From positions 1-64,000 of the forward strand of contig MEOG01000041.1 in the NCBI GenBank assembly GCA_001769125.1: a DNA stretch of 64,000 nt, in the 5' to 3' direction. A model generated the notes under the pieces. That model searched no databases and had not been told where the DNA came from. It saw only the letters and a list, made by a program, of their open reading frames with translations. This DNA comes from Bacteroidetes bacterium GWF2_35_48 (GTDB lineage: Bacteria > Bacteroidota > Bacteroidia > Bacteroidales > GWF2-35-48). The position numbers and the translations under genes are program-made. This document shows positions 1 through 64,000 of the stretch, in pieces. Position 1 is the first letter of the stretch, and each line of letters opens with the position of its first letter.

Positions 1-57
1 AGTGAGGCGATGATTCAATTAGCTATGACAAAATTAATGCTTAACAGATTAAAATAA
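1..57 (+). CDS. C-terminal tail of a probable IS5-type transposase (partial)
   Basis: The window opens inside a reading frame that ends at a TAA. The visible 18 residues (SEAMIQLAMTKLMLNRLK) resemble the extreme C-terminus of IS5-group DDE transposases, which often end in an S-E-A-M-I, A-M, L-M-L-R-R-L pattern. The rest lies outside the window, so the family call rests on a short tail from memory of that family. No inverted repeat end could be confirmed. Confidence 0.4.
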   Translation, partial: SEAMIQLAMTKLMLNRLK

Positions 58-141
58 AAAATTCAAAACAGTTTCTAATAATGGCGAATACCTCAAAAAT
101 CTAAACTTTTTTGAAAGAGGAAAAATTTTTCAATCAAAATT

Positions 142-172
142 CTAAATCGTTTTAGGATTTTATTTATATTTG
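142..172 (+). promoter_or_regulatory. Autoregulated promoter of the LacI-family gene: operator plus -7 box
   Basis: CTAAATCGTTTTAG at 142-155 is a near-palindrome with a central CG, the usual form of a LacI-family operator. It is followed by TATATTTG at 165-172, a match to the Bacteroidetes -7 consensus TAnnTTTG, 17 bases before the ATG. The operator sits where the -33 element would be, so bound repressor should block its own promoter. The same 14-mer recurs just before the permease gene. Confidence 0.7.
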
Positions 173-189
173 CAAAAAAAACTAAACTC

Positions 190-1218
190 ATGACTAAAAA
201 GAAAGTTTCCATTGACGACATAGCAAAAAGTTTAGGTGTTTCAAAAACACTGGTGTCTCTGGTTATAAACAGTAAGGCAGAGAAGCACGGTATAAGTAAA
301 ATAACCCAAAAAAAAGTTTGGGATAAGGTTGAAGAATTAAACTATAAACCCAATATGATGGCAAGAAGCCTTCGTCTTGGAAAATCGAATACAATTGGGT
401 TGATTGTTTCTGATATATCGAATCCTTTTTATTCAAAAATGGCTCGACAGATAGAGGATCTTGCACAGAAAAAAGGCTACAATTTAATTATTTGCAGTAC
501 AGATGAAAATATTGAAAAAGAACTAACACTTATCAAAATGCTTAAAGGCAGGCAGGTTGACGGTTTGATTATTTCTTCTTCACAAAAAAAATCCGAAGAA
601 CTGAATGCTCTATTGAAAGATAATTATCCTTCTGTTTTTATAGATAGGTGTATACCCCGTCTTAAAGCTAATTATGTAACAGTTGATAACACACGGGGCG
701 CTTATGAAGCCGTTGAGCATCTTATTCAGCAGGGGTATGATAAAATAGCCGCTTTTGCGATTTCTCCCATACATGTTTCTACAATCAATGATCGTATTCA
801 AGGATATCTGAGAGCAGTAAAAGATCATGAGAAAACGTATAACAACTCTTTGCTCGTTGAAATACCTTTTAATAATATTAAGGCTTCTGTTAAAAAAGAA
901 ATGAAAAAAATTCACGATGCAAAAGAGAGTGTAAGAGCAATTTTTGCGCTCAATAATCACATTGCAATAGCCTGCCTTGAAGCTGCGCAGGAGATGAAAA
1001 TCAGAATACCCGATGATATAGCTCTTGTCAGTTTTGATGATATTGATGCTTTTCGTCTTACGTCCCCATCTGTTACTGCGGTAATGCAACCTCTTGATGA
1101 AATTTGCGATCATGCAGTTAAAATTTTATTTCATGAAATAACAAATAAAACAGAACTTGAAAAGAAGCATATAGTACTGCAAACACGACTTGTGATTAGA
1201 AGGTCTTCTGTTCTTTAA
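190..1218 (+). CDS. LacI-family transcriptional regulator
   Basis: This is a DNA-binding repressor or activator of sugar genes. Residues 5-26 form the LacI helix-turn-helix (SIDDIAKSLGVSKTLVSLVI), followed by the hinge region with LNYKPNMMARSLR. From about residue 66 (TIGLIVSDISNPFYSKMARQIE) the protein is a periplasmic-binding-protein-like sensor domain. At 342 residues it has normal family length. It is followed by a sugar permease and a ROK kinase in the same direction. An identical operator lies before this gene and before the permease, so it probably controls both. The effector cannot be read from sequence; a hexose or its phosphate is the likeliest. Confidence 0.93.
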   Translation: MTKKKVSIDDIAKSLGVSKTLVSLVINSKAEKHGISKITQKKVWDKVEELNYKPNMMARSLRLGKSNTIGLIVSDISNPFYSKMARQIEDLAQKKGYNLIICSTDENIEKELTLIKMLKGRQVDGLIISSSQKKSEELNALLKDNYPSVFIDRCIPRLKANYVTVDNTRGAYEAVEHLIQQGYDKIAAFAISPIHVSTINDRIQGYLRAVKDHEKTYNNSLLVEIPFNNIKASVKKEMKKIHDAKESVRAIFALNNHIAIACLEAAQEMKIRIPDDIALVSFDDIDAFRLTSPSVTAVMQPLDEICDHAVKILFHEITNKTELEKKHIVLQTRLVIRRSSVL

Positions 1219-1261
1219 TTATGAATGATATTATTTGAATTTTTAAAAATGGAGCGTATGA

Positions 1262-1362
1262 TTGAAAAGTTGGCAGTCGAAAAAGTCCGCAGTCGAAAAG
1301 TCGAAAAGTCGAAAAGTCGGCAGTCAGCAGTCTGGATGACTGTAGACTGTAGACTGTAGACT
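1262..1362. repeat. Compound heptamer/octamer tandem repeat
   Basis: This intergenic tract is built from GTCGAAAA units, GTCGGCAGTC words and then three and a half GACTGTA heptamers at 1338-1362. The same words occur in reverse-complement order near 31.1-31.2 kb. No reading frame of interest crosses it. Function unknown. Confidence 0.85.
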
Positions 1363-1422
1363 AATCCAAACAAAACCCAATTTTAATAATGTATTTTAGA
1401 CGGGAAATTTGAACCTGTTTTT

Positions 1423-1436
1423 CTAAATCGTTTTAG
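1423..1436 (+). promoter_or_regulatory. LacI-type operator abutting the permease start codon
   Basis: CTAAATCGTTTTAG is identical over 14 bases to the site before the LacI gene. It ends one base before the ATG of the sugar permease. Bound repressor would therefore cover the transcript start or leader. A shared operator is direct evidence that the regulator and permease belong to one regulon. Confidence 0.7.
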
Positions 1437-1437
1437 C

Positions 1438-2850
1438 ATGACCGAAGAAAAAAAAAAATATAAGTATCCTTTAATAGTATTAACAACTCTTTTTTTTATG
1501 TGGGGTTTTATTACCTGCATGAATGATATACTGATTCCTTATCTGAAAGGAGTTTTTAATCTTTCATATTTTCAGGCAAACCTTGTACAATTTGCATTTT
1601 TCGGAGCTTATTTTATTGGCTCTCTTATTTATTTTTTAGTTTCACTTTTCGTGGGTGATCCGATTAGCAAAGTCGGTTATAAAAATGGAATTCTTGCAGG
1701 GCTTGTTGTTTCATCGGTAGCATGTTTATTGTTTTATCCTGCTGCAACAACTTTTCATTCTTTTGGTCTTTTTCTTGGTGCATTATTTTTATTAGGAATT
1801 GGTTTTACATTATTACAGATTGCCGCAAATCCTTATGTTGCAATATTGGGTTCATCAGAAACCGCATCGAGCCGACTTAATTTATCACAAGCATTCAACT
1901 CACTTGGTACGACCATTGCTCCTGTTATCGGAGGCTTTTTTATTTTCGAATATTTTGCTTCTGCCGGAACTTCTCCTGATGCTGTAAAAATACCTTATCT
2001 TGTCCTTGCCGGAGCTCTTATGATATTATTTTTCTTCATCTTTTTTTCTAAACTTCCTAAATTTACAAGCGATGAAGCAATCGAAAAAAATGCAGGGGCT
2101 TTAAATTTTCCGAATTTATCGTTCGGAATTTTTGCAATTTTTTTTTATGTAGGTGCTGAAGTAGCAATAGGCAGCAACCTTGTTTCTTTTTTAAAATTGC
2201 CTTCTATAGCGGGACTGAATGAGTCGGAAGCAAGCAATTATCTTGCCTATTACTGGGGTGGAGCAATGATTGGCCGTTTTATGGGCGCAGTTTCTCTAAG
2301 TAAGTTGAAAGTTTTCAGAAAATATTTAACTATGCTTTTGTTTGCAGTATTGACATTTTTATTAATCTTTTCTGTTACCTATTACATGAAAAATTTAACC
2401 ATTGAAAAAATCTGGTTCTTTTTAATTTTTATTATTCTGAATTATTTATTTTTTATTTTAGGTCGCTCCATACCATCGCGCACACTGGGGCTTTTTGCAC
2501 TGGTTGCATTTGGCTTGCTTCTTACTTCAATTCTTACAAGTGGCGAAATTTCAATGTGGTGCATGTTATCCATAGGTTTATTTAATTCTATCATGTGGTC
2601 TAACATTTTTACTTTGGCAATTGATGGTCTCGGGAAATACACATCTCAGGGCTCCTCTTTACTTGTAATGATGATACTTGGCGGCGCATTGCTTCCTCCT
2701 CTGCAAGGACTTCTGGCAGATAAAACAAATGTTCAGTTTGCATTTATAATTCCTTTGATAGCATATTTGTATTTGATTTTTTATGGATTTAAAGGGTATA
2801 AGAAGAAATTAGTGAGTGGTAAAAGGTCGGTTGTAAATTTCATGCAGTAG
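1438..2850 (+). CDS. Sugar:proton symporter, FucP/GluP-type MFS permease
   Basis: A 470-residue inner-membrane transporter of the major facilitator superfamily with about 12 hydrophobic segments. The start (FFMWGFITCMNDILIPYLKG) and the motif AANPYVAILG near residues 129-138 are characteristic of the FucP/GluP branch, which imports fucose, glucose, galactose or related sugars with protons. The downstream ROK kinase would phosphorylate the imported sugar. The substrate is not fixed by the sequence; glucose, mannose or an amino sugar are all possible. Regulation is likely by the LacI-type protein encoded upstream through the operator touching the start codon. Confidence 0.9.
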   Translation: MTEEKKKYKYPLIVLTTLFFMWGFITCMNDILIPYLKGVFNLSYFQANLVQFAFFGAYFIGSLIYFLVSLFVGDPISKVGYKNGILAGLVVSSVACLLFYPAATTFHSFGLFLGALFLLGIGFTLLQIAANPYVAILGSSETASSRLNLSQAFNSLGTTIAPVIGGFFIFEYFASAGTSPDAVKIPYLVLAGALMILFFFIFFSKLPKFTSDEAIEKNAGALNFPNLSFGIFAIFFYVGAEVAIGSNLVSFLKLPSIAGLNESEASNYLAYYWGGAMIGRFMGAVSLSKLKVFRKYLTMLLFAVLTFLLIFSVTYYMKNLTIEKIWFFLIFIILNYLFFILGRSIPSRTLGLFALVAFGLLLTSILTSGEISMWCMLSIGLFNSIMWSNIFTLAIDGLGKYTSQGSSLLVMMILGGALLPPLQGLLADKTNVQFAFIIPLIAYLYLIFYGFKGYKKKLVSGKRSVVNFMQ

Positions 2851-2945
2851 CATTGTTCCATCGAATGTAGTAGCATCGTTCCATGAAACGATGAATGCAT
2901 TATGAAATGATGAATGCATTATGGAACGATGAATACATAAGGAAC
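2851..2945. repeat. Palindromic ATCGTTCCAT/GAAACGATG repeat tract
   Basis: Between permease and kinase lies a tract of CATCGTTCCATGAAACGATG and near copies (GATGAATGCATTATG repeated twice). The units are inverted with respect to each other and can form hairpins. It separates two genes that otherwise look like an operon and could attenuate or stabilise the transcript. Confidence 0.7.
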
Positions 2946-2982
2946 AAATATTATAACAATATATCATTTTAAATATAAAAAA

Positions 2983-3981
2983 ATGAACAACGAAGTTACA
3001 GTAGGAATAGACATCGGAGGAACAAATTCTGTAGCCGGAGTGGTTGACAGAACGGGAAAATGTCTTGCAAAAGGCTCTATTGATACACGTCAATATCCTG
3101 AGATAGAGGGCTTCATTGAGGCACTTGCAAGCTTGGTAAAAAAATTAATTTCCGAAGCTGGAGTAAAATACAAAGTGAAAGGTATTGGAATAGGCGCTCC
3201 CAATGGAAATTGTAAAAGGGGATCTATCGAGAATGCACCCAATCTTAAATGGAAAGGGATAATCCCTCTGAAAGAATTAATGCAGAAATATTTTAACGAT
3301 ATTCCAATTCTTATTACAAATGATGCGAATGCAGCAGCGCTTGGCGAACAAGTATATGGTAATGCTAAAGATTTATCTGATTTTATTGTTATCACGCTTG
3401 GAACCGGCCTGGGTAGCGGATTTATAACTGCGGGAAAATTAATGTGCGGTCATGATGGCTTTGCAGGTGAACTTGGTCATACGATTGCTGTTGTGGATGG
3501 TCGTCCCTGTGGATGCGGAAGAAGAGGTTGCCTTGAAACGTATGCATCTGCAACAGGTATTACCAAAACAGTAATTGAATTATTGGAAATTAGAAATACA
3601 GAAAGTGTTTTAAGAAATGTATTAACGGAAGGCATTGATGCAAAAAAAATTCATGAAGCTGCTTGCCTGAATGATCCGATTGCTCTCGAAGCTTTTGAAT
3701 TCACTGGTAAATTACTGGGGCGCAAGCTGGCCGACACAGTTGCGATTACAAATCCTCAGGCAATTTTTCTTTTCGGTGGACTTGCAAATGCCGGAGAATA
3801 TATTTTTAAGCCAACGCGTGAATCTATGAAAAAAAATATGATGAATATTTTTAAAGATACATGCCGCTTGCTTCCTTCCGGAGTAGATGAAAATAATGCA
3901 GCAATACTTGGTGCTTCTGCATTACCATGGAAAGCAATAATTAAAGATAATCTGTATTTGTGCCCAGGACACCATATTTGA
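2983..3981 (+). CDS. ROK-family sugar kinase (glucokinase-like)
   Basis: A cytoplasmic ATP-dependent kinase of 332 residues. The N-terminal phosphate-binding loop DIGGTN (residues 10-15) is followed by the catalytic aspartate in NDANAAALGE (D114). Next come the ROK sugar-binding motif GELGH (162-166) and the zinc site CGCGRRGCLE (176-185). These are diagnostic of ROK kinases such as glucokinase, fructokinase or N-acetylhexosamine kinase. Placed after a FucP/GluP permease it most likely phosphorylates the imported hexose to feed glycolysis. A repressor role is excluded because there is no N-terminal helix-turn-helix. Confidence 0.92.
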   Translation: MNNEVTVGIDIGGTNSVAGVVDRTGKCLAKGSIDTRQYPEIEGFIEALASLVKKLISEAGVKYKVKGIGIGAPNGNCKRGSIENAPNLKWKGIIPLKELMQKYFNDIPILITNDANAAALGEQVYGNAKDLSDFIVITLGTGLGSGFITAGKLMCGHDGFAGELGHTIAVVDGRPCGCGRRGCLETYASATGITKTVIELLEIRNTESVLRNVLTEGIDAKKIHEAACLNDPIALEAFEFTGKLLGRKLADTVAITNPQAIFLFGGLANAGEYIFKPTRESMKKNMMNIFKDTCRLLPSGVDENNAAILGASALPWKAIIKDNLYLCPGHHI

Positions 3982-4161
3982 TATTAGGAAAAGTGGAAAT
4001 TAAGATCATCGCCTTTAATAATGCTTTGAGTGATTCGTATGTATTCAATTAAACCTTTCATCTTTTAATAACTCTTTTTCAGCACCCCTTTTCTTTTCAG
4101 ATTGAAGAGCCTATCTATCCTCGTGCAGACCGTAGTGAGTTTTTTCATTATTGGTATCGTT

Positions 4162-5406
4162 TTAATTGATTTGTTCCAATACGGTAATTGTGCTTCCATC
4201 TAATACAGAAAGAATGGTTATGTTCCCGGCATTGTCTATTTTTGCAAGAACCCGTTTACCATCGCTCATTCTTAAAGCATAAAACTGGACTTCATCCGTC
4301 TTGCTTACAACAACATTATATAAATCGTAATCACCGGTTGTTAATAAATTTGTAAATGTATGTCCGTTCGGATCAACTTTTAATAAAACTGACTGCAATG
4401 AGGAATTTTCTCCTAATATGTAATAATAGTTGTCAGAAGCTGCCAGCATTGTAAAAATGGGTATGTTAAAATGGCTTAATGGTAGCATAATTACAATTTC
4501 ATTCGGATTGTATAGGTCGTAAAACACCGAATAAGTTGTCCCTATTATTTTATTTTTGTTTTTAATTTTCACAAGCTGACGGGGTGGGTCAAAAGGACAC
4601 GAATAGCTTGTATCTCCATAAAGTTCAAATCCCAAAGGAGTTGTTGGAATAATCCGAAAAATGCTACCTGTCCCATTACCCTGTGGTCCCCAAACGTAGA
4701 TGGAATCATTATTAATATCAGTCCATCCGTAACCGCAATTTGCATTATTTTCTAATCCACCTGACGCATGACGGAAACGTGTACCGTAACACAGATTACC
4801 TGCATTATCTACATTATAACTATTACCTCCTACCTGATCTCCAAATGCGGAATAGGTAGAAATAGTAAGGTTGTTTGGGTCTGTGATGGTAAGTTTCATG
4901 ACTTCAAAGTTGTTCCAATAATAGATATTACCAAGACCATCTCGCTGTATGAATAAATCAGCCCTATCCGATCCCGGGTCAGGGGCTGATTTAGGTAAAT
5001 TATTTCCTGTAAATACTGCCCCATCTGTTTTTCTAACGAGATATGTTCCATAATTCTGAAATGTTACCGTAAGATAATTATCTGATAAATTACAAATACC
5101 TATTGGGGAAAAATTACTTGTTACGGTATCGCCATTTTCGTTAATGCAGGGTACTTCCAGAACAATACCATTATCCGTGATCTTAAACAATTTATTTTCT
5201 GAATCATCATTCACTCCTTTGCCATCTTTCTTCCCACTGGAATTCATTATTACCAGACTTTTTGCATTGGTAATATTTAGAAATTTTAATACTAAATTAT
5301 TGTTGTCATTATTGTTATTGTTGTTATCATCATCTTTTTTACAGCTACTAAATGTTATAATGGCTGTCATAAAAAGAAGCCCAAAATATAATAATGCCTT
5401 TTTCAT
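4162..5406 (-). CDS. Secreted lipoprotein of unknown function with Asp/Asn-rich linker
   Basis: The 414-residue protein starts with a lipoprotein signal ending in FSSC, followed by KKDDDNNNNNNDNNN, a flexible linker and probable surface-export signal typical of Bacteroidetes lipoproteins. The rest contains repeated beta-strand-like stretches about 40 residues apart (for example GLGNIYYWNNFEVMKL, DNAGNLCYGTR, ASDNYYYILGE, KIDNAGNITIL), suggesting a beta-propeller. No enzymatic motif is visible. It stands alone, 180 bases from the convergent kinase gene. I do not recognise a named family. Confidence 0.8.
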   Translation of the reverse strand: MKKALLYFGLLFMTAIITFSSCKKDDDNNNNNNDNNNLVLKFLNITNAKSLVIMNSSGKKDGKGVNDDSENKLFKITDNGIVLEVPCINENGDTVTSNFSPIGICNLSDNYLTVTFQNYGTYLVRKTDGAVFTGNNLPKSAPDPGSDRADLFIQRDGLGNIYYWNNFEVMKLTITDPNNLTISTYSAFGDQVGGNSYNVDNAGNLCYGTRFRHASGGLENNANCGYGWTDINNDSIYVWGPQGNGTGSIFRIIPTTPLGFELYGDTSYSCPFDPPRQLVKIKNKNKIIGTTYSVFYDLYNPNEIVIMLPLSHFNIPIFTMLAASDNYYYILGENSSLQSVLLKVDPNGHTFTNLLTTGDYDLYNVVVSKTDEVQFYALRMSDGKRVLAKIDNAGNITILSVLDGSTITVLEQIN

Positions 5407-5499
5407 ATTTATGTATTTTAGTTAATAATGCAATTTAGTTAAATTATTTCAATGCACGCTATTTCCCTAACTAATGTCTGTCGCTGTGGCGACCATAAT

Positions 5500-5620
5500 G
5501 TCAGATAAGAAAACGTCAAATACAAGGCTTTCGAAGTCATGAAAACCAAGGAGTTTACTTTTGTAAATGACTGTTTTCATGACGAGAGTAACGCAGTAGT
5601 TGGCGTTTTCTTGCTGACAC
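5500..5620 (-). repeat. Structured 3'-end repeat element, copy 1
   Basis: The element follows the stop codon of the T9SS plug-type gene. It has outer arms of about 20 bases (5500-5519 with 5600-5619) and a perfect 11-bp stem GTCATGAAAAC/GTTTTCATGAC (5536-5546 with 5573-5583). The loop holds a smaller hairpin, TTTAC-TTTT-GTAAA. The flanks CAAGGCTTTCG and GAGAGTAACGCAG are shared with the other copies. The stems differ from the other copies but keep pairing. Confidence 0.85.
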
Positions 5621-5623
5621 TAA

Positions 5624-6928
5624 CTAATTTTTCACAACTGAATTCAAAATCTGATACCCGATAAGTTTTTCGTAGCGGGCAGTAAAATCTTTATGATAAA
5701 CAAGAATCACATAGTCGTTTTCAGTTTCCCAATGATTGCCTTCGATGAGGCCTGTGTCTGCATAGTTTGAACTATCTTTAACAAAAGCATATTGGTAGTT
5801 GTAGTATCCTTGTTTTAGTAATAGACTTATTTCATATTGATTATTTTCCGCATTGTATTTCATCAGATTATTTTTGTAAAAAGTCCAGTTTGTGAGTGCT
5901 CCAAAAACATAAAGGTTTCCATCAAGTAAAGGGGTTTCCTGCTTCAGTGTAAAATATACATACGCGTAGTCTGCTTCATTATCGCTGTTTTGCGCTTCTT
6001 TTGACTGCACAAGAAATTTTCCGTTCAGGTCTTTTTGGTATTGATATGTTTTAAATTTTCTTTTTTCATCATCTATCAATTTAACATGATAAAATTGTTG
6101 CTTGAATGTAATCTGATCAATTTTTTCTCCTGAAAATCGCAGACTTTTCATGTCAAAATTATGAAATTCACTACTCCCCGGAAATGTATTCTCCTCATCA
6201 AAATCGTATATAAATTCATTGTCTTTTACATATTGTGGTTTCAGCGTTTTAATCATATTATCCCAACGAAAATTTTGCATAACATATACTTTTATATCTT
6301 CATAGACATTATTAATAGGATAACTACTTTTATTAATTGTAAAATCAATTTCCTGATGCGTTTTTCTAATACTACCAACAGCCGTTTGTTTTACATTTCC
6401 GGTTATTGCCACTTTTTGATCTACTACAAGAAATCGTTTTGTAAGGACAAAATTATCAGGGTCGGAATTTTCAAAAACCTTGATGATATAATTTCCTGAA
6501 ATTTTTATTTTAAGTTCTTCATTTGGAAAACTCAGTGTGTAGTGATTATATTTAAATGTTGTGTTAAATGATTGTTTATAATCCGTAATTCTGTTATCAG
6601 AAAAGCCATCGTAATATTCAGTAGGAGATATGGATGTGACCTGCCAGTCAGAGGTACAATGAATAATAGTATATGAATAATCTTTAATATCACTGTCGAG
6701 ATCATCGAATTTAAGAATCAAAGAGCTTGGGTTGTGCAATGTAACGATTGGATATGACAGCTCCCATCCTTCTTTGTAAAGCAATACGGTTTGAATATTG
6801 TTTTTATAAATATAATCTTCGTAGCGGAGCTGGTTTTCATTATAATATTCAGACTCCTGAGCTGATATTTTCAGAATAAAAATCAGGAAAAGTATTAACG
6901 TGAGTATTGTTTTATTTCTGGTCAACAT
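5624..6928 (-). CDS. Type IX secretion plug-type protein (former DUF5103)
   Basis: A 434-residue exported protein with signal peptide ending KISAQ. The start of the mature part (IQTVLLYKEGWELSYPIVTL, then LKFDDLDSDIKDYSYTIIHC) is the signature of the DUF5103 family. As I recall, that family has been renamed as the plug protein that closes the SprA translocon of the type IX secretion system. The middle part is beta-rich and the C-terminal third (YVYFTLKQETPLLDGNLYVFGALTNW) looks like an immunoglobulin-like or carbohydrate-binding-like domain. It is monocistronic and is followed by the structured repeat element. The plug function is family knowledge, not shown here; no T9SS core gene is in the window. 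Confidence 0.75.
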   Translation of the reverse strand: MLTRNKTILTLILFLIFILKISAQESEYYNENQLRYEDYIYKNNIQTVLLYKEGWELSYPIVTLHNPSSLILKFDDLDSDIKDYSYTIIHCTSDWQVTSISPTEYYDGFSDNRITDYKQSFNTTFKYNHYTLSFPNEELKIKISGNYIIKVFENSDPDNFVLTKRFLVVDQKVAITGNVKQTAVGSIRKTHQEIDFTINKSSYPINNVYEDIKVYVMQNFRWDNMIKTLKPQYVKDNEFIYDFDEENTFPGSSEFHNFDMKSLRFSGEKIDQITFKQQFYHVKLIDDEKRKFKTYQYQKDLNGKFLVQSKEAQNSDNEADYAYVYFTLKQETPLLDGNLYVFGALTNWTFYKNNLMKYNAENNQYEISLLLKQGYYNYQYAFVKDSSNYADTGLIEGNHWETENDYVILVYHKDFTARYEKLIGYQILNSVVKN

Positions 6929-6977
6929 TTTTCATATTTATTAACTCACAAATTTATCTTTTTTTTAATTAAAAAAA

Positions 6978-7017
6978 CCGTAAAGCCATTGAAATAATAT
7001 TCAATTTGACTTTACGG
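6978..7017 (-). terminator. Rho-independent terminator with nested stem
   Basis: On the minus strand the stem CCGTAAAG/CTTTACGG encloses an AT-rich inner palindrome and is followed by GGTTTTTTT. It can end transcription from the lipoprotein gene upstream, after the two structured repeat copies, just before the T9SS plug-type gene starts. Confidence 0.65.
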
Positions 7018-7094
7018 CTTCTTTCTCTTTTTGTTGTCTGAGCTTGTCGAAGAAAACTTTTATTAAGTACCTCCAAGGATACACTTTGTGTGCC

Positions 7095-7290
7095 TGATAA
7101 GAAAACGTCAAATTCAAGGCCTGCCTGGCTGTTGCTGGCAGACAGGCTTTCGAAGCCCTGAAAATCAGAAGTGTACTTGGGTACATGATTGATTTGAAGG
7201 GCGAGAGTAACGTGCTACATTGAGCTTGTCGAAATGCAGCTACTTGCTTGCCAGCAAGCAGGTCGGACATTATGGACAAACACTATTTAG
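7095..7290 (-). repeat. Structured 3'-end repeat element, copy 2, with nested insertions
   Basis: Same architecture as copy 1, read on the minus strand. Stem GCCCTGAAAATC pairs with GATTTGAAGGGC (10 of 12 bases), and the apical hairpin is TGTAC-TTGG-GTACA in place of TTTAC-TTTT-GTAAA. Two GC-rich palindromes (7120-7146 and 7244-7262) and a TTCGACAAGCTCAATG word are embedded in it. It lies in tandem with copy 3. Its right arm resembles copy 1 and its left arm copy 3, so it may be a recombinant. Confidence 0.75.
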
Positions 7291-7438
7291 TGCCTGTCCA
7301 TAAAGTCAAGTGTTTGGTTCAGAATGTTCGAGAGCAAGGCTTTCGCAGTGTTGAAAACCAAGGAGTTTACTTTTGTAAATGACTGTTTTCAACACAAGAG
7401 TAACGCAGCTATCGGACATTATGGACAAACACTATTTA
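7283..7438 (-). repeat. Structured 3'-end repeat element, copy 3, supplying a stop codon
   Basis: The minus-strand sequence begins with TAAATAGTGTTTGTCC, whose first three bases are the stop codon of the ZU5-like lipoprotein gene. The middle stem is GTGTTGAAAAC/GTTTTCAACAC (7348-7358 with 7385-7395) and its 26-base loop is identical to that of copy 1. The outer arms TGTCCATAATGTC and GACTTTATGGACA pair in 12 of 13 positions. The first 27 bases recur at 7263-7289, where copy 2 begins. Confidence 0.85.
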
Positions 7439-8917
7439 TATTCCGAGCACTTTTTTCAAATCATCTTCCGACAAGATTTTTGTTGATGAAGATATCATGC
7501 TGAATTTATAATTGGGCTTTGTAAATGATTTTAAAGAATCAAAATTGATTTTGGTATATTTTTCTGCTGAAAAAACAGCTATAGAGCCACCCTGTAAAAC
7601 AGTAAGAAAACGGGCTTTATTTCCGGGTAATAAAGTTACTTTGTCCCAATCAGTTTTTGGGTATTTAATAACTGTTTTATTATCTTCCGGGATACACCAG
7701 ATAACGTTGTCGCCACCAAGTTCCGCATCTGATTTTTTATCATAATTAAAATTTGCCAGCACTTCAATTCTATTTTCTTCTTTATAGAATTTATCATAGT
7801 TGTATACCCCGAATGCGCTTACCTGAAATGTGCGGAAAACATCTGCTTCCATTCGTAATCTTTTTTCTTCTTCATAGACCCGTGCCATAGCTTCTTCATA
7901 TTTGTCCTTCCAATGTTCGGGAGAAAAGGCAAACAGTGCTTTCAGGGGCATGATAGCTTCTGCTTTCATTGTGAATTTTCTTCCTTTTTCATCTTCAATT
8001 TCTACTTTGTAGATATTTCCTTTTATGCGCGTAAAACTACTGCTGTTGTAATTTTTATCATTAAATAACCATTTTGGAATGCGCGCTTCTGAAAGTTTTT
8101 TCCACACGATAAGTGATGCCCTGTGCCAGTTTCCCTGAAAATTAATATCTGCTCCTGAATAAATATTCGTCCAGGTCAAACCGTATGCCTTGGCTTTTTT
8201 GTTAATTGTAAATTTTTGTTTATTGTTTCTGATTTTTTCCCAATCATCTTTGTAAAAAACATCAAGAATGCTGTTATAATTTAATGCAAAATATTTATCG
8301 TCTAAAGGGAATTCGAGGGCTGGTCTTATTTTTTCAATTTCTTTTTTCATCTCTTCTTTCCTTGGATTTATTTCAGCATCTTTTCTGTCAATAAATTCCC
8401 AGCTTTGATTTTTTTCATCGAGCCACCAGAAATTAAAGTCGTTTCCCGGTTCAAATGAAGCCATTTTTACATTGATTTTTTTATCAGGATCAATAAATAA
8501 TTCTTTGCCGTCTTTCATCGCTTTCATGTCAAACATTCCGGCCGTGGTAAAGTGATTTTTCATTCCTGATTTTTCATACGTCATTGGGATTCCTGATAAG
8601 AAAATACTGGCAGCATCATGCATTTCTCTGTATTTCAAATTTGCCTTTCCTGAAACAACTTTTCCCATTTCATCAACTAAAGCACCAGGTGGAATACTAA
8701 TGACTGTTCCGCTCGGCAAGCTGAATTCTCCTCCCAAAGCTGCATCTACCATGAATTCATTATATTTTGGCTCTAAACCCGGAAGGGGTGGATTAATAAG
8801 TTTTGGCACTTGTACCTGTATTTCCTGTGAGCAGTTTAATACAAGAATTAAAATACCGATAATGCATATAATTGAAGCAAAGCCGGGCAAGCCTGAATTT
8901 ATTTTTATACTTTTCAT
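7436..8917 (-). CDS. Lipoprotein with ZU5-like beta-sandwich domain, function unknown
   Basis: I start at the internal ATG (MKSIKINSGLPGF), because the 27 residues upstream are not signal-like. This start gives a clean lipoprotein signal ending LVLNC. Mature residues from about 50 (GEFSLPSGTVISIPPGALVD, then KYREMHDAASIFLSGIPM) resemble the ZU5-like domains seen in Bacteroidetes surface proteins. The middle is rich in Lys/Glu with coiled-coil-like helices (KEEMKKEIEKIR, EEAMARVYEEEKRLRMEAD). Length about 493 residues. No catalytic motif is evident. The stop codon is the first triplet of a structured repeat element, so the original C-terminus may have been altered by insertion. Confidence 0.78.
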   Translation of the reverse strand: MKSIKINSGLPGFASIICIIGILILVLNCSQEIQVQVPKLINPPLPGLEPKYNEFMVDAALGGEFSLPSGTVISIPPGALVDEMGKVVSGKANLKYREMHDAASIFLSGIPMTYEKSGMKNHFTTAGMFDMKAMKDGKELFIDPDKKINVKMASFEPGNDFNFWWLDEKNQSWEFIDRKDAEINPRKEEMKKEIEKIRPALEFPLDDKYFALNYNSILDVFYKDDWEKIRNNKQKFTINKKAKAYGLTWTNIYSGADINFQGNWHRASLIVWKKLSEARIPKWLFNDKNYNSSSFTRIKGNIYKVEIEDEKGRKFTMKAEAIMPLKALFAFSPEHWKDKYEEAMARVYEEEKRLRMEADVFRTFQVSAFGVYNYDKFYKEENRIEVLANFNYDKKSDAELGGDNVIWCIPEDNKTVIKYPKTDWDKVTLLPGNKARFLTVLQGGSIAVFSAEKYTKINFDSLKSFTKPNYKFSMISSSTKILSEDDLKKVLGI

Positions 8918-9002
8918 AATTGTATGGATTTTATGTAATGAATTTGTTAATAACCACTGGCTAAATTTTTCTTCTTTTTTACAGATTTTTCCATACACGT
9001 TA

Positions 9003-9725
9003 TTATTTGTTCAAGAAAGAGTTTTGAGAATACATTATATTGCAATTTTTCTTGTAATATTCAACAGAAATATCCCCATAAGAGTATTGATGTTTGTTGT
9101 TACAGCCCCCATAGGGAAACGATTTAATATGAATCATTGCATTGATGTTATCTTTAGTTTTGCTAAAGTCATAATTATATGCAGTAGCATAAAAATTAAT
9201 TTTTTCAAAATTGTTAGAGAAATTTGAATCTGGAAATTTTGAATTTACAACATCAATAAAACCGTTTAGATAGAGCAGTTGCCAGGAAAGCATTTTTAAT
9301 CTTTGTACCCTTTCTAATCGGATGCCGTTTTCGTCTTTGTTTTTATAATGAATTATTTTTTTATACTTTTCAGATAGACTGTCAGAAGCACTTAATGCAC
9401 TTTCAAGTTTTTCTGCAAACGAAGGCTTCATCTGAAATCTGCCTATTGAAAAATCTGCATACTCTTTACCAAATTTTACATAAACAGATTCAAGGGCAGT
9501 AGTTTCAAAAAAATCTTTAAAAATAGAGTAACGAATAATTTCCGGGAAAACAACAGATACAGCAAATACATGGTCATTATTAAATTTTTTGCAAACTGAT
9601 TTTATTTCATTTGAATTCTTTTTTACAAATATTAAAGCATCTTTATAGTCTGTCAGAAATACTTTTTCGTATACAGAATTGAGCTGGGAAGAAAGAAAAA
9701 ATGATATGAAAAGAAGTAGTTTCAT
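9003..9725 (-). CDS. Exported protein, possibly lysozyme/transglycosylase-like
   Basis: The 240-residue protein has an N-terminal signal peptide (MKLLLFISFFLSSQLNS). The arrangement VVFPEIIRYSIFKD, then about 35 residues later SIGRFQMKPSFAEKLE, recalls lytic transglycosylases. Those have a catalytic glutamate in an ES helix, followed by a G-x-x-Q-x-x-P-x-x-A motif. E62 or nearby would be the acid. This is an inference from pattern only; other lysozyme motifs are weak. It lies 85 bases upstream of the ZU5-like lipoprotein on the same strand and may be cotranscribed with it. Confidence 0.65.
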   Translation of the reverse strand: MKLLLFISFFLSSQLNSVYEKVFLTDYKDALIFVKKNSNEIKSVCKKFNNDHVFAVSVVFPEIIRYSIFKDFFETTALESVYVKFGKEYADFSIGRFQMKPSFAEKLESALSASDSLSEKYKKIIHYKNKDENGIRLERVQRLKMLSWQLLYLNGFIDVVNSKFPDSNFSNNFEKINFYATAYNYDFSKTKDNINAMIHIKSFPYGGCNNKHQYSYGDISVEYYKKNCNIMYSQNSFLNK

Positions 9726-9760
9726 TTTTAATCTATTTTATTTAATACCATCTGTCTGTA

Positions 9761-9847
9761 GTTGCAAGTTGCAGTTTTTATGTTGTATTCCATAATATTT
9801 GATATTTAAATATTCTGCCTGCTACTTGCAACTTGCAACCTGCAACT
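9761..9847. repeat. Inverted TTGCAAC heptamer repeats
   Basis: GTTGCAAGTTGCAG at 9761-9774 is the inverse of the heptamer run CTTGCAACTTGCAACCTGCAAC at 9825-9846, so the pair can fold into a hairpin between two divergent genes. Related GCAACCT words occur near 32.05 and 51.3 kb. Confidence 0.75.
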
Positions 9848-9986
9848 CTTTTATTGAAGTTAATGAATAATACAGGTTAATTTTAGCTTTTTCTTAATAA
9901 CGACAAAAAGTATACAAATAATGTCCATTATTAATTTATTTTTGCACGTAAAATGGTATAAATACCCATTAAAAAAATGTAACCCT

Positions 9987-11000
9987 ATGAAAAGTATTGG
10001 TATTATTCTTATTTCATTTTTTTTGTATCAATGCAAGGGACCAGAAACGAAAACATATATTTTTATTGAAGGACGTACACAGGGAACGACGTTTCATATA
10101 ACCTATGCTTCGTATGATAGTACGCATTATGGCAAGGAAATTGATTCAATCCTTAATAGAATTGATAATTCTTTATCAGTTTATAATCCATCTTCTGTTG
10201 TATCATCTCTGAATAAAAATTTATATGATACCGTTTCGGATTTATATTTTTTGGAGACTTTCAGAAATGCACTCGACGTATCCGAAGCAACTTTTGGCGC
10301 TTTTGATGTAACAGTTGCTCCTTTAGTAAATGCATGGGGATTTGGGTTTAAAAATAAAATCAGATTGGATTCTTTAAAAGTAGATAGTCTGTTAAGTCTG
10401 GTGGGTTTTAAAAAAATAGAATTTAAAGACAATAAAATTATCAAAAAAGACCCGAGAGTACAAATGGATTTTAATGCAATTGCGCAGGGATACACAGTGG
10501 ATGTTATCGTGCGTTTTTTTGAAAGTAAAAAAGTAAGCGATTATCTTGTTGAAATAGGAGGCGAAGTTCGGGGAAAAGGTGTGAATAAAAAAGGACTATC
10601 ATGGCGCATAGGAATTGATAAACCGTTAGATGCAAGCACTGAAGAAACGAGAGAATTGCAGGCAATAGTAAGTCTGAATAATAAAGCCATTGCAACATCC
10701 GGGAGCTATAGGAAATTTTATGAGGAAAACGGTATTCGCTATTCCCATACGATTGATCCTTCTACGGGTTATCCTGTAAGACACAATTTACTCAGTGTTT
10801 CCGTGCTTGCAGACGATGCTTCTACTGCAGATGCTTATGCTACCGCATTTATGGTTATGGGCATTGAAAAAAGCCTTGACTTTTTAAAAAAACAAAATAA
10901 ACTTGAGGCATATTTTATTTGCAGTAAGGGAAAAGATTATGAAATACAAGTTACAGATGGGTTTAAAAACCTTATTGAAAAAGATGAAGAAAAAAAATAA
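9987..11000 (+). CDS. apbE: FAD:protein FMN transferase (ApbE), lipoprotein form
   Basis: ApbE uses FAD to attach FMN covalently to threonine or serine of periplasmic redox proteins, releasing AMP. I choose the ATG of MKSIGIILISFFLYQC, which gives a lipoprotein signal; the longer frame adds non-signal residues. Family motifs are all present: GTTFHITY near the N-terminus, DFNAIAQGYTVD, VEIGGEVRGKG, ATSGSYRKFY, the HTIDPSTGYPV loop, and magnesium-binding DDASTADAYATAF. Length about 337 residues is normal. No NqrC, RnfG or other obvious FMN-bind partner lies next to it; a DUF2271 protein 27 kb away carries two GAT motifs and might be a target. Confidence 0.93.
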   Translation: MKSIGIILISFFLYQCKGPETKTYIFIEGRTQGTTFHITYASYDSTHYGKEIDSILNRIDNSLSVYNPSSVVSSLNKNLYDTVSDLYFLETFRNALDVSEATFGAFDVTVAPLVNAWGFGFKNKIRLDSLKVDSLLSLVGFKKIEFKDNKIIKKDPRVQMDFNAIAQGYTVDVIVRFFESKKVSDYLVEIGGEVRGKGVNKKGLSWRIGIDKPLDASTEETRELQAIVSLNNKAIATSGSYRKFYEENGIRYSHTIDPSTGYPVRHNLLSVSVLADDASTADAYATAFMVMGIEKSLDFLKKQNKLEAYFICSKGKDYEIQVTDGFKNLIEKDEEKK

Positions 11001-11021
11001 ATTTGTATTTTTGTTTATGAT

Positions 11022-11400
11022 ATTTGATTTGAAGATGTGCTGATTTGTTAACTTGAAGATGTGTCGATTTGAAGATTTGAAGATGTGTCGATTTGAAGAT
11101 TTTTACGAACATTGAGCGTAGTCGAAATGTGAAGATTTGAAGATGTGTCGATTTGAAGATGTGTCGATTTGATGATGTGAAGATGAGTGGATGAGTTTTA
11201 TGTTTAAAGTTGTTGAGTGTTGATTGCTGAATGTTGAATTTAGAATTGCAATCCTGTGAGGTTTTTTGCGCAGGTTTGTGCGAAAGATCCCTTAAGGCAG
11301 GCTCACAGGCTTGCAGAGTAAGCTATATTTATAAAATGTCGAATTACGAATTACGAATGTTGAATATTGAATGTTGGATATTGAATATTGGATATTAAAT
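11022..11400. repeat. Intergenic repeat block: GATTTGAAGATGTGTC tandem, CCTGTGAGG palindrome, heptamers
   Basis: Three patterns follow one another. At 11022-11190 are degenerate copies of GATTTGAAGATGTGTC interrupted by CATTGAGCGTAGTCGAAATG, a word common in Bacteroidetes genomes. At 11248-11316 is a CCTGTGAGG...CTCACAGG hairpin element. At 11338-11398 are heptamer-period GAATTAC and TGAATAT repeats. No gene is supported in this stretch. Confidence 0.8.
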
Positions 11401-11478
11401 TCTGTTCGTCTTTTCGTTGTTTAATATTTGCAATTGTAATAATGTTTTTACAATGCAATAGATTTTAATTTTTGTTAA

Positions 11479-12657
11479 ATGAGACGATTCTTAATAATAA
11501 TTCAGTTCCTGTTTTTTTTATCATTTAATAATGTTTCTGCGGCTGCTATACAACTATCGTCGGATGCAGAGATTAGCATATTAACCTGTAGTCCTGGCGA
11601 AGAGCTTTACTCTGTTTTTGGTCATAGCGCATTGCGGGTTTTTGATCCTATTAATAGAATTGATATTGTATATAATTATGGAACTTTTGACTTTAATACG
11701 CACAATTTTTATATAAAATTTTTTAGAGGACAACTTGACTATATGCTGAGTGTTGAATCTTTTGCAGGATTTAAGGAGCAGTATGTTTATGATAATCGTT
11801 CCGTGTGGGAGCAGGTTCTTAATCTTTCTCCAACTGAAAAGCAAGCTGCATTCAATTTGCTTGTAGAAAATGCACGTCCTGAAAATAGAAATTACAGGTA
11901 TGATTATTTTTATGATGATTGCTCGACACGCATTCGAGATATATTGCAAAGAGCATTGAACGGGCAAATTTATTTTTCTGATATTACAGATAAAAAAGAC
12001 AAATCGTTCCGCGAACTTCTTGACCCATACTTAACGGAATCGCAATGGACAGATTTAGGAATGGATTTGTTGCTTGGGCTTCCTTCAGATATGACAGCCA
12101 GCTCTGATGAATATATGTTTTTACCAGATTTCCTGATGCTCGCATTTGATAAAGCAGTTCATAAAACTACAAAGAAACCGCTCGTGAAATCTGAAATAAC
12201 AATCTATGAAGCTAAAAAAATGCAAGCCGCAGCAAGTGGTTTTCTAACACCTAAATTAGTATTCTGGGTGATACTGGTGCTTGTTATTATAGTTTCAATA
12301 TTATTATGGCCAAGGAATCCTGTGCGGTATTGGTTTGATTTTTCTTATTTTTTAATTTTCGGCTTACTGGGAATTTTGCTTTTGTTATTCTGGGTTGCAA
12401 CCGATCACCAAGCCGCTGCATTTAATCTGAATCTCTTATGGGCAATGCCTTTTCATGCTATAATGGCATTTTTTCTAATCAAAAAAAACAAACCGCGCTT
12501 TGTTAATTTTTATTTTCTTGGATACAGCCTTCTGATGTTATTGCTGTTAATTTCTTTTAAAGCATTACCACAGGGCTTCAATACATCAATTATCCCTATT
12601 GTAATAACACTTTGCATCCGTTCATTTGTAATTTTCTGGAAAGAAAACAGGGATTGA
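11479..12657 (+). CDS. Lnb-type DUF4105 integral membrane protein (lipoprotein acyl transfer candidate)
   Basis: The 392-residue protein has a signal peptide and a periplasmic N-terminal half, followed by about five membrane segments from residue 253. The N-terminal half carries the DUF4105 pattern: ILTCSPGEELYSVFGHSALRVFD, then YNYGTFDF and YDYFYDDCSTRIRD. DUF4105 is the N-terminal domain of Lnb, the lipoprotein intramolecular transacylase known from enterococci. The conserved H47 region (FGHS) and C148 region (DDCSTR) would form the active site. In a genome full of lipoproteins and without a visible Lnt, a role in lipoprotein N-terminal modification is plausible but inferred. Confidence 0.8.
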   Translation: MRRFLIIIQFLFFLSFNNVSAAAIQLSSDAEISILTCSPGEELYSVFGHSALRVFDPINRIDIVYNYGTFDFNTHNFYIKFFRGQLDYMLSVESFAGFKEQYVYDNRSVWEQVLNLSPTEKQAAFNLLVENARPENRNYRYDYFYDDCSTRIRDILQRALNGQIYFSDITDKKDKSFRELLDPYLTESQWTDLGMDLLLGLPSDMTASSDEYMFLPDFLMLAFDKAVHKTTKKPLVKSEITIYEAKKMQAAASGFLTPKLVFWVILVLVIIVSILLWPRNPVRYWFDFSYFLIFGLLGILLLLFWVATDHQAAAFNLNLLWAMPFHAIMAFFLIKKNKPRFVNFYFLGYSLLMLLLLISFKALPQGFNTSIIPIVITLCIRSFVIFWKENRD

Positions 12658-12710
12658 TGTTTTGTTGAAAAGATTGATGTAAAACTTTATATTATTTAGT
12701 TTTCTCTGAT

Positions 12711-12718
12711 TATTTTTG
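12711..12718 (+). promoter_or_regulatory. -7 box (TATTTTTG) of mqnD
   Basis: TATTTTTG fits TAnnTTTG and lies 27 bases before the GTG start of mqnD, the spacing seen at other promoters in the window. Confidence 0.5.
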
Positions 12719-12744
12719 TTCAATAATTAATTAATATTTTTTTT

Positions 12745-13575
12745 GTGAAACTTACAATTGGTTTTTCTACCTGCCCTAATGATACATTTATTTTTGATGC
12801 ATTAGTAAATAAAAAAATAGATACAGAAGGACTCGATTTTGTTATGTTTTTAGCAGATGTTGAGAGCCTGAACAAAAGAGCGTTTCAGGCGGAACTTGAT
12901 ATCACAAAATTAAGTTTTCATGCTTATGCTTATGTTTCAGAGCAATATCAGATTTTAACAGCAGGAGGGGCTTTGGGAGAAAATAACGGACCCTTGCTGA
13001 TAAGCAAAACAAAAATTTTTCCCGATGAAATTGCCCATGCTAAAATTGGAATTCCCGGAAAATATACAACAGCAAATCTGCTTCTGGGTGTAGCTTTTCC
13101 CGATGCATTAAATAAAAAAGAATATATTTTTTCAGATATAGAAGATGCTGTTTTAAGCAAGGAGGTTGATTGTGGTTTAATTATTCATGAAACAAGATTT
13201 ACATATCAGAAAAAAGGTTTGAAAAAAGTTTTGGATATAGGAGAATGGTGGCATGAAAAAACAGATACACCCGTGCCTTTGGGCTGTATTTGTGTGAAGC
13301 GTGATTTACCTTCGTATATCAAACAAAAAGTAGAAAGAGTTGTAAAACGCAGCGTAGAATTTGCATTTAACAATCCTAAGGAGAGTGCGGTTTTTGTAAA
13401 AAAATACGCGCAGGAATTAAGAGATGATGTTATCGCAAAACATATCGAATTGTATGTGAATAATTATTCTTATGACCTTGGTGCTAAAGGGAAGCAGGCT
13501 ATTGAAACCTTATTTTCCGAAGCTGAAAAAAATAAAATTATTACCAAAATTCAACAAGATATTTTTTTATCGTAG
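12745..13575 (+). CDS. mqnD: 1,4-dihydroxy-6-naphthoate synthase (futalosine menaquinone pathway)
   Basis: MqnD converts cyclic dehypoxanthine futalosine to 1,4-dihydroxy-6-naphthoate. The 276-residue sequence opens with GFSTCPNDTFIFDALV and continues with DVESLNKRAF, DITKLSFHAY, GALGENNGPLLIS, and CGLIIHETRFTYQKKG, all typical of MqnD rather than MqnA. The fold is periplasmic-binding-protein-like but there is no signal peptide, as expected for a cytosolic enzyme. Translation starts at GTG. MqnE is encoded on the other strand at 37.9 kb, so both support the futalosine route. Confidence 0.95.
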   Translation: MKLTIGFSTCPNDTFIFDALVNKKIDTEGLDFVMFLADVESLNKRAFQAELDITKLSFHAYAYVSEQYQILTAGGALGENNGPLLISKTKIFPDEIAHAKIGIPGKYTTANLLLGVAFPDALNKKEYIFSDIEDAVLSKEVDCGLIIHETRFTYQKKGLKKVLDIGEWWHEKTDTPVPLGCICVKRDLPSYIKQKVERVVKRSVEFAFNNPKESAVFVKKYAQELRDDVIAKHIELYVNNYSYDLGAKGKQAIETLFSEAEKNKIITKIQQDIFLS

Positions 13576-13618
13576 CATATACTTTATCAATTAATTCCTA
13601 ATTCTTAATTCCTAATTA

Positions 13619-14584
13619 ATGATAATAATAACAGGTTCCGCAGGCTTTATAGCAAGTGTTTTAGCAGGTAAATTAAATCAGGAAGGATATAAAGATCTTA
13701 TTCTGGTTGACGATTTTTCCAAAGAAACAAAATTGAAAAATTATTCAGATAAAATTTTTTCCAACAAAGTAAACAGGGACGATTTTATACCATGGTTGAA
13801 AGCAAATCATAAGTTTGTTCAATTTGTTTTTCATCTTGGAGCCCGCACAGATACTACTGAATTCAATAAAGCTGTTTTTGATAAATTGAATCTTAATTAT
13901 TCGAAAGATATTTGGAATGTTTGCGCTGAATTTGGATTGCCTCTTGTGTATGCCAGTAGTGCTGCTACTTATGGTATGGGTGAGTTGGGTTATGATGATA
14001 AGCATGAAATAATTCCCGATTTAAAACCTCTGAATCCCTATGGCGAATCAAAAAATGAATTCGATAAATGGGTTTTGAAACAAGAAAAAAAACCTTATTT
14101 CTGGGCAGGACTTAAATTTTTCAATGTGTATGGTCCGAATGAATATCATAAAGGGCGCATGGCTTCTGTGATTTTTCATGCGTATAAACAAATTCAGCAA
14201 ACAGGAAAGATGAAGCTTTTTCGTTCGCATAATAAGGATTACAGAGACGGAGAACAGCAGCGCGATTTTATTTATGTGAAAGATGTAGCCGAAGTATTAT
14301 ATTTTTTCATGCTGCACAGAAAAGATAGCGGAATATATAATCTGGGCACAGGCAAAGCCCGTACTTTTATTGATCTTGCACGAGGAACGTTTAAGGCAAT
14401 GAATGTTCAGGAGCAAATGGAATTTATTGATACTCCTGAAGATATCCGCGATAAATACCAGTATTTTACTGAGGCAAAAATGGATAAACTGAAAAGTATC
14501 GGTTATGATAAGCCCTTTCATTCACTGGAAGAAGGAATAACAGATTATGTGAAAAATTACCTGACAGAAACTAAATTTTTTTAA
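13619..14584 (+). CDS. hldD: ADP-L-glycero-D-manno-heptose 6-epimerase
   Basis: HldD epimerises ADP-heptose for the lipopolysaccharide inner core. The 321-residue short-chain dehydrogenase has the NAD(P)-binding GSAGFIAS (residues 6-13, with A where G is usual), the FHLGARTDTTE motif and SSAATYG. The catalytic YGESK is followed by FNVYGPNEYHKGRMASV, the HldD signature. Length matches the family. It begins 43 bases after mqnD and ends one base before the DUF6150 gene, so these are likely cotranscribed. Confidence 0.93.
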   Translation: MIIITGSAGFIASVLAGKLNQEGYKDLILVDDFSKETKLKNYSDKIFSNKVNRDDFIPWLKANHKFVQFVFHLGARTDTTEFNKAVFDKLNLNYSKDIWNVCAEFGLPLVYASSAATYGMGELGYDDKHEIIPDLKPLNPYGESKNEFDKWVLKQEKKPYFWAGLKFFNVYGPNEYHKGRMASVIFHAYKQIQQTGKMKLFRSHNKDYRDGEQQRDFIYVKDVAEVLYFFMLHRKDSGIYNLGTGKARTFIDLARGTFKAMNVQEQMEFIDTPEDIRDKYQYFTEAKMDKLKSIGYDKPFHSLEEGITDYVKNYLTETKFF

Positions 14585-14585
14585 T

Positions 14586-14933
14586 ATGGGATATCGTTTT
14601 TTTTTATTAGTAATGTTTGTTTTTCTCAGCTCGAATTTATTTTCACAAAAAGTGTTTAAAGTAAAATACGAGTCACAGGCAGATTTGAAAGTTTATATTG
14701 TCAAATATGAGTCACAGGCAGACCTGAACGTGTATTTTGTCAAATATGAATCACAAGCAAAAAAAGATGGTTTGTGGTATTCTGTAGATTATGAATCGCA
14801 AGCAGATTTGAAACTTTATTTTGTGGATTATGAATCGCAGGCAGATTTAAAAATTTTTATTGTTGACTACGAATCTCAGGCAGGATGGAAAAATAAGTCG
14901 AAACAGCATTTACTGAAATTTAAAAATAAATGA
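14586..14933 (+). CDS. DUF6150 protein with six YESQA repeats
   Basis: A 115-residue exported protein with signal ending NLFSQ. The mature part consists almost entirely of six copies of (K/D)YESQAD-LK-(V/I/L)Y-(F/I)V spaced 11-16 residues apart. This is the DUF6150 pattern found in Bacteroidetes. Each repeat likely forms a beta-hairpin or strand pair of a small solenoid or trefoil. The codons for the YESQA motif differ between repeats (gagtcacag, gaatcgcaa, gaatctcag), so the protein repeat is under selection and is not a recent DNA duplication. It begins one base after hldD and overlaps the next lipoprotein gene by 4 bases. Function unknown. Confidence 0.85.
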   Translation: MGYRFFLLVMFVFLSSNLFSQKVFKVKYESQADLKVYIVKYESQADLNVYFVKYESQAKKDGLWYSVDYESQADLKLYFVDYESQADLKIFIVDYESQAGWKNKSKQHLLKFKNK

Positions 14934-15592
14934 AACGAACTGCACTTTTTTTGCTCTTATATTTCGTAACATTTATAATTTTTATTTCCTGTAACCCCAG
15001 CATTGTTTTTGATCAGCCACAACCACAGGGAGTGAGGAATGAGAAAAATTTTCCTAAAAAGCTAATCGGTCATTATTTCTGCACTCAAAATCATTCAACC
15101 CTTTTTATTACGCACGATAAAATTATTAAAAAATCTCTAGTTGAACTTAATGTGTTAAAGAGTGAACTGGACTCTATGCGGGAGTATAAACTGTTTAAAG
15201 ATACCCTAATTGATATATTAACGCAGAAAAGATTTAAAGTTGAATACAGGAATGACACAATCGTTTTTTTCGATCAAATTACAGATACTCTTTTTATGTT
15301 GTCTGATGAAAATATTCTGCGAAAATGGAAAGGTTATTACTTTTTAAATGAACAATCAAAAAATGGATGGATTGTACGCAAGCTTGAGTATAAGCGTGGA
15401 GGTAAACTGATTCTTGCATCCATAGTATCACCGGATGAACTTGAGAATTTAAAGGAAGTAATGGACATCGAAAAAATTAAAGCTGACGATGGGGAAACAA
15501 TCGGATACCGGGTTCGTCCTTCAAAACTACAATTAAAAAGATTTATACGAAACAAAGGGTTTTCTGATTTTGAAGAATATCAGAGAGAGTAA
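14930..15592 (+). CDS. Lipoprotein of unknown function
   Basis: The 220-residue protein has a lipoprotein signal ending FISC and overlaps the stop of the DUF6150 gene (ATGA). Recognisable features are a beta-rich middle (GHYFCTQNHSTLFITHDKI, RFKVEYRNDTIVFFD, DTLFMLSDENILRKWKGYYFLN) that recalls small lipocalin-like sheets, and a charged C-terminus (SKLQLKRFIRNKGFSDFEEYQRE). It is translationally coupled with DUF6150, so the two products probably act together at the envelope. I do not recognise a named family. Confidence 0.8.
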   Translation: MKRTALFLLLYFVTFIIFISCNPSIVFDQPQPQGVRNEKNFPKKLIGHYFCTQNHSTLFITHDKIIKKSLVELNVLKSELDSMREYKLFKDTLIDILTQKRFKVEYRNDTIVFFDQITDTLFMLSDENILRKWKGYYFLNEQSKNGWIVRKLEYKRGGKLILASIVSPDELENLKEVMDIEKIKADDGETIGYRVRPSKLQLKRFIRNKGFSDFEEYQRE

Positions 15593-15596
15593 ATGT

Positions 15597-15765
15597 GAAT
15601 TAAGAATTAAGAATTAAGAACCTGCCTGGCTTGCCGCTGCGGCAGACAGGTTAAGAATTGCAATCCTGTGAGGTATTGCGCATATGCTGGTGCGACGGAT
15701 ATCCTCACAGGTTTGCAGGGATGGAGTGTATTTAAATTAAGAATTAAGAATTAAGAATTAAGAAT
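15597..15765. repeat. GAATTAA heptamers flanking GC palindrome and CCTGTGAGG element
   Basis: GAATTAA heptamers at 15597-15622 and again at 15735-15763 enclose two palindromes. One is a GC-rich CCTGCCTGG...CAGACAGG hairpin (15621-15650). The other is a CCTGTGAGGTA...ATCCTCACAGG hairpin (15660-15717) that matches the copies at 11.25 and 33.62 kb. This sits between convergent genes. Confidence 0.85.
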
Positions 15766-17541
15766 TCAAAATTGAATAGCCTCAATTTGATACATAATTC
15801 TTCCTACAGGATATACATTCATCTGTTGATCTTTCCAATCTGATTGTTTGTAGAACCAGTTTAAAATTTCCCAGTGATTTTTCGCGAAACTTTCATCTGT
15901 TTTTTTCTTCGCTTCCAGTTCTTCAAGAAGCTTTGGATTTTTCTGAATCATCTCTCTTGCGACCTTCTCCATCACATAGGTTTCGCCATATTCTTTTTGT
16001 TCAAAAATAGCGTTAAAAAATCCCCATTGTAAAAACGAATCACGACAACGTGGCTCAAACATGTATGCAATTAGTCTTGCGCTTTTTTGTTTTAAAGGTA
16101 TGATAACAGAGCCAACCGGGTAAATTCTTTTTTCTTTTATAACAATCATATCAAAATTTTGTATGCGTTGTCTGCCTTCAAAAGGACTTGCGCTAAATTT
16201 TACCTTGTCAAATTTGTAGGTTTCAATTTCAACTTCAATTTCTTGTTGTATTGTTGTAAAATTGATGTTATGCCAGTCAAGTCGTTTTATTATTTCTTCG
16301 CATTCGGGTGGTACAATATAAGCCTGTGGTAGCTGTGTTGTGATGGAAGGAATTTGTTTGTTGAAAAAAGGAATCTCCCAGTCTTTATCTTTGCCTGTGT
16401 ATTTTATCCAGTCGCCCCCTGACAAATCGCTTTTTTCAACAGTGTATTCTTTACCTTTAAGAGTTACCATTACACAATCTTTTGCCGTTTCAAATGCTAT
16501 AGGAAATTCTTTTTTCAGAAGTTTTCCATTTCCAGTTTCTTCATCAACTTTTGTAATTATATTTTTCAGATTTTCAGATTCCATATTCATCAAAGTCAAC
16601 GATTCTTTCAAGAGTTCATAAGTTGCAAAAACACGAGTTTTATAATCTTTCAGCATGTGGGTTTCAATAAGCAGTGAAGCACGATTTCGGGAGGAAGCAT
16701 ATCCCTGACACAGCATTGCTGCCGAAGTCCAGGAATTAAGCCCGCTCCTAGGATCGAACCATTGTCTGAATGCGATGTATGGAAACATAGGCATATCTTT
16801 TTTCTCCATTTTTTCTTTTACAATATCAAGATATTTTTCTTTCATCCATGCAGTAAGATTTTCTTCCGTATTTCCGTAAATTTCCATTCCATAAGTTAAA
16901 GGATATACATAATCAGCGCCGTCTGTTGTATGGCAATCAAAAGTAAATTCAGGAAGCCATTCGTTAAACAACTTTAACCAGCATCGCATTTCAGGAGCAT
17001 CGGCTTTCACAAAATCACGGTTTAAATTCAAATTTTGAGCATTGGTGCGCCATCCCATTTCTTTAGGACCATTCTGATTGATGCGGTTGTAAAGACCAAA
17101 GCGTTCGTGTCCGTCCGGACTAAAAACAGGAAGAAAAAGAACAGAAACTTTTTCAAGAAGTTCGGGATATTTTTTAAGAACACCTATATCGCGTAACAGC
17201 ATCAGTCCTGCATCTTTTCCATCGGGTTCTCCCGGATGAATACAGGCTTGTATCAGAACAATAATATTCCCTCTGTTCCTTATTTTCTGAACATTTTTCT
17301 CTCCCTCCTTATCAACAATAAGCATCGGAATATCTAAGCCTCGTGCGCTTTTTCCAATCGTGGTAAAATTAATTAAAGAGCTTGCCGTTGCAAGTTTTTT
17401 GCAATATTCCACCGTTTCCTTATATCTTGGAGTTTCCAGATAATTTGATTTTTCAAAAAAGGTAATAAAATCTTTCTCTTCAATAGATTTTGTGCAAGAA
17501 ATAAGGCTTGCAAGAAAACAGATAATAAAATATTTTTTCAT
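15766..17541 (-). CDS. M14-family zinc carboxypeptidase, lipoprotein
   Basis: Starting at MKKYFIICFLASLISC gives a lipoprotein signal with lipid cysteine C16; 13 extra residues upstream lack signal character. The peptidase domain shows zinc ligands H102 and E105 in HPGEPDGKDAG, the third histidine in FTFDCHTTDG, the substrate arginine/asparagine region NLNRDFVKAD, and the late glutamate motif SLLIETHMLKDY. These are the M14 features of metallocarboxypeptidases. The C-terminal 200 residues form an extra beta-rich domain. At about 591 residues it is a long family member. Probably trims peptides at the cell surface or periplasm. Confidence 0.88.
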   Translation of the reverse strand: MKKYFIICFLASLISCTKSIEEKDFITFFEKSNYLETPRYKETVEYCKKLATASSLINFTTIGKSARGLDIPMLIVDKEGEKNVQKIRNRGNIIVLIQACIHPGEPDGKDAGLMLLRDIGVLKKYPELLEKVSVLFLPVFSPDGHERFGLYNRINQNGPKEMGWRTNAQNLNLNRDFVKADAPEMRCWLKLFNEWLPEFTFDCHTTDGADYVYPLTYGMEIYGNTEENLTAWMKEKYLDIVKEKMEKKDMPMFPYIAFRQWFDPRSGLNSWTSAAMLCQGYASSRNRASLLIETHMLKDYKTRVFATYELLKESLTLMNMESENLKNIITKVDEETGNGKLLKKEFPIAFETAKDCVMVTLKGKEYTVEKSDLSGGDWIKYTGKDKDWEIPFFNKQIPSITTQLPQAYIVPPECEEIIKRLDWHNINFTTIQQEIEVEIETYKFDKVKFSASPFEGRQRIQNFDMIVIKEKRIYPVGSVIIPLKQKSARLIAYMFEPRCRDSFLQWGFFNAIFEQKEYGETYVMEKVAREMIQKNPKLLEELEAKKKTDESFAKNHWEILNWFYKQSDWKDQQMNVYPVGRIMYQIEAIQF

Positions 17542-17600
17542 AAACTTTTTTTTGCAAAGAAAACAAATTTCACTAAACATTCTTTTGCTTTTGTCTTTAT

Positions 17601-17640
17601 AAAAAAACGAGGCAAGAAAAGTCTTGCCTCGTTTTTTTTA
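17601..17640 (-). terminator. Strong rho-independent terminator
   Basis: A 10-bp perfect stem CGAGGCAAGA/TCTTGCCTCG with a 4-base loop is flanked by seven A and seven T, so it can work in both directions. It lies 16 bases past the stop codon of the adjacent lipoprotein gene and before the M14 peptidase start. Confidence 0.9.
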
Positions 17641-17655
17641 TCATTTGCCTTAAGC

Positions 17656-18585
17656 TTACAGTGCAAGCAAAATAGTACCTGTATTGCCGTTTTTCTCCCA
17701 GTCTATGCGGTAGTGCGTTGCGCAGTTTGAACCGCTTACAATGTTTCCGGAACTGTCAAGTCCAAAAGTGAGTGTTGCAGATTTACCATCCGCTGGAATG
17801 CTGTGTTTTTTCACGCCTGAAAAAGGTTCCCAGTAACAAGCCTGTTTTAAAACAAGTGGAGTAGTAATCTGTGTATAAAACTGTTCTCCGTTTCTATTAG
17901 TACCCCAGGTAACAAGTTGTGTCATTCCGTTGGCGCTTCCTGTTCCTTCAATGCTCACTTCGAGTTGACCTGATGCTGCAACTCCAGTGCAGGTTTTTTT
18001 ACGGGAAACATTCCATTGTCTTGTTGAATTATCGTCAAATAAAATCGTTAATGAACCTGTTACAGTATGAACAACAGCTGCACTGCCTGATATAAGCTCT
18101 CTTATTATTCCCCCGGATTCATTTACGAACGTTTTTGTTCCATTCAGAGTTATAGATTTTCCTGTAAGAACTCTTGTTATTTTAAGATTAATGAATTCAA
18201 TGGTTATTGTTGCACCCTGATTGCGCCACAACTGATTAACAGGTTTTGCAACCTTTACAACTCCCACCCTATTTCTTTTTCCGCTACAATTTAAACCATT
18301 ATAAGTAATAGTCCAAACAACATTATTGCTGATTGTGTCGGGTGTGCTGACTGTTGCATTACAGGGAAGCCATTCTACCGATTTTGCAGTACCTCCTGAA
18401 AGCATATCATTCGCATCATTTAACGCATCGTCTGTGTTGCTCTGAATTTCGTTTTCATCTTTTGATAATTGAGATAAGGATGTTGGGTCTGGTGTTTCTT
18501 CTTTATTTTTTTTGCATCCTGTAAACAAAAAAGCTGCAACAAAAAGAACCATTACGGCTGTCTGAATTAAATTTTTCTTTTTCAT
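17656..18585 (-). CDS. ECF-regulated lipoprotein of unknown function
   Basis: A 309-residue protein with lipoprotein signal ending FLFTGC and an acidic, Asn/Asp-rich linker (SKDENEIQSNTDDALNDANDML). The mature part is beta-rich with repeated W-T-I-T-Y and T-I-E-F-I patterns and six to seven cysteines that could form disulfides (CNATV, GLNCSG, KKTCTG, QACYWE, NCATHY). Its promoter carries the same bipartite motif as the fecR promoter 5.3 kb away, so it is probably a target of the ECF sigma factor in this window. A strong terminator follows. Function unknown. Confidence 0.8.
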   Translation of the reverse strand: MKKKNLIQTAVMVLFVAAFLFTGCKKNKEETPDPTSLSQLSKDENEIQSNTDDALNDANDMLSGGTAKSVEWLPCNATVSTPDTISNNVVWTITYNGLNCSGKRNRVGVVKVAKPVNQLWRNQGATITIEFINLKITRVLTGKSITLNGTKTFVNESGGIIRELISGSAAVVHTVTGSLTILFDDNSTRQWNVSRKKTCTGVAASGQLEVSIEGTGSANGMTQLVTWGTNRNGEQFYTQITTPLVLKQACYWEPFSGVKKHSIPADGKSATLTFGLDSSGNIVSGSNCATHYRIDWEKNGNTGTILLAL

Positions 18586-18630
18586 AATTTTATTTTTTAA
18601 GATTTAAATTTTTTATTTGTTTGCATTCAA

Positions 18631-18663
18631 TTATTATACACATAAATATTTATTTACCCTGAT
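18631..18663 (-). promoter_or_regulatory. Predicted ECF sigma promoter before the lipoprotein gene
   Basis: On the minus strand ATCAGGGTAAA is followed, 8 bases later, by TTATGTGTAT. The fecR promoter has the same two blocks at the same spacing; 25 of the first 28 positions agree. The site ends 46 bases before the ATG. Confidence 0.7.
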
Positions 18664-18764
18664 GCCTGTTTAATTTTTTCTTTAATTTATTCAAATTCGC
18701 ATTAAAACAATCATTCTCTTTTGCATTTCGTAAAAAATGCTGACTGCAAACCATGCAGTAAATA

Positions 18765-19179
18765 TTTCGGTGCTCTGCACCTTAGATTTGTTTTTATTAC
18801 ATTGTTGTTACAAATATCACGCAGCTCTGCCGCTGCATTTCAAATAAAGTAGCAGCAAAATTGCGATTACATTTGTAGCAGCAGGGCTGCGATAATATTT
18901 GTAGCAGCAGAGCTGCGATAATATTTGTAGCAGCAGAGCTGCAATAATATTTGTAGCAGCAGGGCTGCGATAATATTTGTAGCAGCAGAGCTGCGATAAT
19001 ATTTGTAGCAGCGTAGCTGCGATAATATCTGTAGCAGCAGAGCTGCGATAATATTTGTAGCAGCAGGGCTGCAATAATATTTGTAGCAGCAGAGCTGCGA
19101 TAATATTTGTAGCAGCGTAGCTGCGATAATATTTGTAGCAGCAGAGCTGCGTTGTTTACGAAGGTGCAGAGCACCGAAA
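18765..19179. repeat. 26-bp hairpin array bounded by perfect 19-bp inverted repeats
   Basis: Eleven contiguous 26-bp units run from 18875 to 19160, the last one partial. A degenerate unit precedes them at 18849 and an inverted partial unit lies at 18809-18836. Each unit contains GCAGC-nnn-GCTGC with nnn = AGA, AGG or GTA, then GATAATATTTGTA. The block is bounded by TTTCGGTGCTCTGCACCTT (18765-18783) and its exact reverse complement (19161-19179), themselves GGTGC-TCT-GCACC hairpins. There are no unique spacers, so it is not a CRISPR. Reading frames through it are only the repeat translated. Confidence 0.92.
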
Positions 19180-19270
19180 CAAAATACGGTTTATTAACGA
19201 ATAAAAAAATATGCGAAAGTACAGTTATTTTATTCTCTCAATAAGAAATAAAATTATGCAAATGTTTTTA

Positions 19271-20119
19271 TTAATTCACAACAATAATTGTTTGTATTAC
19301 ATCACAGGCACTGAAAAAACCTTTAGCACCACCCGTTAGATTTGTCGGGATATTTGCAGGGGATGAATCAAAAAGCCCTCCTCTCCATTTGGTTTCAATT
19401 AAAAGACAACGAATAAAATTTTCATGCTCTGCAGAGATGGAATATTTTTTTTCAGTAATTATTGTACCGGCAGGAAAAATTATGCGTTCTGTTTCTGGCG
19501 AGAAAATCTGGTTCACATCAATAGTTGTCAACGTATAATAATACATTAAAGTAAAACAGGGATTGCCTTGTAAACAGCTATCAGAGGAACTCCAGTCCAA
19601 TGTAATTTCATACATGAATGCTTTTTCATAATTATATGCACCTGCAATCCAATCAATTTTATAATTATTGGTTCCGCCGATTTTACTGTAACGAAGCGGC
19701 GAAAGGCTATTACATGGCTTCATCAAAGCAACAGCCGTGTACGTTTTTCCGCCAGAAATAATTTTCAATTTGTATTCATTTTCGGGAGAACCTGAAACAC
19801 TCGAAGCTGTCTGATATACTCCCGAACCAGAAGTTGTCTCTGTTAAAATAATTGAATCATTTATGCTTACAATGGCACCGCTTACGCCAACAGCAGGATC
19901 ATTGAGATTTTTTACCGGCTTTGAAATTTTAACCTGATGCGCTTTTTTTTCACTCGTTATCATTCCTTCAACTATGATAAAATCTTGTTCTTGAATATCA
20001 AGATTCCAATCAATTTTTTTCTCGCATGAGGTAACAAGAAGCGAAACGAATATATTTATAAAGCTGATAAATAATATTCCAGTTTTTTTATTAAAAAGAT
20101 ATTTTCTATTCATTCGCAT
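19271..20119 (-). CDS. DUF4249 lipoprotein, TonB-receptor partner
   Basis: The 282-residue protein has a signal ending VTSC and the DUF4249 start (DIQEQDFIIVEGMITSEKKAHQVKISKP), followed by a beta-sandwich-like part (AIVSINDSIILTETTSGSGVYQT, ENEYKLKIISGGKTYTA). DUF4249 proteins are encoded next to TonB-dependent receptors in Bacteroidetes and probably sit on the receptor's outer face, as SusD-like proteins do. The receptor gene ends 3 bases before this gene. Ligand unknown. Confidence 0.88.
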   Translation of the reverse strand: MRMNRKYLFNKKTGILFISFINIFVSLLVTSCEKKIDWNLDIQEQDFIIVEGMITSEKKAHQVKISKPVKNLNDPAVGVSGAIVSINDSIILTETTSGSGVYQTASSVSGSPENEYKLKIISGGKTYTAVALMKPCNSLSPLRYSKIGGTNNYKIDWIAGAYNYEKAFMYEITLDWSSSDSCLQGNPCFTLMYYYTLTTIDVNQIFSPETERIIFPAGTIITEKKYSISAEHENFIRCLLIETKWRGGLFDSSPANIPTNLTGGAKGFFSACDVIQTIIVVN

Positions 20120-20122
20120 TTT

Positions 20123-22825
20123 TCAGAATTTAAAATTATACGTAACAGATGGGATTACTCCCGCAACTGAAATCATGGTGGGAATAATTTCAGATTGTCC
20201 TGAAAGATCTGTGGGTACAACAAGCTTTCCATTATCATCCAGAATTTTTGTGAAATTTACAGATACAGGATTTTTATGTGCGTAAGCATTGTACAAAGTG
20301 AAAATCAAATTATGCTGAAATCTTTTTTCAGGTGGTCGGAAAGAATAAGTAACTGAAATATCCATGCGATGATACGCAGGCAGGCGATCGTTATTTTTAT
20401 CACCATAAACAGGAACGGTGTAGCCATTGAAATAGTAAAAACTTACCGGGGACGTAAATGCGCTTCCTGACATATAGAGCCAGTTTGCAGATAGCAACCA
20501 GTGTTTTTTTGCTTTATAAGAAATATTGATACATACATCATGAGGCCTGTCATAAGCTGCAACATACGAATTTCCGTTATTTATACCCAGAGTATTTTTT
20601 ATACTTCTCGAATATGTATATCCTATCCAACCTGTAAAATTACCATCCTGCTTGCGAATCATTAATTCTGTCCCGTAAGCATTTGATATTCCCTGTCGCA
20701 ATTCTCCCTCAATAGCCGGATTAAATAGAAGAGATGCATGATCTGCGTAGTCAATCTGATTTTGAATATGCTTGAAAAAAATTTCTCCGGAAAAATAAAA
20801 TAAACCTGAAAAATGCTTGAAATACCCTGCGGAAAACTGATCTGCATAAGAAGGCTTAATATTGGATCCGCTTGGTATCCATACTTCCATTGAAGTAAAA
20901 GGGCTGACCGAATTTGTTATCATGTGAAGAAACTGACTGTTTCGTGTGTAGCTTGCTTTCAGTGCAGTTCTTTTATTGATGCTGTATTTTACATTTATTC
21001 TTGGCTCTGCAGTTAAAAAAGATTTATATACTTCACCCTCATTTACGCTTGTTGAATCTATTACTATATGCTGGTCATTAAATGTAAAATATTTTGTTTC
21101 GCCAAGATCCTGCCACAAAGGAACTCTTATGCCATAACGAAGCGACCATTTCTCTGAAATTACCTGTTCATTGCTTCCATACAATGCGAATTCCCGGCTC
21201 TGATATTTAGCAACAGCAGGCAATTTCCTCTTCACATATTCATCAGATATTTCTACATTTCCCGGATTAGAAGAATGTATGTTGCAATGTATTCCTGTCT
21301 TTATTGTGTTTTTTGTATTGGCATACCAGGTAAAATCTGTTTTAAAACTGAAATTTGAGATTTCTGAATTCCAGAATTCATTTTTTTCTTTCGATATATA
21401 AAGATAGTAATTGTATCTGCTGATATAGGCAGTCGTATTTGAAAAAAGTTTCTGACTGAAAATATGGTTCCAGCGGAGTGTGCTCAGAAAATTATCCCAG
21501 CTGATTCCAAACGTATTTGTTCCTGCACTGTAAATACGGCTGAATTCATCAGCTCCTCTGTATAATGTTAAAAATATTCTGTTGTTATTATTTATTTTAA
21601 AATTAAGTTTTGCATTCAGGTCGTAAAAATTAATTTTTAATGTTTTTTTTGTTTGTCTTTGAATCCAGTTCATATTTGCACGCCGGGCAGAAACAATGTA
21701 TGAAATCCTATCTTTCCATACAGGACCTTCAAAAGAAATAGTTGAAGTGAAAGGTCCAATGCTTCCGCTCATTCCAAATTGTTTCATATTGCCATCTTTT
21801 GTACGTATATCAATCATTGACGACAAACGACCACCGTAACTTGCAGGAAAATCACCCTTATATGCTTCAATATCTTTAATTGCATCGGGAGCAATTGCAG
21901 AGAAAAAGCCAAATAAATGTGCAGGGTTATAAATAGGAGCATCGTCAATAAGAATCATATTTTGATCGCTGTTTCCACCTCTGACATAAAATAAAGTGGA
22001 GCCATCACCATAAGCTTTTATTCCGGAAACCGATTGTAAGGATTTTATAATATCCGTTTCACCAACAAAACCGGTCATCCCGGACAATGTTTTCGGAGTA
22101 AGTTTCATTTCTCCCGACTGATTCATTTCTACTTCCTTTTCCGGATCATCGGCTGAAATCTGTACTTCGCTTATTTGTGCTGTAGATGACTCCATCTCAA
22201 AGGAAATAGTTTGATTTCCGGTTAAATTCAATTCCTGAAAAACGGGTTTAAAGCCAATGTAAGAACAACACAAGATATATTTACCTTCAGGAAGTGTCAA
22301 TGAAAAATAACCGTAAGCATTTGTTGCAGCACCAAGGATGGTTCCTTTTGCAAAAATATTTGCACCAATTAATATTTCACCTGTAGATTTATCGCGCAGA
22401 TATCCATTAATAGTATATTTTGGTTTTATTGCTTCAGATTCTTTTTCTTTTTTATCATCAATATTTTTCTTTTCGTCAGACCCAACGCGGCGTTTTTTTA
22501 GTATTACCTGATTTTCTACAATTAAATATTCCACATCGTTTTGTAAAAATACAGCATCAAAAATTTCCTGAAGCGTTTTATTTTTAAGATGAATCGTTAT
22601 TAATTTTGAAACAGGTAACTGATCGGGGCTGTATGAAAAACGAATCGCACTTAAATTTTCGATTTTGTGTATTACATCGGAAAGCGGTTTGTTTTTTACT
22701 TTAAGCGTTATTTTTTGTGATAAGTCCTGAGCATGCGTGTTTATACAAGAAAAGAGAAAAATAAAGATTAATATTTTTTGAAGAAAAAATTTTGATACGA
22801 ATAATGTAAGAGCTTGCTTCATCAT
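20123..22825 (-). CDS. TonB-dependent outer-membrane receptor with STN signalling domain
   Basis: A 900-residue receptor. A signal peptide ends THAQ. It is followed by an STN/secretin-type domain (residues about 33-110, KITLKVKNKPLSDVIHKIEN), which contacts the anti-sigma factor. Then come a carboxypeptidase-regulatory-like domain (about 135-215, INGYLRDKSTGEILIGANIF), a plug (about 225-350, FYVRGGNSDQNMILIDDAPI) and a C-terminal 22-strand-type barrel ending in phenylalanine. The STN domain together with FecR and the ECF sigma suggests transcription responds to its ligand. The gene starts 23 bases after fecR. Confidence 0.93.
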   Translation of the reverse strand: MMKQALTLFVSKFFLQKILIFIFLFSCINTHAQDLSQKITLKVKNKPLSDVIHKIENLSAIRFSYSPDQLPVSKLITIHLKNKTLQEIFDAVFLQNDVEYLIVENQVILKKRRVGSDEKKNIDDKKEKESEAIKPKYTINGYLRDKSTGEILIGANIFAKGTILGAATNAYGYFSLTLPEGKYILCCSYIGFKPVFQELNLTGNQTISFEMESSTAQISEVQISADDPEKEVEMNQSGEMKLTPKTLSGMTGFVGETDIIKSLQSVSGIKAYGDGSTLFYVRGGNSDQNMILIDDAPIYNPAHLFGFFSAIAPDAIKDIEAYKGDFPASYGGRLSSMIDIRTKDGNMKQFGMSGSIGPFTSTISFEGPVWKDRISYIVSARRANMNWIQRQTKKTLKINFYDLNAKLNFKINNNNRIFLTLYRGADEFSRIYSAGTNTFGISWDNFLSTLRWNHIFSQKLFSNTTAYISRYNYYLYISKEKNEFWNSEISNFSFKTDFTWYANTKNTIKTGIHCNIHSSNPGNVEISDEYVKRKLPAVAKYQSREFALYGSNEQVISEKWSLRYGIRVPLWQDLGETKYFTFNDQHIVIDSTSVNEGEVYKSFLTAEPRINVKYSINKRTALKASYTRNSQFLHMITNSVSPFTSMEVWIPSGSNIKPSYADQFSAGYFKHFSGLFYFSGEIFFKHIQNQIDYADHASLLFNPAIEGELRQGISNAYGTELMIRKQDGNFTGWIGYTYSRSIKNTLGINNGNSYVAAYDRPHDVCINISYKAKKHWLLSANWLYMSGSAFTSPVSFYYFNGYTVPVYGDKNNDRLPAYHRMDISVTYSFRPPEKRFQHNLIFTLYNAYAHKNPVSVNFTKILDDNGKLVVPTDLSGQSEIIPTMISVAGVIPSVTYNFKF

Positions 22826-22848
22826 GGCAAAATTAAAATTCGTATCAT

Positions 22849-23862
22849 TTATTTACAAGCTTGCCCTGTAATTTGAATCTGCGCTCCTTTTTGTATAACC
22901 TCCACTCCAAGTGTTGCCTCAAGAATATTCAGAACAGCGCCGAGTTCCTGATCTTCAAAAGTGGCTGTCAGTTTGCATCCGGCAATTTGAGGATTTAATA
23001 TCCTAATATTTGTGTTATAGGTTTTATTTAATTCAGAGACAATATCATTTAATTTCTGATCTGTAAATACAAGCTTACGTGTTTTCCATGCAATGGAATT
23101 TTCATTTACAGAAATGGATTCGCTGATTTTATTTAAAACAGGCGAAAACACTGCTTGTTCACCCGGTTCTACTATTATTTTTTGATCAGGTGTATTTTTA
23201 TTGTAAACGGCGACTTTTCCTGTTTTTACAATCACTTCTACATTCCCGTCTTTTCCTTTTGTATTAACATAAAAAGTTGTACCCAGCACTTCTGCATAAA
23301 CAGGACCTGCGTCAATAATAAAAGGTTTTTTCTTATCAGGTTTAACATTAAAAAATGCTTCTCCTTCAAGTTTGATCATTCTTTTTTCTGCATCAAAATT
23401 TTCAGGGAATTCAATAAGCGTATTCGTATTCATAGAAACGACAGAACCATCCGGAAGTTTTGTTTCGGTGTTTTGTGTCTGCGCTATTAGTTTTCTGGTA
23501 TCAGGAGTTTGTGTTTTTGTATATATGATGTAAGAAAGGACTGCCAGTAAAACAATAGCAGCAGCTATTTTCACAAAAGCAAAAAACCCTTTTTTATTTT
23601 TTTCAGAATTAATTTCAATTCGATGAGAAGATGTTTTTGTTCCGATTTTATTTTTCAATTTATTCCATTCAAGCCCGGAATCAACAGTCGAAATGATTTT
23701 AGATTTTTCCGTAAGTTCCCATGTTTTTCTGAAATCAATAAAAGCTTTCTTGTATTCATCCGATTCTTTAATTTTTGAAGATATCAACAGCATATCTTCC
23801 GGTGAGGAATTCCCGGAAAAATATTTTATTAATAAATCATAATATGTTGAATCGGCCATCAT
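22849..23862 (-). CDS. FecR-family anti-sigma factor
   Basis: A 337-residue single-pass inner-membrane protein. The cytosolic N-terminal part (YYDLLIKYFSGNSSPEDMLLI) binds sigma. A membrane helix lies near residues 92-113 (FVKIAAAIVLLAVLSYIIYT). The periplasmic FecR domain contains TKLPDGSVVSMNTNTLIEFP and GEAFFNVKPDKKKPFIIDAG, and the C-terminal DUF4974/STN-like part ends in LNILEATLGVEVI. It heads the operon with the TonB receptor and DUF4249 gene and has its own ECF-type promoter. Its sigma partner is 2.5 kb upstream, separated by the restriction-modification genes. Confidence 0.93.
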   Translation of the reverse strand: MMADSTYYDLLIKYFSGNSSPEDMLLISSKIKESDEYKKAFIDFRKTWELTEKSKIISTVDSGLEWNKLKNKIGTKTSSHRIEINSEKNKKGFFAFVKIAAAIVLLAVLSYIIYTKTQTPDTRKLIAQTQNTETKLPDGSVVSMNTNTLIEFPENFDAEKRMIKLEGEAFFNVKPDKKKPFIIDAGPVYAEVLGTTFYVNTKGKDGNVEVIVKTGKVAVYNKNTPDQKIIVEPGEQAVFSPVLNKISESISVNENSIAWKTRKLVFTDQKLNDIVSELNKTYNTNIRILNPQIAGCKLTATFEDQELGAVLNILEATLGVEVIQKGAQIQITGQACK

Positions 23863-23910
23863 TTTTTTCTAATTATTATGTGCTCATGAGTTTCAAATTA
23901 CTCAGTTTAT

Positions 23911-23943
23911 CATTAATACACATTAATATGGTTTTACCCTGAT
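23911..23943 (-). promoter_or_regulatory. Predicted ECF sigma promoter before fecR
   Basis: Minus-strand ATCAGGGTAAA, then 8 bases, then TAATGTGTAT, matching the site before the lipoprotein at 17.7-18.6 kb in spacing and sequence. It lies 49 bases before the fecR ATG and downstream of the restriction-modification genes, so fecR can be expressed without readthrough from the sigma gene. Confidence 0.7.
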
Positions 23944-24001
23944 AAAAAAATTATTTATTTAACAACTGATAGGTGTCAGAACAAAGACCGATTTTTTGTA
24001 A

Positions 24002-24847
24002 TTAATTTATCTGGAAAATTATTAGTTTAGCCTTAATTAAATTTGCTGGATTATTTGGGTCTTTAACCTGCACATCAGTTATTGTCAAATTATTTAATCT
24101 TAAATTTTCAATTTTATCTCTGCTTTCAGTTGCAAAAGTTTGATATTTATCTGTCGGAATAATTGCAACTAATTCAAATGTATTTAATGTTGGAGTATGT
24201 AAATAATTGAATACTCTTCTCGGATTCTGAATTTGCCACATTCCTCTGATTCGTAAGTTTGTTATTCCCAAGGGATCAACTCTATTAACTCGTCCTAATT
24301 CATTTGTTTCAGCCAATTCAACATTTGGAATTTCATTTATTCCGTCAGTAATTTTCTGCTTAATAATTTGATAAGTTTCATGTTTAGCCGCATAAATATT
24401 TCCATAAACCATCCAGAGAGAATTTACACTTTCATCAGATGTATGTCCTACGCAATAAATCAAATCTTTTTCAGTCCAATTTTCACAAGTTCTGCACTCC
24501 TGAGTTATCATTGGACTATCAGATTTCATATTTGATTTCGGATATGAACTGTTCAATGCTAAATCACTATTAACACTTTGAGTTTTCTTGACCTCTATAG
24601 CATCACCTTCTCTAATCATAATATCCGGGGGATGATTTTGATTACCCAACCAAGAGAAAACTTCATTATGTTTTCTTATTCGGTCAACATCATTAACTAT
24701 TTGAATTGTATTAGCAAATGCATCTTTAACAAAATTTTCTAATGCTTCACCTACATTATTGGCACGATTTCTACCTGAATAATGACTTTTTATTTCAAGT
24801 ATTGGATTATTGATTATGTTTATAATTGCTTCTAAAATATTTGTCAT
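24002..24847 (-). CDS. Type II restriction endonuclease, NgoPII family (GGCC expected)
   Basis: The 281-residue protein matches NgoPII-type endonucleases throughout: [58 protein letters not shown], and [20 protein letters not shown]. The catalytic PD-ExK set is D75, E85 and K87 (PPDIM...AIEVKK). NgoPII cuts GGCC, so this enzyme probably does too; the specificity is inferred from the family. Its start overlaps the methyltransferase stop by 4 bases (ATGA), which couples nuclease translation to prior methylase synthesis. Confidence 0.88.
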
Positions 24848-25884
24848 ACAGCTACAGCTTGCTTTTGTGTTACATCTATTTGCTTTTGAATTTCTGTTTT
24901 TTTAAGTTGTTGTTTTATACTTTCTGCTAAAAATTTAGCAAGATTTACGGGAACAGCATTTCCGATCATTTTGTAACCTACAGGTACATTGATATAATGA
25001 AAAATAAAATTATCAGGGAATGTTTGAATTCTAGCACATTCTCTAACGCTTAATCTTCTATAGAGATGCTCTTGTTTTGGTTCGAAAATTCGGATATTTT
25101 GTTCAATAAATTTCATTTTAGGTGCTTGTGGATGAATTGGCGCATGTCTTCCTCCTGCTTGAATCGTAAATGATTGTTCATCCCAACTTCTTACACGATT
25201 TCTGGACATAAATATTGACGAAAAATCTCCTATCATATACTCATGATTAGGAATAATACAATTTTTACCATTAGTTTTATTATATTTAAGAGCGGGTATT
25301 GAATTATCTTTTAAATCAAATATAGCATTTTGTAATGTTAGTTTTGGAAAATTTGGTTTTGGAAATTGAAATTTAAAATTCAAATCTTTTCTGATACCTA
25401 TAAAAAAAACTCGTTTCCTATCTTGAGGGACATTATAATCACAAGCATTCAACATTTCAAAAGACAATTCATAACCAATACCTGCATTTCTAAATAATTC
25501 TTTTATGTTATTTAATGCACTTGAATGTCTATCTATCAGCATACCACTTACATTCTCTGCTAAAAAAAACTTTGGTTGTTTTGCTTCGAGAATTCTAATA
25601 AAATCAAAAAACAATTGACCTCTTTTATCTTCAATTCCTCTTAATGCACCAGCTTCACTCCAACTTTGACAAGGTGGCCCTCCAATTATTCCATCACACT
25701 CTGGAACTTCATTTGAAGGAATATTTACAATACTTCTTTTATCTAATATTGTAAATGGATGATTTTTCTGATATGTTTCCCATATTTCATTATCATATTC
25801 GTTTGCCCAAATGACATCGAACCCTGCCTTTTGAAATCCAAGATCAAGACCACCTGCTCCAGCAAAAAAAGATACTATTTTCAT
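24844..25884 (-). CDS. DNA (cytosine-5)-methyltransferase of the NgoPII-type system
   Basis: It protects host DNA by methylating cytosine in the nuclease's site. The 346-residue enzyme has the C5-methylase motifs in order: [13 protein letters not shown] (I), [12 protein letters not shown] with catalytic C72 (IV), ENVSGM (VI), [13 protein letters not shown] (VIII), [14 protein letters not shown] (IX) and [12 protein letters not shown] (X). The target-recognition region between VIII and IX is short. It overlaps the controller gene by 4 bases upstream and the nuclease by 4 bases downstream, forming a C-M-R operon. Confidence 0.95.
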
Positions 25885-26207
25885 ATTATTATTGATTTTT
25901 TTGATTTTAAATATTTTATTTTTTGTTCTGCGAGAATTAAAGTTTCCTTATTACAATTATTTGCATACAGTTTTTTAGCAATAATATCACTAAAAAATTC
26001 AGTTCTTAATTTTGTAATATTTAATTTGAAAATTTTAGCTAAAAGGCTTAGCCTTTTTTCATCAAATTCTCTTTTATTATTTTCAATTTTGCTCAAATTA
26101 GCAGAATCCAAGTCAAGTTTTGCAGCCAATTGAGTTAATGTAAACCCATTATCAAGTCTAAGTTTTTTAATATATTCTCCGAATGTTTCTTTCATTTGAC
26201 TTGTCAT
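25881..26207 (-). CDS. XRE-type controller protein of the restriction-modification system
   Basis: A 108-residue DNA-binding protein with a Cro/CI helix-turn-helix at about residues 12-65 ([33 protein letters not shown]) and a helical C-terminal tail. It is the first gene of a three-gene operon with the methylase and nuclease, the position of C proteins that delay nuclease expression. The promoter places the transcript start at or within a few bases of the ATG, so the message is probably leaderless. A palindrome covers the start codon and -7 box. Confidence 0.88.
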
Positions 26208-26245
26208 TTTTTGACAAAAATATATAAACTTTATTTAAAATCAAA
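26197..26245 (-). promoter_or_regulatory. Leaderless promoter and controller operator of the R-M operon
   Basis: On the minus strand TTTG (26242-26245), a 19-base spacer and TATTTTTG (26215-26222) give a textbook Bacteroidetes -33/-7 promoter. The ATG begins only 8 bases further. TTGTCA-N5-TGACAA (26201-26217) spans the -7 box and start codon, with another TGAC at 26197-26200. This is a good candidate for the controller binding site. Confidence 0.72.
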
Positions 26246-26419
26246 TTGTAGATTAATATTTTTATTATTTCCAAATTCATTTTTTTTGTCGTACGTATCC
26301 TAATTTGTGCGGTTGGAAAAAAATAACATCACTTCGAGGCATGGTATGTCAAACAAAGCTATATGTTGAATAATATAATAATTTGTCTTTCATCTTAAAG
26401 TCTCGTTATACGTCGGTTT

Positions 26420-26983
26420 TTACCTTGTGCTTAACATCCAAACAAGAAAAGCTGTAATGTAATCTGCCAGTCTTATTCTTAGATGCTGCAACGCTTTTGA
26501 CATTTGTGTTTCAACTGTTTTTACGGAGATATTGAGTTTATCTGCAATTTCTCTGTATTTCAGGTTTTCAAAACGACTTAACATAAAAACTTCTCTGCAT
26601 TTTTCAGGTAATTCATTGATTGCTTCCTGGATTTTTTGTTCCAGTTCTTCACATGAAAACGGATCCAGTTCTTCAAACTCTGATACGTCCTCCAGATTTT
26701 CGAGAGTTAATAAATCACGATTAAATTTTTTATTATCGCGGAGAAAATTTAGACAACGATTATGTACAGTTGTTGACAAATAAGATTTAACCGATTTTGA
26801 CAAATCAATATTGTCTTTTTTATCCCATAAATTGATAAAAGAATCATGTACTATTTCCTTTGCCGTTTCAAAATCTTTAACATAGCGCTGTGCAAAAAAA
26901 CAGAGCCCTTGAAAATGAGTTTTGAAAAGTAGCTCAAAAGCAGTTTCATCAAAAATAATATCCGGACTTTTAACTATTTCCAT
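26420..26983 (-). CDS. ECF RNA polymerase sigma factor (Bacteroidetes expansion group)
   Basis: The 187-residue sigma factor has region 2 (residues about 15-85: FELLFKTHFQGLCFFAQRYVKDFETAKEIVHDSFINLW) and region 4 (about 125-172: LPEKCREVFMLSRFENLKYREIADKLNISVKTVE). There is no region 3. A C-terminal hydrophobic tail (YITAFLVWMLS) is usual for this group. It directs transcription of FecR/TonB receptor genes when the receptor signals. Its own gene has a housekeeping-type -7 box. In this genome its FecR partner is separated from it by an R-M cassette. Confidence 0.93.
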   Translation of the reverse strand: MEIVKSPDIIFDETAFELLFKTHFQGLCFFAQRYVKDFETAKEIVHDSFINLWDKKDNIDLSKSVKSYLSTTVHNRCLNFLRDNKKFNRDLLTLENLEDVSEFEELDPFSCEELEQKIQEAINELPEKCREVFMLSRFENLKYREIADKLNISVKTVETQMSKALQHLRIRLADYITAFLVWMLSTR

Positions 26984-27000
26984 TGATTAGAATAATATCA

Positions 27001-27008
27001 CAAAAATA
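27001..27008 (-). promoter_or_regulatory. -7 box (TATTTTTG) of the ECF sigma gene
   Basis: The minus-strand TATTTTTG fits TAnnTTTG and lies 17 bases before the sigma ATG, which suggests that the housekeeping sigma transcribes the gene. Confidence 0.5.
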
Positions 27009-27071
27009 ACAATAATAAGGATAAGAAAAAGGGATATTATACGCTCGTCTGTCATATTTTCTCAATCGCTT

Positions 27072-27123
27072 AAACCCTTGAGGTTTCTCAACGTGCCTAT
27101 CCAATGGAGACCTCAAGAGTTTT
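27072..27123. repeat. CTTGAGGT/ACCTCAAG hairpin
   Basis: CTTGAGGT at 27077-27084 pairs with ACCTCAAG at 27110-27117, with partly complementary flanks AAACCC and GAGTTTT. It lies between divergent genes. It could be a terminator-like or repeat hairpin; no second copy was seen in the window. Confidence 0.5.
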
Positions 27124-27243
27124 CCCAAAGCGTAATTGCTGCGGCGAAAATAACCGGATTTGGTATAAAGAAGGAAAAAAAATTGTATAGTCTGAATATT
27201 CATTTTGTGTGAAATAAATATTTCATAAAATCAGTATTTATTA

Positions 27244-27251
27244 TATTTTTG
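27244..27251 (+). promoter_or_regulatory. -7 box (TATTTTTG) of the YgiN-like/alcohol dehydrogenase pair
   Basis: TATTTTTG fits TAnnTTTG and lies 23 bases before the ATG of the YgiN-like gene. Confidence 0.5.
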
Positions 27252-27274
27252 TATTTTAGAAAACAAGCTAAGCG

Positions 27275-27586
27275 ATGATTGTAACTATAGTATCCATAGA
27301 AGTTAAACCGGAAAATTTGCAGGAATTCATTGAAGCAAGTATTGAAAACCATCTTCATTCAATCAAAGAACCCTTAAATCTTCGTTTTGATATTCTCCAA
27401 AGCACGAACAATCCCAGTTGTTTTACTTTTTATGAAGCTTATGAAACAGAGGAGGGAGTTGCCGCACATAAACTTACTCCGCATTATTTAAAATGGAGAA
27501 GTACTGTTGAAGCATGGATGGCAAATCCAAGACAGGGTAAACCACATAAAGTTATTAGTCCAAAAGATATTGAGCAATGGCGTTAG
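27275..27586 (+). CDS. YgiN/LsrG-like antibiotic-biosynthesis-monooxygenase-fold protein
   Basis: The 103-residue protein has the ABM ferredoxin-like fold signature: a start VTIVSIEVKPENLQEFIEA, then HLHSIKEPLNLRFDILQS, SCFTFYEAYETEEGVAAH and LTPHYLKWRSTVEAWM. Relatives act as quinol monooxygenases or as LsrG-type isomerases of phosphorylated autoinducer-2. It overlaps the following iron alcohol dehydrogenase by 10 bases, so the two products are made together and may act on the same carbonyl compound. The precise reaction is unknown. Confidence 0.85.
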   Translation: MIVTIVSIEVKPENLQEFIEASIENHLHSIKEPLNLRFDILQSTNNPSCFTFYEAYETEEGVAAHKLTPHYLKWRSTVEAWMANPRQGKPHKVISPKDIEQWR

Positions 27587-28761
27587 AAAATTTTGAATTT
27601 ACAGCAAATCCGGTACTTTTTTTCGGAGAAGGAAAAATTAATATGCTTACAGATTTACTGAAGCAGAAAGGATCTTCCTTTGTATTTATTGTTGGCAATC
27701 ATTTTATTGAAAGTGAAAAATGGGCCAAGCTTTCAGATGCAATGAATAAAGAGGGGATGCAATTTCAGCTTACAAGTTTTAAAGGCGAGCCTACTGTTGA
27801 TTATATTAATAATACGGTTGCTCTTTACAAGTCATTTAAAACAGATTGTATTGTATCCATAGGAGGAGGGAGTATTATAGATGCCGGAAAGGCACTTTCA
27901 GCAATGCTTACAGTTGAAAATCCTGTTGAAGATTATCTTGAAGGCGTAGGAAAATTAATCCATCCCGGCACAAAAATACCGATGATTGCAATACCAACAA
28001 CTGCCGGTACCGGTAGTGAGGCTACAAAGAATGCGGTAATATGCCGACACGGTGTAAATGGATTTAAGAAATCGCTCAGGCATAATAATTTTGTTCCAGA
28101 TATCGCGTTGATAGACCCTGAGCTTATTGTGAGCTGTTCTCCAGAAATTACTGCTGCCAGCGGTCTGGATGCATTCACGCAACTACTTGAATCTTATGTG
28201 TCGTCAAAAGCAAATACCTACACTGAAGCGCTTGCTATGAGCGGAATTAAATCTGTAAAAGATTTTCTGATTTGTTCTTATAGCAATGGAAATAATGTTA
28301 ATGCCCGAAGTGCCATGGCTTATGCCGCGTATCTTTCCGGGTTGACTTTATCAAATGCCGGTCTTGGTACAGTTCATGGATTTGCTTCAGCTATCGGGGG
28401 CATGTTTGATATTCCACATGGTATTATTTGTGGTTCACTTTTAGCTCCCTGTACAAAAATGAATATTCAGAAATTGTTACAAACAAATAATTTTTCAGCT
28501 CTTGAAAAATATGCAAAAGTTGGTTGTGTAATAAATAACCAGTTTTATCAAAAGATGAATGAATCACACATAAAAGGGAGAGAAATGCTGATTAAAAAGC
28601 TTTATGAGTGGACTGAAAAATTACAGATTCCTTCATTAAGTTCTTATGGCGTTTCAGAAGATAATATAGATGCTATTCTTTCAAATACTGATAACAAAAA
28701 CAATCCTGTTCAATTAACAAAAGAAGACCTTGCTGTTGTTTTAAGGGAAAGGTTGGGGTAG
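27577..28761 (+). CDS. Iron-containing alcohol dehydrogenase
   Basis: A 394-residue cytosolic NAD(P)-dependent group III dehydrogenase. The nucleotide-binding motif IVSIGGGSIIDAGKAL is followed by IPTTAGTGSEATKNAVI, the metal region LDAFTQLLESYVS, and the iron-ligand histidines in GTVHGFASAIGGMFDIPHGIICG. Length is normal for the family. The likely reaction is reduction of an aldehyde or ketone to an alcohol; substrate not predictable. The overlapping upstream YgiN-like gene suggests a shared pathway, perhaps detoxification of dicarbonyls. Confidence 0.9.
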   Translation: MALENFEFTANPVLFFGEGKINMLTDLLKQKGSSFVFIVGNHFIESEKWAKLSDAMNKEGMQFQLTSFKGEPTVDYINNTVALYKSFKTDCIVSIGGGSIIDAGKALSAMLTVENPVEDYLEGVGKLIHPGTKIPMIAIPTTAGTGSEATKNAVICRHGVNGFKKSLRHNNFVPDIALIDPELIVSCSPEITAASGLDAFTQLLESYVSSKANTYTEALAMSGIKSVKDFLICSYSNGNNVNARSAMAYAAYLSGLTLSNAGLGTVHGFASAIGGMFDIPHGIICGSLLAPCTKMNIQKLLQTNNFSALEKYAKVGCVINNQFYQKMNESHIKGREMLIKKLYEWTEKLQIPSLSSYGVSEDNIDAILSNTDNKNNPVQLTKEDLAVVLRERLG

Positions 28762-28794
28762 AATTAATGATGTCAATAGAAATACTGTAGGAAT

Positions 28795-29022
28795 ACAATT
28801 GGAATTCGGTAGAAATACAATAGGAATACAATTGTACATCTATCGAAGAAACAATTGTACACCTATCGAACATCTATCGAAGAAACAATTGTACACCTAT
28901 CGAACATCTATCGAAGAAACAATTGTACACCTATCGAACATCAACCGTAGCACAATTGAACATCTATTGAACATCTATCGAACATCTATCGTAGCACTAT
29001 TGAAGTACTATCGAATTTCATT
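28795..29022. repeat. 34-bp tandem repeat with ACAATTGTAC palindromes
   Basis: The unit combines ATCGAAGAAACAATTGTAC and ACCTATCGAACATCT, seen perfectly at 28861-28894 and 28895-28928 and decaying on both sides into CTATCGAACAT words. ACAATTGT is itself palindromic. The tract separates two convergent genes. There are no unique spacers, so it is not a CRISPR. Confidence 0.85.
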
Positions 29023-29035
29023 TTTTTCGCAAAAA

Positions 29036-29782
29036 TTACTTTTCAACTCTTCTCTGGCTTACTACTTCGTAAAGAATAATTCCTGCTGCTACAGAAACAT
29101 TCAGCGATTCGATTTTTCCAGATACGGGAATTTTAATCATGCTGTCTGCAATACGTATTAATTCAGTTGAAACACCTGTATCTTCGGCTCCCATAACAAT
29201 TCCAAGCGGGATATTATAAGATTCATCTACATAAATAGTATGAGCTTTTTCGGTTGCTGCAAATATTTTAAGACCGCACTCCTGAAGAAATTTTACTGTA
29301 TTTTTTAAATTTGAAGAACGGCATATCGGTAAAATATTTAATGCACCTGCTGACGTTTTCATTGCATCGGCATTTATTTGTGCAGCGCCTTTCTCGGGAA
29401 TAATTATCGCATCAACACCTGCGCATTCAGCAGTTCTGCAAATGGCGCCAAAATTTCTTACATCTGTTATCTGATCAAGTATAAGAATAAACGGAATTTT
29501 TCCTGTTTCAAAAATACCGGGGAGCAGATTTTCGATTTTATGAAAGCTTACTTCAGACAGATATGCAACAACGCCCTGATGATTTTTTGTTGTGATTCTG
29601 TTGATTTTTTCAATAGGGACAAACAAAAACGGAACATTATCCTGTTTTAAAATTGCAAGCAGTTCATTGAATAATTCACCATTACTGCCTTTTTTCAAAA
29701 ACACCCGGTCAATTTCTTTACCTGCTCTGATGGCTTCAATTACAGCCCTGATTCCAAAAATTATTGTATTTTTTTCGCTCAT
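29036..29782 (-). CDS. rlmB: 23S rRNA 2'-O-methyltransferase, SpoU/TrmH family (RlmB-like)
   Basis: I start at MSEKNTIIFGIRAVIEAIRA; the 21 residues upstream in frame overlap the neighbour and are not conserved in type. The N-terminal substrate-binding part is followed by the three knotted-methylase motifs: DQITDVRNFGAICRTAECAG, GIVMGAEDTGVS and IPVSGKIESLNVSVAAGIIL. RlmB methylates G2251 of 23S rRNA in E. coli; other TrmH family members act on tRNA, so the exact target is by analogy. It lies 5 bases downstream of the GWxTD gene. Confidence 0.9.
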   Translation of the reverse strand: MSEKNTIIFGIRAVIEAIRAGKEIDRVFLKKGSNGELFNELLAILKQDNVPFLFVPIEKINRITTKNHQGVVAYLSEVSFHKIENLLPGIFETGKIPFILILDQITDVRNFGAICRTAECAGVDAIIIPEKGAAQINADAMKTSAGALNILPICRSSNLKNTVKFLQECGLKIFAATEKAHTIYVDESYNIPLGIVMGAEDTGVSTELIRIADSMIKIPVSGKIESLNVSVAAGIILYEVVSQRRVEK

Positions 29783-29787
29783 TTTAT

Positions 29788-31080
29788 TTAATTTCCAATA
29801 GAAAATACTCTGCCGTTTCGCCACACATCTATAGCCTGAAACCAAATTGTTTTATAATTATCGTTTCTTTGCAAAATGTAATCATTATCTGAATATGGGT
29901 TTTCAATTTTTTCAAACGTAAATTGCAGGGCAGGAAGATTTGTTCTGTCGCCATAAATCCATCGTTCCATGTTTTCAGATTTATACATAGTGGGCGGAGG
30001 TCCGAATATCGAATAGATCATTCCCCTATCTGTTTTCCAACCTTGTGTGTAGGAGGTGAAAAATATATTTGCCATGTGAATTCTACTGTAAAAAATACGA
30101 ATGAGCTCTTTTGATCTTGCAATATTTCCCGTTGCGTTCAGCCAGAATTCATCGAGCGCAAGTTTCATATTTTCTTTTGCTAACAGCTCTTTGTATTTTT
30201 TATTTGATGTAAGAAATCTTACAGGGAGCATCATTTCTTCTGCTTTTTTCATTTGTGGAAAATGAAGACCAAAATTTAATAAAGTCATCCCGTCGTTTAA
30301 CGAAGTATCTGCCTGAATGAAATACAAGCCCTCCTCTGGAAAAGTTAAGACAGTACTGTCGTTATAAGAAATAGTCCAGGAAGTGTCGGGTAAAAATTCT
30401 TCAGGTTCAATTCTTTTTCCGGAATAGGGAGGCAGTGGCATTGGGAAATTTTTCTTATATAATTTGCAATAGAGCACATCGGTTTGTTTGCGCTCATATT
30501 TAATTTTTATTTCATCAGATGCATTAACAATATTCGTAAAACAAGGCGATTTTGTTTTTGCATTTACAAGAAAAAAATTCTGCGGAGCATTTTGCATTGA
30601 TTTATTAAACGTAACGAAAGTCTGATTTGCCCTATGACGGAAATAATCCATCATCATTATTTCTAATGTGTATTTCTGAAGCTTTTCAGTACGAAATGGG
30701 ATGTAGGTAACAAATTTATCTTGCTTGCTATTACGCTGAATAAAATACGAAACCGTAGTGCTGTCTAACAATTCATTTTTCCCTTCAGCATTAAGAAGTC
30801 TGTAGTGAATCTGAATACGTGCTTTGTTAAGAAAATCTTTATGCTGGGTATTAAAAAGCAATTCATTTATTTTTACGCTAAAAAAAAGTAAGGAAACAGA
30901 ATCATTCGGGTGATAAATAGAATAGTCGGGATGAATGGTTGTAGCTCCGGGATTGTACATAAAGGCCATATTTCGTGTTTCAAAATTGAAATACGTTGAT
31001 TTGCATCCAAAGAAAAATATCATTCCTGAAAGCAAAAAAAAGAGGCAATATGTAATTAGCTTATTCAATATATAACTCAT
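29788..31080 (-). CDS. GWxTD-domain lipoprotein
   Basis: The ATG at 31080 gives MSYILNKLITYCLFFLL and a lipoprotein signal ending MIFFFGC; a TTG three codons upstream is less likely. The mature protein has a beta-sandwich-like N-terminal half. The C-terminal GWxTD region contains YTQGWKTDRGMIYSIFGPPPTMY and ERWIYGD, the hallmark of this Bacteroidetes family. Length about 430 residues is typical. The function is not established. It is cotranscribed with rlmB. Confidence 0.85.
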   Translation of the reverse strand: MSYILNKLITYCLFFLLSGMIFFFGCKSTYFNFETRNMAFMYNPGATTIHPDYSIYHPNDSVSLLFFSVKINELLFNTQHKDFLNKARIQIHYRLLNAEGKNELLDSTTVSYFIQRNSKQDKFVTYIPFRTEKLQKYTLEIMMMDYFRHRANQTFVTFNKSMQNAPQNFFLVNAKTKSPCFTNIVNASDEIKIKYERKQTDVLYCKLYKKNFPMPLPPYSGKRIEPEEFLPDTSWTISYNDSTVLTFPEEGLYFIQADTSLNDGMTLLNFGLHFPQMKKAEEMMLPVRFLTSNKKYKELLAKENMKLALDEFWLNATGNIARSKELIRIFYSRIHMANIFFTSYTQGWKTDRGMIYSIFGPPPTMYKSENMERWIYGDRTNLPALQFTFEKIENPYSDNDYILQRNDNYKTIWFQAIDVWRNGRVFSIGN

Positions 31081-31125
31081 GCAACACAAAATGGTTTTAT
31101 CAATTATTAAATTGGAAGTTGGAAG

Positions 31126-31235
31126 ACCGAAGTCTACAGTCTACAGTCTACAGTCCTCAGTCTGTTTGACTGCCGACTGCCGACTCTTTCGACTGCCGAC
31201 TGCCGACTGCCGACTCTTTTGACTGCCGACTTTCT
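31126..31235. repeat. AGTCTAC/GACTGCC heptamer compound repeat
   Basis: Four AGTCTAC-type heptamers are followed by runs of GACTGCC heptamers broken by GACTCTTT. It is the reverse-complement counterpart of the tract at 1262-1362. The remaining 31236-31568 up to the tRNA holds no supported gene. Confidence 0.85.
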
Positions 31236-31568
31236 ACATTATAATTTCTTCCACAATTTGCGTATCATTAATAAATACAATCTACAAACCTACATGATTT
31301 TTATTATAAATACAAAAGTTGGGTCTCCTCCGAAAAGTATTTTTGACACAAATGGCTTTAGCCCTCATGAACACCTTAGAAAACAATTAATTTGTGAATA
31401 ATTACACGAATTCTTATAAAAAAATCAATCATCAACATATTAAACCTGCTTTGTTGGCATTAGCCCGATAGGCTGAAGCATAAAAGCAGAGAATCATGCA
31501 GAGTGGGAGAACTTTCAAAAAAAAATTTCGTTTATTAAATATTTTTTATAATTTCGCAGCCTGTTTCA

Positions 31569-31655
31569 GGAGAAATGGCAGAGCGGTCGAATGCGGCGGT
31601 CTTGAAAACCGTTGTCCGAGCAATTGGACCGGGGGTTCGAATCCCTCTTTCTCCG
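31569..31655 (+). tRNA. tRNA-Ser (UGA anticodon)
   Basis: An 87-base cloverleaf with acceptor GGAGAAA/TTTCTCC and discriminator G. The anticodon loop CTTGAAA has TGA at 31603-31605, a long class II variable arm (GTCC...GGAC) is present, and the T-loop is GGTTCGAATCC. The long variable arm confirms serine identity. The CCA end is not encoded. A hairpin terminator follows within 30 bases. Confidence 0.97.
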
Positions 31656-31680
31656 CTTTTAGAAAATGTAAAAAAGGTAA

Positions 31681-31715
31681 AACGCCGAAAACACAAGAGT
31701 TTCCGGCGTTTTTCT
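31681..31715 (+). terminator. Rho-independent terminator after tRNA-Ser
   Basis: AACGCCG at 31681-31687 pairs with CGGCGTT at 31704-31710, followed by TTTTCTTTT. It ends the tRNA transcript. Confidence 0.8.
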
Positions 31716-32206
31716 TTTATGCCTAAAGCAAAAAAAAAGACAGAATTATGACGACTTCCGGTGGCTTAATCGGTGGACTTAAAATTTAACTTCCCAAGTC
31801 TATTACCCTGTTACATTATTCGCTGAATTACAGCGTTTTGCCTTGCGTTGATTTGTTTAAAAATAAGCTTTCATTAATGAGAGAGTTTTATCCAAAATGA
31901 GCAGGATAAAACAGATTTGAAAAAATCAAAATACTCACTGAAAACACAGACTTAGGATTTTTTTTCATCCCGGAATTTTAAATGTTGCTAATATACAAAA
32001 GACTTTGCAATATGTGAGAAAATATTTTTTTATCTTGTTGCAGGTTGTGAGTCTTGCAACCTGAAACATGCAACTTATCAATTTTATTTATTTTCTTAAA
32101 AAACACTTGTATCGAAAATTTATTTTTATTTTTGAAGTTTTTATGGTCATGTATTAAGTTCATTTCTGTAAGAAGGAAGGATGTCTAAATTTGATAAATT
32201 AGAATC
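31716..32206. other. Intergenic region without a supported gene; -7 box for the nuclease gene
   Basis: The only recognisable items are a TTGCAACCTGAAACATGCAAC word near 32050-32074 and TATTTTTG at 32127-32134, a possible -7 box for the beta-CASP gene 73 bases downstream. No RNA gene or open frame of quality was seen. Confidence 0.5.
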
Positions 32207-33607
32207 ATGAAAATAAAATTTTTAGGAGCAGCGCGAGAAGTAACCGGAAGCAAACATCTTATAACAACAGATGATGGAACAACTATTTTGCTTGATTGCG
32301 GATTGTATCAGGGAAAAGGCTTGCAGACAGATGAACTGAATCGTAATTTAGGTTTTAATCCTAAAGATATTGATTACCTGATATTGTCACATGCGCATAT
32401 TGATCATTCAGGTTTAGTTCCGTATATAGTTAAAAATGGATTTGAAGGAATGATTATCTGCACACATGCAACCCGCGATCTTTGTGCAATATTGTTGTCT
32501 GACAGTGCCCGCATTCATGAACACGATGCCCACACGTTTAATAAAAAGCGAAGAAGAGAAGGGCTGCCCACTATTGAGCCTATTTACAGAATTGAAGATG
32601 CTGAAAAAAGTCTTGGATATTTTGTTAGTATCGGTTATAACAACAAATTCAAAATAAATAAAAATGTAAGTCTTATTTTTACTGAAACAGGCCATATTCT
32701 TGGAGGAGCAGCTGTTAATCTTACTTTTACAGAAGGCACTGAAACCAAGCGAATTTGTTACACGGGCGATGTCGGAAGGCATCATAATTTAATATTGAAA
32801 GAACCTCAACCTTTTCCTCAGTGTGATTATCTGATTACAGAATCTACTTATGGCGACAGGCTTCATGATAATAAAGATGATTCCCAGAAACGCTTACTTG
32901 AGGTTGTTGTTGAAACCTGCGTGAAAAAAAGAGGAAAATTGATTATTCCTTCTTTCAGTGTTGGTCGTACTCAGGAAATAGTTTACTCCTTGAACCTACT
33001 CTGGAACAAAGGATGGTTGCCTAAAGTAAAAGTTTTTGTTGACAGTCCTCTTTCTATAAATGCAACGAACATAATGCGTATGCATCCCGAGAGTTTCAAT
33101 AATGCAATGCTTGAGCAAATGGAAAATGATCCCGATCCTTTTGGATTTAATACATTGACCTACGTTCGTTCAGAAGATGATTCAAAAAAATTGAATAATC
33201 ACGATGAACCCTGCATTATTATCTCTGCCTCTGGTATGATGGAAGCCGGACGTGTGAAGCATCATCTGGCAAATAGTATCAGTAGTAAAAAAAACACAAT
33301 ACTCGTTGTAGGATATTGTGCTCCTTCTACTCTTGGCGCAAAAATTAAACGCGGTGATTCTGAAGTTTCCATTTTTGGTATTCGTTACAAAGTAAAGGCA
33401 GATGTTCGGATACTTGAATCTTACAGCGCTCACGGCGATTTTAATGAAATGATTTTTTATTTGAGTTGCCAGAATAAAAAAGAATTAAAAAAAATATTTC
33501 TTGTTCACGGAGAATATGAAACACAGTTGAACTACAAGACAACACTTGAGTTTAACCGATTTTATAATATTGAAATTCCGGAACAGGGACAGGAATTTGA
33601 GTTGTAG
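32207..33607 (+). CDS. Beta-CASP metallo-beta-lactamase-fold ribonuclease
   Basis: A 466-residue metallohydrolase. The MBL zinc motif SHAHIDHSG gives H62, H64, D66 and H67. Further ligands lie in ETGHILGGAA and TGDVGRH, and the beta-CASP insertion has SFSVGRTQEIVY and ISASGMMEAGR, with SYSAHGDFNEM and FLVHGE near the end. This is the CPSF73/RNase-like branch that processes RNA. No KH domain or long C-terminal extension is present, as is usual for the short bacterial form. Substrate in this organism is unknown. Confidence 0.92.
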   Translation: MKIKFLGAAREVTGSKHLITTDDGTTILLDCGLYQGKGLQTDELNRNLGFNPKDIDYLILSHAHIDHSGLVPYIVKNGFEGMIICTHATRDLCAILLSDSARIHEHDAHTFNKKRRREGLPTIEPIYRIEDAEKSLGYFVSIGYNNKFKINKNVSLIFTETGHILGGAAVNLTFTEGTETKRICYTGDVGRHHNLILKEPQPFPQCDYLITESTYGDRLHDNKDDSQKRLLEVVVETCVKKRGKLIIPSFSVGRTQEIVYSLNLLWNKGWLPKVKVFVDSPLSINATNIMRMHPESFNNAMLEQMENDPDPFGFNTLTYVRSEDDSKKLNNHDEPCIIISASGMMEAGRVKHHLANSISSKKNTILVVGYCAPSTLGAKIKRGDSEVSIFGIRYKVKADVRILESYSAHGDFNEMIFYLSCQNKKELKKIFLVHGEYETQLNYKTTLEFNRFYNIEIPEQGQEFEL

Positions 33608-33618
33608 GTGTAAGGGAA

Positions 33619-33675
33619 GCAATCCTGTGAGGTATTTCGGGAATGCAGGTGCGGAGGCTATCCTCACAGGTTTGT
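33619..33675. repeat. CCTGTGAGG...CCTCACAGG hairpin element
   Basis: The third copy of the element at 11.25 and 15.66 kb, beginning 12 bases after the beta-CASP stop codon. GCAATCCTGTGAGGTAT and ATCCTCACAGGTTTG are shared while the centre varies. Confidence 0.8.
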
Positions 33676-33710
33676 GTGAGTTGGGATTTTAAAACGAAAT
33701 GAAATAAATA

Positions 33711-34460
33711 ATGATAAAGGGGAAAAAAATAGCAGTGGTTTTACCTGCTTACAATGCTGAAAAAACATTAGAGCAAACGTATAATGAGATTCCTTTTGAC
33801 ATCGTGGATGAAGTAATTCTGGTTGATGATTGCAGCAAAGATAATACAGCACAGAAAGGAAAGGAATTGGGAATAAAACATATCATACGCCATGAAAAAA
33901 ATAAGGGCTATGGAGGAAATCAGAAAACCTGTTATAATAAAGCTCTCGAATTGAATGCCGATATTGTGGTAATGCTGCATCCCGATTATCAGTATACGCC
34001 TAAATTAATACACTCCATGTGTTACCTTCTTGCAAATGATGTGTATCAGGTTGTTCTTGGATCAAGAATTTTAGGAAAAGGCGCTTTAAAAGGAGGAATG
34101 CCGCTTTATAAATATTTCTTTAATCGTTTTCTTACTTTATTTCAGAATATTTTTATGAATCAGAAGTTGTCGGAATACCACACCGGCTATCGTACTTTTT
34201 CAAAAGAAGTGTTGCTAAATATTGATTATATGACAAATTCTGATGATTTTGTTTTTGATAATCAAATGCTCGCTCAAATCTGTTTTGCCGGTTATGAAAT
34301 AGCTGAAATTACTTGCCCTACCAAATATTTTGAAGAAGCTTCTTCTATTAATTTCAGCCGCAGTACTAAATATGGACTTGGAGTACTTGGAACTTCCCTG
34401 AAATATTTTTTTCAAAAATCAGGATTGGCAAAATACCGGATTTTTAGAAAACCTGTGTGA
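33711..34460 (+). CDS. Family 2 glycosyltransferase (dolichyl-phosphate-mannose-synthase-like)
   Basis: The 249-residue enzyme has the GT-A fold motifs VVLPAYNAEKTLEQTY, VDEVILVDDCSKDNT, the DXD-like VMLHPDYQYTPK and YHTGYRTFSKEVL. There are no C-terminal membrane helices, so it is a soluble or peripheral cytosolic enzyme. Relatives move sugars from nucleotide donors to polyprenyl phosphate. It may serve glycan or O-glycosylation pathways; the acceptor is unknown. It stands alone between repeats. Confidence 0.88.
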   Translation: MIKGKKIAVVLPAYNAEKTLEQTYNEIPFDIVDEVILVDDCSKDNTAQKGKELGIKHIIRHEKNKGYGGNQKTCYNKALELNADIVVMLHPDYQYTPKLIHSMCYLLANDVYQVVLGSRILGKGALKGGMPLYKYFFNRFLTLFQNIFMNQKLSEYHTGYRTFSKEVLLNIDYMTNSDDFVFDNQMLAQICFAGYEIAEITCPTKYFEEASSINFSRSTKYGLGVLGTSLKYFFQKSGLAKYRIFRKPV

Positions 34461-34648
34461 AAAAGCACATTTCGACTTCGCTCAATGTGCAAAAGAGTTA
34501 AGGGAAAAATACTTTTATGAAAATTCAATCATTGTTTTGAGATTTTTATTACCTGATAAAAATCATAAACAAGTCTGACCTTTATTATATTCGTTTTGTT
34601 GTCACGTTTTCTGTTATCAATTAATTTTACGTCATCAACAAAAAAAAC

Positions 34649-37039
34649 ATGAAACGCTATATATTCATTCCAATATTATTCATTTTCTCTCTGCTTGTAA
34701 ATGGACAGACGGGAACAATCAAAGGACGTGTTTTTAATGCTGTAAATAACGAACCGCTACCTTTTGTAAATATTGTTATAACAGGAACAACAATCGGCTC
34801 CACAAGCGACTATGATGGTAATTTTATTTTTGCGGGCATTAAACCGGGCTTTTATAAACTGACGGTCAGTTCTGTGGGATTCGAGAAAAAAATGACTGAA
34901 GAAATTCAGGTAATCAATGCCAAAGCGACGTCAATTGATGTACCATTAAATGAATTAACCATTAAACTGAACTTAGTTGATGTAACAGCATCCCGTTTTT
35001 TAAAAAAAGAAGAAAGTTTAGTTTCAATAAGAACAATTGGCGTTTCTGAAATTGAAAACAATCCTGGTGCAAACAGAGACATTTCAAAGGTAATTCAGAG
35101 TTTTCCGGGAGTAGCAACCACGCCCGCCAACAGAAACGATGTAATTGTACGTGGAGGAGGATCAAATGAAAGTCGTTTTTATCTTGACGATGTTGAAATT
35201 CCCAATATCAATCATTTTACTACACAAGGAGCATCGGGAGGTTCAAATGGAATTCTTAATGCAGATTTTATTCGTGAAGTGAATTTTTATTCCGGTGGTT
35301 TTCCTGCGGCAAAAGGAAATGCAATAAGCGCTGTTTTTAATTTTAAGCAGATTGATGGAAATAAAGATAAACTGAAATTCCGCGGTACGCTTGGTGCTTC
35401 GGAAATCTCCCTTACAGCAGATGGGCCGCTTACAGATAATACAACTTTTATTTTATCGGCAAGAAGATCCTATCTGAATTTTCTTTTTAAAGTGCTGGGT
35501 CTGCCTTTTCTTCCCACATTCAACGATTATCAGTTGAAAACCCGCACCCGTTTTAATGAGAAAAATGAGTTGACGGTAATTAGTGTGGGTGCGCTTGATA
35601 ACTCAAAGTTAGACCTTGACATAAAAAATCCGGATGAAAATCAACGTTATATTTTAAATTTTCTTCCTGAATATTATCAATGGAGTTATACTATTGGCGC
35701 GGTTTATAAACATTTTTTCAAGAAAGGCTACCACACTTTTGTTGCAAGCAGAAATATGCTCAATAACTCTTCATTAAAATATAAAAACAACATTGAAGAA
35801 GATTCTTTGAAAACCCTTGATTATTCATCGGATGAAATAGAAAATAAATTCAGATATGAAAATACAATTCGTTTTGATAATGGCTATAAGATTAATACGG
35901 GTGCCAGTTTTGAATTTGCAAAATATACAAACAATACATTTCAAAAATATTATATACCTGCAACAGGTGAGGGAATAATAAGATACAATTCATTACTTGA
36001 AATGTTTAAATGGGGTATTTTTGCTCAAATCAGCAAATCGTATTTTGAAGATCGTTTTACAGCTTCGATAGGAGTACGAACAGATGCTGCCAGTTATTCT
36101 TCCTCTACGTCTAACATGCTTGATCAGCTTTCTCCAAGAATTTCGTTGTTGTATTTATTAAGTGAAAAGTTTAGTATTATTGCAAATACAGGGAGGTATT
36201 ATCAGCTTCCAGCCTATACTACGCTTGGTTTCAGGGATGAAAATGGATTATTGATTAATAAACAAAATAACATTAAATATATTTCTTCCGATCATTTTAT
36301 TTCCGGTATAGAATACAGACCCAAAGATGATTCCAAAATTACAGTAGAAGGGTTTTACAAACTTTATAATCAATATCCGTTTTCTATTTCAGACTCTATA
36401 AGTCTTTCCAATCGCAGTGCGGATTTTGGTGCTGTAGGAAATGAAGCCGTTGTTTCCATATCCGAGGGGAGAGCCTATGGTGCTGAATTTTTGTGTCAGT
36501 ACCGATTTCCAAAAGATTTAAATCTCGTGTTATCCTATACTTTTGTAAGAAGTGAATTCAAAGATAAAATGGGCGAATATGTACCTTCTTCCTGGGATAG
36601 CAGACATTTATTTATTCTTACAGCAAGTAAAAAATTCAAAAAGGACTGGAGTGTCGGCTTGAAATGGCGGTTTGCCGGAGGTCTTCCTTATACACCTTAT
36701 GATTTTGAAAAGTCTGAATTAATTGCTGCCTGGGACTTGCTTGGCAGACCATATCTTGATTTTAGCAATGTAAATTCATTAAGATTTAAGCCTTTTCACC
36801 AGTTAGATTTGCGAATTGACAAAACCTGGTTTATGAAGACGAATACACTTAAATTATATTTTGATATTCAGAATGCATATAATTTCAAATCAGAGGAGCA
36901 GGATAGAATTACGAATAAGGACGTGAATGGCGTTCCGCAAATTAATCCAAGCGATCCGACAAAATATTTATTACGTGCTTTAGAAAATAATGGAAGCGGT
37001 ACTGTACTTCCAACAATTGGTATTATATTTGACTTTTAA
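34649..37039 (+). CDS. TonB-dependent outer-membrane receptor
   Basis: A 796-residue receptor. A signal peptide ends LLVNGQ. A carboxypeptidase-regulatory-like domain follows (residues about 22-105, GTIKGRVFNAVNNEPLPFVN and GFYKLTVSSVGFEKK). The plug (about 110-230) has VIQSFPGVATTPANRNDVIVRGGGSNESRF in two pieces, and the C-terminal barrel ends TIGIIFDF. No STN domain is present, so it is not expected to signal through FecR. It is followed 17 bases later by a DUF2271 gene. Ligand unknown; metal chelate or cofactor are possibilities. Confidence 0.92.
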   Translation: MKRYIFIPILFIFSLLVNGQTGTIKGRVFNAVNNEPLPFVNIVITGTTIGSTSDYDGNFIFAGIKPGFYKLTVSSVGFEKKMTEEIQVINAKATSIDVPLNELTIKLNLVDVTASRFLKKEESLVSIRTIGVSEIENNPGANRDISKVIQSFPGVATTPANRNDVIVRGGGSNESRFYLDDVEIPNINHFTTQGASGGSNGILNADFIREVNFYSGGFPAAKGNAISAVFNFKQIDGNKDKLKFRGTLGASEISLTADGPLTDNTTFILSARRSYLNFLFKVLGLPFLPTFNDYQLKTRTRFNEKNELTVISVGALDNSKLDLDIKNPDENQRYILNFLPEYYQWSYTIGAVYKHFFKKGYHTFVASRNMLNNSSLKYKNNIEEDSLKTLDYSSDEIENKFRYENTIRFDNGYKINTGASFEFAKYTNNTFQKYYIPATGEGIIRYNSLLEMFKWGIFAQISKSYFEDRFTASIGVRTDAASYSSSTSNMLDQLSPRISLLYLLSEKFSIIANTGRYYQLPAYTTLGFRDENGLLINKQNNIKYISSDHFISGIEYRPKDDSKITVEGFYKLYNQYPFSISDSISLSNRSADFGAVGNEAVVSISEGRAYGAEFLCQYRFPKDLNLVLSYTFVRSEFKDKMGEYVPSSWDSRHLFILTASKKFKKDWSVGLKWRFAGGLPYTPYDFEKSELIAAWDLLGRPYLDFSNVNSLRFKPFHQLDLRIDKTWFMKTNTLKLYFDIQNAYNFKSEEQDRITNKDVNGVPQINPSDPTKYLLRALENNGSGTVLPTIGIIFDF

Positions 37040-37056
37040 TCTTAAATGATTTACGT

Positions 37057-37827
37057 ATGAGAAAATTTTTAATTGCAGTTATTTTATTTGATATATTGAA
37101 TACATTTACTTATTCGCAGAAAAATGAAAATATTGAAACTGTAAATACAAATTCTTTAGCTTCAGGTGCTACAATTTCTATGGAATTTGTAAAAGGAAAA
37201 TCACATAACAAACCTTCTTTTGCAATATGGGTGGAAACAAACGATGGGAAATATATTCAAACATTATTTCTTACGAATTCTGTAAATAAAGGAAACTATA
37301 AATATGGTAAAAATATTCAGGGAAAATGGCACGCATCTTTCAAAGATTATCCTGCTTCATTGCCTTACTGGATGCATAAAAGTGAAAAAGCAGACAATAA
37401 AAAGAAAGTTCTTGAAGCAGATGCTGTAACAGGAGCAACTAAAAAGCCCGATTATCACATACCAGCCCTTGTTCCTGATGCATATTCAGGAGCGACTCCA
37501 AAATCATCATTTATATTAAATACAAAAACAGATGATAAGCAAAATCGTAAATTCCGAATTTTTTTAGAAGTTAATCAGACCTGGGATTGGAATGATTATT
37601 GGCACAATGCTAAATATCCGGATGAACCTGATTATAAATCGTCGTGTCAGCCTGCTTTAATTTATGCTGTAGATGTAGACCTTGATAATTTATTGGAATC
37701 ATATATTCTTAATCCAATCGGGCACAGTCATTTTTCAGGAAAAGACGGGAATTTGTATACAGACCTTAGCTCTCTTACTACAGCAATACAAATTTTTGAT
37801 AAAATAATTGTACGGATTAAGACGTAA
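37057..37827 (+). CDS. DUF2271-like exported protein with two GAT motifs
   Basis: A 256-residue exported protein with signal ending TYSQ. The patterns FAIWVETNDGKYIQTLFLT, GKWHASFKDYPASLPYW and RKFRIFLEVNQTWDWNDYW resemble DUF2271 proteins. DAVTGATKK (near residue 128) and DAYSGATPK (near 147) both fit the D-x-x-(S/T)-G-A-T form to which ApbE attaches FMN in NqrC/RnfG-type proteins. Flavinylation is an inference. Cotranscribed with the TonB receptor, it may be a periplasmic partner of the imported ligand. Confidence 0.7.
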   Translation: MRKFLIAVILFDILNTFTYSQKNENIETVNTNSLASGATISMEFVKGKSHNKPSFAIWVETNDGKYIQTLFLTNSVNKGNYKYGKNIQGKWHASFKDYPASLPYWMHKSEKADNKKKVLEADAVTGATKKPDYHIPALVPDAYSGATPKSSFILNTKTDDKQNRKFRIFLEVNQTWDWNDYWHNAKYPDEPDYKSSCQPALIYAVDVDLDNLLESYILNPIGHSHFSGKDGNLYTDLSSLTTAIQIFDKIIVRIKT

Positions 37828-37914
37828 TGCCCGACCACTCTTAAAGAAGGTTCATGCAGAACTTGATTTCAGACAATGCTTCAAATTTTTAAATTTTAAT
37901 TTTTAAATTCGTAA

Positions 37915-39039
37915 TTATTCACTAACGATTCCATAAACAGTATCTCTCTCTATAGCTTCCTTTCCAGCATTTTTTACCATGTTTTTTATTTCTTCGATAC
38001 TTAACGTCGGTTTCGTTTCTTCTGCGCCCGCCATCGTATATATTTTTGTCGTGTCTTCAATTGTGCCGTCAATATCATCAACTCCAAAAGTCAGTGCGAT
38101 TTCTGTTGCTTCTTTTCCCAGCATGGGCCAGTATGCTTTTATATGCTGAAAGTTATCAAGAAAAATTCGTGTAACAGCAATGTTTTTGAGATCTTCAGTA
38201 AGAGTTACTTCTTTCAGGTGGGATAATTCATTGTTTTTGTTTCTATATTTTAAGGGGATGAAAGCCTGAAAACCCTTTGTGTTATCTTGTAAATTTCTTA
38301 ATTGTAAAAGATGATCAATTCGTTGTTCGTATGTTTCAATATGTCCGTATAGCATGGTTGCATTAGAGGGAATACCAGCTAAATGTGCTGTTTTATGAAC
38401 TTCAAGCCATTGTTCTGCGCTTGCTTTTTCATCGCAGATTTTTGAACGGATTTTTTTGTCAAAAATTTCAGCTCCTCCTCCGGGTATAGAATCCAGACCG
38501 TTTTTTTTAAGTATTACCAAACCATCATAAAGAGAAATTTTTGCTTTTTCAATCATATAGAATAGCTCTACAGCCGTAAAAGCCTTAATGAATAATTTTG
38601 GGAAATTGCTTTTAATTTGTTTTAGCAAATCAGCATAGTAGTACAAATTACGATCAGGATGAACGCCTCCGACAATGTGAATTTCGGTAATATTATTTTT
38701 ATAATGTTGTGAAATAATATTAAGGATTTCCTGTATGGAATAGTCCCAAAAACCGGGTTCTCCGGGGTTTTTTCTGTAAGAACAAAATTTGCATTTATTT
38801 ACACAATAATTTGTTGGCTCAATATGAATATTTTTATTGTAATAAATATTCTTGCCGTTTTTTTCCGAATTAATCCAATTTGCCAGCATGCCAAGAAAGC
38901 CGATTTCTCCCTGCTCATAAAGCAATAAGCCTTCCTCTTTTGATATTCTTATCCCGGCAAGAATTTTTTCTGTTATGATTCCAATTGCATCAGAAAGCAA
39001 TGTATTTTTTATGATTGTATGTATTTCTTCTTTTGTCAT
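37915..39039 (-). CDS. mqnE: Aminofutalosine synthase (radical SAM)
   Basis: MqnE joins 3-[(1-carboxyvinyl)oxy]benzoate with the adenosyl radical to make aminofutalosine. The 374-residue protein carries the radical-SAM cluster motif CVNKCKFC (C79, C83, C86) in IEPTNYC..., HIVGGVHPD, the IPGGGAEIF motif shared with MqnC/CofH relatives, TMLYGHIET and FGVDDIDGTIEDT. I prefer MqnE over MqnC because of GGVHPDRNLYYY. MqnD is encoded at 12.7 kb. Confidence 0.88.
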   Translation of the reverse strand: MTKEEIHTIIKNTLLSDAIGIITEKILAGIRISKEEGLLLYEQGEIGFLGMLANWINSEKNGKNIYYNKNIHIEPTNYCVNKCKFCSYRKNPGEPGFWDYSIQEILNIISQHYKNNITEIHIVGGVHPDRNLYYYADLLKQIKSNFPKLFIKAFTAVELFYMIEKAKISLYDGLVILKKNGLDSIPGGGAEIFDKKIRSKICDEKASAEQWLEVHKTAHLAGIPSNATMLYGHIETYEQRIDHLLQLRNLQDNTKGFQAFIPLKYRNKNNELSHLKEVTLTEDLKNIAVTRIFLDNFQHIKAYWPMLGKEATEIALTFGVDDIDGTIEDTTKIYTMAGAEETKPTLSIEEIKNMVKNAGKEAIERDTVYGIVSE

Positions 39040-39075
39040 TCTTATTTCAATAAATCATGGACTGTTGACCATTGT

Positions 39076-39180
39076 TTATTTGATGTTGATCACCTGCCAG
39101 CCTGCCTTTGTCGGCAGATTTACCTAGTGTAAACAGGCAGGCCGAAGCATGCAGGCTGGTTGATTATTTGATGTTGATCA
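39076..39180. repeat. GC-rich palindrome between 17-bp direct repeats
   Basis: TTATTTGATGTTGATCA occurs at 39076-39092 and 39164-39180 and brackets a 71-base palindrome of CCTGCCAGCCTGCC and GGCAGGCC words. At 39230-39262 there are three AATCTTAGTG units. The rest of 39040-39355 has nothing recognisable. Confidence 0.8.
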
Positions 39181-39355
39181 TTGTTTATTTTAAACGAATA
39201 AATATTCTATATTCAACAACTTTTCAATCTTAGTGAATCTTAGTGAATCTTAGTGTCCTTAGTGGCTTAGTGGTAAAATATAATATTCAACATTCAACAA
39301 CGGAAACGATGTTTCTTTATAATTTTGCATAACCTTTGCCGCTTACAAACACTTC

Positions 39356-40597
39356 TTATTTCAGCATTAAATTATCCAATGATGCAATTTCAGGCTTCAC
39401 AGCATCGGGCATAGAAATTTTCGATTGAACAGCATTGAGATCTTTTAATCCACATCCTGTAAGTAAAACAATATTTTTTGAATTTTCATCAATTTTTCCA
39501 GAACTCATATAATTCAACATTCCTGCAAAAGCTGTTGCAGCAGCGGGTTCTGAAAATATTCCTGTATTTTTGCTTAACAAAACAGATGCATTGATTATTT
39601 CATCGTCTGAAACGGTAATGCATTTTCCATTGTATTCTTTGATGAATTTTTTTGCCATGTAAAAATTTCTGGGAATATCTACAGAAATAGAATCAGCAAT
39701 TGTAGATGATGGTTTTGAAAGAAATACATCCGAATTTATATTCCGTGAAATATTATCACTACCTTCAGCTTGTACGGCAATAATTTCAGGCATTTTATCA
39801 ATGACACCTAAAAGAAGCAAGTCTTCAAATCCTTTATATACTCCTGAAATAATTACGCCATCACCAACAGGAATAAAGATTCTGTCAGGAGTTTTTTGTT
39901 CCAGATTTTCAAACAACTCAAATGAAACTGTTTTTTTTCCTTCAATGGTAAAAGGGTTGAAAGCAGTGTTTCTATTATACCAGCCAAATTTTTTAGTAGC
40001 TGCAATGCTCAGATCAAAAGCATTATCATAAGTCCCATCAACAGGCACAATGTTCGCTCCATACATGAGTATCTGAGTAAGCTTTGCTTTTGGGGCTTTG
40101 GCAGGTACAAAAATAATTGCTTTCTGATTTTGGGCAGCACAAATTCCTGCCAGAGAAGAGCCTGCATTACCGGTTGAAGCAGCAACAATCGTGTTAATTC
40201 TATTTTCTTTCGCAAATGCAGATACAAGATTTGAAGCTCTGTCTTTAAAAGAAAAAGTAGGATTTTGAGATTCATCTTTTAAGTACAGTTGAAAAGGTAA
40301 TTCATCGCCTTCCAGTTTATTTATTTTATAAAAAGGTGTGTTCCCAACTTTGAGATAAGGGAAAGAATCCAACGAATGCACGGGTAAAATATCTAAAAAA
40401 TTATTTTTACTCAGAGATGAAAAAATTCCGGAAGGATATTTTTCTTTTAATTTGTTGTAATCATATAGCGTTTTAAGCACCCCTTTAGGAGGCATTTCCG
40501 GTTTGTTTTCTTTTTCGCATTTCGGGCAAAGATAAATAACTTCATCGGTATGATATTCCTTCCCGCAGTCAGTACATTGATAATAATATTTAAGCAT
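39356..40597 (-). CDS. thrC: Threonine synthase
   Basis: It converts O-phosphohomoserine to threonine with PLP. The 413-residue protein opens with a zinc-ribbon (C8, C11, C24, C27), typical of one threonine synthase class. The PLP lysine is K118 in NPTFSFKDRASN. STGNAGSSLAG binds the phosphate, and GDGVIISGVYKG and LLTGCGLKDL follow. A homoserine pathway partner is not in the window. Other fold-type II enzymes are possible, but the zinc ribbon and SFKDR favour threonine synthase. Confidence 0.88.
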   Translation of the reverse strand: MLKYYYQCTDCGKEYHTDEVIYLCPKCEKENKPEMPPKGVLKTLYDYNKLKEKYPSGIFSSLSKNNFLDILPVHSLDSFPYLKVGNTPFYKINKLEGDELPFQLYLKDESQNPTFSFKDRASNLVSAFAKENRINTIVAASTGNAGSSLAGICAAQNQKAIIFVPAKAPKAKLTQILMYGANIVPVDGTYDNAFDLSIAATKKFGWYNRNTAFNPFTIEGKKTVSFELFENLEQKTPDRIFIPVGDGVIISGVYKGFEDLLLLGVIDKMPEIIAVQAEGSDNISRNINSDVFLSKPSSTIADSISVDIPRNFYMAKKFIKEYNGKCITVSDDEIINASVLLSKNTGIFSEPAAATAFAGMLNYMSSGKIDENSKNIVLLTGCGLKDLNAVQSKISMPDAVKPEIASLDNLMLK

Positions 40598-40995
40598 ACA
40601 TTGATATTTTAATATTGTAAAAGTATAAAATTCCTTATAAAAGAATAAAATTATTTGTAGAACCTGATTCCCGTGGTTTATTTTTATTTATTTCAAAGAT
40701 TGCATAAATTATCTTAGCTTATCCCTAAAGGGGTTACGGTCAAAAAAAACCTTCGCTACGTGCTGATTTTTCATTATATAGCAGCACTTAATAATGAGTC
40801 TACTCCGAAAACCCCATAGATTAAAAATGCCACTAAAACTCAAAACCCCACAAAACATTAATAATTAATAATATGTTTTTTGTGAAATTTCGTGCTCCAG
40901 CCTGTATTACTGCCTGCCCGCAAGGTAGGACTAGCAGGTTCGTAGCGAAATGATACTTTTCGGAGCGGATTCAATAAAACTATTTGGGATAATCG
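40598..40995. other. Intergenic region with scattered short palindromes
   Basis: Contains CCCTAAAGGGG (about 40724), GCTGCTATATA-type words and a GC-rich CTGCCTGCCCGCAAGG...TAGCAGG block near 40910-40942. No gene, RNA or clear promoter is supported. Confidence 0.5.
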
Positions 40996-41703
40996 CTACA
41001 GCAAAGAACGTTCATAATTCCACACTGCCTCTTTTCCTGAAATTTCCGGAAGATAAATTCCATCTTGCTTGTCATGCCGGACATATTTTACGAGAAAGTC
41101 CACTTTGCTTTTTCTTTCTACACGCCAAACAGCTCCTTCCACTTTATCAACAGCACCGTGACCGGAAGTTTCAATTTGTTTAAGTACCCAGTTTATTCCT
41201 ACAGGTTGCCCGATATGTATAAGCCGTGGCACGATAAATTCAAAAGGTAGCACACGCAACAGAAAATCATGATAACACAACCGCTCGTATTTTTTCATAA
41301 GGTCGAACACAACAAAGGGTTCGTGAAGTAAAACATATCTTGTACTATGCGCTTGCATCAGCCATTCACCCACGAGCCTTTCACCTTCATTCAGCAATGC
41401 TTCAAACCGGGTTTTATTTTTTTCAACCCAATTTTTAAAATAATGATGTTGCTCAAAGGGAGATGTTTCGGCAAGATATCCTGCACGCGATAGCGCAACA
41501 ATTTTTCCTGAAACTTTTGCTACGGAACAATTCGATCCATCAAGTTTTTCCTGTACTATTACAAGGTCAAATTTGTCGCGTGTTTTTTCTGTTGCAATTT
41601 TTTCCTGACCCGGTTCGCAATGATGATCGCCTTCTCCGAGTCTTGAACCTGATAAGTGCGGAATGCTTCCGTAGGCTTTATGTCCTAATGGTTTTATACT
41701 CAT
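40996..41703 (-). CDS. ATP-dependent RNA ligase-like nucleotidyltransferase
   Basis: The 235-residue protein has the covalent nucleotidyltransferase motifs: EKLDGSN with adenylated lysine K53 (motif I), LVGEWLMQAHSTRY (IIIa-like), VEGAVWRVE (IV) and DFLVKYVRHDK (V). This fits the T4 Rnl2-like RNA ligase group of the domain family. It would seal or repair nicked RNA. It overlaps the SNF2 helicase stop codon by 4 bases, so the two proteins are cotranslated. Whether it ligates RNA or DNA ends is not decidable here, but no OB-fold domain of DNA ligases is present. Confidence 0.82.
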   Translation of the reverse strand: MSIKPLGHKAYGSIPHLSGSRLGEGDHHCEPGQEKIATEKTRDKFDLVIVQEKLDGSNCSVAKVSGKIVALSRAGYLAETSPFEQHHYFKNWVEKNKTRFEALLNEGERLVGEWLMQAHSTRYVLLHEPFVVFDLMKKYERLCYHDFLLRVLPFEFIVPRLIHIGQPVGINWVLKQIETSGHGAVDKVEGAVWRVERKSKVDFLVKYVRHDKQDGIYLPEISGKEAVWNYERSLL

Positions 41704-44700
41704 GAATTATGCTTTGAAAGTGCTACCAATTCCCTAAGTTCTTTATTGTTCAAATCGCCAAGCCATGTTTCGCCACTTGCAACAGTAATGTTGGCGAGAT
41801 GTTTTTTAGATTGAATCATATCGTCAATGCGTTCTTCGAGTGTTCCCTGATTGATGAGGCGATGCACCAACACATTTTTTTGTTGTCCGATACGATAAGC
41901 CCTGTCTGTTGCCTGCGCTTCTACTGCGGGATTCCACCATAAATCAAAATGCACTACATTACTTGCTGCTGTAAGATTTAAACCAGTTCCTCCAGCTTTT
42001 AATGAAAGAATAAAAATCTGATGGTGTTTAAAATTCTGAAACGATTGTACCATTTCGTCTCTTTGTTTACGATTAAGCGAACCATGCAGGAAAAGTGGCT
42101 CTGAACCATATTTCTCTGCCAATGTTCTTTGCAAAATATCGCCCATTTCTTTGTATTGCGTAAAGAGAAGCGTTTTATCTCCATTTTCAATGATGGGTTC
42201 TAAAATATCAAAAAGTAAAGATAATTTGCCACTGTCATCTGCTTTGATTTTATTTTGTTTTAAATATTGAGCAGGATGATTTCCGATTTGTTTCAATGCT
42301 GTCATCATCTTTAACACAAGACCTTTTCGTGCAATGCCCTCACTCGACTCAATTTGTTGCATACACTCATTAACAACAGAAGTGTAAAGCGCAGCCTGAG
42401 CTTTGGTAAGACTTGCAATTTTATTCATCTCAACTTTTTCAGGCAAATCACTGATGATGGACTTGTCTGTTTTCATCCTGCGCATAATAAAGGGTGCTGT
42501 AATTTTTTTGAAAGCTTCCAGTTTTTGGCTGTCGTGATCTGCCTGTATCGGATTCGCAAATTCTTTATTGAAAAATGTACTGTTACCAAGAAGTCCTTTA
42601 TTTACAAAATCCATGATGCTCCAGTATTCGCCAAGTCTATTTTCTACAGGTGTTCCGCTTAACGCAATACGAATTTCTGCTTTTATTTTTTTTAGGGCTT
42701 TGGTTTGCTGCGCTTCACTGTTCTTAATATTCTGCGCTTCGTCAATTAAAAGATATTTCCATTCTTTTTTTTCAAAGACCGCGTGATCGCTCCGCAGCGT
42801 ACCATAGGAAGTGAGCAAAACATCATACTTGTCAAATTCTTTACTGTCGCGTTTTAGTCCGTGATAAATAAAATGTGTAAGTCCCGGTGTAAATTTTTCA
42901 ATTTCACGCACCCAATTATTTAAAAGAGTAGTAGGAGCAACAATCAAACAGCTACCCGGTACAAGCGTCTCAGCTTCTTTCATCTTCAAAATAAATGTAA
43001 GCGCCTGCAATGTTTTTCCCAAACCCATATCGTCCGCAAGAATGCTTCCTAATCCTAATTGTGAATTTTTATAGAGCCACTCAAAGCCTCTTGTCTGATA
43101 AGGACGAAGTTTCGCATTCAGCTTTTTTGGTAATTTTTCTTTTTCAGTTTTTGTCCACTGTTTTAATAATTCTAAAATTTCTGTACCCAGAGCCACTTTC
43201 GCTCCCTCATATTCTCCAGAAAGAAGGATACGAATGGTTTCATGCGCATCGGGTAGTGCTGCTTTGTTTAATTGTTTCTGTAATTTTTCAATATCCGCAG
43301 CAGTGAGCATCACATACTGATCTTTTATTTTCACTAATCCACTAAAATTTTCAATCAGTGCAAAAAATTCTTCTGGTTTAATCAGGGAATCTCCCACAGC
43401 CACCTGCCAGTCGAAATCAATCATATCATTAAGACTCATGAAACTGCCTGACTTCTCTCCCTTTTTGCTGTTCATCGAAAGACTAATTTTAGGCACTCCT
43501 ACTTTTGCAAGTCCTTTCGGTAATAAAACTTCTACTCCAAGCAATTTCAGACAGGGAACCATATCGAAAAGCAAAGCTGTAAACTCCTGTTGATTATAGC
43601 TAAGATGTTTTATTTTCACATTATTTATCAATTGCGAAATTCCTTTAAAATAGCCGGCAAGCAACATCAGATTTTTTACCACACCCATTTTTTCTTTCTC
43701 ATATTTTTTACTTTCCGAGAAATCTTTATACGAAACAGGCACTTCATTTACTAGCTCAGAATCGTTAATGAAAAGTGATGCTTTGAATTCAGGATAGTGA
43801 TCGTCAATTTTAATTATAGGGCGGAATCTTGTTTTTGAAACATGTAATTTTTTCAGCCAGATATGAATGGAATTTACCACTCGTTTTTCATTAAAAAAGC
43901 TGTTGTTATTTCCACAGAAAAGTTTATTTAATTCCTGTTCAGAATCCGTTTTTTTGCCATAAATATATTCCTGAATATTTTGAATGATTCCGGTAATAAA
44001 TAAAGCTGACATTAGATTTATATCACCTTCTTTCAGAACTCCGGTTTTATTATCTTCATCACATAAAAAATGAAGCACTGATGAAGGAATTATCTCATTA
44101 AAAAAAGACAAAAGTTTTTCGGTTTCAGCATCATTATCCAAAGGAAACCACATCAAACGCAGTTGTTGATTATGAGTAACCATTTTGGGTACAATATTTA
44201 CTGTTTCAACAAGCTTCACGCAGAAAAAAACAAATTCACGCAATGACTGCAAGATATAATTCCATCTTTTGCTATCGCTGATATTTGTATTATAAACAAG
44301 CCTGATGAAATCATTTATCGGAACAAAGTAAACTTGTTTTTCAAAGACTAATTCTACAGATGCCGATTCGTTTTTAACAGGAATTTTTATATGGATATCA
44401 ATACAAAAAGCTATATTTTTTTTTACGTCATCTCCCAAAGCAAATTCAATATTTTTAATTTTTTTTGATACAAGCTTTATAAATGAAACAAGCTCCGGTT
44501 TTACACTTTTATTATGAAAAGGTGTTGCTTCGTCTAACAGTTGCAATAACGCTGTACCTGTGTCCGGGAGTTTTGAGTAATCGCAGGTTTCAAATATTTT
44601 TTCTTCCTTTATCTTATTTTTCGGAATCTCTTTATTTTTCACATAAATAATTGCATCACTTAGCGTAGGAATTTCTTCCACAGCTTCTTTTGCAATATCT

Positions 44701-45278
44701 ATTTTTTGTTTTTTAAATTCCTCTATAATATCCAATCCATGCACTTTAAGCACCATGAGCGGATCAAGATCAATTTCGTACGAAAGCAAATAAATTACAG
44801 CAGCAAGGTGTTTGCAGGGAACGGCCGAGTCGGGGCAGGAACATTTCATTTTAAAATCATCCCAACGCGAAGGGAAAAGTCTTATTTTATGTTTTTGCGT
44901 TTCTTTTAATAAATCCTCAGGTAATTTTTTATTAAGAAGTTCAGCCATCCATGCGGGATTTGAAACAAGAATTTCTATAATTTTCTTTTTTTCTTCAACC
45001 GTAAATGTAGGAATTACTATATCTACTGCGTAAGGAGTTCGTTGAGAGCCCTGCACTTTTGCAGTAATAATATTTCCTTTTATATCAGAACTAAGCACAG
45101 AGCCATTATTGGCATACGCACTGCCACGGGGCAAACGATTGCTGTAATCAATTCCTTTTAGTGAATTTAAAAATTCTTTACCCCAGAAAGTCTGTCCGAA
45201 TTTTTTTCGTTCGGATGGCTTCTTCTTGTTGGTGTTTGCCTTATTGCGCGGATAATATTCCCAGTTCCAGTATCCCAT
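41700..45278 (-). CDS. SWIM-domain SNF2-family helicase
   Basis: A 1192-residue ATP-dependent translocase. The N-terminal SWIM zinc finger is [12 protein letters not shown] (C146, C148, C155, H157). A long alpha/beta middle region follows, then the SNF2 core near residue 750: [14 protein letters not shown] (I), [11 protein letters not shown] (II), [15 protein letters not shown] (III) and C-terminal [23 protein letters not shown] (V-VI). SWIM-SNF2 proteins remodel protein-DNA complexes and often relate to recombination or transcription. Coupling to an RNA ligase suggests a nucleic-acid repair role; this is inference. Confidence 0.93.
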   Translation of the reverse strand: [1192 protein letters not shown]

Positions 45279-45595
45279 AATTATTGATTAAATTTTACTC
45301 AAAGAAAAGAAATGGAATAAAAATGAGCAAAATTTTTCAGGGAATTATATCATATTTTTTTAACAATGTAGTGTATTTTCAATTTGATTGTGAACTGCCT
45401 ATTAGAATATGAGCGAGGAATATTGCGGTGCTACGCAAAAAAATGATGTGCGGTTATGCAGCTATTCTAAAGCTTAAACTTAAATTCATAAATGAAAAAT
45501 TGAGGGAAAAAATTTGCTCAAAATACATTTTAACATTTCTTTAAGACTGAACTTAAACGAAATGAATATATTTGTACAAAATTAATTCTGTGTTT
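45279..45595. promoter_or_regulatory. Divergent intergenic region; -7 box for the propeller gene
   Basis: TATATTTG at 45567-45574 fits TAnnTTTG and lies 21 bases before the ATG of the first propeller gene. The remaining bases show no repeat or RNA. The in-frame TTG at 45572 lies inside this box and is not the start. Confidence 0.55.
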
Positions 45596-46846
45596 ATGAT
45601 GATAAATTCTTCTCCTTTTAGCATTTTAAAAAATTCAATTTTGATTATTTTTACTTTGGGCGTTATTTGTATTATTTCATTTCCGTTACATGCGCAGAAC
45701 ATCATACAGTGGCGTGGCGATAATCGGGACGGTATTTATAATGAAACGGGTCTTATGAAAAAATGGACGGAAAATGGTCCAAAAATTCTATGGCATTTTG
45801 ATGAACTCGGAAAAGGATATTCATCTCCCATTATTACTCCTGAAAAAATTTTTATAACAGGCATGATTAATGGCAAGGGCAATCTTTTTGCGCTTGATTT
45901 GAATGGAAAATTATTATGGAAAACCGAATACGGAACTGAGTGGGATGAGTCGTACCCCGGCACAAGAACGACTCCAACCTTGTATGACAATAAGCTATAC
46001 ATTAACAGCAGTTATGGTCTGGCTATATGTTTTGATGCTGCATCAGGAAAAATACTGTGGTCCGTAGATTTGATGAAAGCATTCAAGGGCACTGTTCCTA
46101 AGTGGGGCATTGCAGAATCGCCTCTCGTGTTTGATGATAAAGTAGTTTTTTCTGCAGGTGGCGAGGATGCAAATATTGTGGCATTAAATAAAGAAAATGG
46201 TCAGACAATCTGGACATCAAAAGGGAAAGGAGACAAATCTGCTTATTGCTCTCCGCATCTGATAACACACAATGGAAATAAATTACTAATTACCATGACA
46301 GCTGATCATATTTTGGGAATTGACCCTCAAAAAGGAGATTTAATATGGTCTTATGAAAAGAAAAACAAATGGTCAGTACATCCAAATACGCCTATTTATA
46401 AAGACGGTTTGCTCTATTGCGTTAGCGGATATGGCTCCGGTGGCGTCATGCTGAAATTATCCGATGATGGAAAATCAGTAAGTCTGGTATGGAAAAATGA
46501 AACCTTAGACAATCAGATGGGCGGCGTTGTTTTGCTTGAAGATAAAATTTATGGATCAGGGCATAATAATGTGGAGTGGCACGTACTTGACTGGAAAACC
46601 GGCAATGAGAAATTCAAAACAAAAGAAATTGCAAAAGGCACTATTATTGCCAGCGATGGGATGCTTTACGTTTACAGTGATAAAGGTGAACTGGGGCTTC
46701 TTCAGCCAACAGAAGCAGGTTTCAATATTGTAAGTCGTGTTAAAATAACATTAGGTGCAGAGCAGCACTGGGCGCATCCTGTAATAAAAAACGGAATTTT
46801 TTATGTACGTCATGGGAATGTACTGATTGCTTATTCTGTAAAATAA
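45596..46846 (+). CDS. Exported PQQ-like beta-propeller protein 1
   Basis: A 416-residue exported protein; the ATG at 45596 gives a signal peptide ending PLHAQ. The mature start IIQWRGDNRDGIYNETGL is the W/F-R-G-x-N/D motif found in PQQ-like propellers. Blade motifs of the form A-x-D-x-x-x-G-x-x-x-W recur (FALDLNGKLLWKTEY, CFDAASGKILWSVDL, VALNKENGQTIWTSKG, GIDPQKGDLIWSYEK), as in eight-bladed quinoprotein-like sheets. No cysteine pair or calcium-aspartate site of true PQQ dehydrogenases is obvious, so cofactor binding is unproven. It heads a run of nine same-strand genes. Confidence 0.85.
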   Translation: MMINSSPFSILKNSILIIFTLGVICIISFPLHAQNIIQWRGDNRDGIYNETGLMKKWTENGPKILWHFDELGKGYSSPIITPEKIFITGMINGKGNLFALDLNGKLLWKTEYGTEWDESYPGTRTTPTLYDNKLYINSSYGLAICFDAASGKILWSVDLMKAFKGTVPKWGIAESPLVFDDKVVFSAGGEDANIVALNKENGQTIWTSKGKGDKSAYCSPHLITHNGNKLLITMTADHILGIDPQKGDLIWSYEKKNKWSVHPNTPIYKDGLLYCVSGYGSGGVMLKLSDDGKSVSLVWKNETLDNQMGGVVLLEDKIYGSGHNNVEWHVLDWKTGNEKFKTKEIAKGTIIASDGMLYVYSDKGELGLLQPTEAGFNIVSRVKITLGAEQHWAHPVIKNGIFYVRHGNVLIAYSVK

Positions 46847-46850
46847 TTCC

Positions 46851-48281
46851 GTGAAAAATTCTTCAAAAAAATGGATAAAAATTAGCTCTGTAACAACAGC
46901 AGCAGTATTTTTCATTTTAATTTTATACTGGCAAAATATGAAGCCTGATGTTGCCATTATAGAAAATATCCCAGGCATGGATAAGCCCTCCGGAGAAATT
47001 ATTCAAAAAATTGAATCCATAAAAATCGGGGAAAAATTTGAAAAACTTACTGAGGAAACATCTTCTTTAAATTCTGCATGGTCTGCTTTCAGAGGAACAG
47101 ACAGAAAAAATATTGCAACTTCAACAATTTCCATCAATGAAAACTGGGATGCAAAACCTCCGAAATTGGTGTGGAAAGCAAAAATGGGAGAAGGACATGC
47201 AGCACCAGCAATATGGAAAGGCATTGCTTACATTCTCGATTATGACGAAGTGAAAAAAGAAGATGTACTTCGCAGCTTTAATATTGAAACCGGAAAAGAA
47301 CTATGGAGGCGTTCCTATAAAGTGCATCTTAAAAGAAATCACGGTATGTCGCGCACTGTGCCTGCTGTTACAGAAAAATTTATTGTAACACTTGGACCCA
47401 GAGGTCATGTGATGTGTATGGAAAGAACAAGCGGAAATCTACTTTGGGTAATAGATATTGAAAAAGAATACGAATCTGAAATTCCGTTTTGGTACACGGG
47501 ACAATGCCCCCTGATAGATAATGAAACAGCTATCATTGCAACAGGAGGTAAAAATTTATTGATTGCTGTAGATTGCAATACGGGTAAAATTCTTTGGCAA
47601 AGCCCTAATGAAAAAAAATGGAAAATGTCGCATTCATCTGTTATGCCAATGATTTTTGAGGATGTTAAAATGTATGTGTATGCAGCTGTAGGAGGACTAT
47701 GTGGCATTGAAGCAGAAGGAGAAAATGCAGGAAAAATATTATTTGAGATTACAGATTTTTCTCCGCAAGTAGTTGCCCCTTCCCCTGTACAATTAGACAA
47801 GAGCAGGATATTTATTACAGCAGGATACGGGGCAGGAAGCGCAGTTATAACAATAAAAAAATCAGATACTAATTTTCTGGCAAAGACAGAAAAAAAATTT
47901 ACACCCGGTGCAGGAGCCGCCTCCGAACAACAAACTCCTGTTATGATAAATGGGTTCATGTATATCATTATGCCCAAAGATGCAGGCGCGATGAAAAATC
48001 AATTCATTTGCTTTCATCCTTCTGATTGTGGCAAAGCTGTCTGGTCGAGCGGAAAAAAAGACCGTTACGGATTGGGTCCTTATATGGTTATTAATGATAA
48101 ATTTTTAATTTTGAATGATGATGGCACTTTAACAATGCTTAAAGTTTCTGATAAAAATTTTATAAAAATTACAGAAAGAAAATTATTTGAAGGACAAGAC
48201 GCATGGGGACCTTTAGCTTTTGCTGACGGTTATCTTTTATTACGAGATTCTAAAAACCTATTTTGTTTCGATTTGAAATAG
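46851..48281 (+). CDS. Membrane-anchored PQQ-like beta-propeller protein 2
   Basis: The 476-residue protein starts at GTG, 4 bases after the previous stop. An uncleaved N-terminal helix (residues 10-28, ISSVTTAAVFFILILYW) anchors it with the propeller outside. It has SAWSAFRGTDRKNIATS at the propeller start, then repeated blades (SFNIETGKELWRRSY, CMERTSGNLLWVIDI, AVDCNTGKILWQSPN). It is a paralogue of protein 1 with a different anchor, suggesting complexes of related propellers. Catalytic residues are not evident. Confidence 0.85.
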   Translation: MKNSSKKWIKISSVTTAAVFFILILYWQNMKPDVAIIENIPGMDKPSGEIIQKIESIKIGEKFEKLTEETSSLNSAWSAFRGTDRKNIATSTISINENWDAKPPKLVWKAKMGEGHAAPAIWKGIAYILDYDEVKKEDVLRSFNIETGKELWRRSYKVHLKRNHGMSRTVPAVTEKFIVTLGPRGHVMCMERTSGNLLWVIDIEKEYESEIPFWYTGQCPLIDNETAIIATGGKNLLIAVDCNTGKILWQSPNEKKWKMSHSSVMPMIFEDVKMYVYAAVGGLCGIEAEGENAGKILFEITDFSPQVVAPSPVQLDKSRIFITAGYGAGSAVITIKKSDTNFLAKTEKKFTPGAGAASEQQTPVMINGFMYIIMPKDAGAMKNQFICFHPSDCGKAVWSSGKKDRYGLGPYMVINDKFLILNDDGTLTMLKVSDKNFIKITERKLFEGQDAWGPLAFADGYLLLRDSKNLFCFDLK

Positions 48282-48301
48282 ATAAATAATAACAAGAACA
48301 A

Positions 48302-49264
48302 ATGAAATCACATACAAAAACAGCGATTATCGGACTTGGAATAATGATTTTAATTTTTATTGCTGGAAAGCTGATGTTAAAAAATGCTAAAAAGACAAAT
48401 CCTGTAAACACATCTGTTTCTATTGATTCCATTGGAGTAATCAGCGCTGATAAAATTGGATACAAATTAGTTTCTTCAATACAGTTATCACAAATAAAAC
48501 CTAAAGGAATAGACATTTGTCCTGACGGAAAAATAATTGTTTCCGGTGACAGCACATTTTTAAAATTAGATTCAAAAGGAAAAGAAATTTTAAGAATCAA
48601 TAACACGAAGTCCGGAAATTGTGTTGCGGTTTCTTCAGATAATTTAATTTATCTTGGCGCAGGAAATCATATAGAAATTTACAATACCGATGGCTTGCTT
48701 TTAAATTCCTGGGAGCCTGTTTCAGACAGCAGTGTTCTAACTTCTATATCTGTTTATAAAAACCAACTCGCAGTTGCTGATGCCTATCTTAAAAAAGTAT
48801 ATTTTTATAATATTAACGGTAAGCTTTTGCAAACAATCGGAACATCAGATTCAAAAGAAGAGTTCAGCCGATTTATTATTCCAAGTTTTTATTTTGATCT
48901 TGCTTTTGATGCATCAGGTGAGCTGTGGGTCGTGAATCCGGGACTGCACAAAATAATTAATTTTAAAACTGATGGAAGTGTAAATTTTTTCTGGGGGAAA
49001 ACAGGAGCATATCTTGAAGGCTTTTCTGGATGCTGCAATCCTTCACATATTGCAATAACAAAAGACGGCTCATTTATTACTTCGGAAAAAGGAATTGTTC
49101 GTGTAAAAAAATACAAAAAAGATGGTACATTTGATTGTGCAATAGCCGGTCCTGATCAATTTGAAAAAGAGACAAAGGGATTAGATATTGCAATAGATAA
49201 AAATGACAAAGTTTACGTGTTGAATCCTTTGTCGAAAAAGATACATATTTTTGAGAAAAAGTAA
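48302..49264 (+). CDS. Membrane-anchored NHL-like six-bladed propeller protein
   Basis: A 320-residue protein with an N-terminal membrane helix (TAIIGLGIMILIFIAG) and repeated NHL/6-bladed patterns about 40-45 residues apart: PKGIDICPDGKIIVSG, NCVAVSSDNLIYLGAG, DLAFDASGELWVVNP, PSHIAITKDGSFITS and GLDIAIDKNDKVYVLN. NHL-type propellers usually bind proteins or carbohydrates rather than catalyse. It lies 20 bases after propeller 2 and 42 bases before the ferredoxin, within the redox gene run, so it is likely an accessory or scaffold subunit. Confidence 0.82.
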   Translation: MKSHTKTAIIGLGIMILIFIAGKLMLKNAKKTNPVNTSVSIDSIGVISADKIGYKLVSSIQLSQIKPKGIDICPDGKIIVSGDSTFLKLDSKGKEILRINNTKSGNCVAVSSDNLIYLGAGNHIEIYNTDGLLLNSWEPVSDSSVLTSISVYKNQLAVADAYLKKVYFYNINGKLLQTIGTSDSKEEFSRFIIPSFYFDLAFDASGELWVVNPGLHKIINFKTDGSVNFFWGKTGAYLEGFSGCCNPSHIAITKDGSFITSEKGIVRVKKYKKDGTFDCAIAGPDQFEKETKGLDIAIDKNDKVYVLNPLSKKIHIFEKK

Positions 49265-49306
49265 AAACAAAATACATAAATAATTTATCTGTTTAAGAAT
49301 ACAACA

Positions 49307-49852
49307 ATGGATCGCAGAAAATTTTTGAAAACAGGATTTCAGGCAGCGGCATTTATTTCAATAGCATCTGTTGGAGGTTATCTTGCGCATCAAACATTGA
49401 ATGATGAATTGGTGTGGCAGATAGACCCCTATAAATGCACCCAATGCGGTAGATGTGCTGATTCATGTGTATTAAGCCAGTCAGCGGTAAAGTGTGTTCA
49501 TGTGTATAAAATGTGTGGATATTGCGATTTGTGTGGAGGATATTTTGTTCCGCAAGCAAAAGAATTAAATACCGGTGCAGAGAATCAGCTTTGCCCGACT
49601 AAAGCATTAAAGCGTACGTTTGTAGAAAAGCCCTATTATAAATATGAAATAGATGAAGCCTTATGCATAGGCTGCGCTAAGTGTGTAAAAGGCTGTGAAG
49701 CTTTTGGCAATGGCTCTTTGCATTTACAGGTTGTACAAAGTATTTGTAAAAATTGTAACCAGTGTTCAATTGCAAAAGTTTGTCCCTCGGATGCATTCGT
49801 GAGAGTACCGACGAATAAGGCTTATTTGCTCAAGAGTGGATGGAAGGGATGA
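49307..49852 (+). CDS. Tat-exported polyferredoxin
   Basis: The 181-residue protein starts with a twin-arginine-like signal (MDRRKFLKTGFQAAAF). It holds four cysteine groups: CTQCGRCADSC (44-54), CGYCDLC with C96-P, CIGCAKCVKGC (120-130) and CKNCNQCSIAKVCP (147-159). That is enough for three to four [4Fe-4S] clusters. Such proteins carry electrons between a membrane ferredoxin and a periplasmic enzyme. It is immediately followed by a NosR/NapH-like membrane ferredoxin, the usual partner. Whether it is actually exported depends on the Tat signal being functional. Confidence 0.88.
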   Translation: MDRRKFLKTGFQAAAFISIASVGGYLAHQTLNDELVWQIDPYKCTQCGRCADSCVLSQSAVKCVHVYKMCGYCDLCGGYFVPQAKELNTGAENQLCPTKALKRTFVEKPYYKYEIDEALCIGCAKCVKGCEAFGNGSLHLQVVQSICKNCNQCSIAKVCPSDAFVRVPTNKAYLLKSGWKG

Positions 49853-49872
49853 TGAAATATTAGAAATATATA

Positions 49873-49890
49873 ATCGCTCCATGGAGCGAT
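49873..49890. repeat. ATCGCTCC-palindrome, copy 1
   Basis: ATCGCTCCATGGAGCGAT is a perfect 18-base palindrome. The flanks TTAGAAAT and ATTTCTAA are complementary too, extending the hairpin. It lies between the two ferredoxin genes. A second core with different complementary flanks is at 60355-60372. Confidence 0.85.
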
Positions 49891-49918
49891 TGTACATTTC
49901 TAAATAATAATTTTTTTA

Positions 49919-51184
49919 ATGATTAAAGCGTATAAAATAGCAATTTCATTTTTAATTTTTCTTCTGTTCTCTGCTCTGGGATTTGCTCAGCAGCGCTTTC
50001 CTAAGCCCGATTTTGAAAGCGGCTATGTTCCTCCCGAAACTCAGGTACCTTCAGCAAATGGTGTTTGGATGGAGTATCTTGATGTTTTTATTTTTATTCT
50101 GCTTCTTTCTTTATTTTCATATTTTATTTTGAAGAAACGGTCTCGCAAATTTGTAATCTGGGGAGGTGTTTTTTCAGTAGTTTATTTTGGCTTTTTCAGG
50201 GAAGGATGCGTGTGTTCTATTGGCGCTATTCAAAATGTAGCCTTAGCTCTTTATGATTCCTCATTTGTTTTACCCCTTACTGTGATTGTGTTTTTTTTAC
50301 TCCCTCTTTTTTTTACATTATTTTTCGGAAGAACATTTTGCGCAGGCGTTTGTATGTTTGGAGCTTTACAGGAAGTTGTAATTTATAAACCTGTAAAAAT
50401 TTCTTCCTGGCTGCAAAAAGCACTTGGAGCAATTCCATATTTATATTTAACATTTGCAATTTTATTTGCAGTAACAGGAGCAGATTTTATTATTTGTAAA
50501 TACGATCCTTTTGTCGGGTTTTTCCGTTTCAGCACTTCTCCTGGAATGTTTGCCTTTGGAGTCGGATTGTTGCTGCTGGGGATGTTTGTGGCAAGACCGT
50601 ATTGCAGATTTATTTGTCCCTATGGTGTTCTGTTAAGCTGGGTATCGCAGATTTCCGTAAAACATCTTACAATTACACCGACGGATTGTATTCAATGTAA
50701 ATTATGCGAAGATGCCTGTCCAGTAGATGCTATTGCAAAACCTTCGGAGAATGTAAAACCGGAGTCAAAAGGAACAAGACGACTCATTTTTATATTTGTA
50801 TTAATACCTGTTTTCATGTTGCTTTTTGGATTTATTACATCGCGATTTTACGAGCCTTTATCAATGGTTCATCCACAAGTTCGGTTAGCAGAAGAAATCG
50901 CTTTAGAGAAAAAAATAAATACAAAACCAGCATCTGTTGAAGCCGTGGCATTTAATTCATCAGGAATGAATTCCGCTGAATTATTTAAACTGGCAAATGA
51001 AATACGAATCACATTTTATAGAGGAAGCTGGATTGCCGGATTGTTTCTCGGTTTCATTTTCGGATTGGCACTATTGCAATCTTCAAGATTTAAAAGAAAC
51101 ACAATTTACACCCCCGACAAAGGCTCATGCGTTGGATGTGCAAGGTGTTTCAGGCATTGCCCAGTGGAGAGAAAGGAGGGTTGA
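49919..51184 (+). CDS. NosR/NapH-like membrane polyferredoxin
   Basis: A 421-residue inner-membrane protein with a signal-like N-terminus and about six membrane segments. Cysteine motifs typical of NosR/NapH are CVCSIGAIQN (C97, C99), FCAGVCMFGALQE (C141, C145) and YCRFICPYG (C229, C233). Cytosolic clusters are CIQCKLCEDACP (257-267) and a C-terminal CVGCARCFRHCP (404-414). The FMN-binding domain of NosR is absent. It probably passes electrons through the membrane between the cytosolic diaphorase and the periplasmic ferredoxin. Direction is not known. Confidence 0.88.
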   Translation: MIKAYKIAISFLIFLLFSALGFAQQRFPKPDFESGYVPPETQVPSANGVWMEYLDVFIFILLLSLFSYFILKKRSRKFVIWGGVFSVVYFGFFREGCVCSIGAIQNVALALYDSSFVLPLTVIVFFLLPLFFTLFFGRTFCAGVCMFGALQEVVIYKPVKISSWLQKALGAIPYLYLTFAILFAVTGADFIICKYDPFVGFFRFSTSPGMFAFGVGLLLLGMFVARPYCRFICPYGVLLSWVSQISVKHLTITPTDCIQCKLCEDACPVDAIAKPSENVKPESKGTRRLIFIFVLIPVFMLLFGFITSRFYEPLSMVHPQVRLAEEIALEKKINTKPASVEAVAFNSSGMNSAELFKLANEIRITFYRGSWIAGLFLGFIFGLALLQSSRFKRNTIYTPDKGSCVGCARCFRHCPVERKEG

Positions 51185-51212
51185 GCTTTTGAGCAAAATA
51201 ATTAATAAAAGA

Positions 51213-51364
51213 GTTGCAAGTTGCAAGTTCGGAGTTACCACAGGTTGCAAATTCTTTCAAGTTTTAAATTGAAGGTTAACATTTAAGAGAAAATAATTTG
51301 CCGGACTTGTTTCACAGATAAGAAACAACTTGCAACCTGCAACCTGTAACCTGCAACCTGCAAC
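51213..51364. repeat. TTGCAAC heptamers, inverted pair
   Basis: GAGTTGCAAGTTGCAAGTT at 51213-51231 faces five to six GCAACCT heptamers at 51327-51364, forming a potential hairpin between two same-strand genes. Confidence 0.75.
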
Positions 51365-51403
51365 AAATAATCATATAATCTAAAATAGTAGTAAAAGATA
51401 ATC

Positions 51404-53185
51404 ATGACGCTCGAGAATAAAAATATCATCAAAGCGATTGCAAAAACAATAACAATAGTGTCTTTGGCATTTATTGTGATTGTAAGCGTAATCCTTATAT
51501 TAAATTATATTCGGTTACAATCTGTTTCACCTGAGAGCAATAAAGTTGTAGAACATTTAATAATTAAGTTAAGTGAAAATTCCGAAGACGAACAATTAAA
51601 AACGCAAATCCGATCCTTAGATCTTATTACCCGTAAAGCTTTTTTTTCAACCCATACACAACTTAAAGCAGGCGCACTATTATTATTAAGCGGAGTGATA
51701 ATTTTTCTACTTTCATTTAAAATTTTTCATTCATTTTCTTTAAAGAATAATGATCATAGTAAGGAAATAAAAACAGACTATTGGTTAACAAAATCAAAAG
51801 AAAGATTCTGGATATTTTTTATAAGCGGTTTGTTTGTTTGCAGCGCATTTTTACTGATGTTTTTATCGGGTTCGGCTTATACTGATTTTAAAACCTTAGC
51901 AGAGATTTCTAATCACACACAAAAAAATCAGGAAATAAAAAAAGATTCATCCATTAAAATTGCTACTACAGATACCATTCAACCTTTAATAGAGGATACC
52001 ATCAAAGAAACCGCAGCCTTACCGCTTCCTGATGAAAATGCAATTTCTTCCAACTGGCCAAATTTCAGAGGTCCGAATGGTTTGGGAATTAGTTATCATA
52101 AAAATATTCCAACTGACTGGGATGGAAAATCAGGAAAAAATATTTTATGGAAAATTGCTTTGCCTCTGCATGGATATAATTCACCGGTAATCTGGGGCGA
52201 TTATCTTTTTGTAACAGGAGCTAATGCAAATAAGCGCGAAGTATATTGTATTAACCGCCATTCCGGAAAATTACTCTGGGCAAAAGCCGCAGATAATATC
52301 CCGGGCAGTCCTGCTGCTGCGCCAAAAGTTACAGAAGACACAGGACTAGCCGCTTCTTCTGTAGCAACTGACGGGAAACAAGTATATGCAATATTTGGAA
52401 ACGGAGATATTATTTGTTTTGATTTTAAAGGTACGCGCATCTGGGCTAAAAATCTGGGAGTTCCGAATAATCATTACGGACATTCGTCTTCATTGATTCT
52501 TTATTCTCAAAGACTCATTGTGCAATACGACCACAACAAAGCAAGAAATATTATCGGGTTGGATACAAAAGATGGAGAAGTCAGATGGAATACTACACGA
52601 CCCGGAAAAATATCATGGTCTTCCCCATCTATGATAAAGAAGGGAAGCTCCTATCAGGTGGTTGTAAACAATGAACCTTTTGTTGCTGCTTATAATCCTG
52701 AAAATGGAAAAGAATTATGGAAAATAGAATGTCTGAGTGGCGAGATTGGACCATCACCAGCTTATGCAAACGGAATTATTTTTGCAGTGAATGAATACGC
52801 AAAACTTGCAGCAATACAGTTGGAAAATTCACCAAAAATTTTATGGGAAAACAATGATTTTCTTTCAGAAGTAGCCAGCCCTGTAGCAATGGGAGAATAT
52901 CTGATTGTTCCGACATCATCGGGAGAAGTGGCGTGTTATAATACGAAAGACGGTACTATTTTTTGGCAGCATGAATTTGATATTGGATTTTACTCCTCTC
53001 CTATTATTGCTGATGGTAAAATATATCTGATAAACCGAGATGGAGTAATGCACATAATGAAGTTGGATAAAATATTTAATTTAATTTCTGAACCAAAATT
53101 GGGAGAGAAAACAGATTGTACTCCGGCGTTTGCGAAAGAAAGAATTTATATCAGAGGGCAAAATAATTTGTATTGTATTAAATAA
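51404..53185 (+). CDS. Multi-pass membrane-anchored PQQ-like beta-propeller protein 3
   Basis: The 593-residue protein has three N-terminal membrane helices (residues about 10-32, 84-104 and 133-152), then a linker and a propeller from about residue 212 (NWPNFRGPNGLGISYHKNIP). Blades include CINRHSGKLLWAKA, CFDFKGTRIWAKNL, GLDTKDGEVRWNTT and CYNTKDGTIFWQHEF. The membrane part is unlike the other propellers, so this may be the docking subunit at the membrane. Catalytic residues are not evident. Confidence 0.85.
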   Translation: MTLENKNIIKAIAKTITIVSLAFIVIVSVILILNYIRLQSVSPESNKVVEHLIIKLSENSEDEQLKTQIRSLDLITRKAFFSTHTQLKAGALLLLSGVIIFLLSFKIFHSFSLKNNDHSKEIKTDYWLTKSKERFWIFFISGLFVCSAFLLMFLSGSAYTDFKTLAEISNHTQKNQEIKKDSSIKIATTDTIQPLIEDTIKETAALPLPDENAISSNWPNFRGPNGLGISYHKNIPTDWDGKSGKNILWKIALPLHGYNSPVIWGDYLFVTGANANKREVYCINRHSGKLLWAKAADNIPGSPAAAPKVTEDTGLAASSVATDGKQVYAIFGNGDIICFDFKGTRIWAKNLGVPNNHYGHSSSLILYSQRLIVQYDHNKARNIIGLDTKDGEVRWNTTRPGKISWSSPSMIKKGSSYQVVVNNEPFVAAYNPENGKELWKIECLSGEIGPSPAYANGIIFAVNEYAKLAAIQLENSPKILWENNDFLSEVASPVAMGEYLIVPTSSGEVACYNTKDGTIFWQHEFDIGFYSSPIIADGKIYLINRDGVMHIMKLDKIFNLISEPKLGEKTDCTPAFAKERIYIRGQNNLYCIK

Positions 53186-53219
53186 TTTTTTCAAAAGAAT
53201 TCTATCAAATTTTAAGAAT

Positions 53220-53675
53220 ATGGAACATTTAAAAATTGAGTATTTTGGCAAACAAGAAATTATTTCTTTAAGAGATGAAATTCAGGAAGCTCTTAATAAA
53301 ATTAAATTAAAATATGGATTGACAGAACTAAATCTGCATACAATAAATTTTAATTCTTTTGAGTTTACATCTAAAATTTCAGGAAAAGCGAATAATTCAG
53401 AAGCAATAAATTTCAAGCAACAAGAGATAAAATTTTTCGCTCTAAAAAATGGCTTACCTACTGATTTTATAGGTAGCAGTTTCATTTTGGATGGTTCAAT
53501 TTATAAAATAACAAAATTAATTACATCACGTCCTAAATATCCAATAACTGCATATTCAGAAGAAACAGGAAAATCATTCAAATTTACAGCGCAAAGAATT
53601 AAAGAATTGCTTGATAAATACAGCGTAATAGATATATCGTATCAAGATGTTGATTCAAATATTTTACCTGAATAA
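53220..53675 (+). CDS. Small cytosolic protein of unknown function
   Basis: I start at MEHLKIEYFGKQ; upstream in frame overlaps the propeller gene. The 151-residue product has an N-terminal helix (ISLRDEIQEALNKIKLKYG) and a compact beta-rich end (DGSIYKITKLITSRPKYPITAYSEETGKSFKF). No signal, cysteine motif or family is recognised. Its stop codon is the first triplet of a structured repeat element, as in the gene at 7.4-8.9 kb. It interrupts the redox gene run and may be incidental cargo. Confidence 0.7.
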   Translation: MEHLKIEYFGKQEIISLRDEIQEALNKIKLKYGLTELNLHTINFNSFEFTSKISGKANNSEAINFKQQEIKFFALKNGLPTDFIGSSFILDGSIYKITKLITSRPKYPITAYSEETGKSFKFTAQRIKELLDKYSVIDISYQDVDSNILPE

Positions 53676-53868
53676 ATAGTGTTTGTCCATAATGTCCGAT
53701 AGCTGTGTTACTCTCGAATTGAAAACAGTCATTTACAAAAGTAAACCCGCCTCCTGCGTAGCGGGCAGGCTTCTTGGTTTTCAATTCTTCAAAAGCCCTG
53801 CCTACCGGCAAGGCAGGCTTGCTCTCGAACATTCTGACCAAAATACTGACTTTATGGACAGACAAAAC
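53673..53868 (+). repeat. Structured 3'-end repeat element, copy 4
   Basis: It begins with the stop codon in TAAATAGTGTTTGTCC, the same first bases as copy 3. The stem is GAATTGAAAAC/GTTTTCAATTC (53716-53726 with 53777-53787) and the apical hairpin is TTTAC-AAAA-GTAAA. Outer arms are TGTCCATAATGTC and GACTTTATGGACA. GC-rich palindromes are inserted in the loop (53746-53770) and right side (53798-53818). Confidence 0.85.
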
Positions 53869-53901
53869 AGTAACAAAATTATCTGAATTACTCAATAATT
53901 A

Positions 53902-56259
53902 ATGAAAAATTATACCCAGTTAATAAATGAATTTAAAAAAAAATCTGAAAATGATAAGGGATATATTATTCCTATTTTACAGGCAATTCAGAATGAATTT
54001 AATTATCTGCCAGACGAACTTCTTCATGAAATTACCGCGCAAACAACTATTACTTATTCTGAATTAATTGGTGTAGCATCTTTTTATTCACAGTTTCGGT
54101 TTACTCCATCAGGAAAACATTTAATAAAAGTGTGTGTAGGTACAGCCTGCCACGTGAAAGGAGCAATGCATGTTTATGATGCTTTTACGCGTCATTTGAA
54201 CTTGAATGAAACCGAAGACACTGATAAAGAAAAACTTTTCACATTAAAACAAGTTGCTTGCTTAGGATGCTGTACTCTTGCTCCTGCTGTGCAGATTGAC
54301 GATATTACGTATGGTCATGTCGGACAAAAAGACATTCCTGAAATTATCAATGATTTTTTAAATAAATCAATTACATCCGAAAAAAATATTCAGAAACACC
54401 ATTTAAAGAATATTTCTGATGCTGAAATTCGGATCGGACTTGGTTCCTGTTGTGTGGCGAGCGGTAGCGAAGAGGTAAACAAAGCTTTGGAAAAAGCAAT
54501 GGACACTGCCGGAATAAATGTAAAAGTCAAACAAGTCGGTTGCGTTGGAATGTGTCATAATGTGCCTCTTTTAGAAATTGAAAAATCAGGAAAAATTATT
54601 GCAAGTTACGCAAAAGTAAAGCCTGAAAATATTAAGCCGATATTATTAAAACATTTTGCTTCATCTAGCGTATTCAAGCGAATTGTAACCTCATTACAAA
54701 ATAAAGCTGAACAATTTTATTACCCGGATTTGCAATCAACTGCGCTGAAAAAATTTCTTGATTACAGAGAAAAACATGTGAATGATTTTCTTCAAAAGCA
54801 AGTCCATATAGCCACGGAACACAAAGGAATTCTGAACCCACTTGATATTGATGAATACATATCAAAGGAAGGATTTGCTGCTTTAAAAAATTGTGTTACC
54901 GAAACCAGCAGAGAGGAAATAATAACAACAATTATAAAAAGCGGGTTACGTGGAAGAGGTGGCGCAGGTTTTCCTACCGGAGAAAAATGGGCTTTGTTTT
55001 CAAAACAACAAGCAGATGAAAAATACATAATATGCAATGCAGACGAGGGTGATCCCGGTGCTTTTATGGATCGTATGCTTTTAGAATCTTTTCCTTACAG
55101 AATAATTGAAGGAATGATGATTGCGGCTTATGCAGGAGGAGCAACAAAAGGCATTTTATATGTCCGAGCTGAATATCAGCTTGCGGTATTAAGAATGAAG
55201 ACAGCAATTGCTGAAATGGTTAAAAAAGGAATGATTAATTCGCCTTTATTTAATTCACAATTTATTTTTAACCTCGAAATTTTTGAAGGAGCAGGAGCAT
55301 TTATCTGTGGTGAAGAAACCGCACTGATAGCTTCAATGGAAGGAAAACGCGGCATGCCACACATCCGACCTCCCTATCCCGTGCAACATGGCTTGAATGG
55401 TAAACCTACGCTTGTTAATAATGTTGAAACATTCGCATCTGTCCCCTGGATTATCAGAAACGGGAGTACCATTTATGCAAATATTGGAACAACATTTAGC
55501 AAAGGCACCAAAGTGTTTGCTCTTGCCGGAAAAATAGCGAGAGGTGGACTTATCGAAGTACCCATGGGAATTACGATTAAAGAAATTGTAGAAGATATCG
55601 GTGGTGGAATTTCCGGAGGCAAAGTTTTTAAAGCAGTGCAGATTGGTGGCCCTTCGGGAGGTTGTATTCCTGCATCTCTATCTGAAACGACCATTGATTA
55701 TCAATCCCTGACAGAAGCAGGAGCGATGATGGGGTCAGGCGGTCTTGTTGTTCTTGATGAATCGGATTGCGTGATAGATATTGCTAAATATTTTCTGAAT
55801 TTCACACAGGCACAATCCTGTGGTAAGTGCGTGTATTGCCGTGTTGGAACAAAATATATGCTTTCGCTGCTCAACAAACTTTCATCGGGAAAAGCAAAAA
55901 TGGAAGACTTACAAGAGCTTGAAAAAATTTCATTACAGGTTAAAAAAGGAAGCTTGTGCGGACTTGGGAAAAGCGCTCCTAATCCAGTCCTTACAACTTT
56001 AAAATATTTCAGGGATGAATATGAAGCTCATATTTCAGGTATTTGTCCTGCCAAAAAATGCAAAGATTTAATACAATATGAAATTAGTACAATATGCATC
56101 GGTTGTACAAAATGCGCACAAAATTGTCCTGCCGAAGCTATAGACTTTGCTCCATACGAAAAGCATTTCATTAAACAGGAGTTATGTATTAAATGTGATA
56201 TATGTCTTCAAGTATGCCCGACTGGCGCTGTTTCAAAACAAAACATAAAGCATGATTGA
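53902..56259 (+). CDS. NuoE-NuoF fusion diaphorase with C-terminal 2[4Fe-4S] ferredoxin
   Basis: A 785-residue cytosolic NADH-oxidising subunit. Residues 1-155 form a NuoE domain with [2Fe-2S] ligands C78, C83, C120 and C124. Residues 170-250 form a second thioredoxin-like [2Fe-2S] domain (C183/C184, C214, C218), as at the N-terminus of HydB. Residues 280-700 form NuoF, with FMN/NADH loops GLRGRGGAGFPTG and ICNADEGDPGAFMDR, GEETALIASMEG, and C640, C643, C646, C686 for [4Fe-4S]. Two ferredoxin clusters follow (C732-C742, C762-C772). Fused E and F is unusual. Its stop overlaps the next gene's start by 8 bases. Confidence 0.92.
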   Translation: MKNYTQLINEFKKKSENDKGYIIPILQAIQNEFNYLPDELLHEITAQTTITYSELIGVASFYSQFRFTPSGKHLIKVCVGTACHVKGAMHVYDAFTRHLNLNETEDTDKEKLFTLKQVACLGCCTLAPAVQIDDITYGHVGQKDIPEIINDFLNKSITSEKNIQKHHLKNISDAEIRIGLGSCCVASGSEEVNKALEKAMDTAGINVKVKQVGCVGMCHNVPLLEIEKSGKIIASYAKVKPENIKPILLKHFASSSVFKRIVTSLQNKAEQFYYPDLQSTALKKFLDYREKHVNDFLQKQVHIATEHKGILNPLDIDEYISKEGFAALKNCVTETSREEIITTIIKSGLRGRGGAGFPTGEKWALFSKQQADEKYIICNADEGDPGAFMDRMLLESFPYRIIEGMMIAAYAGGATKGILYVRAEYQLAVLRMKTAIAEMVKKGMINSPLFNSQFIFNLEIFEGAGAFICGEETALIASMEGKRGMPHIRPPYPVQHGLNGKPTLVNNVETFASVPWIIRNGSTIYANIGTTFSKGTKVFALAGKIARGGLIEVPMGITIKEIVEDIGGGISGGKVFKAVQIGGPSGGCIPASLSETTIDYQSLTEAGAMMGSGGLVVLDESDCVIDIAKYFLNFTQAQSCGKCVYCRVGTKYMLSLLNKLSSGKAKMEDLQELEKISLQVKKGSLCGLGKSAPNPVLTTLKYFRDEYEAHISGICPAKKCKDLIQYEISTICIGCTKCAQNCPAEAIDFAPYEKHFIKQELCIKCDICLQVCPTGAVSKQNIKHD

Positions 56260-57304
56260 ATTAACTATAAACAACAAGCAAGTAAGAGTTGAGGAAAACA
56301 CAACGATTCTAAATGCTGCAGAAATACTTGGAATTAAAATACCCACTTTGTGTTTTATGAAATGCTTTTCTGCGTCTTCTTCATGTATGGTATGTGTTGT
56401 TTTTGAAAAAAATTCAGGTAAAATAGTTCCTGCCTGTTCTGCTTTGTGTATAGAAGGAATGAATATTGAAACGGAGAACGATGAATTGCATTTATTAAGG
56501 AAAAATGCAGTACAATTATTATTAAGCGAACATAACGGTGACTGCATTGCGCCATGTCAGAATGCCTGCCCTGCACACATTAATATTCCATTAATGAACA
56601 GGCTGATTTCTGATGAACAATTTTCAACAGCTAAATCATTTCTTTCAGAAATTAAAAATGATGTATGCTCAACATGCAATTTACAATGCGAAAAAGTTTG
56701 CCGAAGAAAAAACATTGATGAACCTGTTGCCATTAAAAAATTAATAGAATTTTTAAGGAATACGAACGAAAAAAGCACTTCTGAAAATGCAGTTTTAAAT
56801 AGCGTAAAAAGTAATCTCAAATTTAATTCAAGCTATGGAAGGATGCGAGAGAATGAAAAATCTGAATATCTTAAAGAAGCTGAAAACAAATATGCACGAA
56901 TGTTCCCGGCAGACACAACAAATGGCTATTCTAAAGAAGAAGCCGTGCAAGAAGCATTACGTTGCATGCACTGTGATTGCAGAAAAAATGACGCATGTGA
57001 TTTAAGAATTATGGCTGACCAATTTCAGGCAAAACAACGCACTTTTGTTATAGAGAACAGACAAAATATTACTAAAATTTTTCATGCGCCTTTATTAGTT
57101 TTAGAACCTCAGAAATGCATAAAATGCGGAGTTTGTATTCAAATTACAAATAGTAGTAAAGATTTTTCATTTTCATTTCGGGAGAAAAGTTTTCAGGTTC
57201 AGATTGAGCTTTTTCATAAAGAAGAAATTTCTGACTCACTAATTTCTCTTGCCAAAAAATGCATTGAGCATTGTCCAACAGGAGCAATATCGGCAATCAA
57301 ATAA
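56252..57304 (+). CDS. Multi-cluster iron-sulfur relay lacking flavin domain
   Basis: A 350-residue protein. Residues 1-75 are a plant-type [2Fe-2S] domain (C34, C45, C48, C62). Residues 90-170 have the GltD-type N-terminal clusters DCIAPCQNACPAHINIP and CSTCNLQCEKVCRRKNIDEPVAI (C98, C102, C106; C139, C142, C146, C150). Residues 195-265 (FNSSYGRM, ALRCMHCDCRK, CDLR) match the tail of the same oxidoreductases, and C289, C292, C295, C337 and C341 form a last ferredoxin-like group. The FAD/NAD(P) Rossmann domains that normally lie between are missing; no GxGxxG is present. There is no hydrogenase H-cluster. It probably relays electrons from the diaphorase. Confidence 0.85.
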   Translation: MIELTINNKQVRVEENTTILNAAEILGIKIPTLCFMKCFSASSSCMVCVVFEKNSGKIVPACSALCIEGMNIETENDELHLLRKNAVQLLLSEHNGDCIAPCQNACPAHINIPLMNRLISDEQFSTAKSFLSEIKNDVCSTCNLQCEKVCRRKNIDEPVAIKKLIEFLRNTNEKSTSENAVLNSVKSNLKFNSSYGRMRENEKSEYLKEAENKYARMFPADTTNGYSKEEAVQEALRCMHCDCRKNDACDLRIMADQFQAKQRTFVIENRQNITKIFHAPLLVLEPQKCIKCGVCIQITNSSKDFSFSFREKSFQVQIELFHKEEISDSLISLAKKCIEHCPTGAISAIK

Positions 57305-57387
57305 TGTATTTTAAATAAAACATTTTATATAATTATTTGCTATGTTTATAAAACATAAAATATTAAAAAATGTATTTTTATTCACTA

Positions 57388-57614
57388 TTGTCCGATAAAT
57401 AAACAGGGCACTCCTATGGAGCTTTAGTTTTGGGGATTTTTCATTGTTATAAACAGGTCACTCCTATGGAGTTCCTTAATTATAAGTCCCAGAGGGACGA
57501 ACTGTTTATGGAAAAATTAATTTATTAATAAAAAGAAGCTCCATAGGAGCGCCCTGTCATCAAAATGAGTTATAGTGACATGTTTAACGTGAATGATAAA
57601 TTTTTATCGGACAA
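57388..57614. repeat. MITE-like element with 12-bp terminal inverted repeats
   Basis: TTGTCCGATAAA at 57388-57399 and its exact complement at 57603-57614 bound 227 bases. Inside, CTCCTATGGAG occurs twice (near 57411 and 57470) and CTCCATAGGAG once near 57542, plus CCCAGAGGGACG. GGGC-CTCCTATGGAGCT on the left matches AGCTCCATAGGAG-GCCC on the right, forming a second inverted pair. No transposase is present. The rest of 57305-57801 has only an unremarkable AT-rich leader. Confidence 0.75.
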
Positions 57615-57801
57615 CAATGATTTTTATTATAACAAAATATAACATTACGATGTAAGTTTGTATTTTACACTAACTGATGTTACTTAAATCAAGAAAATAA
57701 AAGTCAGAAGTCCGAAGATGGTGTAAACCTGCTTTCTACTTGTGACTTGTGACTAGAAAAATAAAAAATATTAAGTGAAAATAAGACACTAGAACATTAT
57801 A

Positions 57802-57809
57802 TAAATTTG
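57802..57809 (+). promoter_or_regulatory. -7 box (TAAATTTG) at the start of propeller gene 4
   Basis: TAAATTTG fits TAnnTTTG. Its last three bases are the only standard start codon in the frame, TTG, so either transcription starts elsewhere or translation uses a rarer codon downstream. Confidence 0.4.
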
Positions 57810-58916
57810 TTACAGATAATTAAAATATTATTCATTCTATTAGCTCTAAATCTGAAAGCGCAGCAAAATAATTCCTGCTGGTCAAACTTTAGAGGTGATA
57901 GCAAATTAACAGGTGTTGCATCTGTTGTAATTCCAGAAAAATTCTCTTTGCTTTGGTCATACAAAACCGGATCAGATATAAAATCATCGCCTGTTATTTG
58001 TGATAACACAATATTTGTTGGTTCTACAGATGGAAATATTTATGCTTTATCAACCGCAGGAAAATTACTGTGGAAATATCATACAGTTGCCGGAGTTGAA
58101 GCGCCGCCTTTATACAGCAATGGGATTGTGGTGGCAGGTGCAATGGACGGAATGGTTTATGCAATAAATGGGAAAACGGGAAAACTTATCTGGAAATATA
58201 AAACAGATGGACAAGTGAGTGGATCTGCTAATCTTGTAACAATAAAAAATAAAAAATATGTGCTCATCCCAAGCTATGATTATGCGCTGCATTGTTTAAA
58301 TATTACAGATGGAAAACTCGTCTGGAAATGTGAAACAGACAATTATCTGAACGGCGCACCTGCAACAGATAATAAACGTGCAGTAATTGGTGGCTGTGAT
58401 GCGAAAATACATATTATTAATGTTGAAAATGGAAAGGAAACTGGTTTTGTTGAAGTAGAAACGTATGTTGCTTCTTCGTCTGTTTTAAATGGAGATAAAG
58501 CATATATGGGAGATTATTATGGCAATTTTTTATGCGTGAATTTGGTGAAAAAGAAAATTGTTTGGAAATATTCTAACCCACAAACCTCTCCATTTATTGC
58601 ATCTCCGGCATTTTCGAAAGATAAGATTGTAATTGGCTCTCACGATAAAAAAGTATATTGTTTTGATGCACTTTCCGGTAAAATTTTGTGGACAACTCTC
58701 ACGCAAGGTAAAATAGAAAGTTCTCCTGTTATCTCAAATAATAAAGTAATTATCTGCTCAAAAGACGGCTGGATACGGGTTCTTTCATTACTGAACGGAA
58801 AAGAGTTGTACAAATATGAACTGGGAATACCCATTACAAGCTCGCCTGCAGTAACAGACAAACTAATAATTGTTGGGGCTGCTGATGGAAAAATATATGG
58901 ATTGGGTAAAAAATAA
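57807..58916 (+). CDS. Exported PQQ-like beta-propeller protein 4
   Basis: A 369-residue exported protein with signal-like residues LLQIIKILFILLALNLKAQ. The mature start is CWSNFRGDSKLTGVASV, the F-R-G motif of the other propellers in this locus. Blades are regular (ALSTAGKLLWKYHT, AINGKTGKLIWKYKT, CLNITDGKLVWKCET, CFDALSGKILWTTLT, VLSLLNGKELYKYEL). The only standard start codon in frame is TTG, inside a probable -7 box, so the exact start is uncertain. It closes the redox locus. Confidence 0.82.
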   Translation: MLQIIKILFILLALNLKAQQNNSCWSNFRGDSKLTGVASVVIPEKFSLLWSYKTGSDIKSSPVICDNTIFVGSTDGNIYALSTAGKLLWKYHTVAGVEAPPLYSNGIVVAGAMDGMVYAINGKTGKLIWKYKTDGQVSGSANLVTIKNKKYVLIPSYDYALHCLNITDGKLVWKCETDNYLNGAPATDNKRAVIGGCDAKIHIINVENGKETGFVEVETYVASSSVLNGDKAYMGDYYGNFLCVNLVKKKIVWKYSNPQTSPFIASPAFSKDKIVIGSHDKKVYCFDALSGKILWTTLTQGKIESSPVISNNKVIICSKDGWIRVLSLLNGKELYKYELGIPITSSPAVTDKLIIVGAADGKIYGLGKK

Positions 58917-58922
58917 AATTGC

Positions 58923-58990
58923 AAAAAAATCCTTTCTAAAGGAAAAATTTGTTTTAAATGTAAAAAAATCCTTTGTAAAGGAAAATTTTA
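58923..58990. repeat. Paired TCCTTT-nT-AAAGGA palindromes
   Basis: TCCTTT-CT-AAAGGA (58930-58943) and TCCTTT-GT-AAAGGA (58969-58982) are near-identical, with the same A-rich left flank, 39 bases apart. They follow the propeller stop and precede the DUF4143 ATPase promoter, so they could be terminators or operators. Confidence 0.65.
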
Positions 58991-59022
58991 CATGAAAATT
59001 TATTTTGTATAATAATATTTTG

Positions 59023-59030
59023 TATTTTTG
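59023..59030 (+). promoter_or_regulatory. -7 box (TATTTTTG) of the DUF4143 ATPase gene
   Basis: TATTTTTG fits TAnnTTTG, 18 bases before the ATG. Confidence 0.5.
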
Positions 59031-59048
59031 TAAAAAAAATACGATGTA

Positions 59049-60302
59049 ATGGAAAATCTCAACATACTGGAACAGTATAATTACTGGAATAAAAAACCAA
59101 TAGATGGTGGTTTTTCCAGAGTACTTTACCTTAATCGTCTGATGAAATATACAGGCAATCGTCTGATAAAAGTTTTGATAGGTCAGCGTCGTTCAGGTAA
59201 AAGTTATGTGCTTCGGCAACTGATAACAAAGCTGATTTCTCAGAAAGTTAATCCCCGTAATATCTTTTATCTTAACAAAGAAAGTGTTGATTTCGATTAT
59301 ATAGAAAACTACAAGCAGTTAAAAAAGCTGATAGATTTGTATTTGTTAAAAATAAAACCTCGGGGTAAAGTCTATATACTACTGGATGAAATTCAGGAAG
59401 TATCCGGTTGGGAAAAACTTGTCAATTCATTATCGCAGGATCACACTAAGAATTTTGAAGTTTTTATAACAGGATCAAATTCTAAGATGTTATCAGGAGA
59501 ACTGGCTACCCTTTTAAGTGGACGGTATGTTGCTTTTGAAATATTTCCTTTTTCTTATTCAGAATTTGTCGGCTACAAAAATCTGCCTAAAGAAAAGAAG
59601 ACCTATCTTGAATATCTTAATACTGGTGGATTGCCCGAATTGATGAATCTGGAGCATGAAGAAGCAAGATTGCATTATGTGAATTCTCTTGTCAGCACTA
59701 TTCTATATAAAGATGTAGTAACTCGTTATTCAGTAAAAGATGCTTATTTACTCGAACGTTTGTTTAAGTATGCTGCAGCAAATGTGGGGTTTCTGGTTTC
59801 ACTAAATAATATAGTAAATTTTCTAAAAACTCAGAAAATAAATGTGAAATATGAAACTGTAGCAAATTATCTCGGTTATCTGGAGGATGCCTGTTTGCTT
59901 CACAGGGCTGAGCGTATGGAGATAAAAACAAAAGAATTATTGGCCGGTAACAGAAAGTACTATTTAAACGATATGGCTTACAAAAACTATCTAATTTCTT
60001 CATTTGATAAAGGGTTCGGGCAATTGCTTGAGAATTCAATTTATCTTCATTACAGGGCAACCGGATATAATGTGAATGTGGGAATGCTTCGAAATGCAGA
60101 AATAGATTTTTGTGTTCATAAATCTAATGATTTTAAATATGTTCAGGTGTCGTATCTTCTGTCTGATCATAAAGTGATAGAGCGTGAATTTGGAAATTTC
60201 AGGCAGATTAAAGATAATTATGAGAAAACAGTTGTAACGATGGATGATTTGAGTTTAGGAAACAAGGAAGGAATTAAGCATTTACTGGCATGGGAACTTT
60301 AG
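59049..60302 (+). CDS. AAA-family ATPase with C-terminal DUF4143 domain
   Basis: A 417-residue cytosolic ATPase. Walker A is GQRRSGKS (G45-S52), Walker B ILLDEIQEVSGWEKLVN, sensor FITGSNSKMLSGELATLLSGR and the FEIFPFSYSEF motif typical of DUF4143 proteins. The C-terminal part (ENSIYLHYRATGYNVNVG and IDFCVHKSNDFKYVQVSY) is the DUF4143 restriction-endonuclease-like domain with a D-x(n)-Q motif. These proteins are widespread and variable between strains, and their function is not settled. Possibly mobile or addiction-like cargo. Confidence 0.9.
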   Translation: MENLNILEQYNYWNKKPIDGGFSRVLYLNRLMKYTGNRLIKVLIGQRRSGKSYVLRQLITKLISQKVNPRNIFYLNKESVDFDYIENYKQLKKLIDLYLLKIKPRGKVYILLDEIQEVSGWEKLVNSLSQDHTKNFEVFITGSNSKMLSGELATLLSGRYVAFEIFPFSYSEFVGYKNLPKEKKTYLEYLNTGGLPELMNLEHEEARLHYVNSLVSTILYKDVVTRYSVKDAYLLERLFKYAAANVGFLVSLNNIVNFLKTQKINVKYETVANYLGYLEDACLLHRAERMEIKTKELLAGNRKYYLNDMAYKNYLISSFDKGFGQLLENSIYLHYRATGYNVNVGMLRNAEIDFCVHKSNDFKYVQVSYLLSDHKVIEREFGNFRQIKDNYEKTVVTMDDLSLGNKEGIKHLLAWEL

Positions 60303-60321
60303 GATAGTGGATAACAATAGA

Positions 60322-60414
60322 GAGAATTACGAATTACGAAACCGTAATTGTAGAATCGCTCCACGGAGCGATTTATAATTACAGTTTAATTGGATTAAAG
60401 ATTAAGAAGTAGGA
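60322..60414. repeat. GAATTAC heptamers and second ATCGCTCC-palindrome
   Basis: GAATTAC occurs twice (60324-60340). ATCGCTCCACGGAGCGAT at 60355-60372 shares the core of the site at 49873 but has complementary flanks GTAATTGTAGA and TTATAATTAC. GTAGGAGTAGGAGTAG ends near 60424. Confidence 0.8.
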
Positions 60415-60454
60415 GTAGGAGTAGAATTTATGTCAAAGGGAAAAATATAAATTA

Positions 60455-61735
60455 ATGAAAATAGCATACATAGTACCCGGAACCGGAGAAGCTTTTTACT
60501 GCGGAAATTGTCTTCGCGACAGCTCATTTATAAAAGCTTTTCAGAAAGCAGGGCATGAAATAATTACAGTTCCGATGTATTTGCCTCTTACTTTAAAGGA
60601 GGATGTAAACAGGGCTGTTTCTCCAATATTTTATGGTGCAGTAAATTTATATTTGAAACAGCAAAGTCCGGTATTTAAAAAATTGCCAAAATTTATTTCC
60701 AACTGGCTCAATTCAATGCCTGTTCTGAAGTTTGCTGCAAGGAAGGCAGGCTCTACTCGTTCAGAAGGTCTGGAAGAAATGACTCTTTCCATGCTTCGCG
60801 GAGAAAACGGAAATCAGGCTGCTGAACTGCAAGTATTGATAAATTGGCTCAATAATAATTATAAACCCGATGTGGTACATTTGTCAAATGCACTGCTTAT
60901 TGGTATGGCACCGGAAATCAAAAAAAAAACAGGAGCAAAAGTAATATGTTCTTTACAAGATGAAGATGAGTGGGTAGATGAAATGAGAACAGAATATCAG
61001 CAAAAAACATGGGATTTAATTTTAGAAAAATCTGCTTTTGTTGATGCATTTATAGCCGTGAGTCATTATTTTAAAAAGTTGATTTTATCAAAGATTTCTG
61101 TTCCGGAAAATAAAATCCATGTTGTGTATAACGGTGTGAATCCTGATTTTTATTCTATCATTCCAGATAAAAATACTTTACATTCAATTGGATATTTGTC
61201 GCGTATTTTTCCACCTTATGGACTCGACATTTTAGTGGATGCATTTCTTTTCTTAAAAAAAGATAAAAATCATAATGATCTCTCGTTAAAAATTTCTGGT
61301 GGTTACACAAAAGATGACCTTCCTTTTTTAAAAGGAATAAAAAAGAAACTAAAAGAACAGGGACAAGAAAAAAATGTATTTTTCTATGAAGATTTTAGTG
61401 AACAAGCAAAAAAAGAATTTTTAAATTCAATCTCAATATTTTCTGTTCCGGCCCGCAGAAAAGAAGCAATTGGGATGCATCTGCTGGAGGCAATGGCTTC
61501 CGGTGTTCCTGTTATACAACCTGATCATGGAGCTTATTCCGAAATTATAAATGCTACAAATGCGGGATTGCTTTATAGTCCAAATACAGCCGAAGCTCTT
61601 GCAGAAACTCTTAACAGGGTTCTTACAGAAAATGAATTGTATCGAACGTTGCAAGCGAATTGCAGGCAAGGAATAAATGTGTATTTTAACAGCGTAAAAC
61701 AAGTTCAGGAATTGTATAAAATTTATTCAAGGTAA
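60455..61735 (+). CDS. Family 4 glycosyltransferase
   Basis: A 426-residue GT-B enzyme. The N-terminal YIVPGTGEAFYCGNCLRDSSF is typical of a GT4 subgroup. PDVVHLSNALLIGM and VVYNGVNPDFYS precede the C-terminal EAIGMHLLEAMASGVPVIQPDHGAYSEII, whose E-x7-E motif binds the nucleotide sugar. It is soluble or peripheral. The stop is one base before the ABC ATPase start, so the two may be coupled. Acceptor unknown. Confidence 0.9.
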   Translation: MKIAYIVPGTGEAFYCGNCLRDSSFIKAFQKAGHEIITVPMYLPLTLKEDVNRAVSPIFYGAVNLYLKQQSPVFKKLPKFISNWLNSMPVLKFAARKAGSTRSEGLEEMTLSMLRGENGNQAAELQVLINWLNNNYKPDVVHLSNALLIGMAPEIKKKTGAKVICSLQDEDEWVDEMRTEYQQKTWDLILEKSAFVDAFIAVSHYFKKLILSKISVPENKIHVVYNGVNPDFYSIIPDKNTLHSIGYLSRIFPPYGLDILVDAFLFLKKDKNHNDLSLKISGGYTKDDLPFLKGIKKKLKEQGQEKNVFFYEDFSEQAKKEFLNSISIFSVPARRKEAIGMHLLEAMASGVPVIQPDHGAYSEIINATNAGLLYSPNTAEALAETLNRVLTENELYRTLQANCRQGINVYFNSVKQVQELYKIYSR

Positions 61736-61736
61736 A

Positions 61737-62405
61737 ATGTTATTAGAATTATCAGAAATATCAAAATCTTTTGAAAAAAGAGAAGTTTTAAAAAAAATAA
61801 ATTTTAAGGTTAAGGAAGGCGAAACCATTGCCATTATCGGTCCTTCAGGTTCAGGGAAGACTACTTTATTAAATATTATTGGCGGTCTGGATGCTCCAGA
61901 TTCAGGATCCGCTTTTTTTAATGGGAATGATATAATCAATTTTACTGAAAAAGAAAGGGCGCATTTCAGAAATTCAGAAATTGGTTTTGTTTTTCAGATG
62001 CATTATTTATTACCCCAATGCACTGTTTTTGAAAATGTGCTTATTCCGACATTAGCAATTAAAAATAAAATAAATAAAAACATTTACGAAAAGAGAGCTA
62101 TAGACCTTTTAGAAAGAGTAGGTTTGAAAGAAATGATGAATCAGATTCCCGGAGAATTATCAGTTGGAGAGTGTCAGCGTGCTGCATTTGTAAGAGCTTT
62201 GATTAATAGCCCCAAGTTGATTCTTGCTGACGAACCCACAGGATCTCTTGATTCTGAAAATGCTGTGCGCTTAGGACAATTATTGTTAGAATTAAATAAA
62301 GAAAATAAAACAACTTTGATTGTTGTAACACATTCATCGGGTCTTGCGGAAATGATGGATTCTTCTTTTTGTTTGCAAGAATATTCCCTTACAAAGAAAA
62401 GATAA
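61737..62405 (+). CDS. ABC transporter ATPase, LolD/MacB-like
   Basis: A 222-residue ATP-binding subunit. Walker A GPSGSGKTT (35-43, K41), Q-loop VFQMHYLLPQCTVFENV, signature LSVGECQR and Walker B LILADEPTGSLDSENA, with an H-loop in VVTHSSG. The length and sequence fit the LolD/MacB group that extracts or exports lipoproteins or peptides. The signature has V where G is usual (LSGGE), a small deviation. No permease gene is adjacent, so its partner is elsewhere. Confidence 0.88.
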   Translation: MLLELSEISKSFEKREVLKKINFKVKEGETIAIIGPSGSGKTTLLNIIGGLDAPDSGSAFFNGNDIINFTEKERAHFRNSEIGFVFQMHYLLPQCTVFENVLIPTLAIKNKINKNIYEKRAIDLLERVGLKEMMNQIPGELSVGECQRAAFVRALINSPKLILADEPTGSLDSENAVRLGQLLLELNKENKTTLIVVTHSSGLAEMMDSSFCLQEYSLTKKR

Positions 62406-62455
62406 TTTTTTCTAAAAGATTTTCACGATTTTTTTCACTTTCAACATTTTCCTGT

Positions 62456-62476
62456 TAAATTTGTAATTTAGCTTTG
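62456..62476 (+). promoter_or_regulatory. Two candidate -7 boxes of the sensor gene
   Basis: TAAATTTG (62456-62463) and TAGCTTTG (62469-62476) both fit TAnnTTTG; the second lies 16 bases before the ATG. Confidence 0.5.
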
Positions 62477-62492
62477 CTCATACACATTTACA

Positions 62493-64000
62493 ATGAACTT
62501 TATTTTACATCGCTTATCGCTGATTTTCGTACTGATTTTTTTCTACATGCAACATATTACACTTGCACAGGAGTCAGGTGTACCCTTACTGCGAAACTAT
62601 TCGCCTGAAGAATATAATTCAGAACCACAGATTTGGGCTATTACTCAAGATCAAAGAGGTATAATGTATTTTGGTGCTTCTGATGGAATTCTTGAATATG
62701 ATGGTTCTATCTGGAGAAAAATCTACACCCCGAAAAAACAGGTTGTCAGGTCTCTTGATATAGGTTCAAATGGTCGTGTTTATGTAGGATCAAATAATGA
62801 ATTCGGATATCTTAAACCGGACGCTTCAGGAAATGTACAATACATTTCATTAAGTGTATTTTTAGATACAGTTTATAAAAATTTTGGCGATGTATGGAAA
62901 ACTGTTGTAAGAGGAAATTCTGTTTATTTCAGTTCAAATAATTTTATTTTCAAATTTACTCCCGAACAAGAAAAACCATCTAAAGAAAATATAAAAACCT
63001 ACAAATCTGAAACAGGCTTTTTCCTATTATTTAAAAATAAAACAGATGTATTTTCTTTTCAAAGAAGAAAAGGAATGTATAAAATAGGCAAAGATTCCCT
63101 TGAACTTATTAAAGGAGCAACAAAAGTCAGAACCTGGTTCATGGATACGTATGAGGGATACAAATCGCTGATAGGAACTAATCCTGATGGACTTTTCGTT
63201 TATGACCCTAATGCATTGAAAGATGAAGATATTGTTACAAAAAAATATTTTAACAAAGAAGCAGTTGCTGAAACAGAATCATTTTTAAATGAGAATCAGT
63301 TATATCATGCGATACGTTTGCGTGATGGACGCTTTGCCCTGGCAACTATTAGAAGTGGAATTGTTATTATTGATAAATTTGGAAAAACTCTTCAGCATAT
63401 TTGTAAAGAAAATGGATTGCAAAGTCAAACAGTGCATTATTTATTTGAAGACAGACAGGGCGCTCTTTGGGCTGCATTAACCTATGGGATATCAAAAATA
63501 GAAACCCATTATCCGGTAGGTATCTGGGATGAAAAAACCGGTTTAGTCGGAAGTATTTATAATGTGATACGAGTTAATGGAAAAATTTACGCCAGTTCCA
63601 ATCTTGGCTTGCACTATCTTGACAAAAATAAATTTTATCCTATAGAAGAACTTGCAGGAAAAAATGCGATACAGGTTTTCGATTTAAAAAAGTATAAGAT
63701 TGCCGGGAAAGATAAATTTCTCGCAAGCGCTACTCACGGAATCTGGGAGATAAACGGTAAAAACGCTCAAAACATAAGCCGATTTGTAACTTTTGGGATG
63801 TACCAGTCCCCTATAGATTCAAATTGCATATATATTCCAAAAGATAATGAAATTTATTCTTTAATGTATAAAGAAAGGAAATGGATTGAGAGTAAAAGTC
63901 TTGTTACATTTTCAAATTCTCCAGGCAGTATTGCACAGCTAAACGATAAAGAACTTTGGTGTCTTGTAGATAACAAACCGGTTTTATTAAAAATTCAAAA
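62493..64000 (+). CDS. Two-component-type propeller sensor (5' part, runs off window)
   Basis: A reading frame opens at ATG and is still open at the last base, at least 502 residues. A signal peptide (LSLIFVLIFFYMQHITLAQ) is followed by repeated two-component-regulator propeller motifs: EPQIWAITQDQRGIMYFGASDGILEYDGS, QSQTVHYLFEDRQGALWAAL, GKIYASSNLGLHYLD. This is the periplasmic sensing propeller of hybrid histidine kinases or SARP/LuxR-like membrane regulators in Bacteroidetes. The output domain lies beyond the window, so kinase identity is not shown. Confidence 0.85.
   Translation, partial: MNFILHRLSLIFVLIFFYMQHITLAQESGVPLLRNYSPEEYNSEPQIWAITQDQRGIMYFGASDGILEYDGSIWRKIYTPKKQVVRSLDIGSNGRVYVGSNNEFGYLKPDASGNVQYISLSVFLDTVYKNFGDVWKTVVRGNSVYFSSNNFIFKFTPEQEKPSKENIKTYKSETGFFLLFKNKTDVFSFQRRKGMYKIGKDSLELIKGATKVRTWFMDTYEGYKSLIGTNPDGLFVYDPNALKDEDIVTKKYFNKEAVAETESFLNENQLYHAIRLRDGRFALATIRSGIVIIDKFGKTLQHICKENGLQSQTVHYLFEDRQGALWAALTYGISKIETHYPVGIWDEKTGLVGSIYNVIRVNGKIYASSNLGLHYLDKNKFYPIEELAGKNAIQVFDLKKYKIAGKDKFLASATHGIWEINGKNAQNISRFVTFGMYQSPIDSNCIYIPKDNEIYSLMYKERKWIESKSLVTFSNSPGSIAQLNDKELWCLVDNKPVLLKIQ

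Follow-up and report, generated by a model that had tools for sequence, protein, structure and literature searches.

The stretch of DNA analysed (the window) comprises 64,000 nucleotides from Bacteroidetes bacterium GWF2_35_48. Its minus strand carries the genes for a FecI-type ECF sigma factor, a FecR protein, a TonB-dependent receptor and a lipoprotein, referred to as lipoprotein 1, together with two copies of a bipartite upstream element:

17656..18585, minus strand, lipoprotein 1, 309 aa; putative regulon member by sequence comparison, no Pfam/NCBIfam family
18634..18663, minus strand, putative sigma-dependent promoter of lipoprotein 1, ATCAGGGTAAA-N9-ATGTGTATAA; exact match, kept before lipoprotein orthologues
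19271..20119, minus strand, DUF4249 protein (Pfam PF14054), last gene of the putative fecR operon, 3 bp past the receptor gene
20123..22825, minus strand, TonB-dependent receptor with STN signalling domain (Pfam STN, CarbopepD_reg_2, Plug)
22849..23862, minus strand, FecR anti-sigma factor / sigma regulator (Pfam FecR, FecR_C)
23914..23943, minus strand, putative sigma-dependent promoter of the fecR-receptor-DUF4249 operon, ATCAGGGTAAA-N9-ATGTGTATTA; exact match, kept before fecR orthologues
24002..26207, minus strand, NgoPII-type restriction endonuclease, C5 cytosine methylase and HTH protein (Pfam)
26420..26983, minus strand, FecI-type ECF sigma factor, 187 aa (Pfam Sigma70_r2, r4_2; TIGR02985; orthology)
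27001..27008, minus strand, TATTTTTG, -7 box of housekeeping type (TAnnTTTG) upstream of the sigma gene, without an evident -33 box

The sigma factor matched TIGR02985 with 175.6 bits (cut-off 126.4) and scored under the cut-off of NF041727, the E. coli FecI equivalog. FecR matched PF04773 and PF16344 and the receptor PF07660 and PF07715, all of them above cut-off, whilst comparison of the receptor and the DUF4249 protein with the PDB gave no sequence match. Only two FecR genes were found in the whole genome. Elsewhere in the order, 19 genomes had their best match to the sigma factor immediately 5' of the fecR orthologue, at a distance of 64-666 bp as compared to 2560 bp here. Sigma, fecR and receptor genes are adjacent in relatives; in view of this difference in distance, the restriction-modification genes standing between sigma gene and fecR in the window look inserted, and the insertion apparently left the fecR promoter intact. 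The sigma/FecR/TonB-receptor set that the original prediction had placed in this neighbourhood was indeed found, with sigma gene and fecR parted by the NgoPII-type restriction-modification system. The space separating the DUF4249 gene from the lipoprotein promoter also contains a tandem array (18849-19151) of about 11.7 copies, 90% alike, of a 26-bp unit (GTAGCAGCAGAGCTGCGATAATATTT), and further short-period tandem repeat arrays appeared in the window at 28836-28991, 11026-11192, and 31168-31231.

Two sequence blocks repeated at identical spacing before fecR and before lipoprotein 1 had been proposed, and both sites proved to be exact. The pattern ATCAGGGTAAA-N9-ATGTGTAT occurred in two copies on the minus strand (18636-18663 and 23916-23943), 5.3 kb apart, with both blocks identical and with different spacer sequences, upstream of these two genes; the 5.98 Mb genome has no further copy. 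The spacing is 9 bases instead of the 8 proposed, a search with 8-base spacing giving zero matches. Bipartite sites before both start codons were thus borne out, but not their proposed distance of 46-49 bases: the end of ATGTGTAT lies 50 bases from the start codon of the lipoprotein gene and 53 bases from that of fecR. Allowing a gap of 8 to 10 bases (GGGTAAA-N8-10-ATGTGTAT), the two window sites were still the only matches genome-wide, and the reversed control gave 0. In shuffles of the window, 0.01 matches were expected with up to three mismatches, and two matches were reached in 0 of 100 shuffles. Looser searches of the genome gave no excess over the reversed control, neither with up to two mismatches (14 vs. 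21 matches) nor with a second looser pattern (22 vs. 44). Among 12 inexact genome matches only the one on contig C105 was promoter-like in its placement, and the majority of the others fell within reading frames. The exact motif is rare, since matches with two mismatches do not exceed the control, and it is not scattered through coding DNA, a distribution against which the original prediction had been set; both exact matches lie upstream of genes.

Upstream of the 30 best fecR loci in the order the element took the form AGGGTAAA-N10-TGTGTATTA, its spacing constant and its distance from the matched start 44-78 bp; it was degenerate at three of these loci (G046, G008, and G055, the last being of the paralogue type). 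The consensus derived from the fecR loci was ATAAGGGTAAA-n9-ATGTGTATTAT. In 198 relatives the exact pattern was matched 30 times, as compared to twice for the reversed control, and nearly all of the 30 matches precede reading frames, which correspond to fecR, both lipoprotein families (see below), other secreted proteins, and two unrelated ECF sigma factors. The pattern lies 7-8 bp before the genes of these unrelated sigma factors (L065 on contig C78 of G040 and L088 on contig C184 of G152), which suggests a sigma cascade or shared specificity.

For lipoprotein 1, a matrix was trained on fecR sites alone and then applied to the upstream regions of other genes, the threshold (11.7) being the 99th percentile of reversed and reverse-complemented controls. 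All 18 close orthologues of lipoprotein 1 had the element, with matrix scores of 15.5-37.7. A second collection was composed of named, mostly Bacteroidales MAGs, in which 58 of 71 loci were absent from the first set. The element was present before 65 of the 71 orthologues (vs. 1/71 when reversed), with 60 above threshold, and missing before six; it was found at 52 of the 58 new loci. In five genomes (G129, G152, G040, G119, and G077) lipoprotein 1 and fecR are on different contigs and, because of this, conservation of the element cannot come from linkage alone. Its presence before 18/18 close orthologues and 65/71 in the second collection, distant contigs included, argues for the predicted membership of lipoprotein 1 in the regulon. 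Since this putative switch recurs upstream of the corresponding genes in dozens of relatives, a surface lipoprotein hitherto without a label can very probably be placed under the control of the sensor.

The match on contig C105 (G000:C105:66455-66479) differs by one mismatch and lies 41 bp before the gene of a 364-aa lipoprotein unrelated to lipoprotein 1, referred to as lipoprotein 2; its relatives in G048, G147, and G174 are also preceded by exact motifs. Combining strict and looser matching, the element was found before 19 of 28 lipoprotein 2 orthologues, all 19 in genomes with a sigma factor of the same clade, several of these motifs being looser variants classed by eye. Six to seven of the nine orthologues without motif belong to genomes lacking the clade sigma. 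In G155 and G045 a basal relative of the sigma factor is present and the motif is absent; in G001, from the same genus as the window, the orthologue has no motif, the sigma factor is missing from the assembly and the fecR promoter is kept. The association between lipoprotein 2 motif and clade sigma (Fisher P = 3e-5, or 2e-4 with G155, G045, and G001 counted against it) is indicative only, because some variants were assigned on visual inspection and genomes that are related do not count as independent. Sequence comparison thus supports lipoprotein 2 as a third unit of the putative regulon, outside the window.

The clade sigma or its promoter was present in 38 genomes, of which 18 had lipoprotein 1 and 20 had lipoprotein 2, and the two families occurred together only in the genus of the window (Fisher P = 9e-7; loci L035-L052 and L151-L179). 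In a profile comparison they had the signal peptide alone in common. Neither lipoprotein belonged to a Pfam or NCBIfam family, and Foldseek searches with both gave nothing significant (best E 0.28 and 0.77). The predicted structure of lipoprotein 1 is beta-rich (pLDDT 84). VIA-align matched lipoprotein 1 with outer-membrane barrels (Z 10.1, rmsd 5.3, 190 aligned) and lipoprotein 2 with OspA (Z 6.7, rmsd 4.7, 157 aligned), matches of the models that we take to reflect no more than a generic arrangement, barrel-like or of sheets. Tentatively, the receptor/FecR/DUF4249 core might be fixed and the accessory lipoprotein swapped between two unrelated families under the same promoter, in which case members of either family would serve the receptor interchangeably as ligand-capturing partners; the split between lipoproteins follows sigma subclades and may therefore represent a single swap.

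The relationship between promoter and sigma factor was analyzed by means of a tree of 66 sigma proteins, each labelled by the promoter of its neighbouring fecR. All 35 promoters with GTGTA fell in one sigma clade (2 changes vs. 22 in shuffles), and clades of paralogues either combined a -35 block resembling this one with a -10 of TTGTCA or were devoid of the element; this agreement is partly due to shared descent, because sigma gene and fecR promoter adjoin in relatives. No such element was present upstream of the second sigma/FecR pair of the genome. Residues best separating the GTGTA from the TGTC clade were 83 (D vs. H), 90, and 87; residues 76 and 71 scored highly as well. The segment 71-90, which we take to be region 2.3-2.4, the part reading the -10, would contain candidate specificity residues, this being a correlation within the phylogeny and not proof. 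In paralogous sigma/FecR pairs from the order (L187, L195, L198, L199, L208, L209, and others) the -35 was GGGGTAAA or AGGGTAAA and the -10 was TTGTCA or TTGTCT, and promoters with these -10 sequences would constitute a putative second class. The upstream region of the sigma gene itself has no ECF element; it displays, 17 bases before the start, a TAnnTTTG box, the housekeeping -7 consensus quoted in PMC7366714, and such a box was found upstream of neither fecR nor lipoprotein 1. The conservation before fecR and lipoprotein 1, and a -10 type that follows the sigma clade, point to the element as the recognition sequence of this sigma factor, as originally proposed.

We consider it very probable from these comparisons that the FecI-type ECF sigma factor 26420-26983 uses both window sites as promoters, within FecI/FecR/TonB-receptor signalling. 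It is improbable that a real ECF promoter is read here by another ECF sigma factor, alone or alongside this one. The genome offers about 17 sigma region-4 matches, and cross-recognition by other sigma factors could occur since in relatives the exact pattern is also found before the genes of two unrelated ECF sigmas, but promoter type tracks the clade of the fecR-adjacent sigma, paralogue clades differ at the -10, the lipoprotein 2 motif is mostly gone where the clade sigma is gone, and the second sigma/FecR pair lacks such a site. Still less credible is a site for an ordinary DNA-binding activator or repressor instead of a sigma promoter: although a conserved bipartite site with fixed spacing would suit a dimeric regulator too, the halves repeat each other in neither inverted nor direct orientation, a promoter is suggested by the distance between them, which resembles that of -35 and -10, and by a position 44-108 bp before most start codons, the -10 half varies with sigma clade, and there is no housekeeping box beside the element in the window. 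A coincidence, or an upstream region duplicated locally in recent times, would fit just two exact genome copies 5.3 kb apart but can practically be dismissed, given that 0.01 matches were expected in the window, that the spacers of the copies differ and that orthologues in many genomes have retained the element upstream despite diverged surroundings.

Our best reading is a FecI/FecR/TonB-receptor signalling unit of the ordinary kind with a newly described putative promoter, its regulon probably including at least three units (the fecR-receptor-DUF4249 operon, lipoprotein 1, and lipoprotein 2). The promoter element, its conservation, its link with the sigma clade and the regulon members are supported by sequence comparison. 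Region 4 of the sigma factor would bind the -35 (AGGGTAAA) and region 2 the -10 (TGTGTATTA). Housekeeping polymerase would probably transcribe the sigma gene via the TAnnTTTG box, independently of the sigma factor itself. For signal flow, FecR action and feedback we infer the sequence of events from FecI/FecR/FecA: FecR would keep the sigma factor at the inner membrane until a ligand on the outer-membrane receptor causes the STN domain to signal FecR, and the sigma factor would then become active. Active sigma would transcribe the fecR-receptor-DUF4249 operon, giving extra receptor together with extra FecR that would act as a brake; lipoprotein 1, and lipoprotein 2 on C105, would be transcribed by it from promoters of their own. 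As fecR is inside the activated operon, feedback would be expected by the same analogy.

Promoters of ECF sigma factors are hardly known in Bacteroidetes. According to PMC7366714, none was known in B. thetaiotaomicron at its date, and for the ECF systems of Bacteroides polysaccharide utilisation their prediction has been called a challenge needing transcript starts (PMC3878776). By comparison alone, the analysis yields for one FecI-type group a full putative consensus of -35 and -10, the latter contrasting with the -10 of the paralogues (TTGTCA), and it points to sigma-factor residues that may determine specificity and to putative regulon members at unlinked loci; the same approach should suit many other sigma/FecR pairs of the phylum. 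A literature search for this motif found nothing relevant, the published ECF classification and the EcfO consensus being outside the comparison.

The system resembles FecI/FecR/FecA of E. coli (PMC9249621) in combining an ECF sigma factor, FecR, and a TonB-dependent receptor with an N-terminal signalling domain. In the Fec system the housekeeping factor transcribes fecIR and FecI transcribes fecA (PMC9249621); judging by sequence, the sigma gene here would likewise be under the housekeeping factor and the receptor gene under the ECF sigma. In contrast with E. coli, fecR appears inside the sigma-dependent operon, whereas in Fec it goes with fecI; unlinked lipoproteins seem to be part of the regulon, whereas FecI acts on one promoter only; and the promoter sequence is of Bacteroidetes type. 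The chain of ECF sigma, anti-sigma and TonB-type outer-membrane receptor is shared with Bacteroides polysaccharide utilisation loci (PMC3878776) but, unlike in these, no SusD or glycan enzymes were seen adjoining; for the Bacteroides systems, promoters had been reported as unpredicted. As with the SM6 promoters of Flavobacterium psychrophilum (PMC9723704), a Bacteroidetes promoter class is assigned to an ECF sigma from its -10 region; in SM6 there is a CGT box and the genes driven are those of type IX secretion, whereas here the -10 is TGTGTATTA and the putative targets are fecR, the receptor and lipoproteins.
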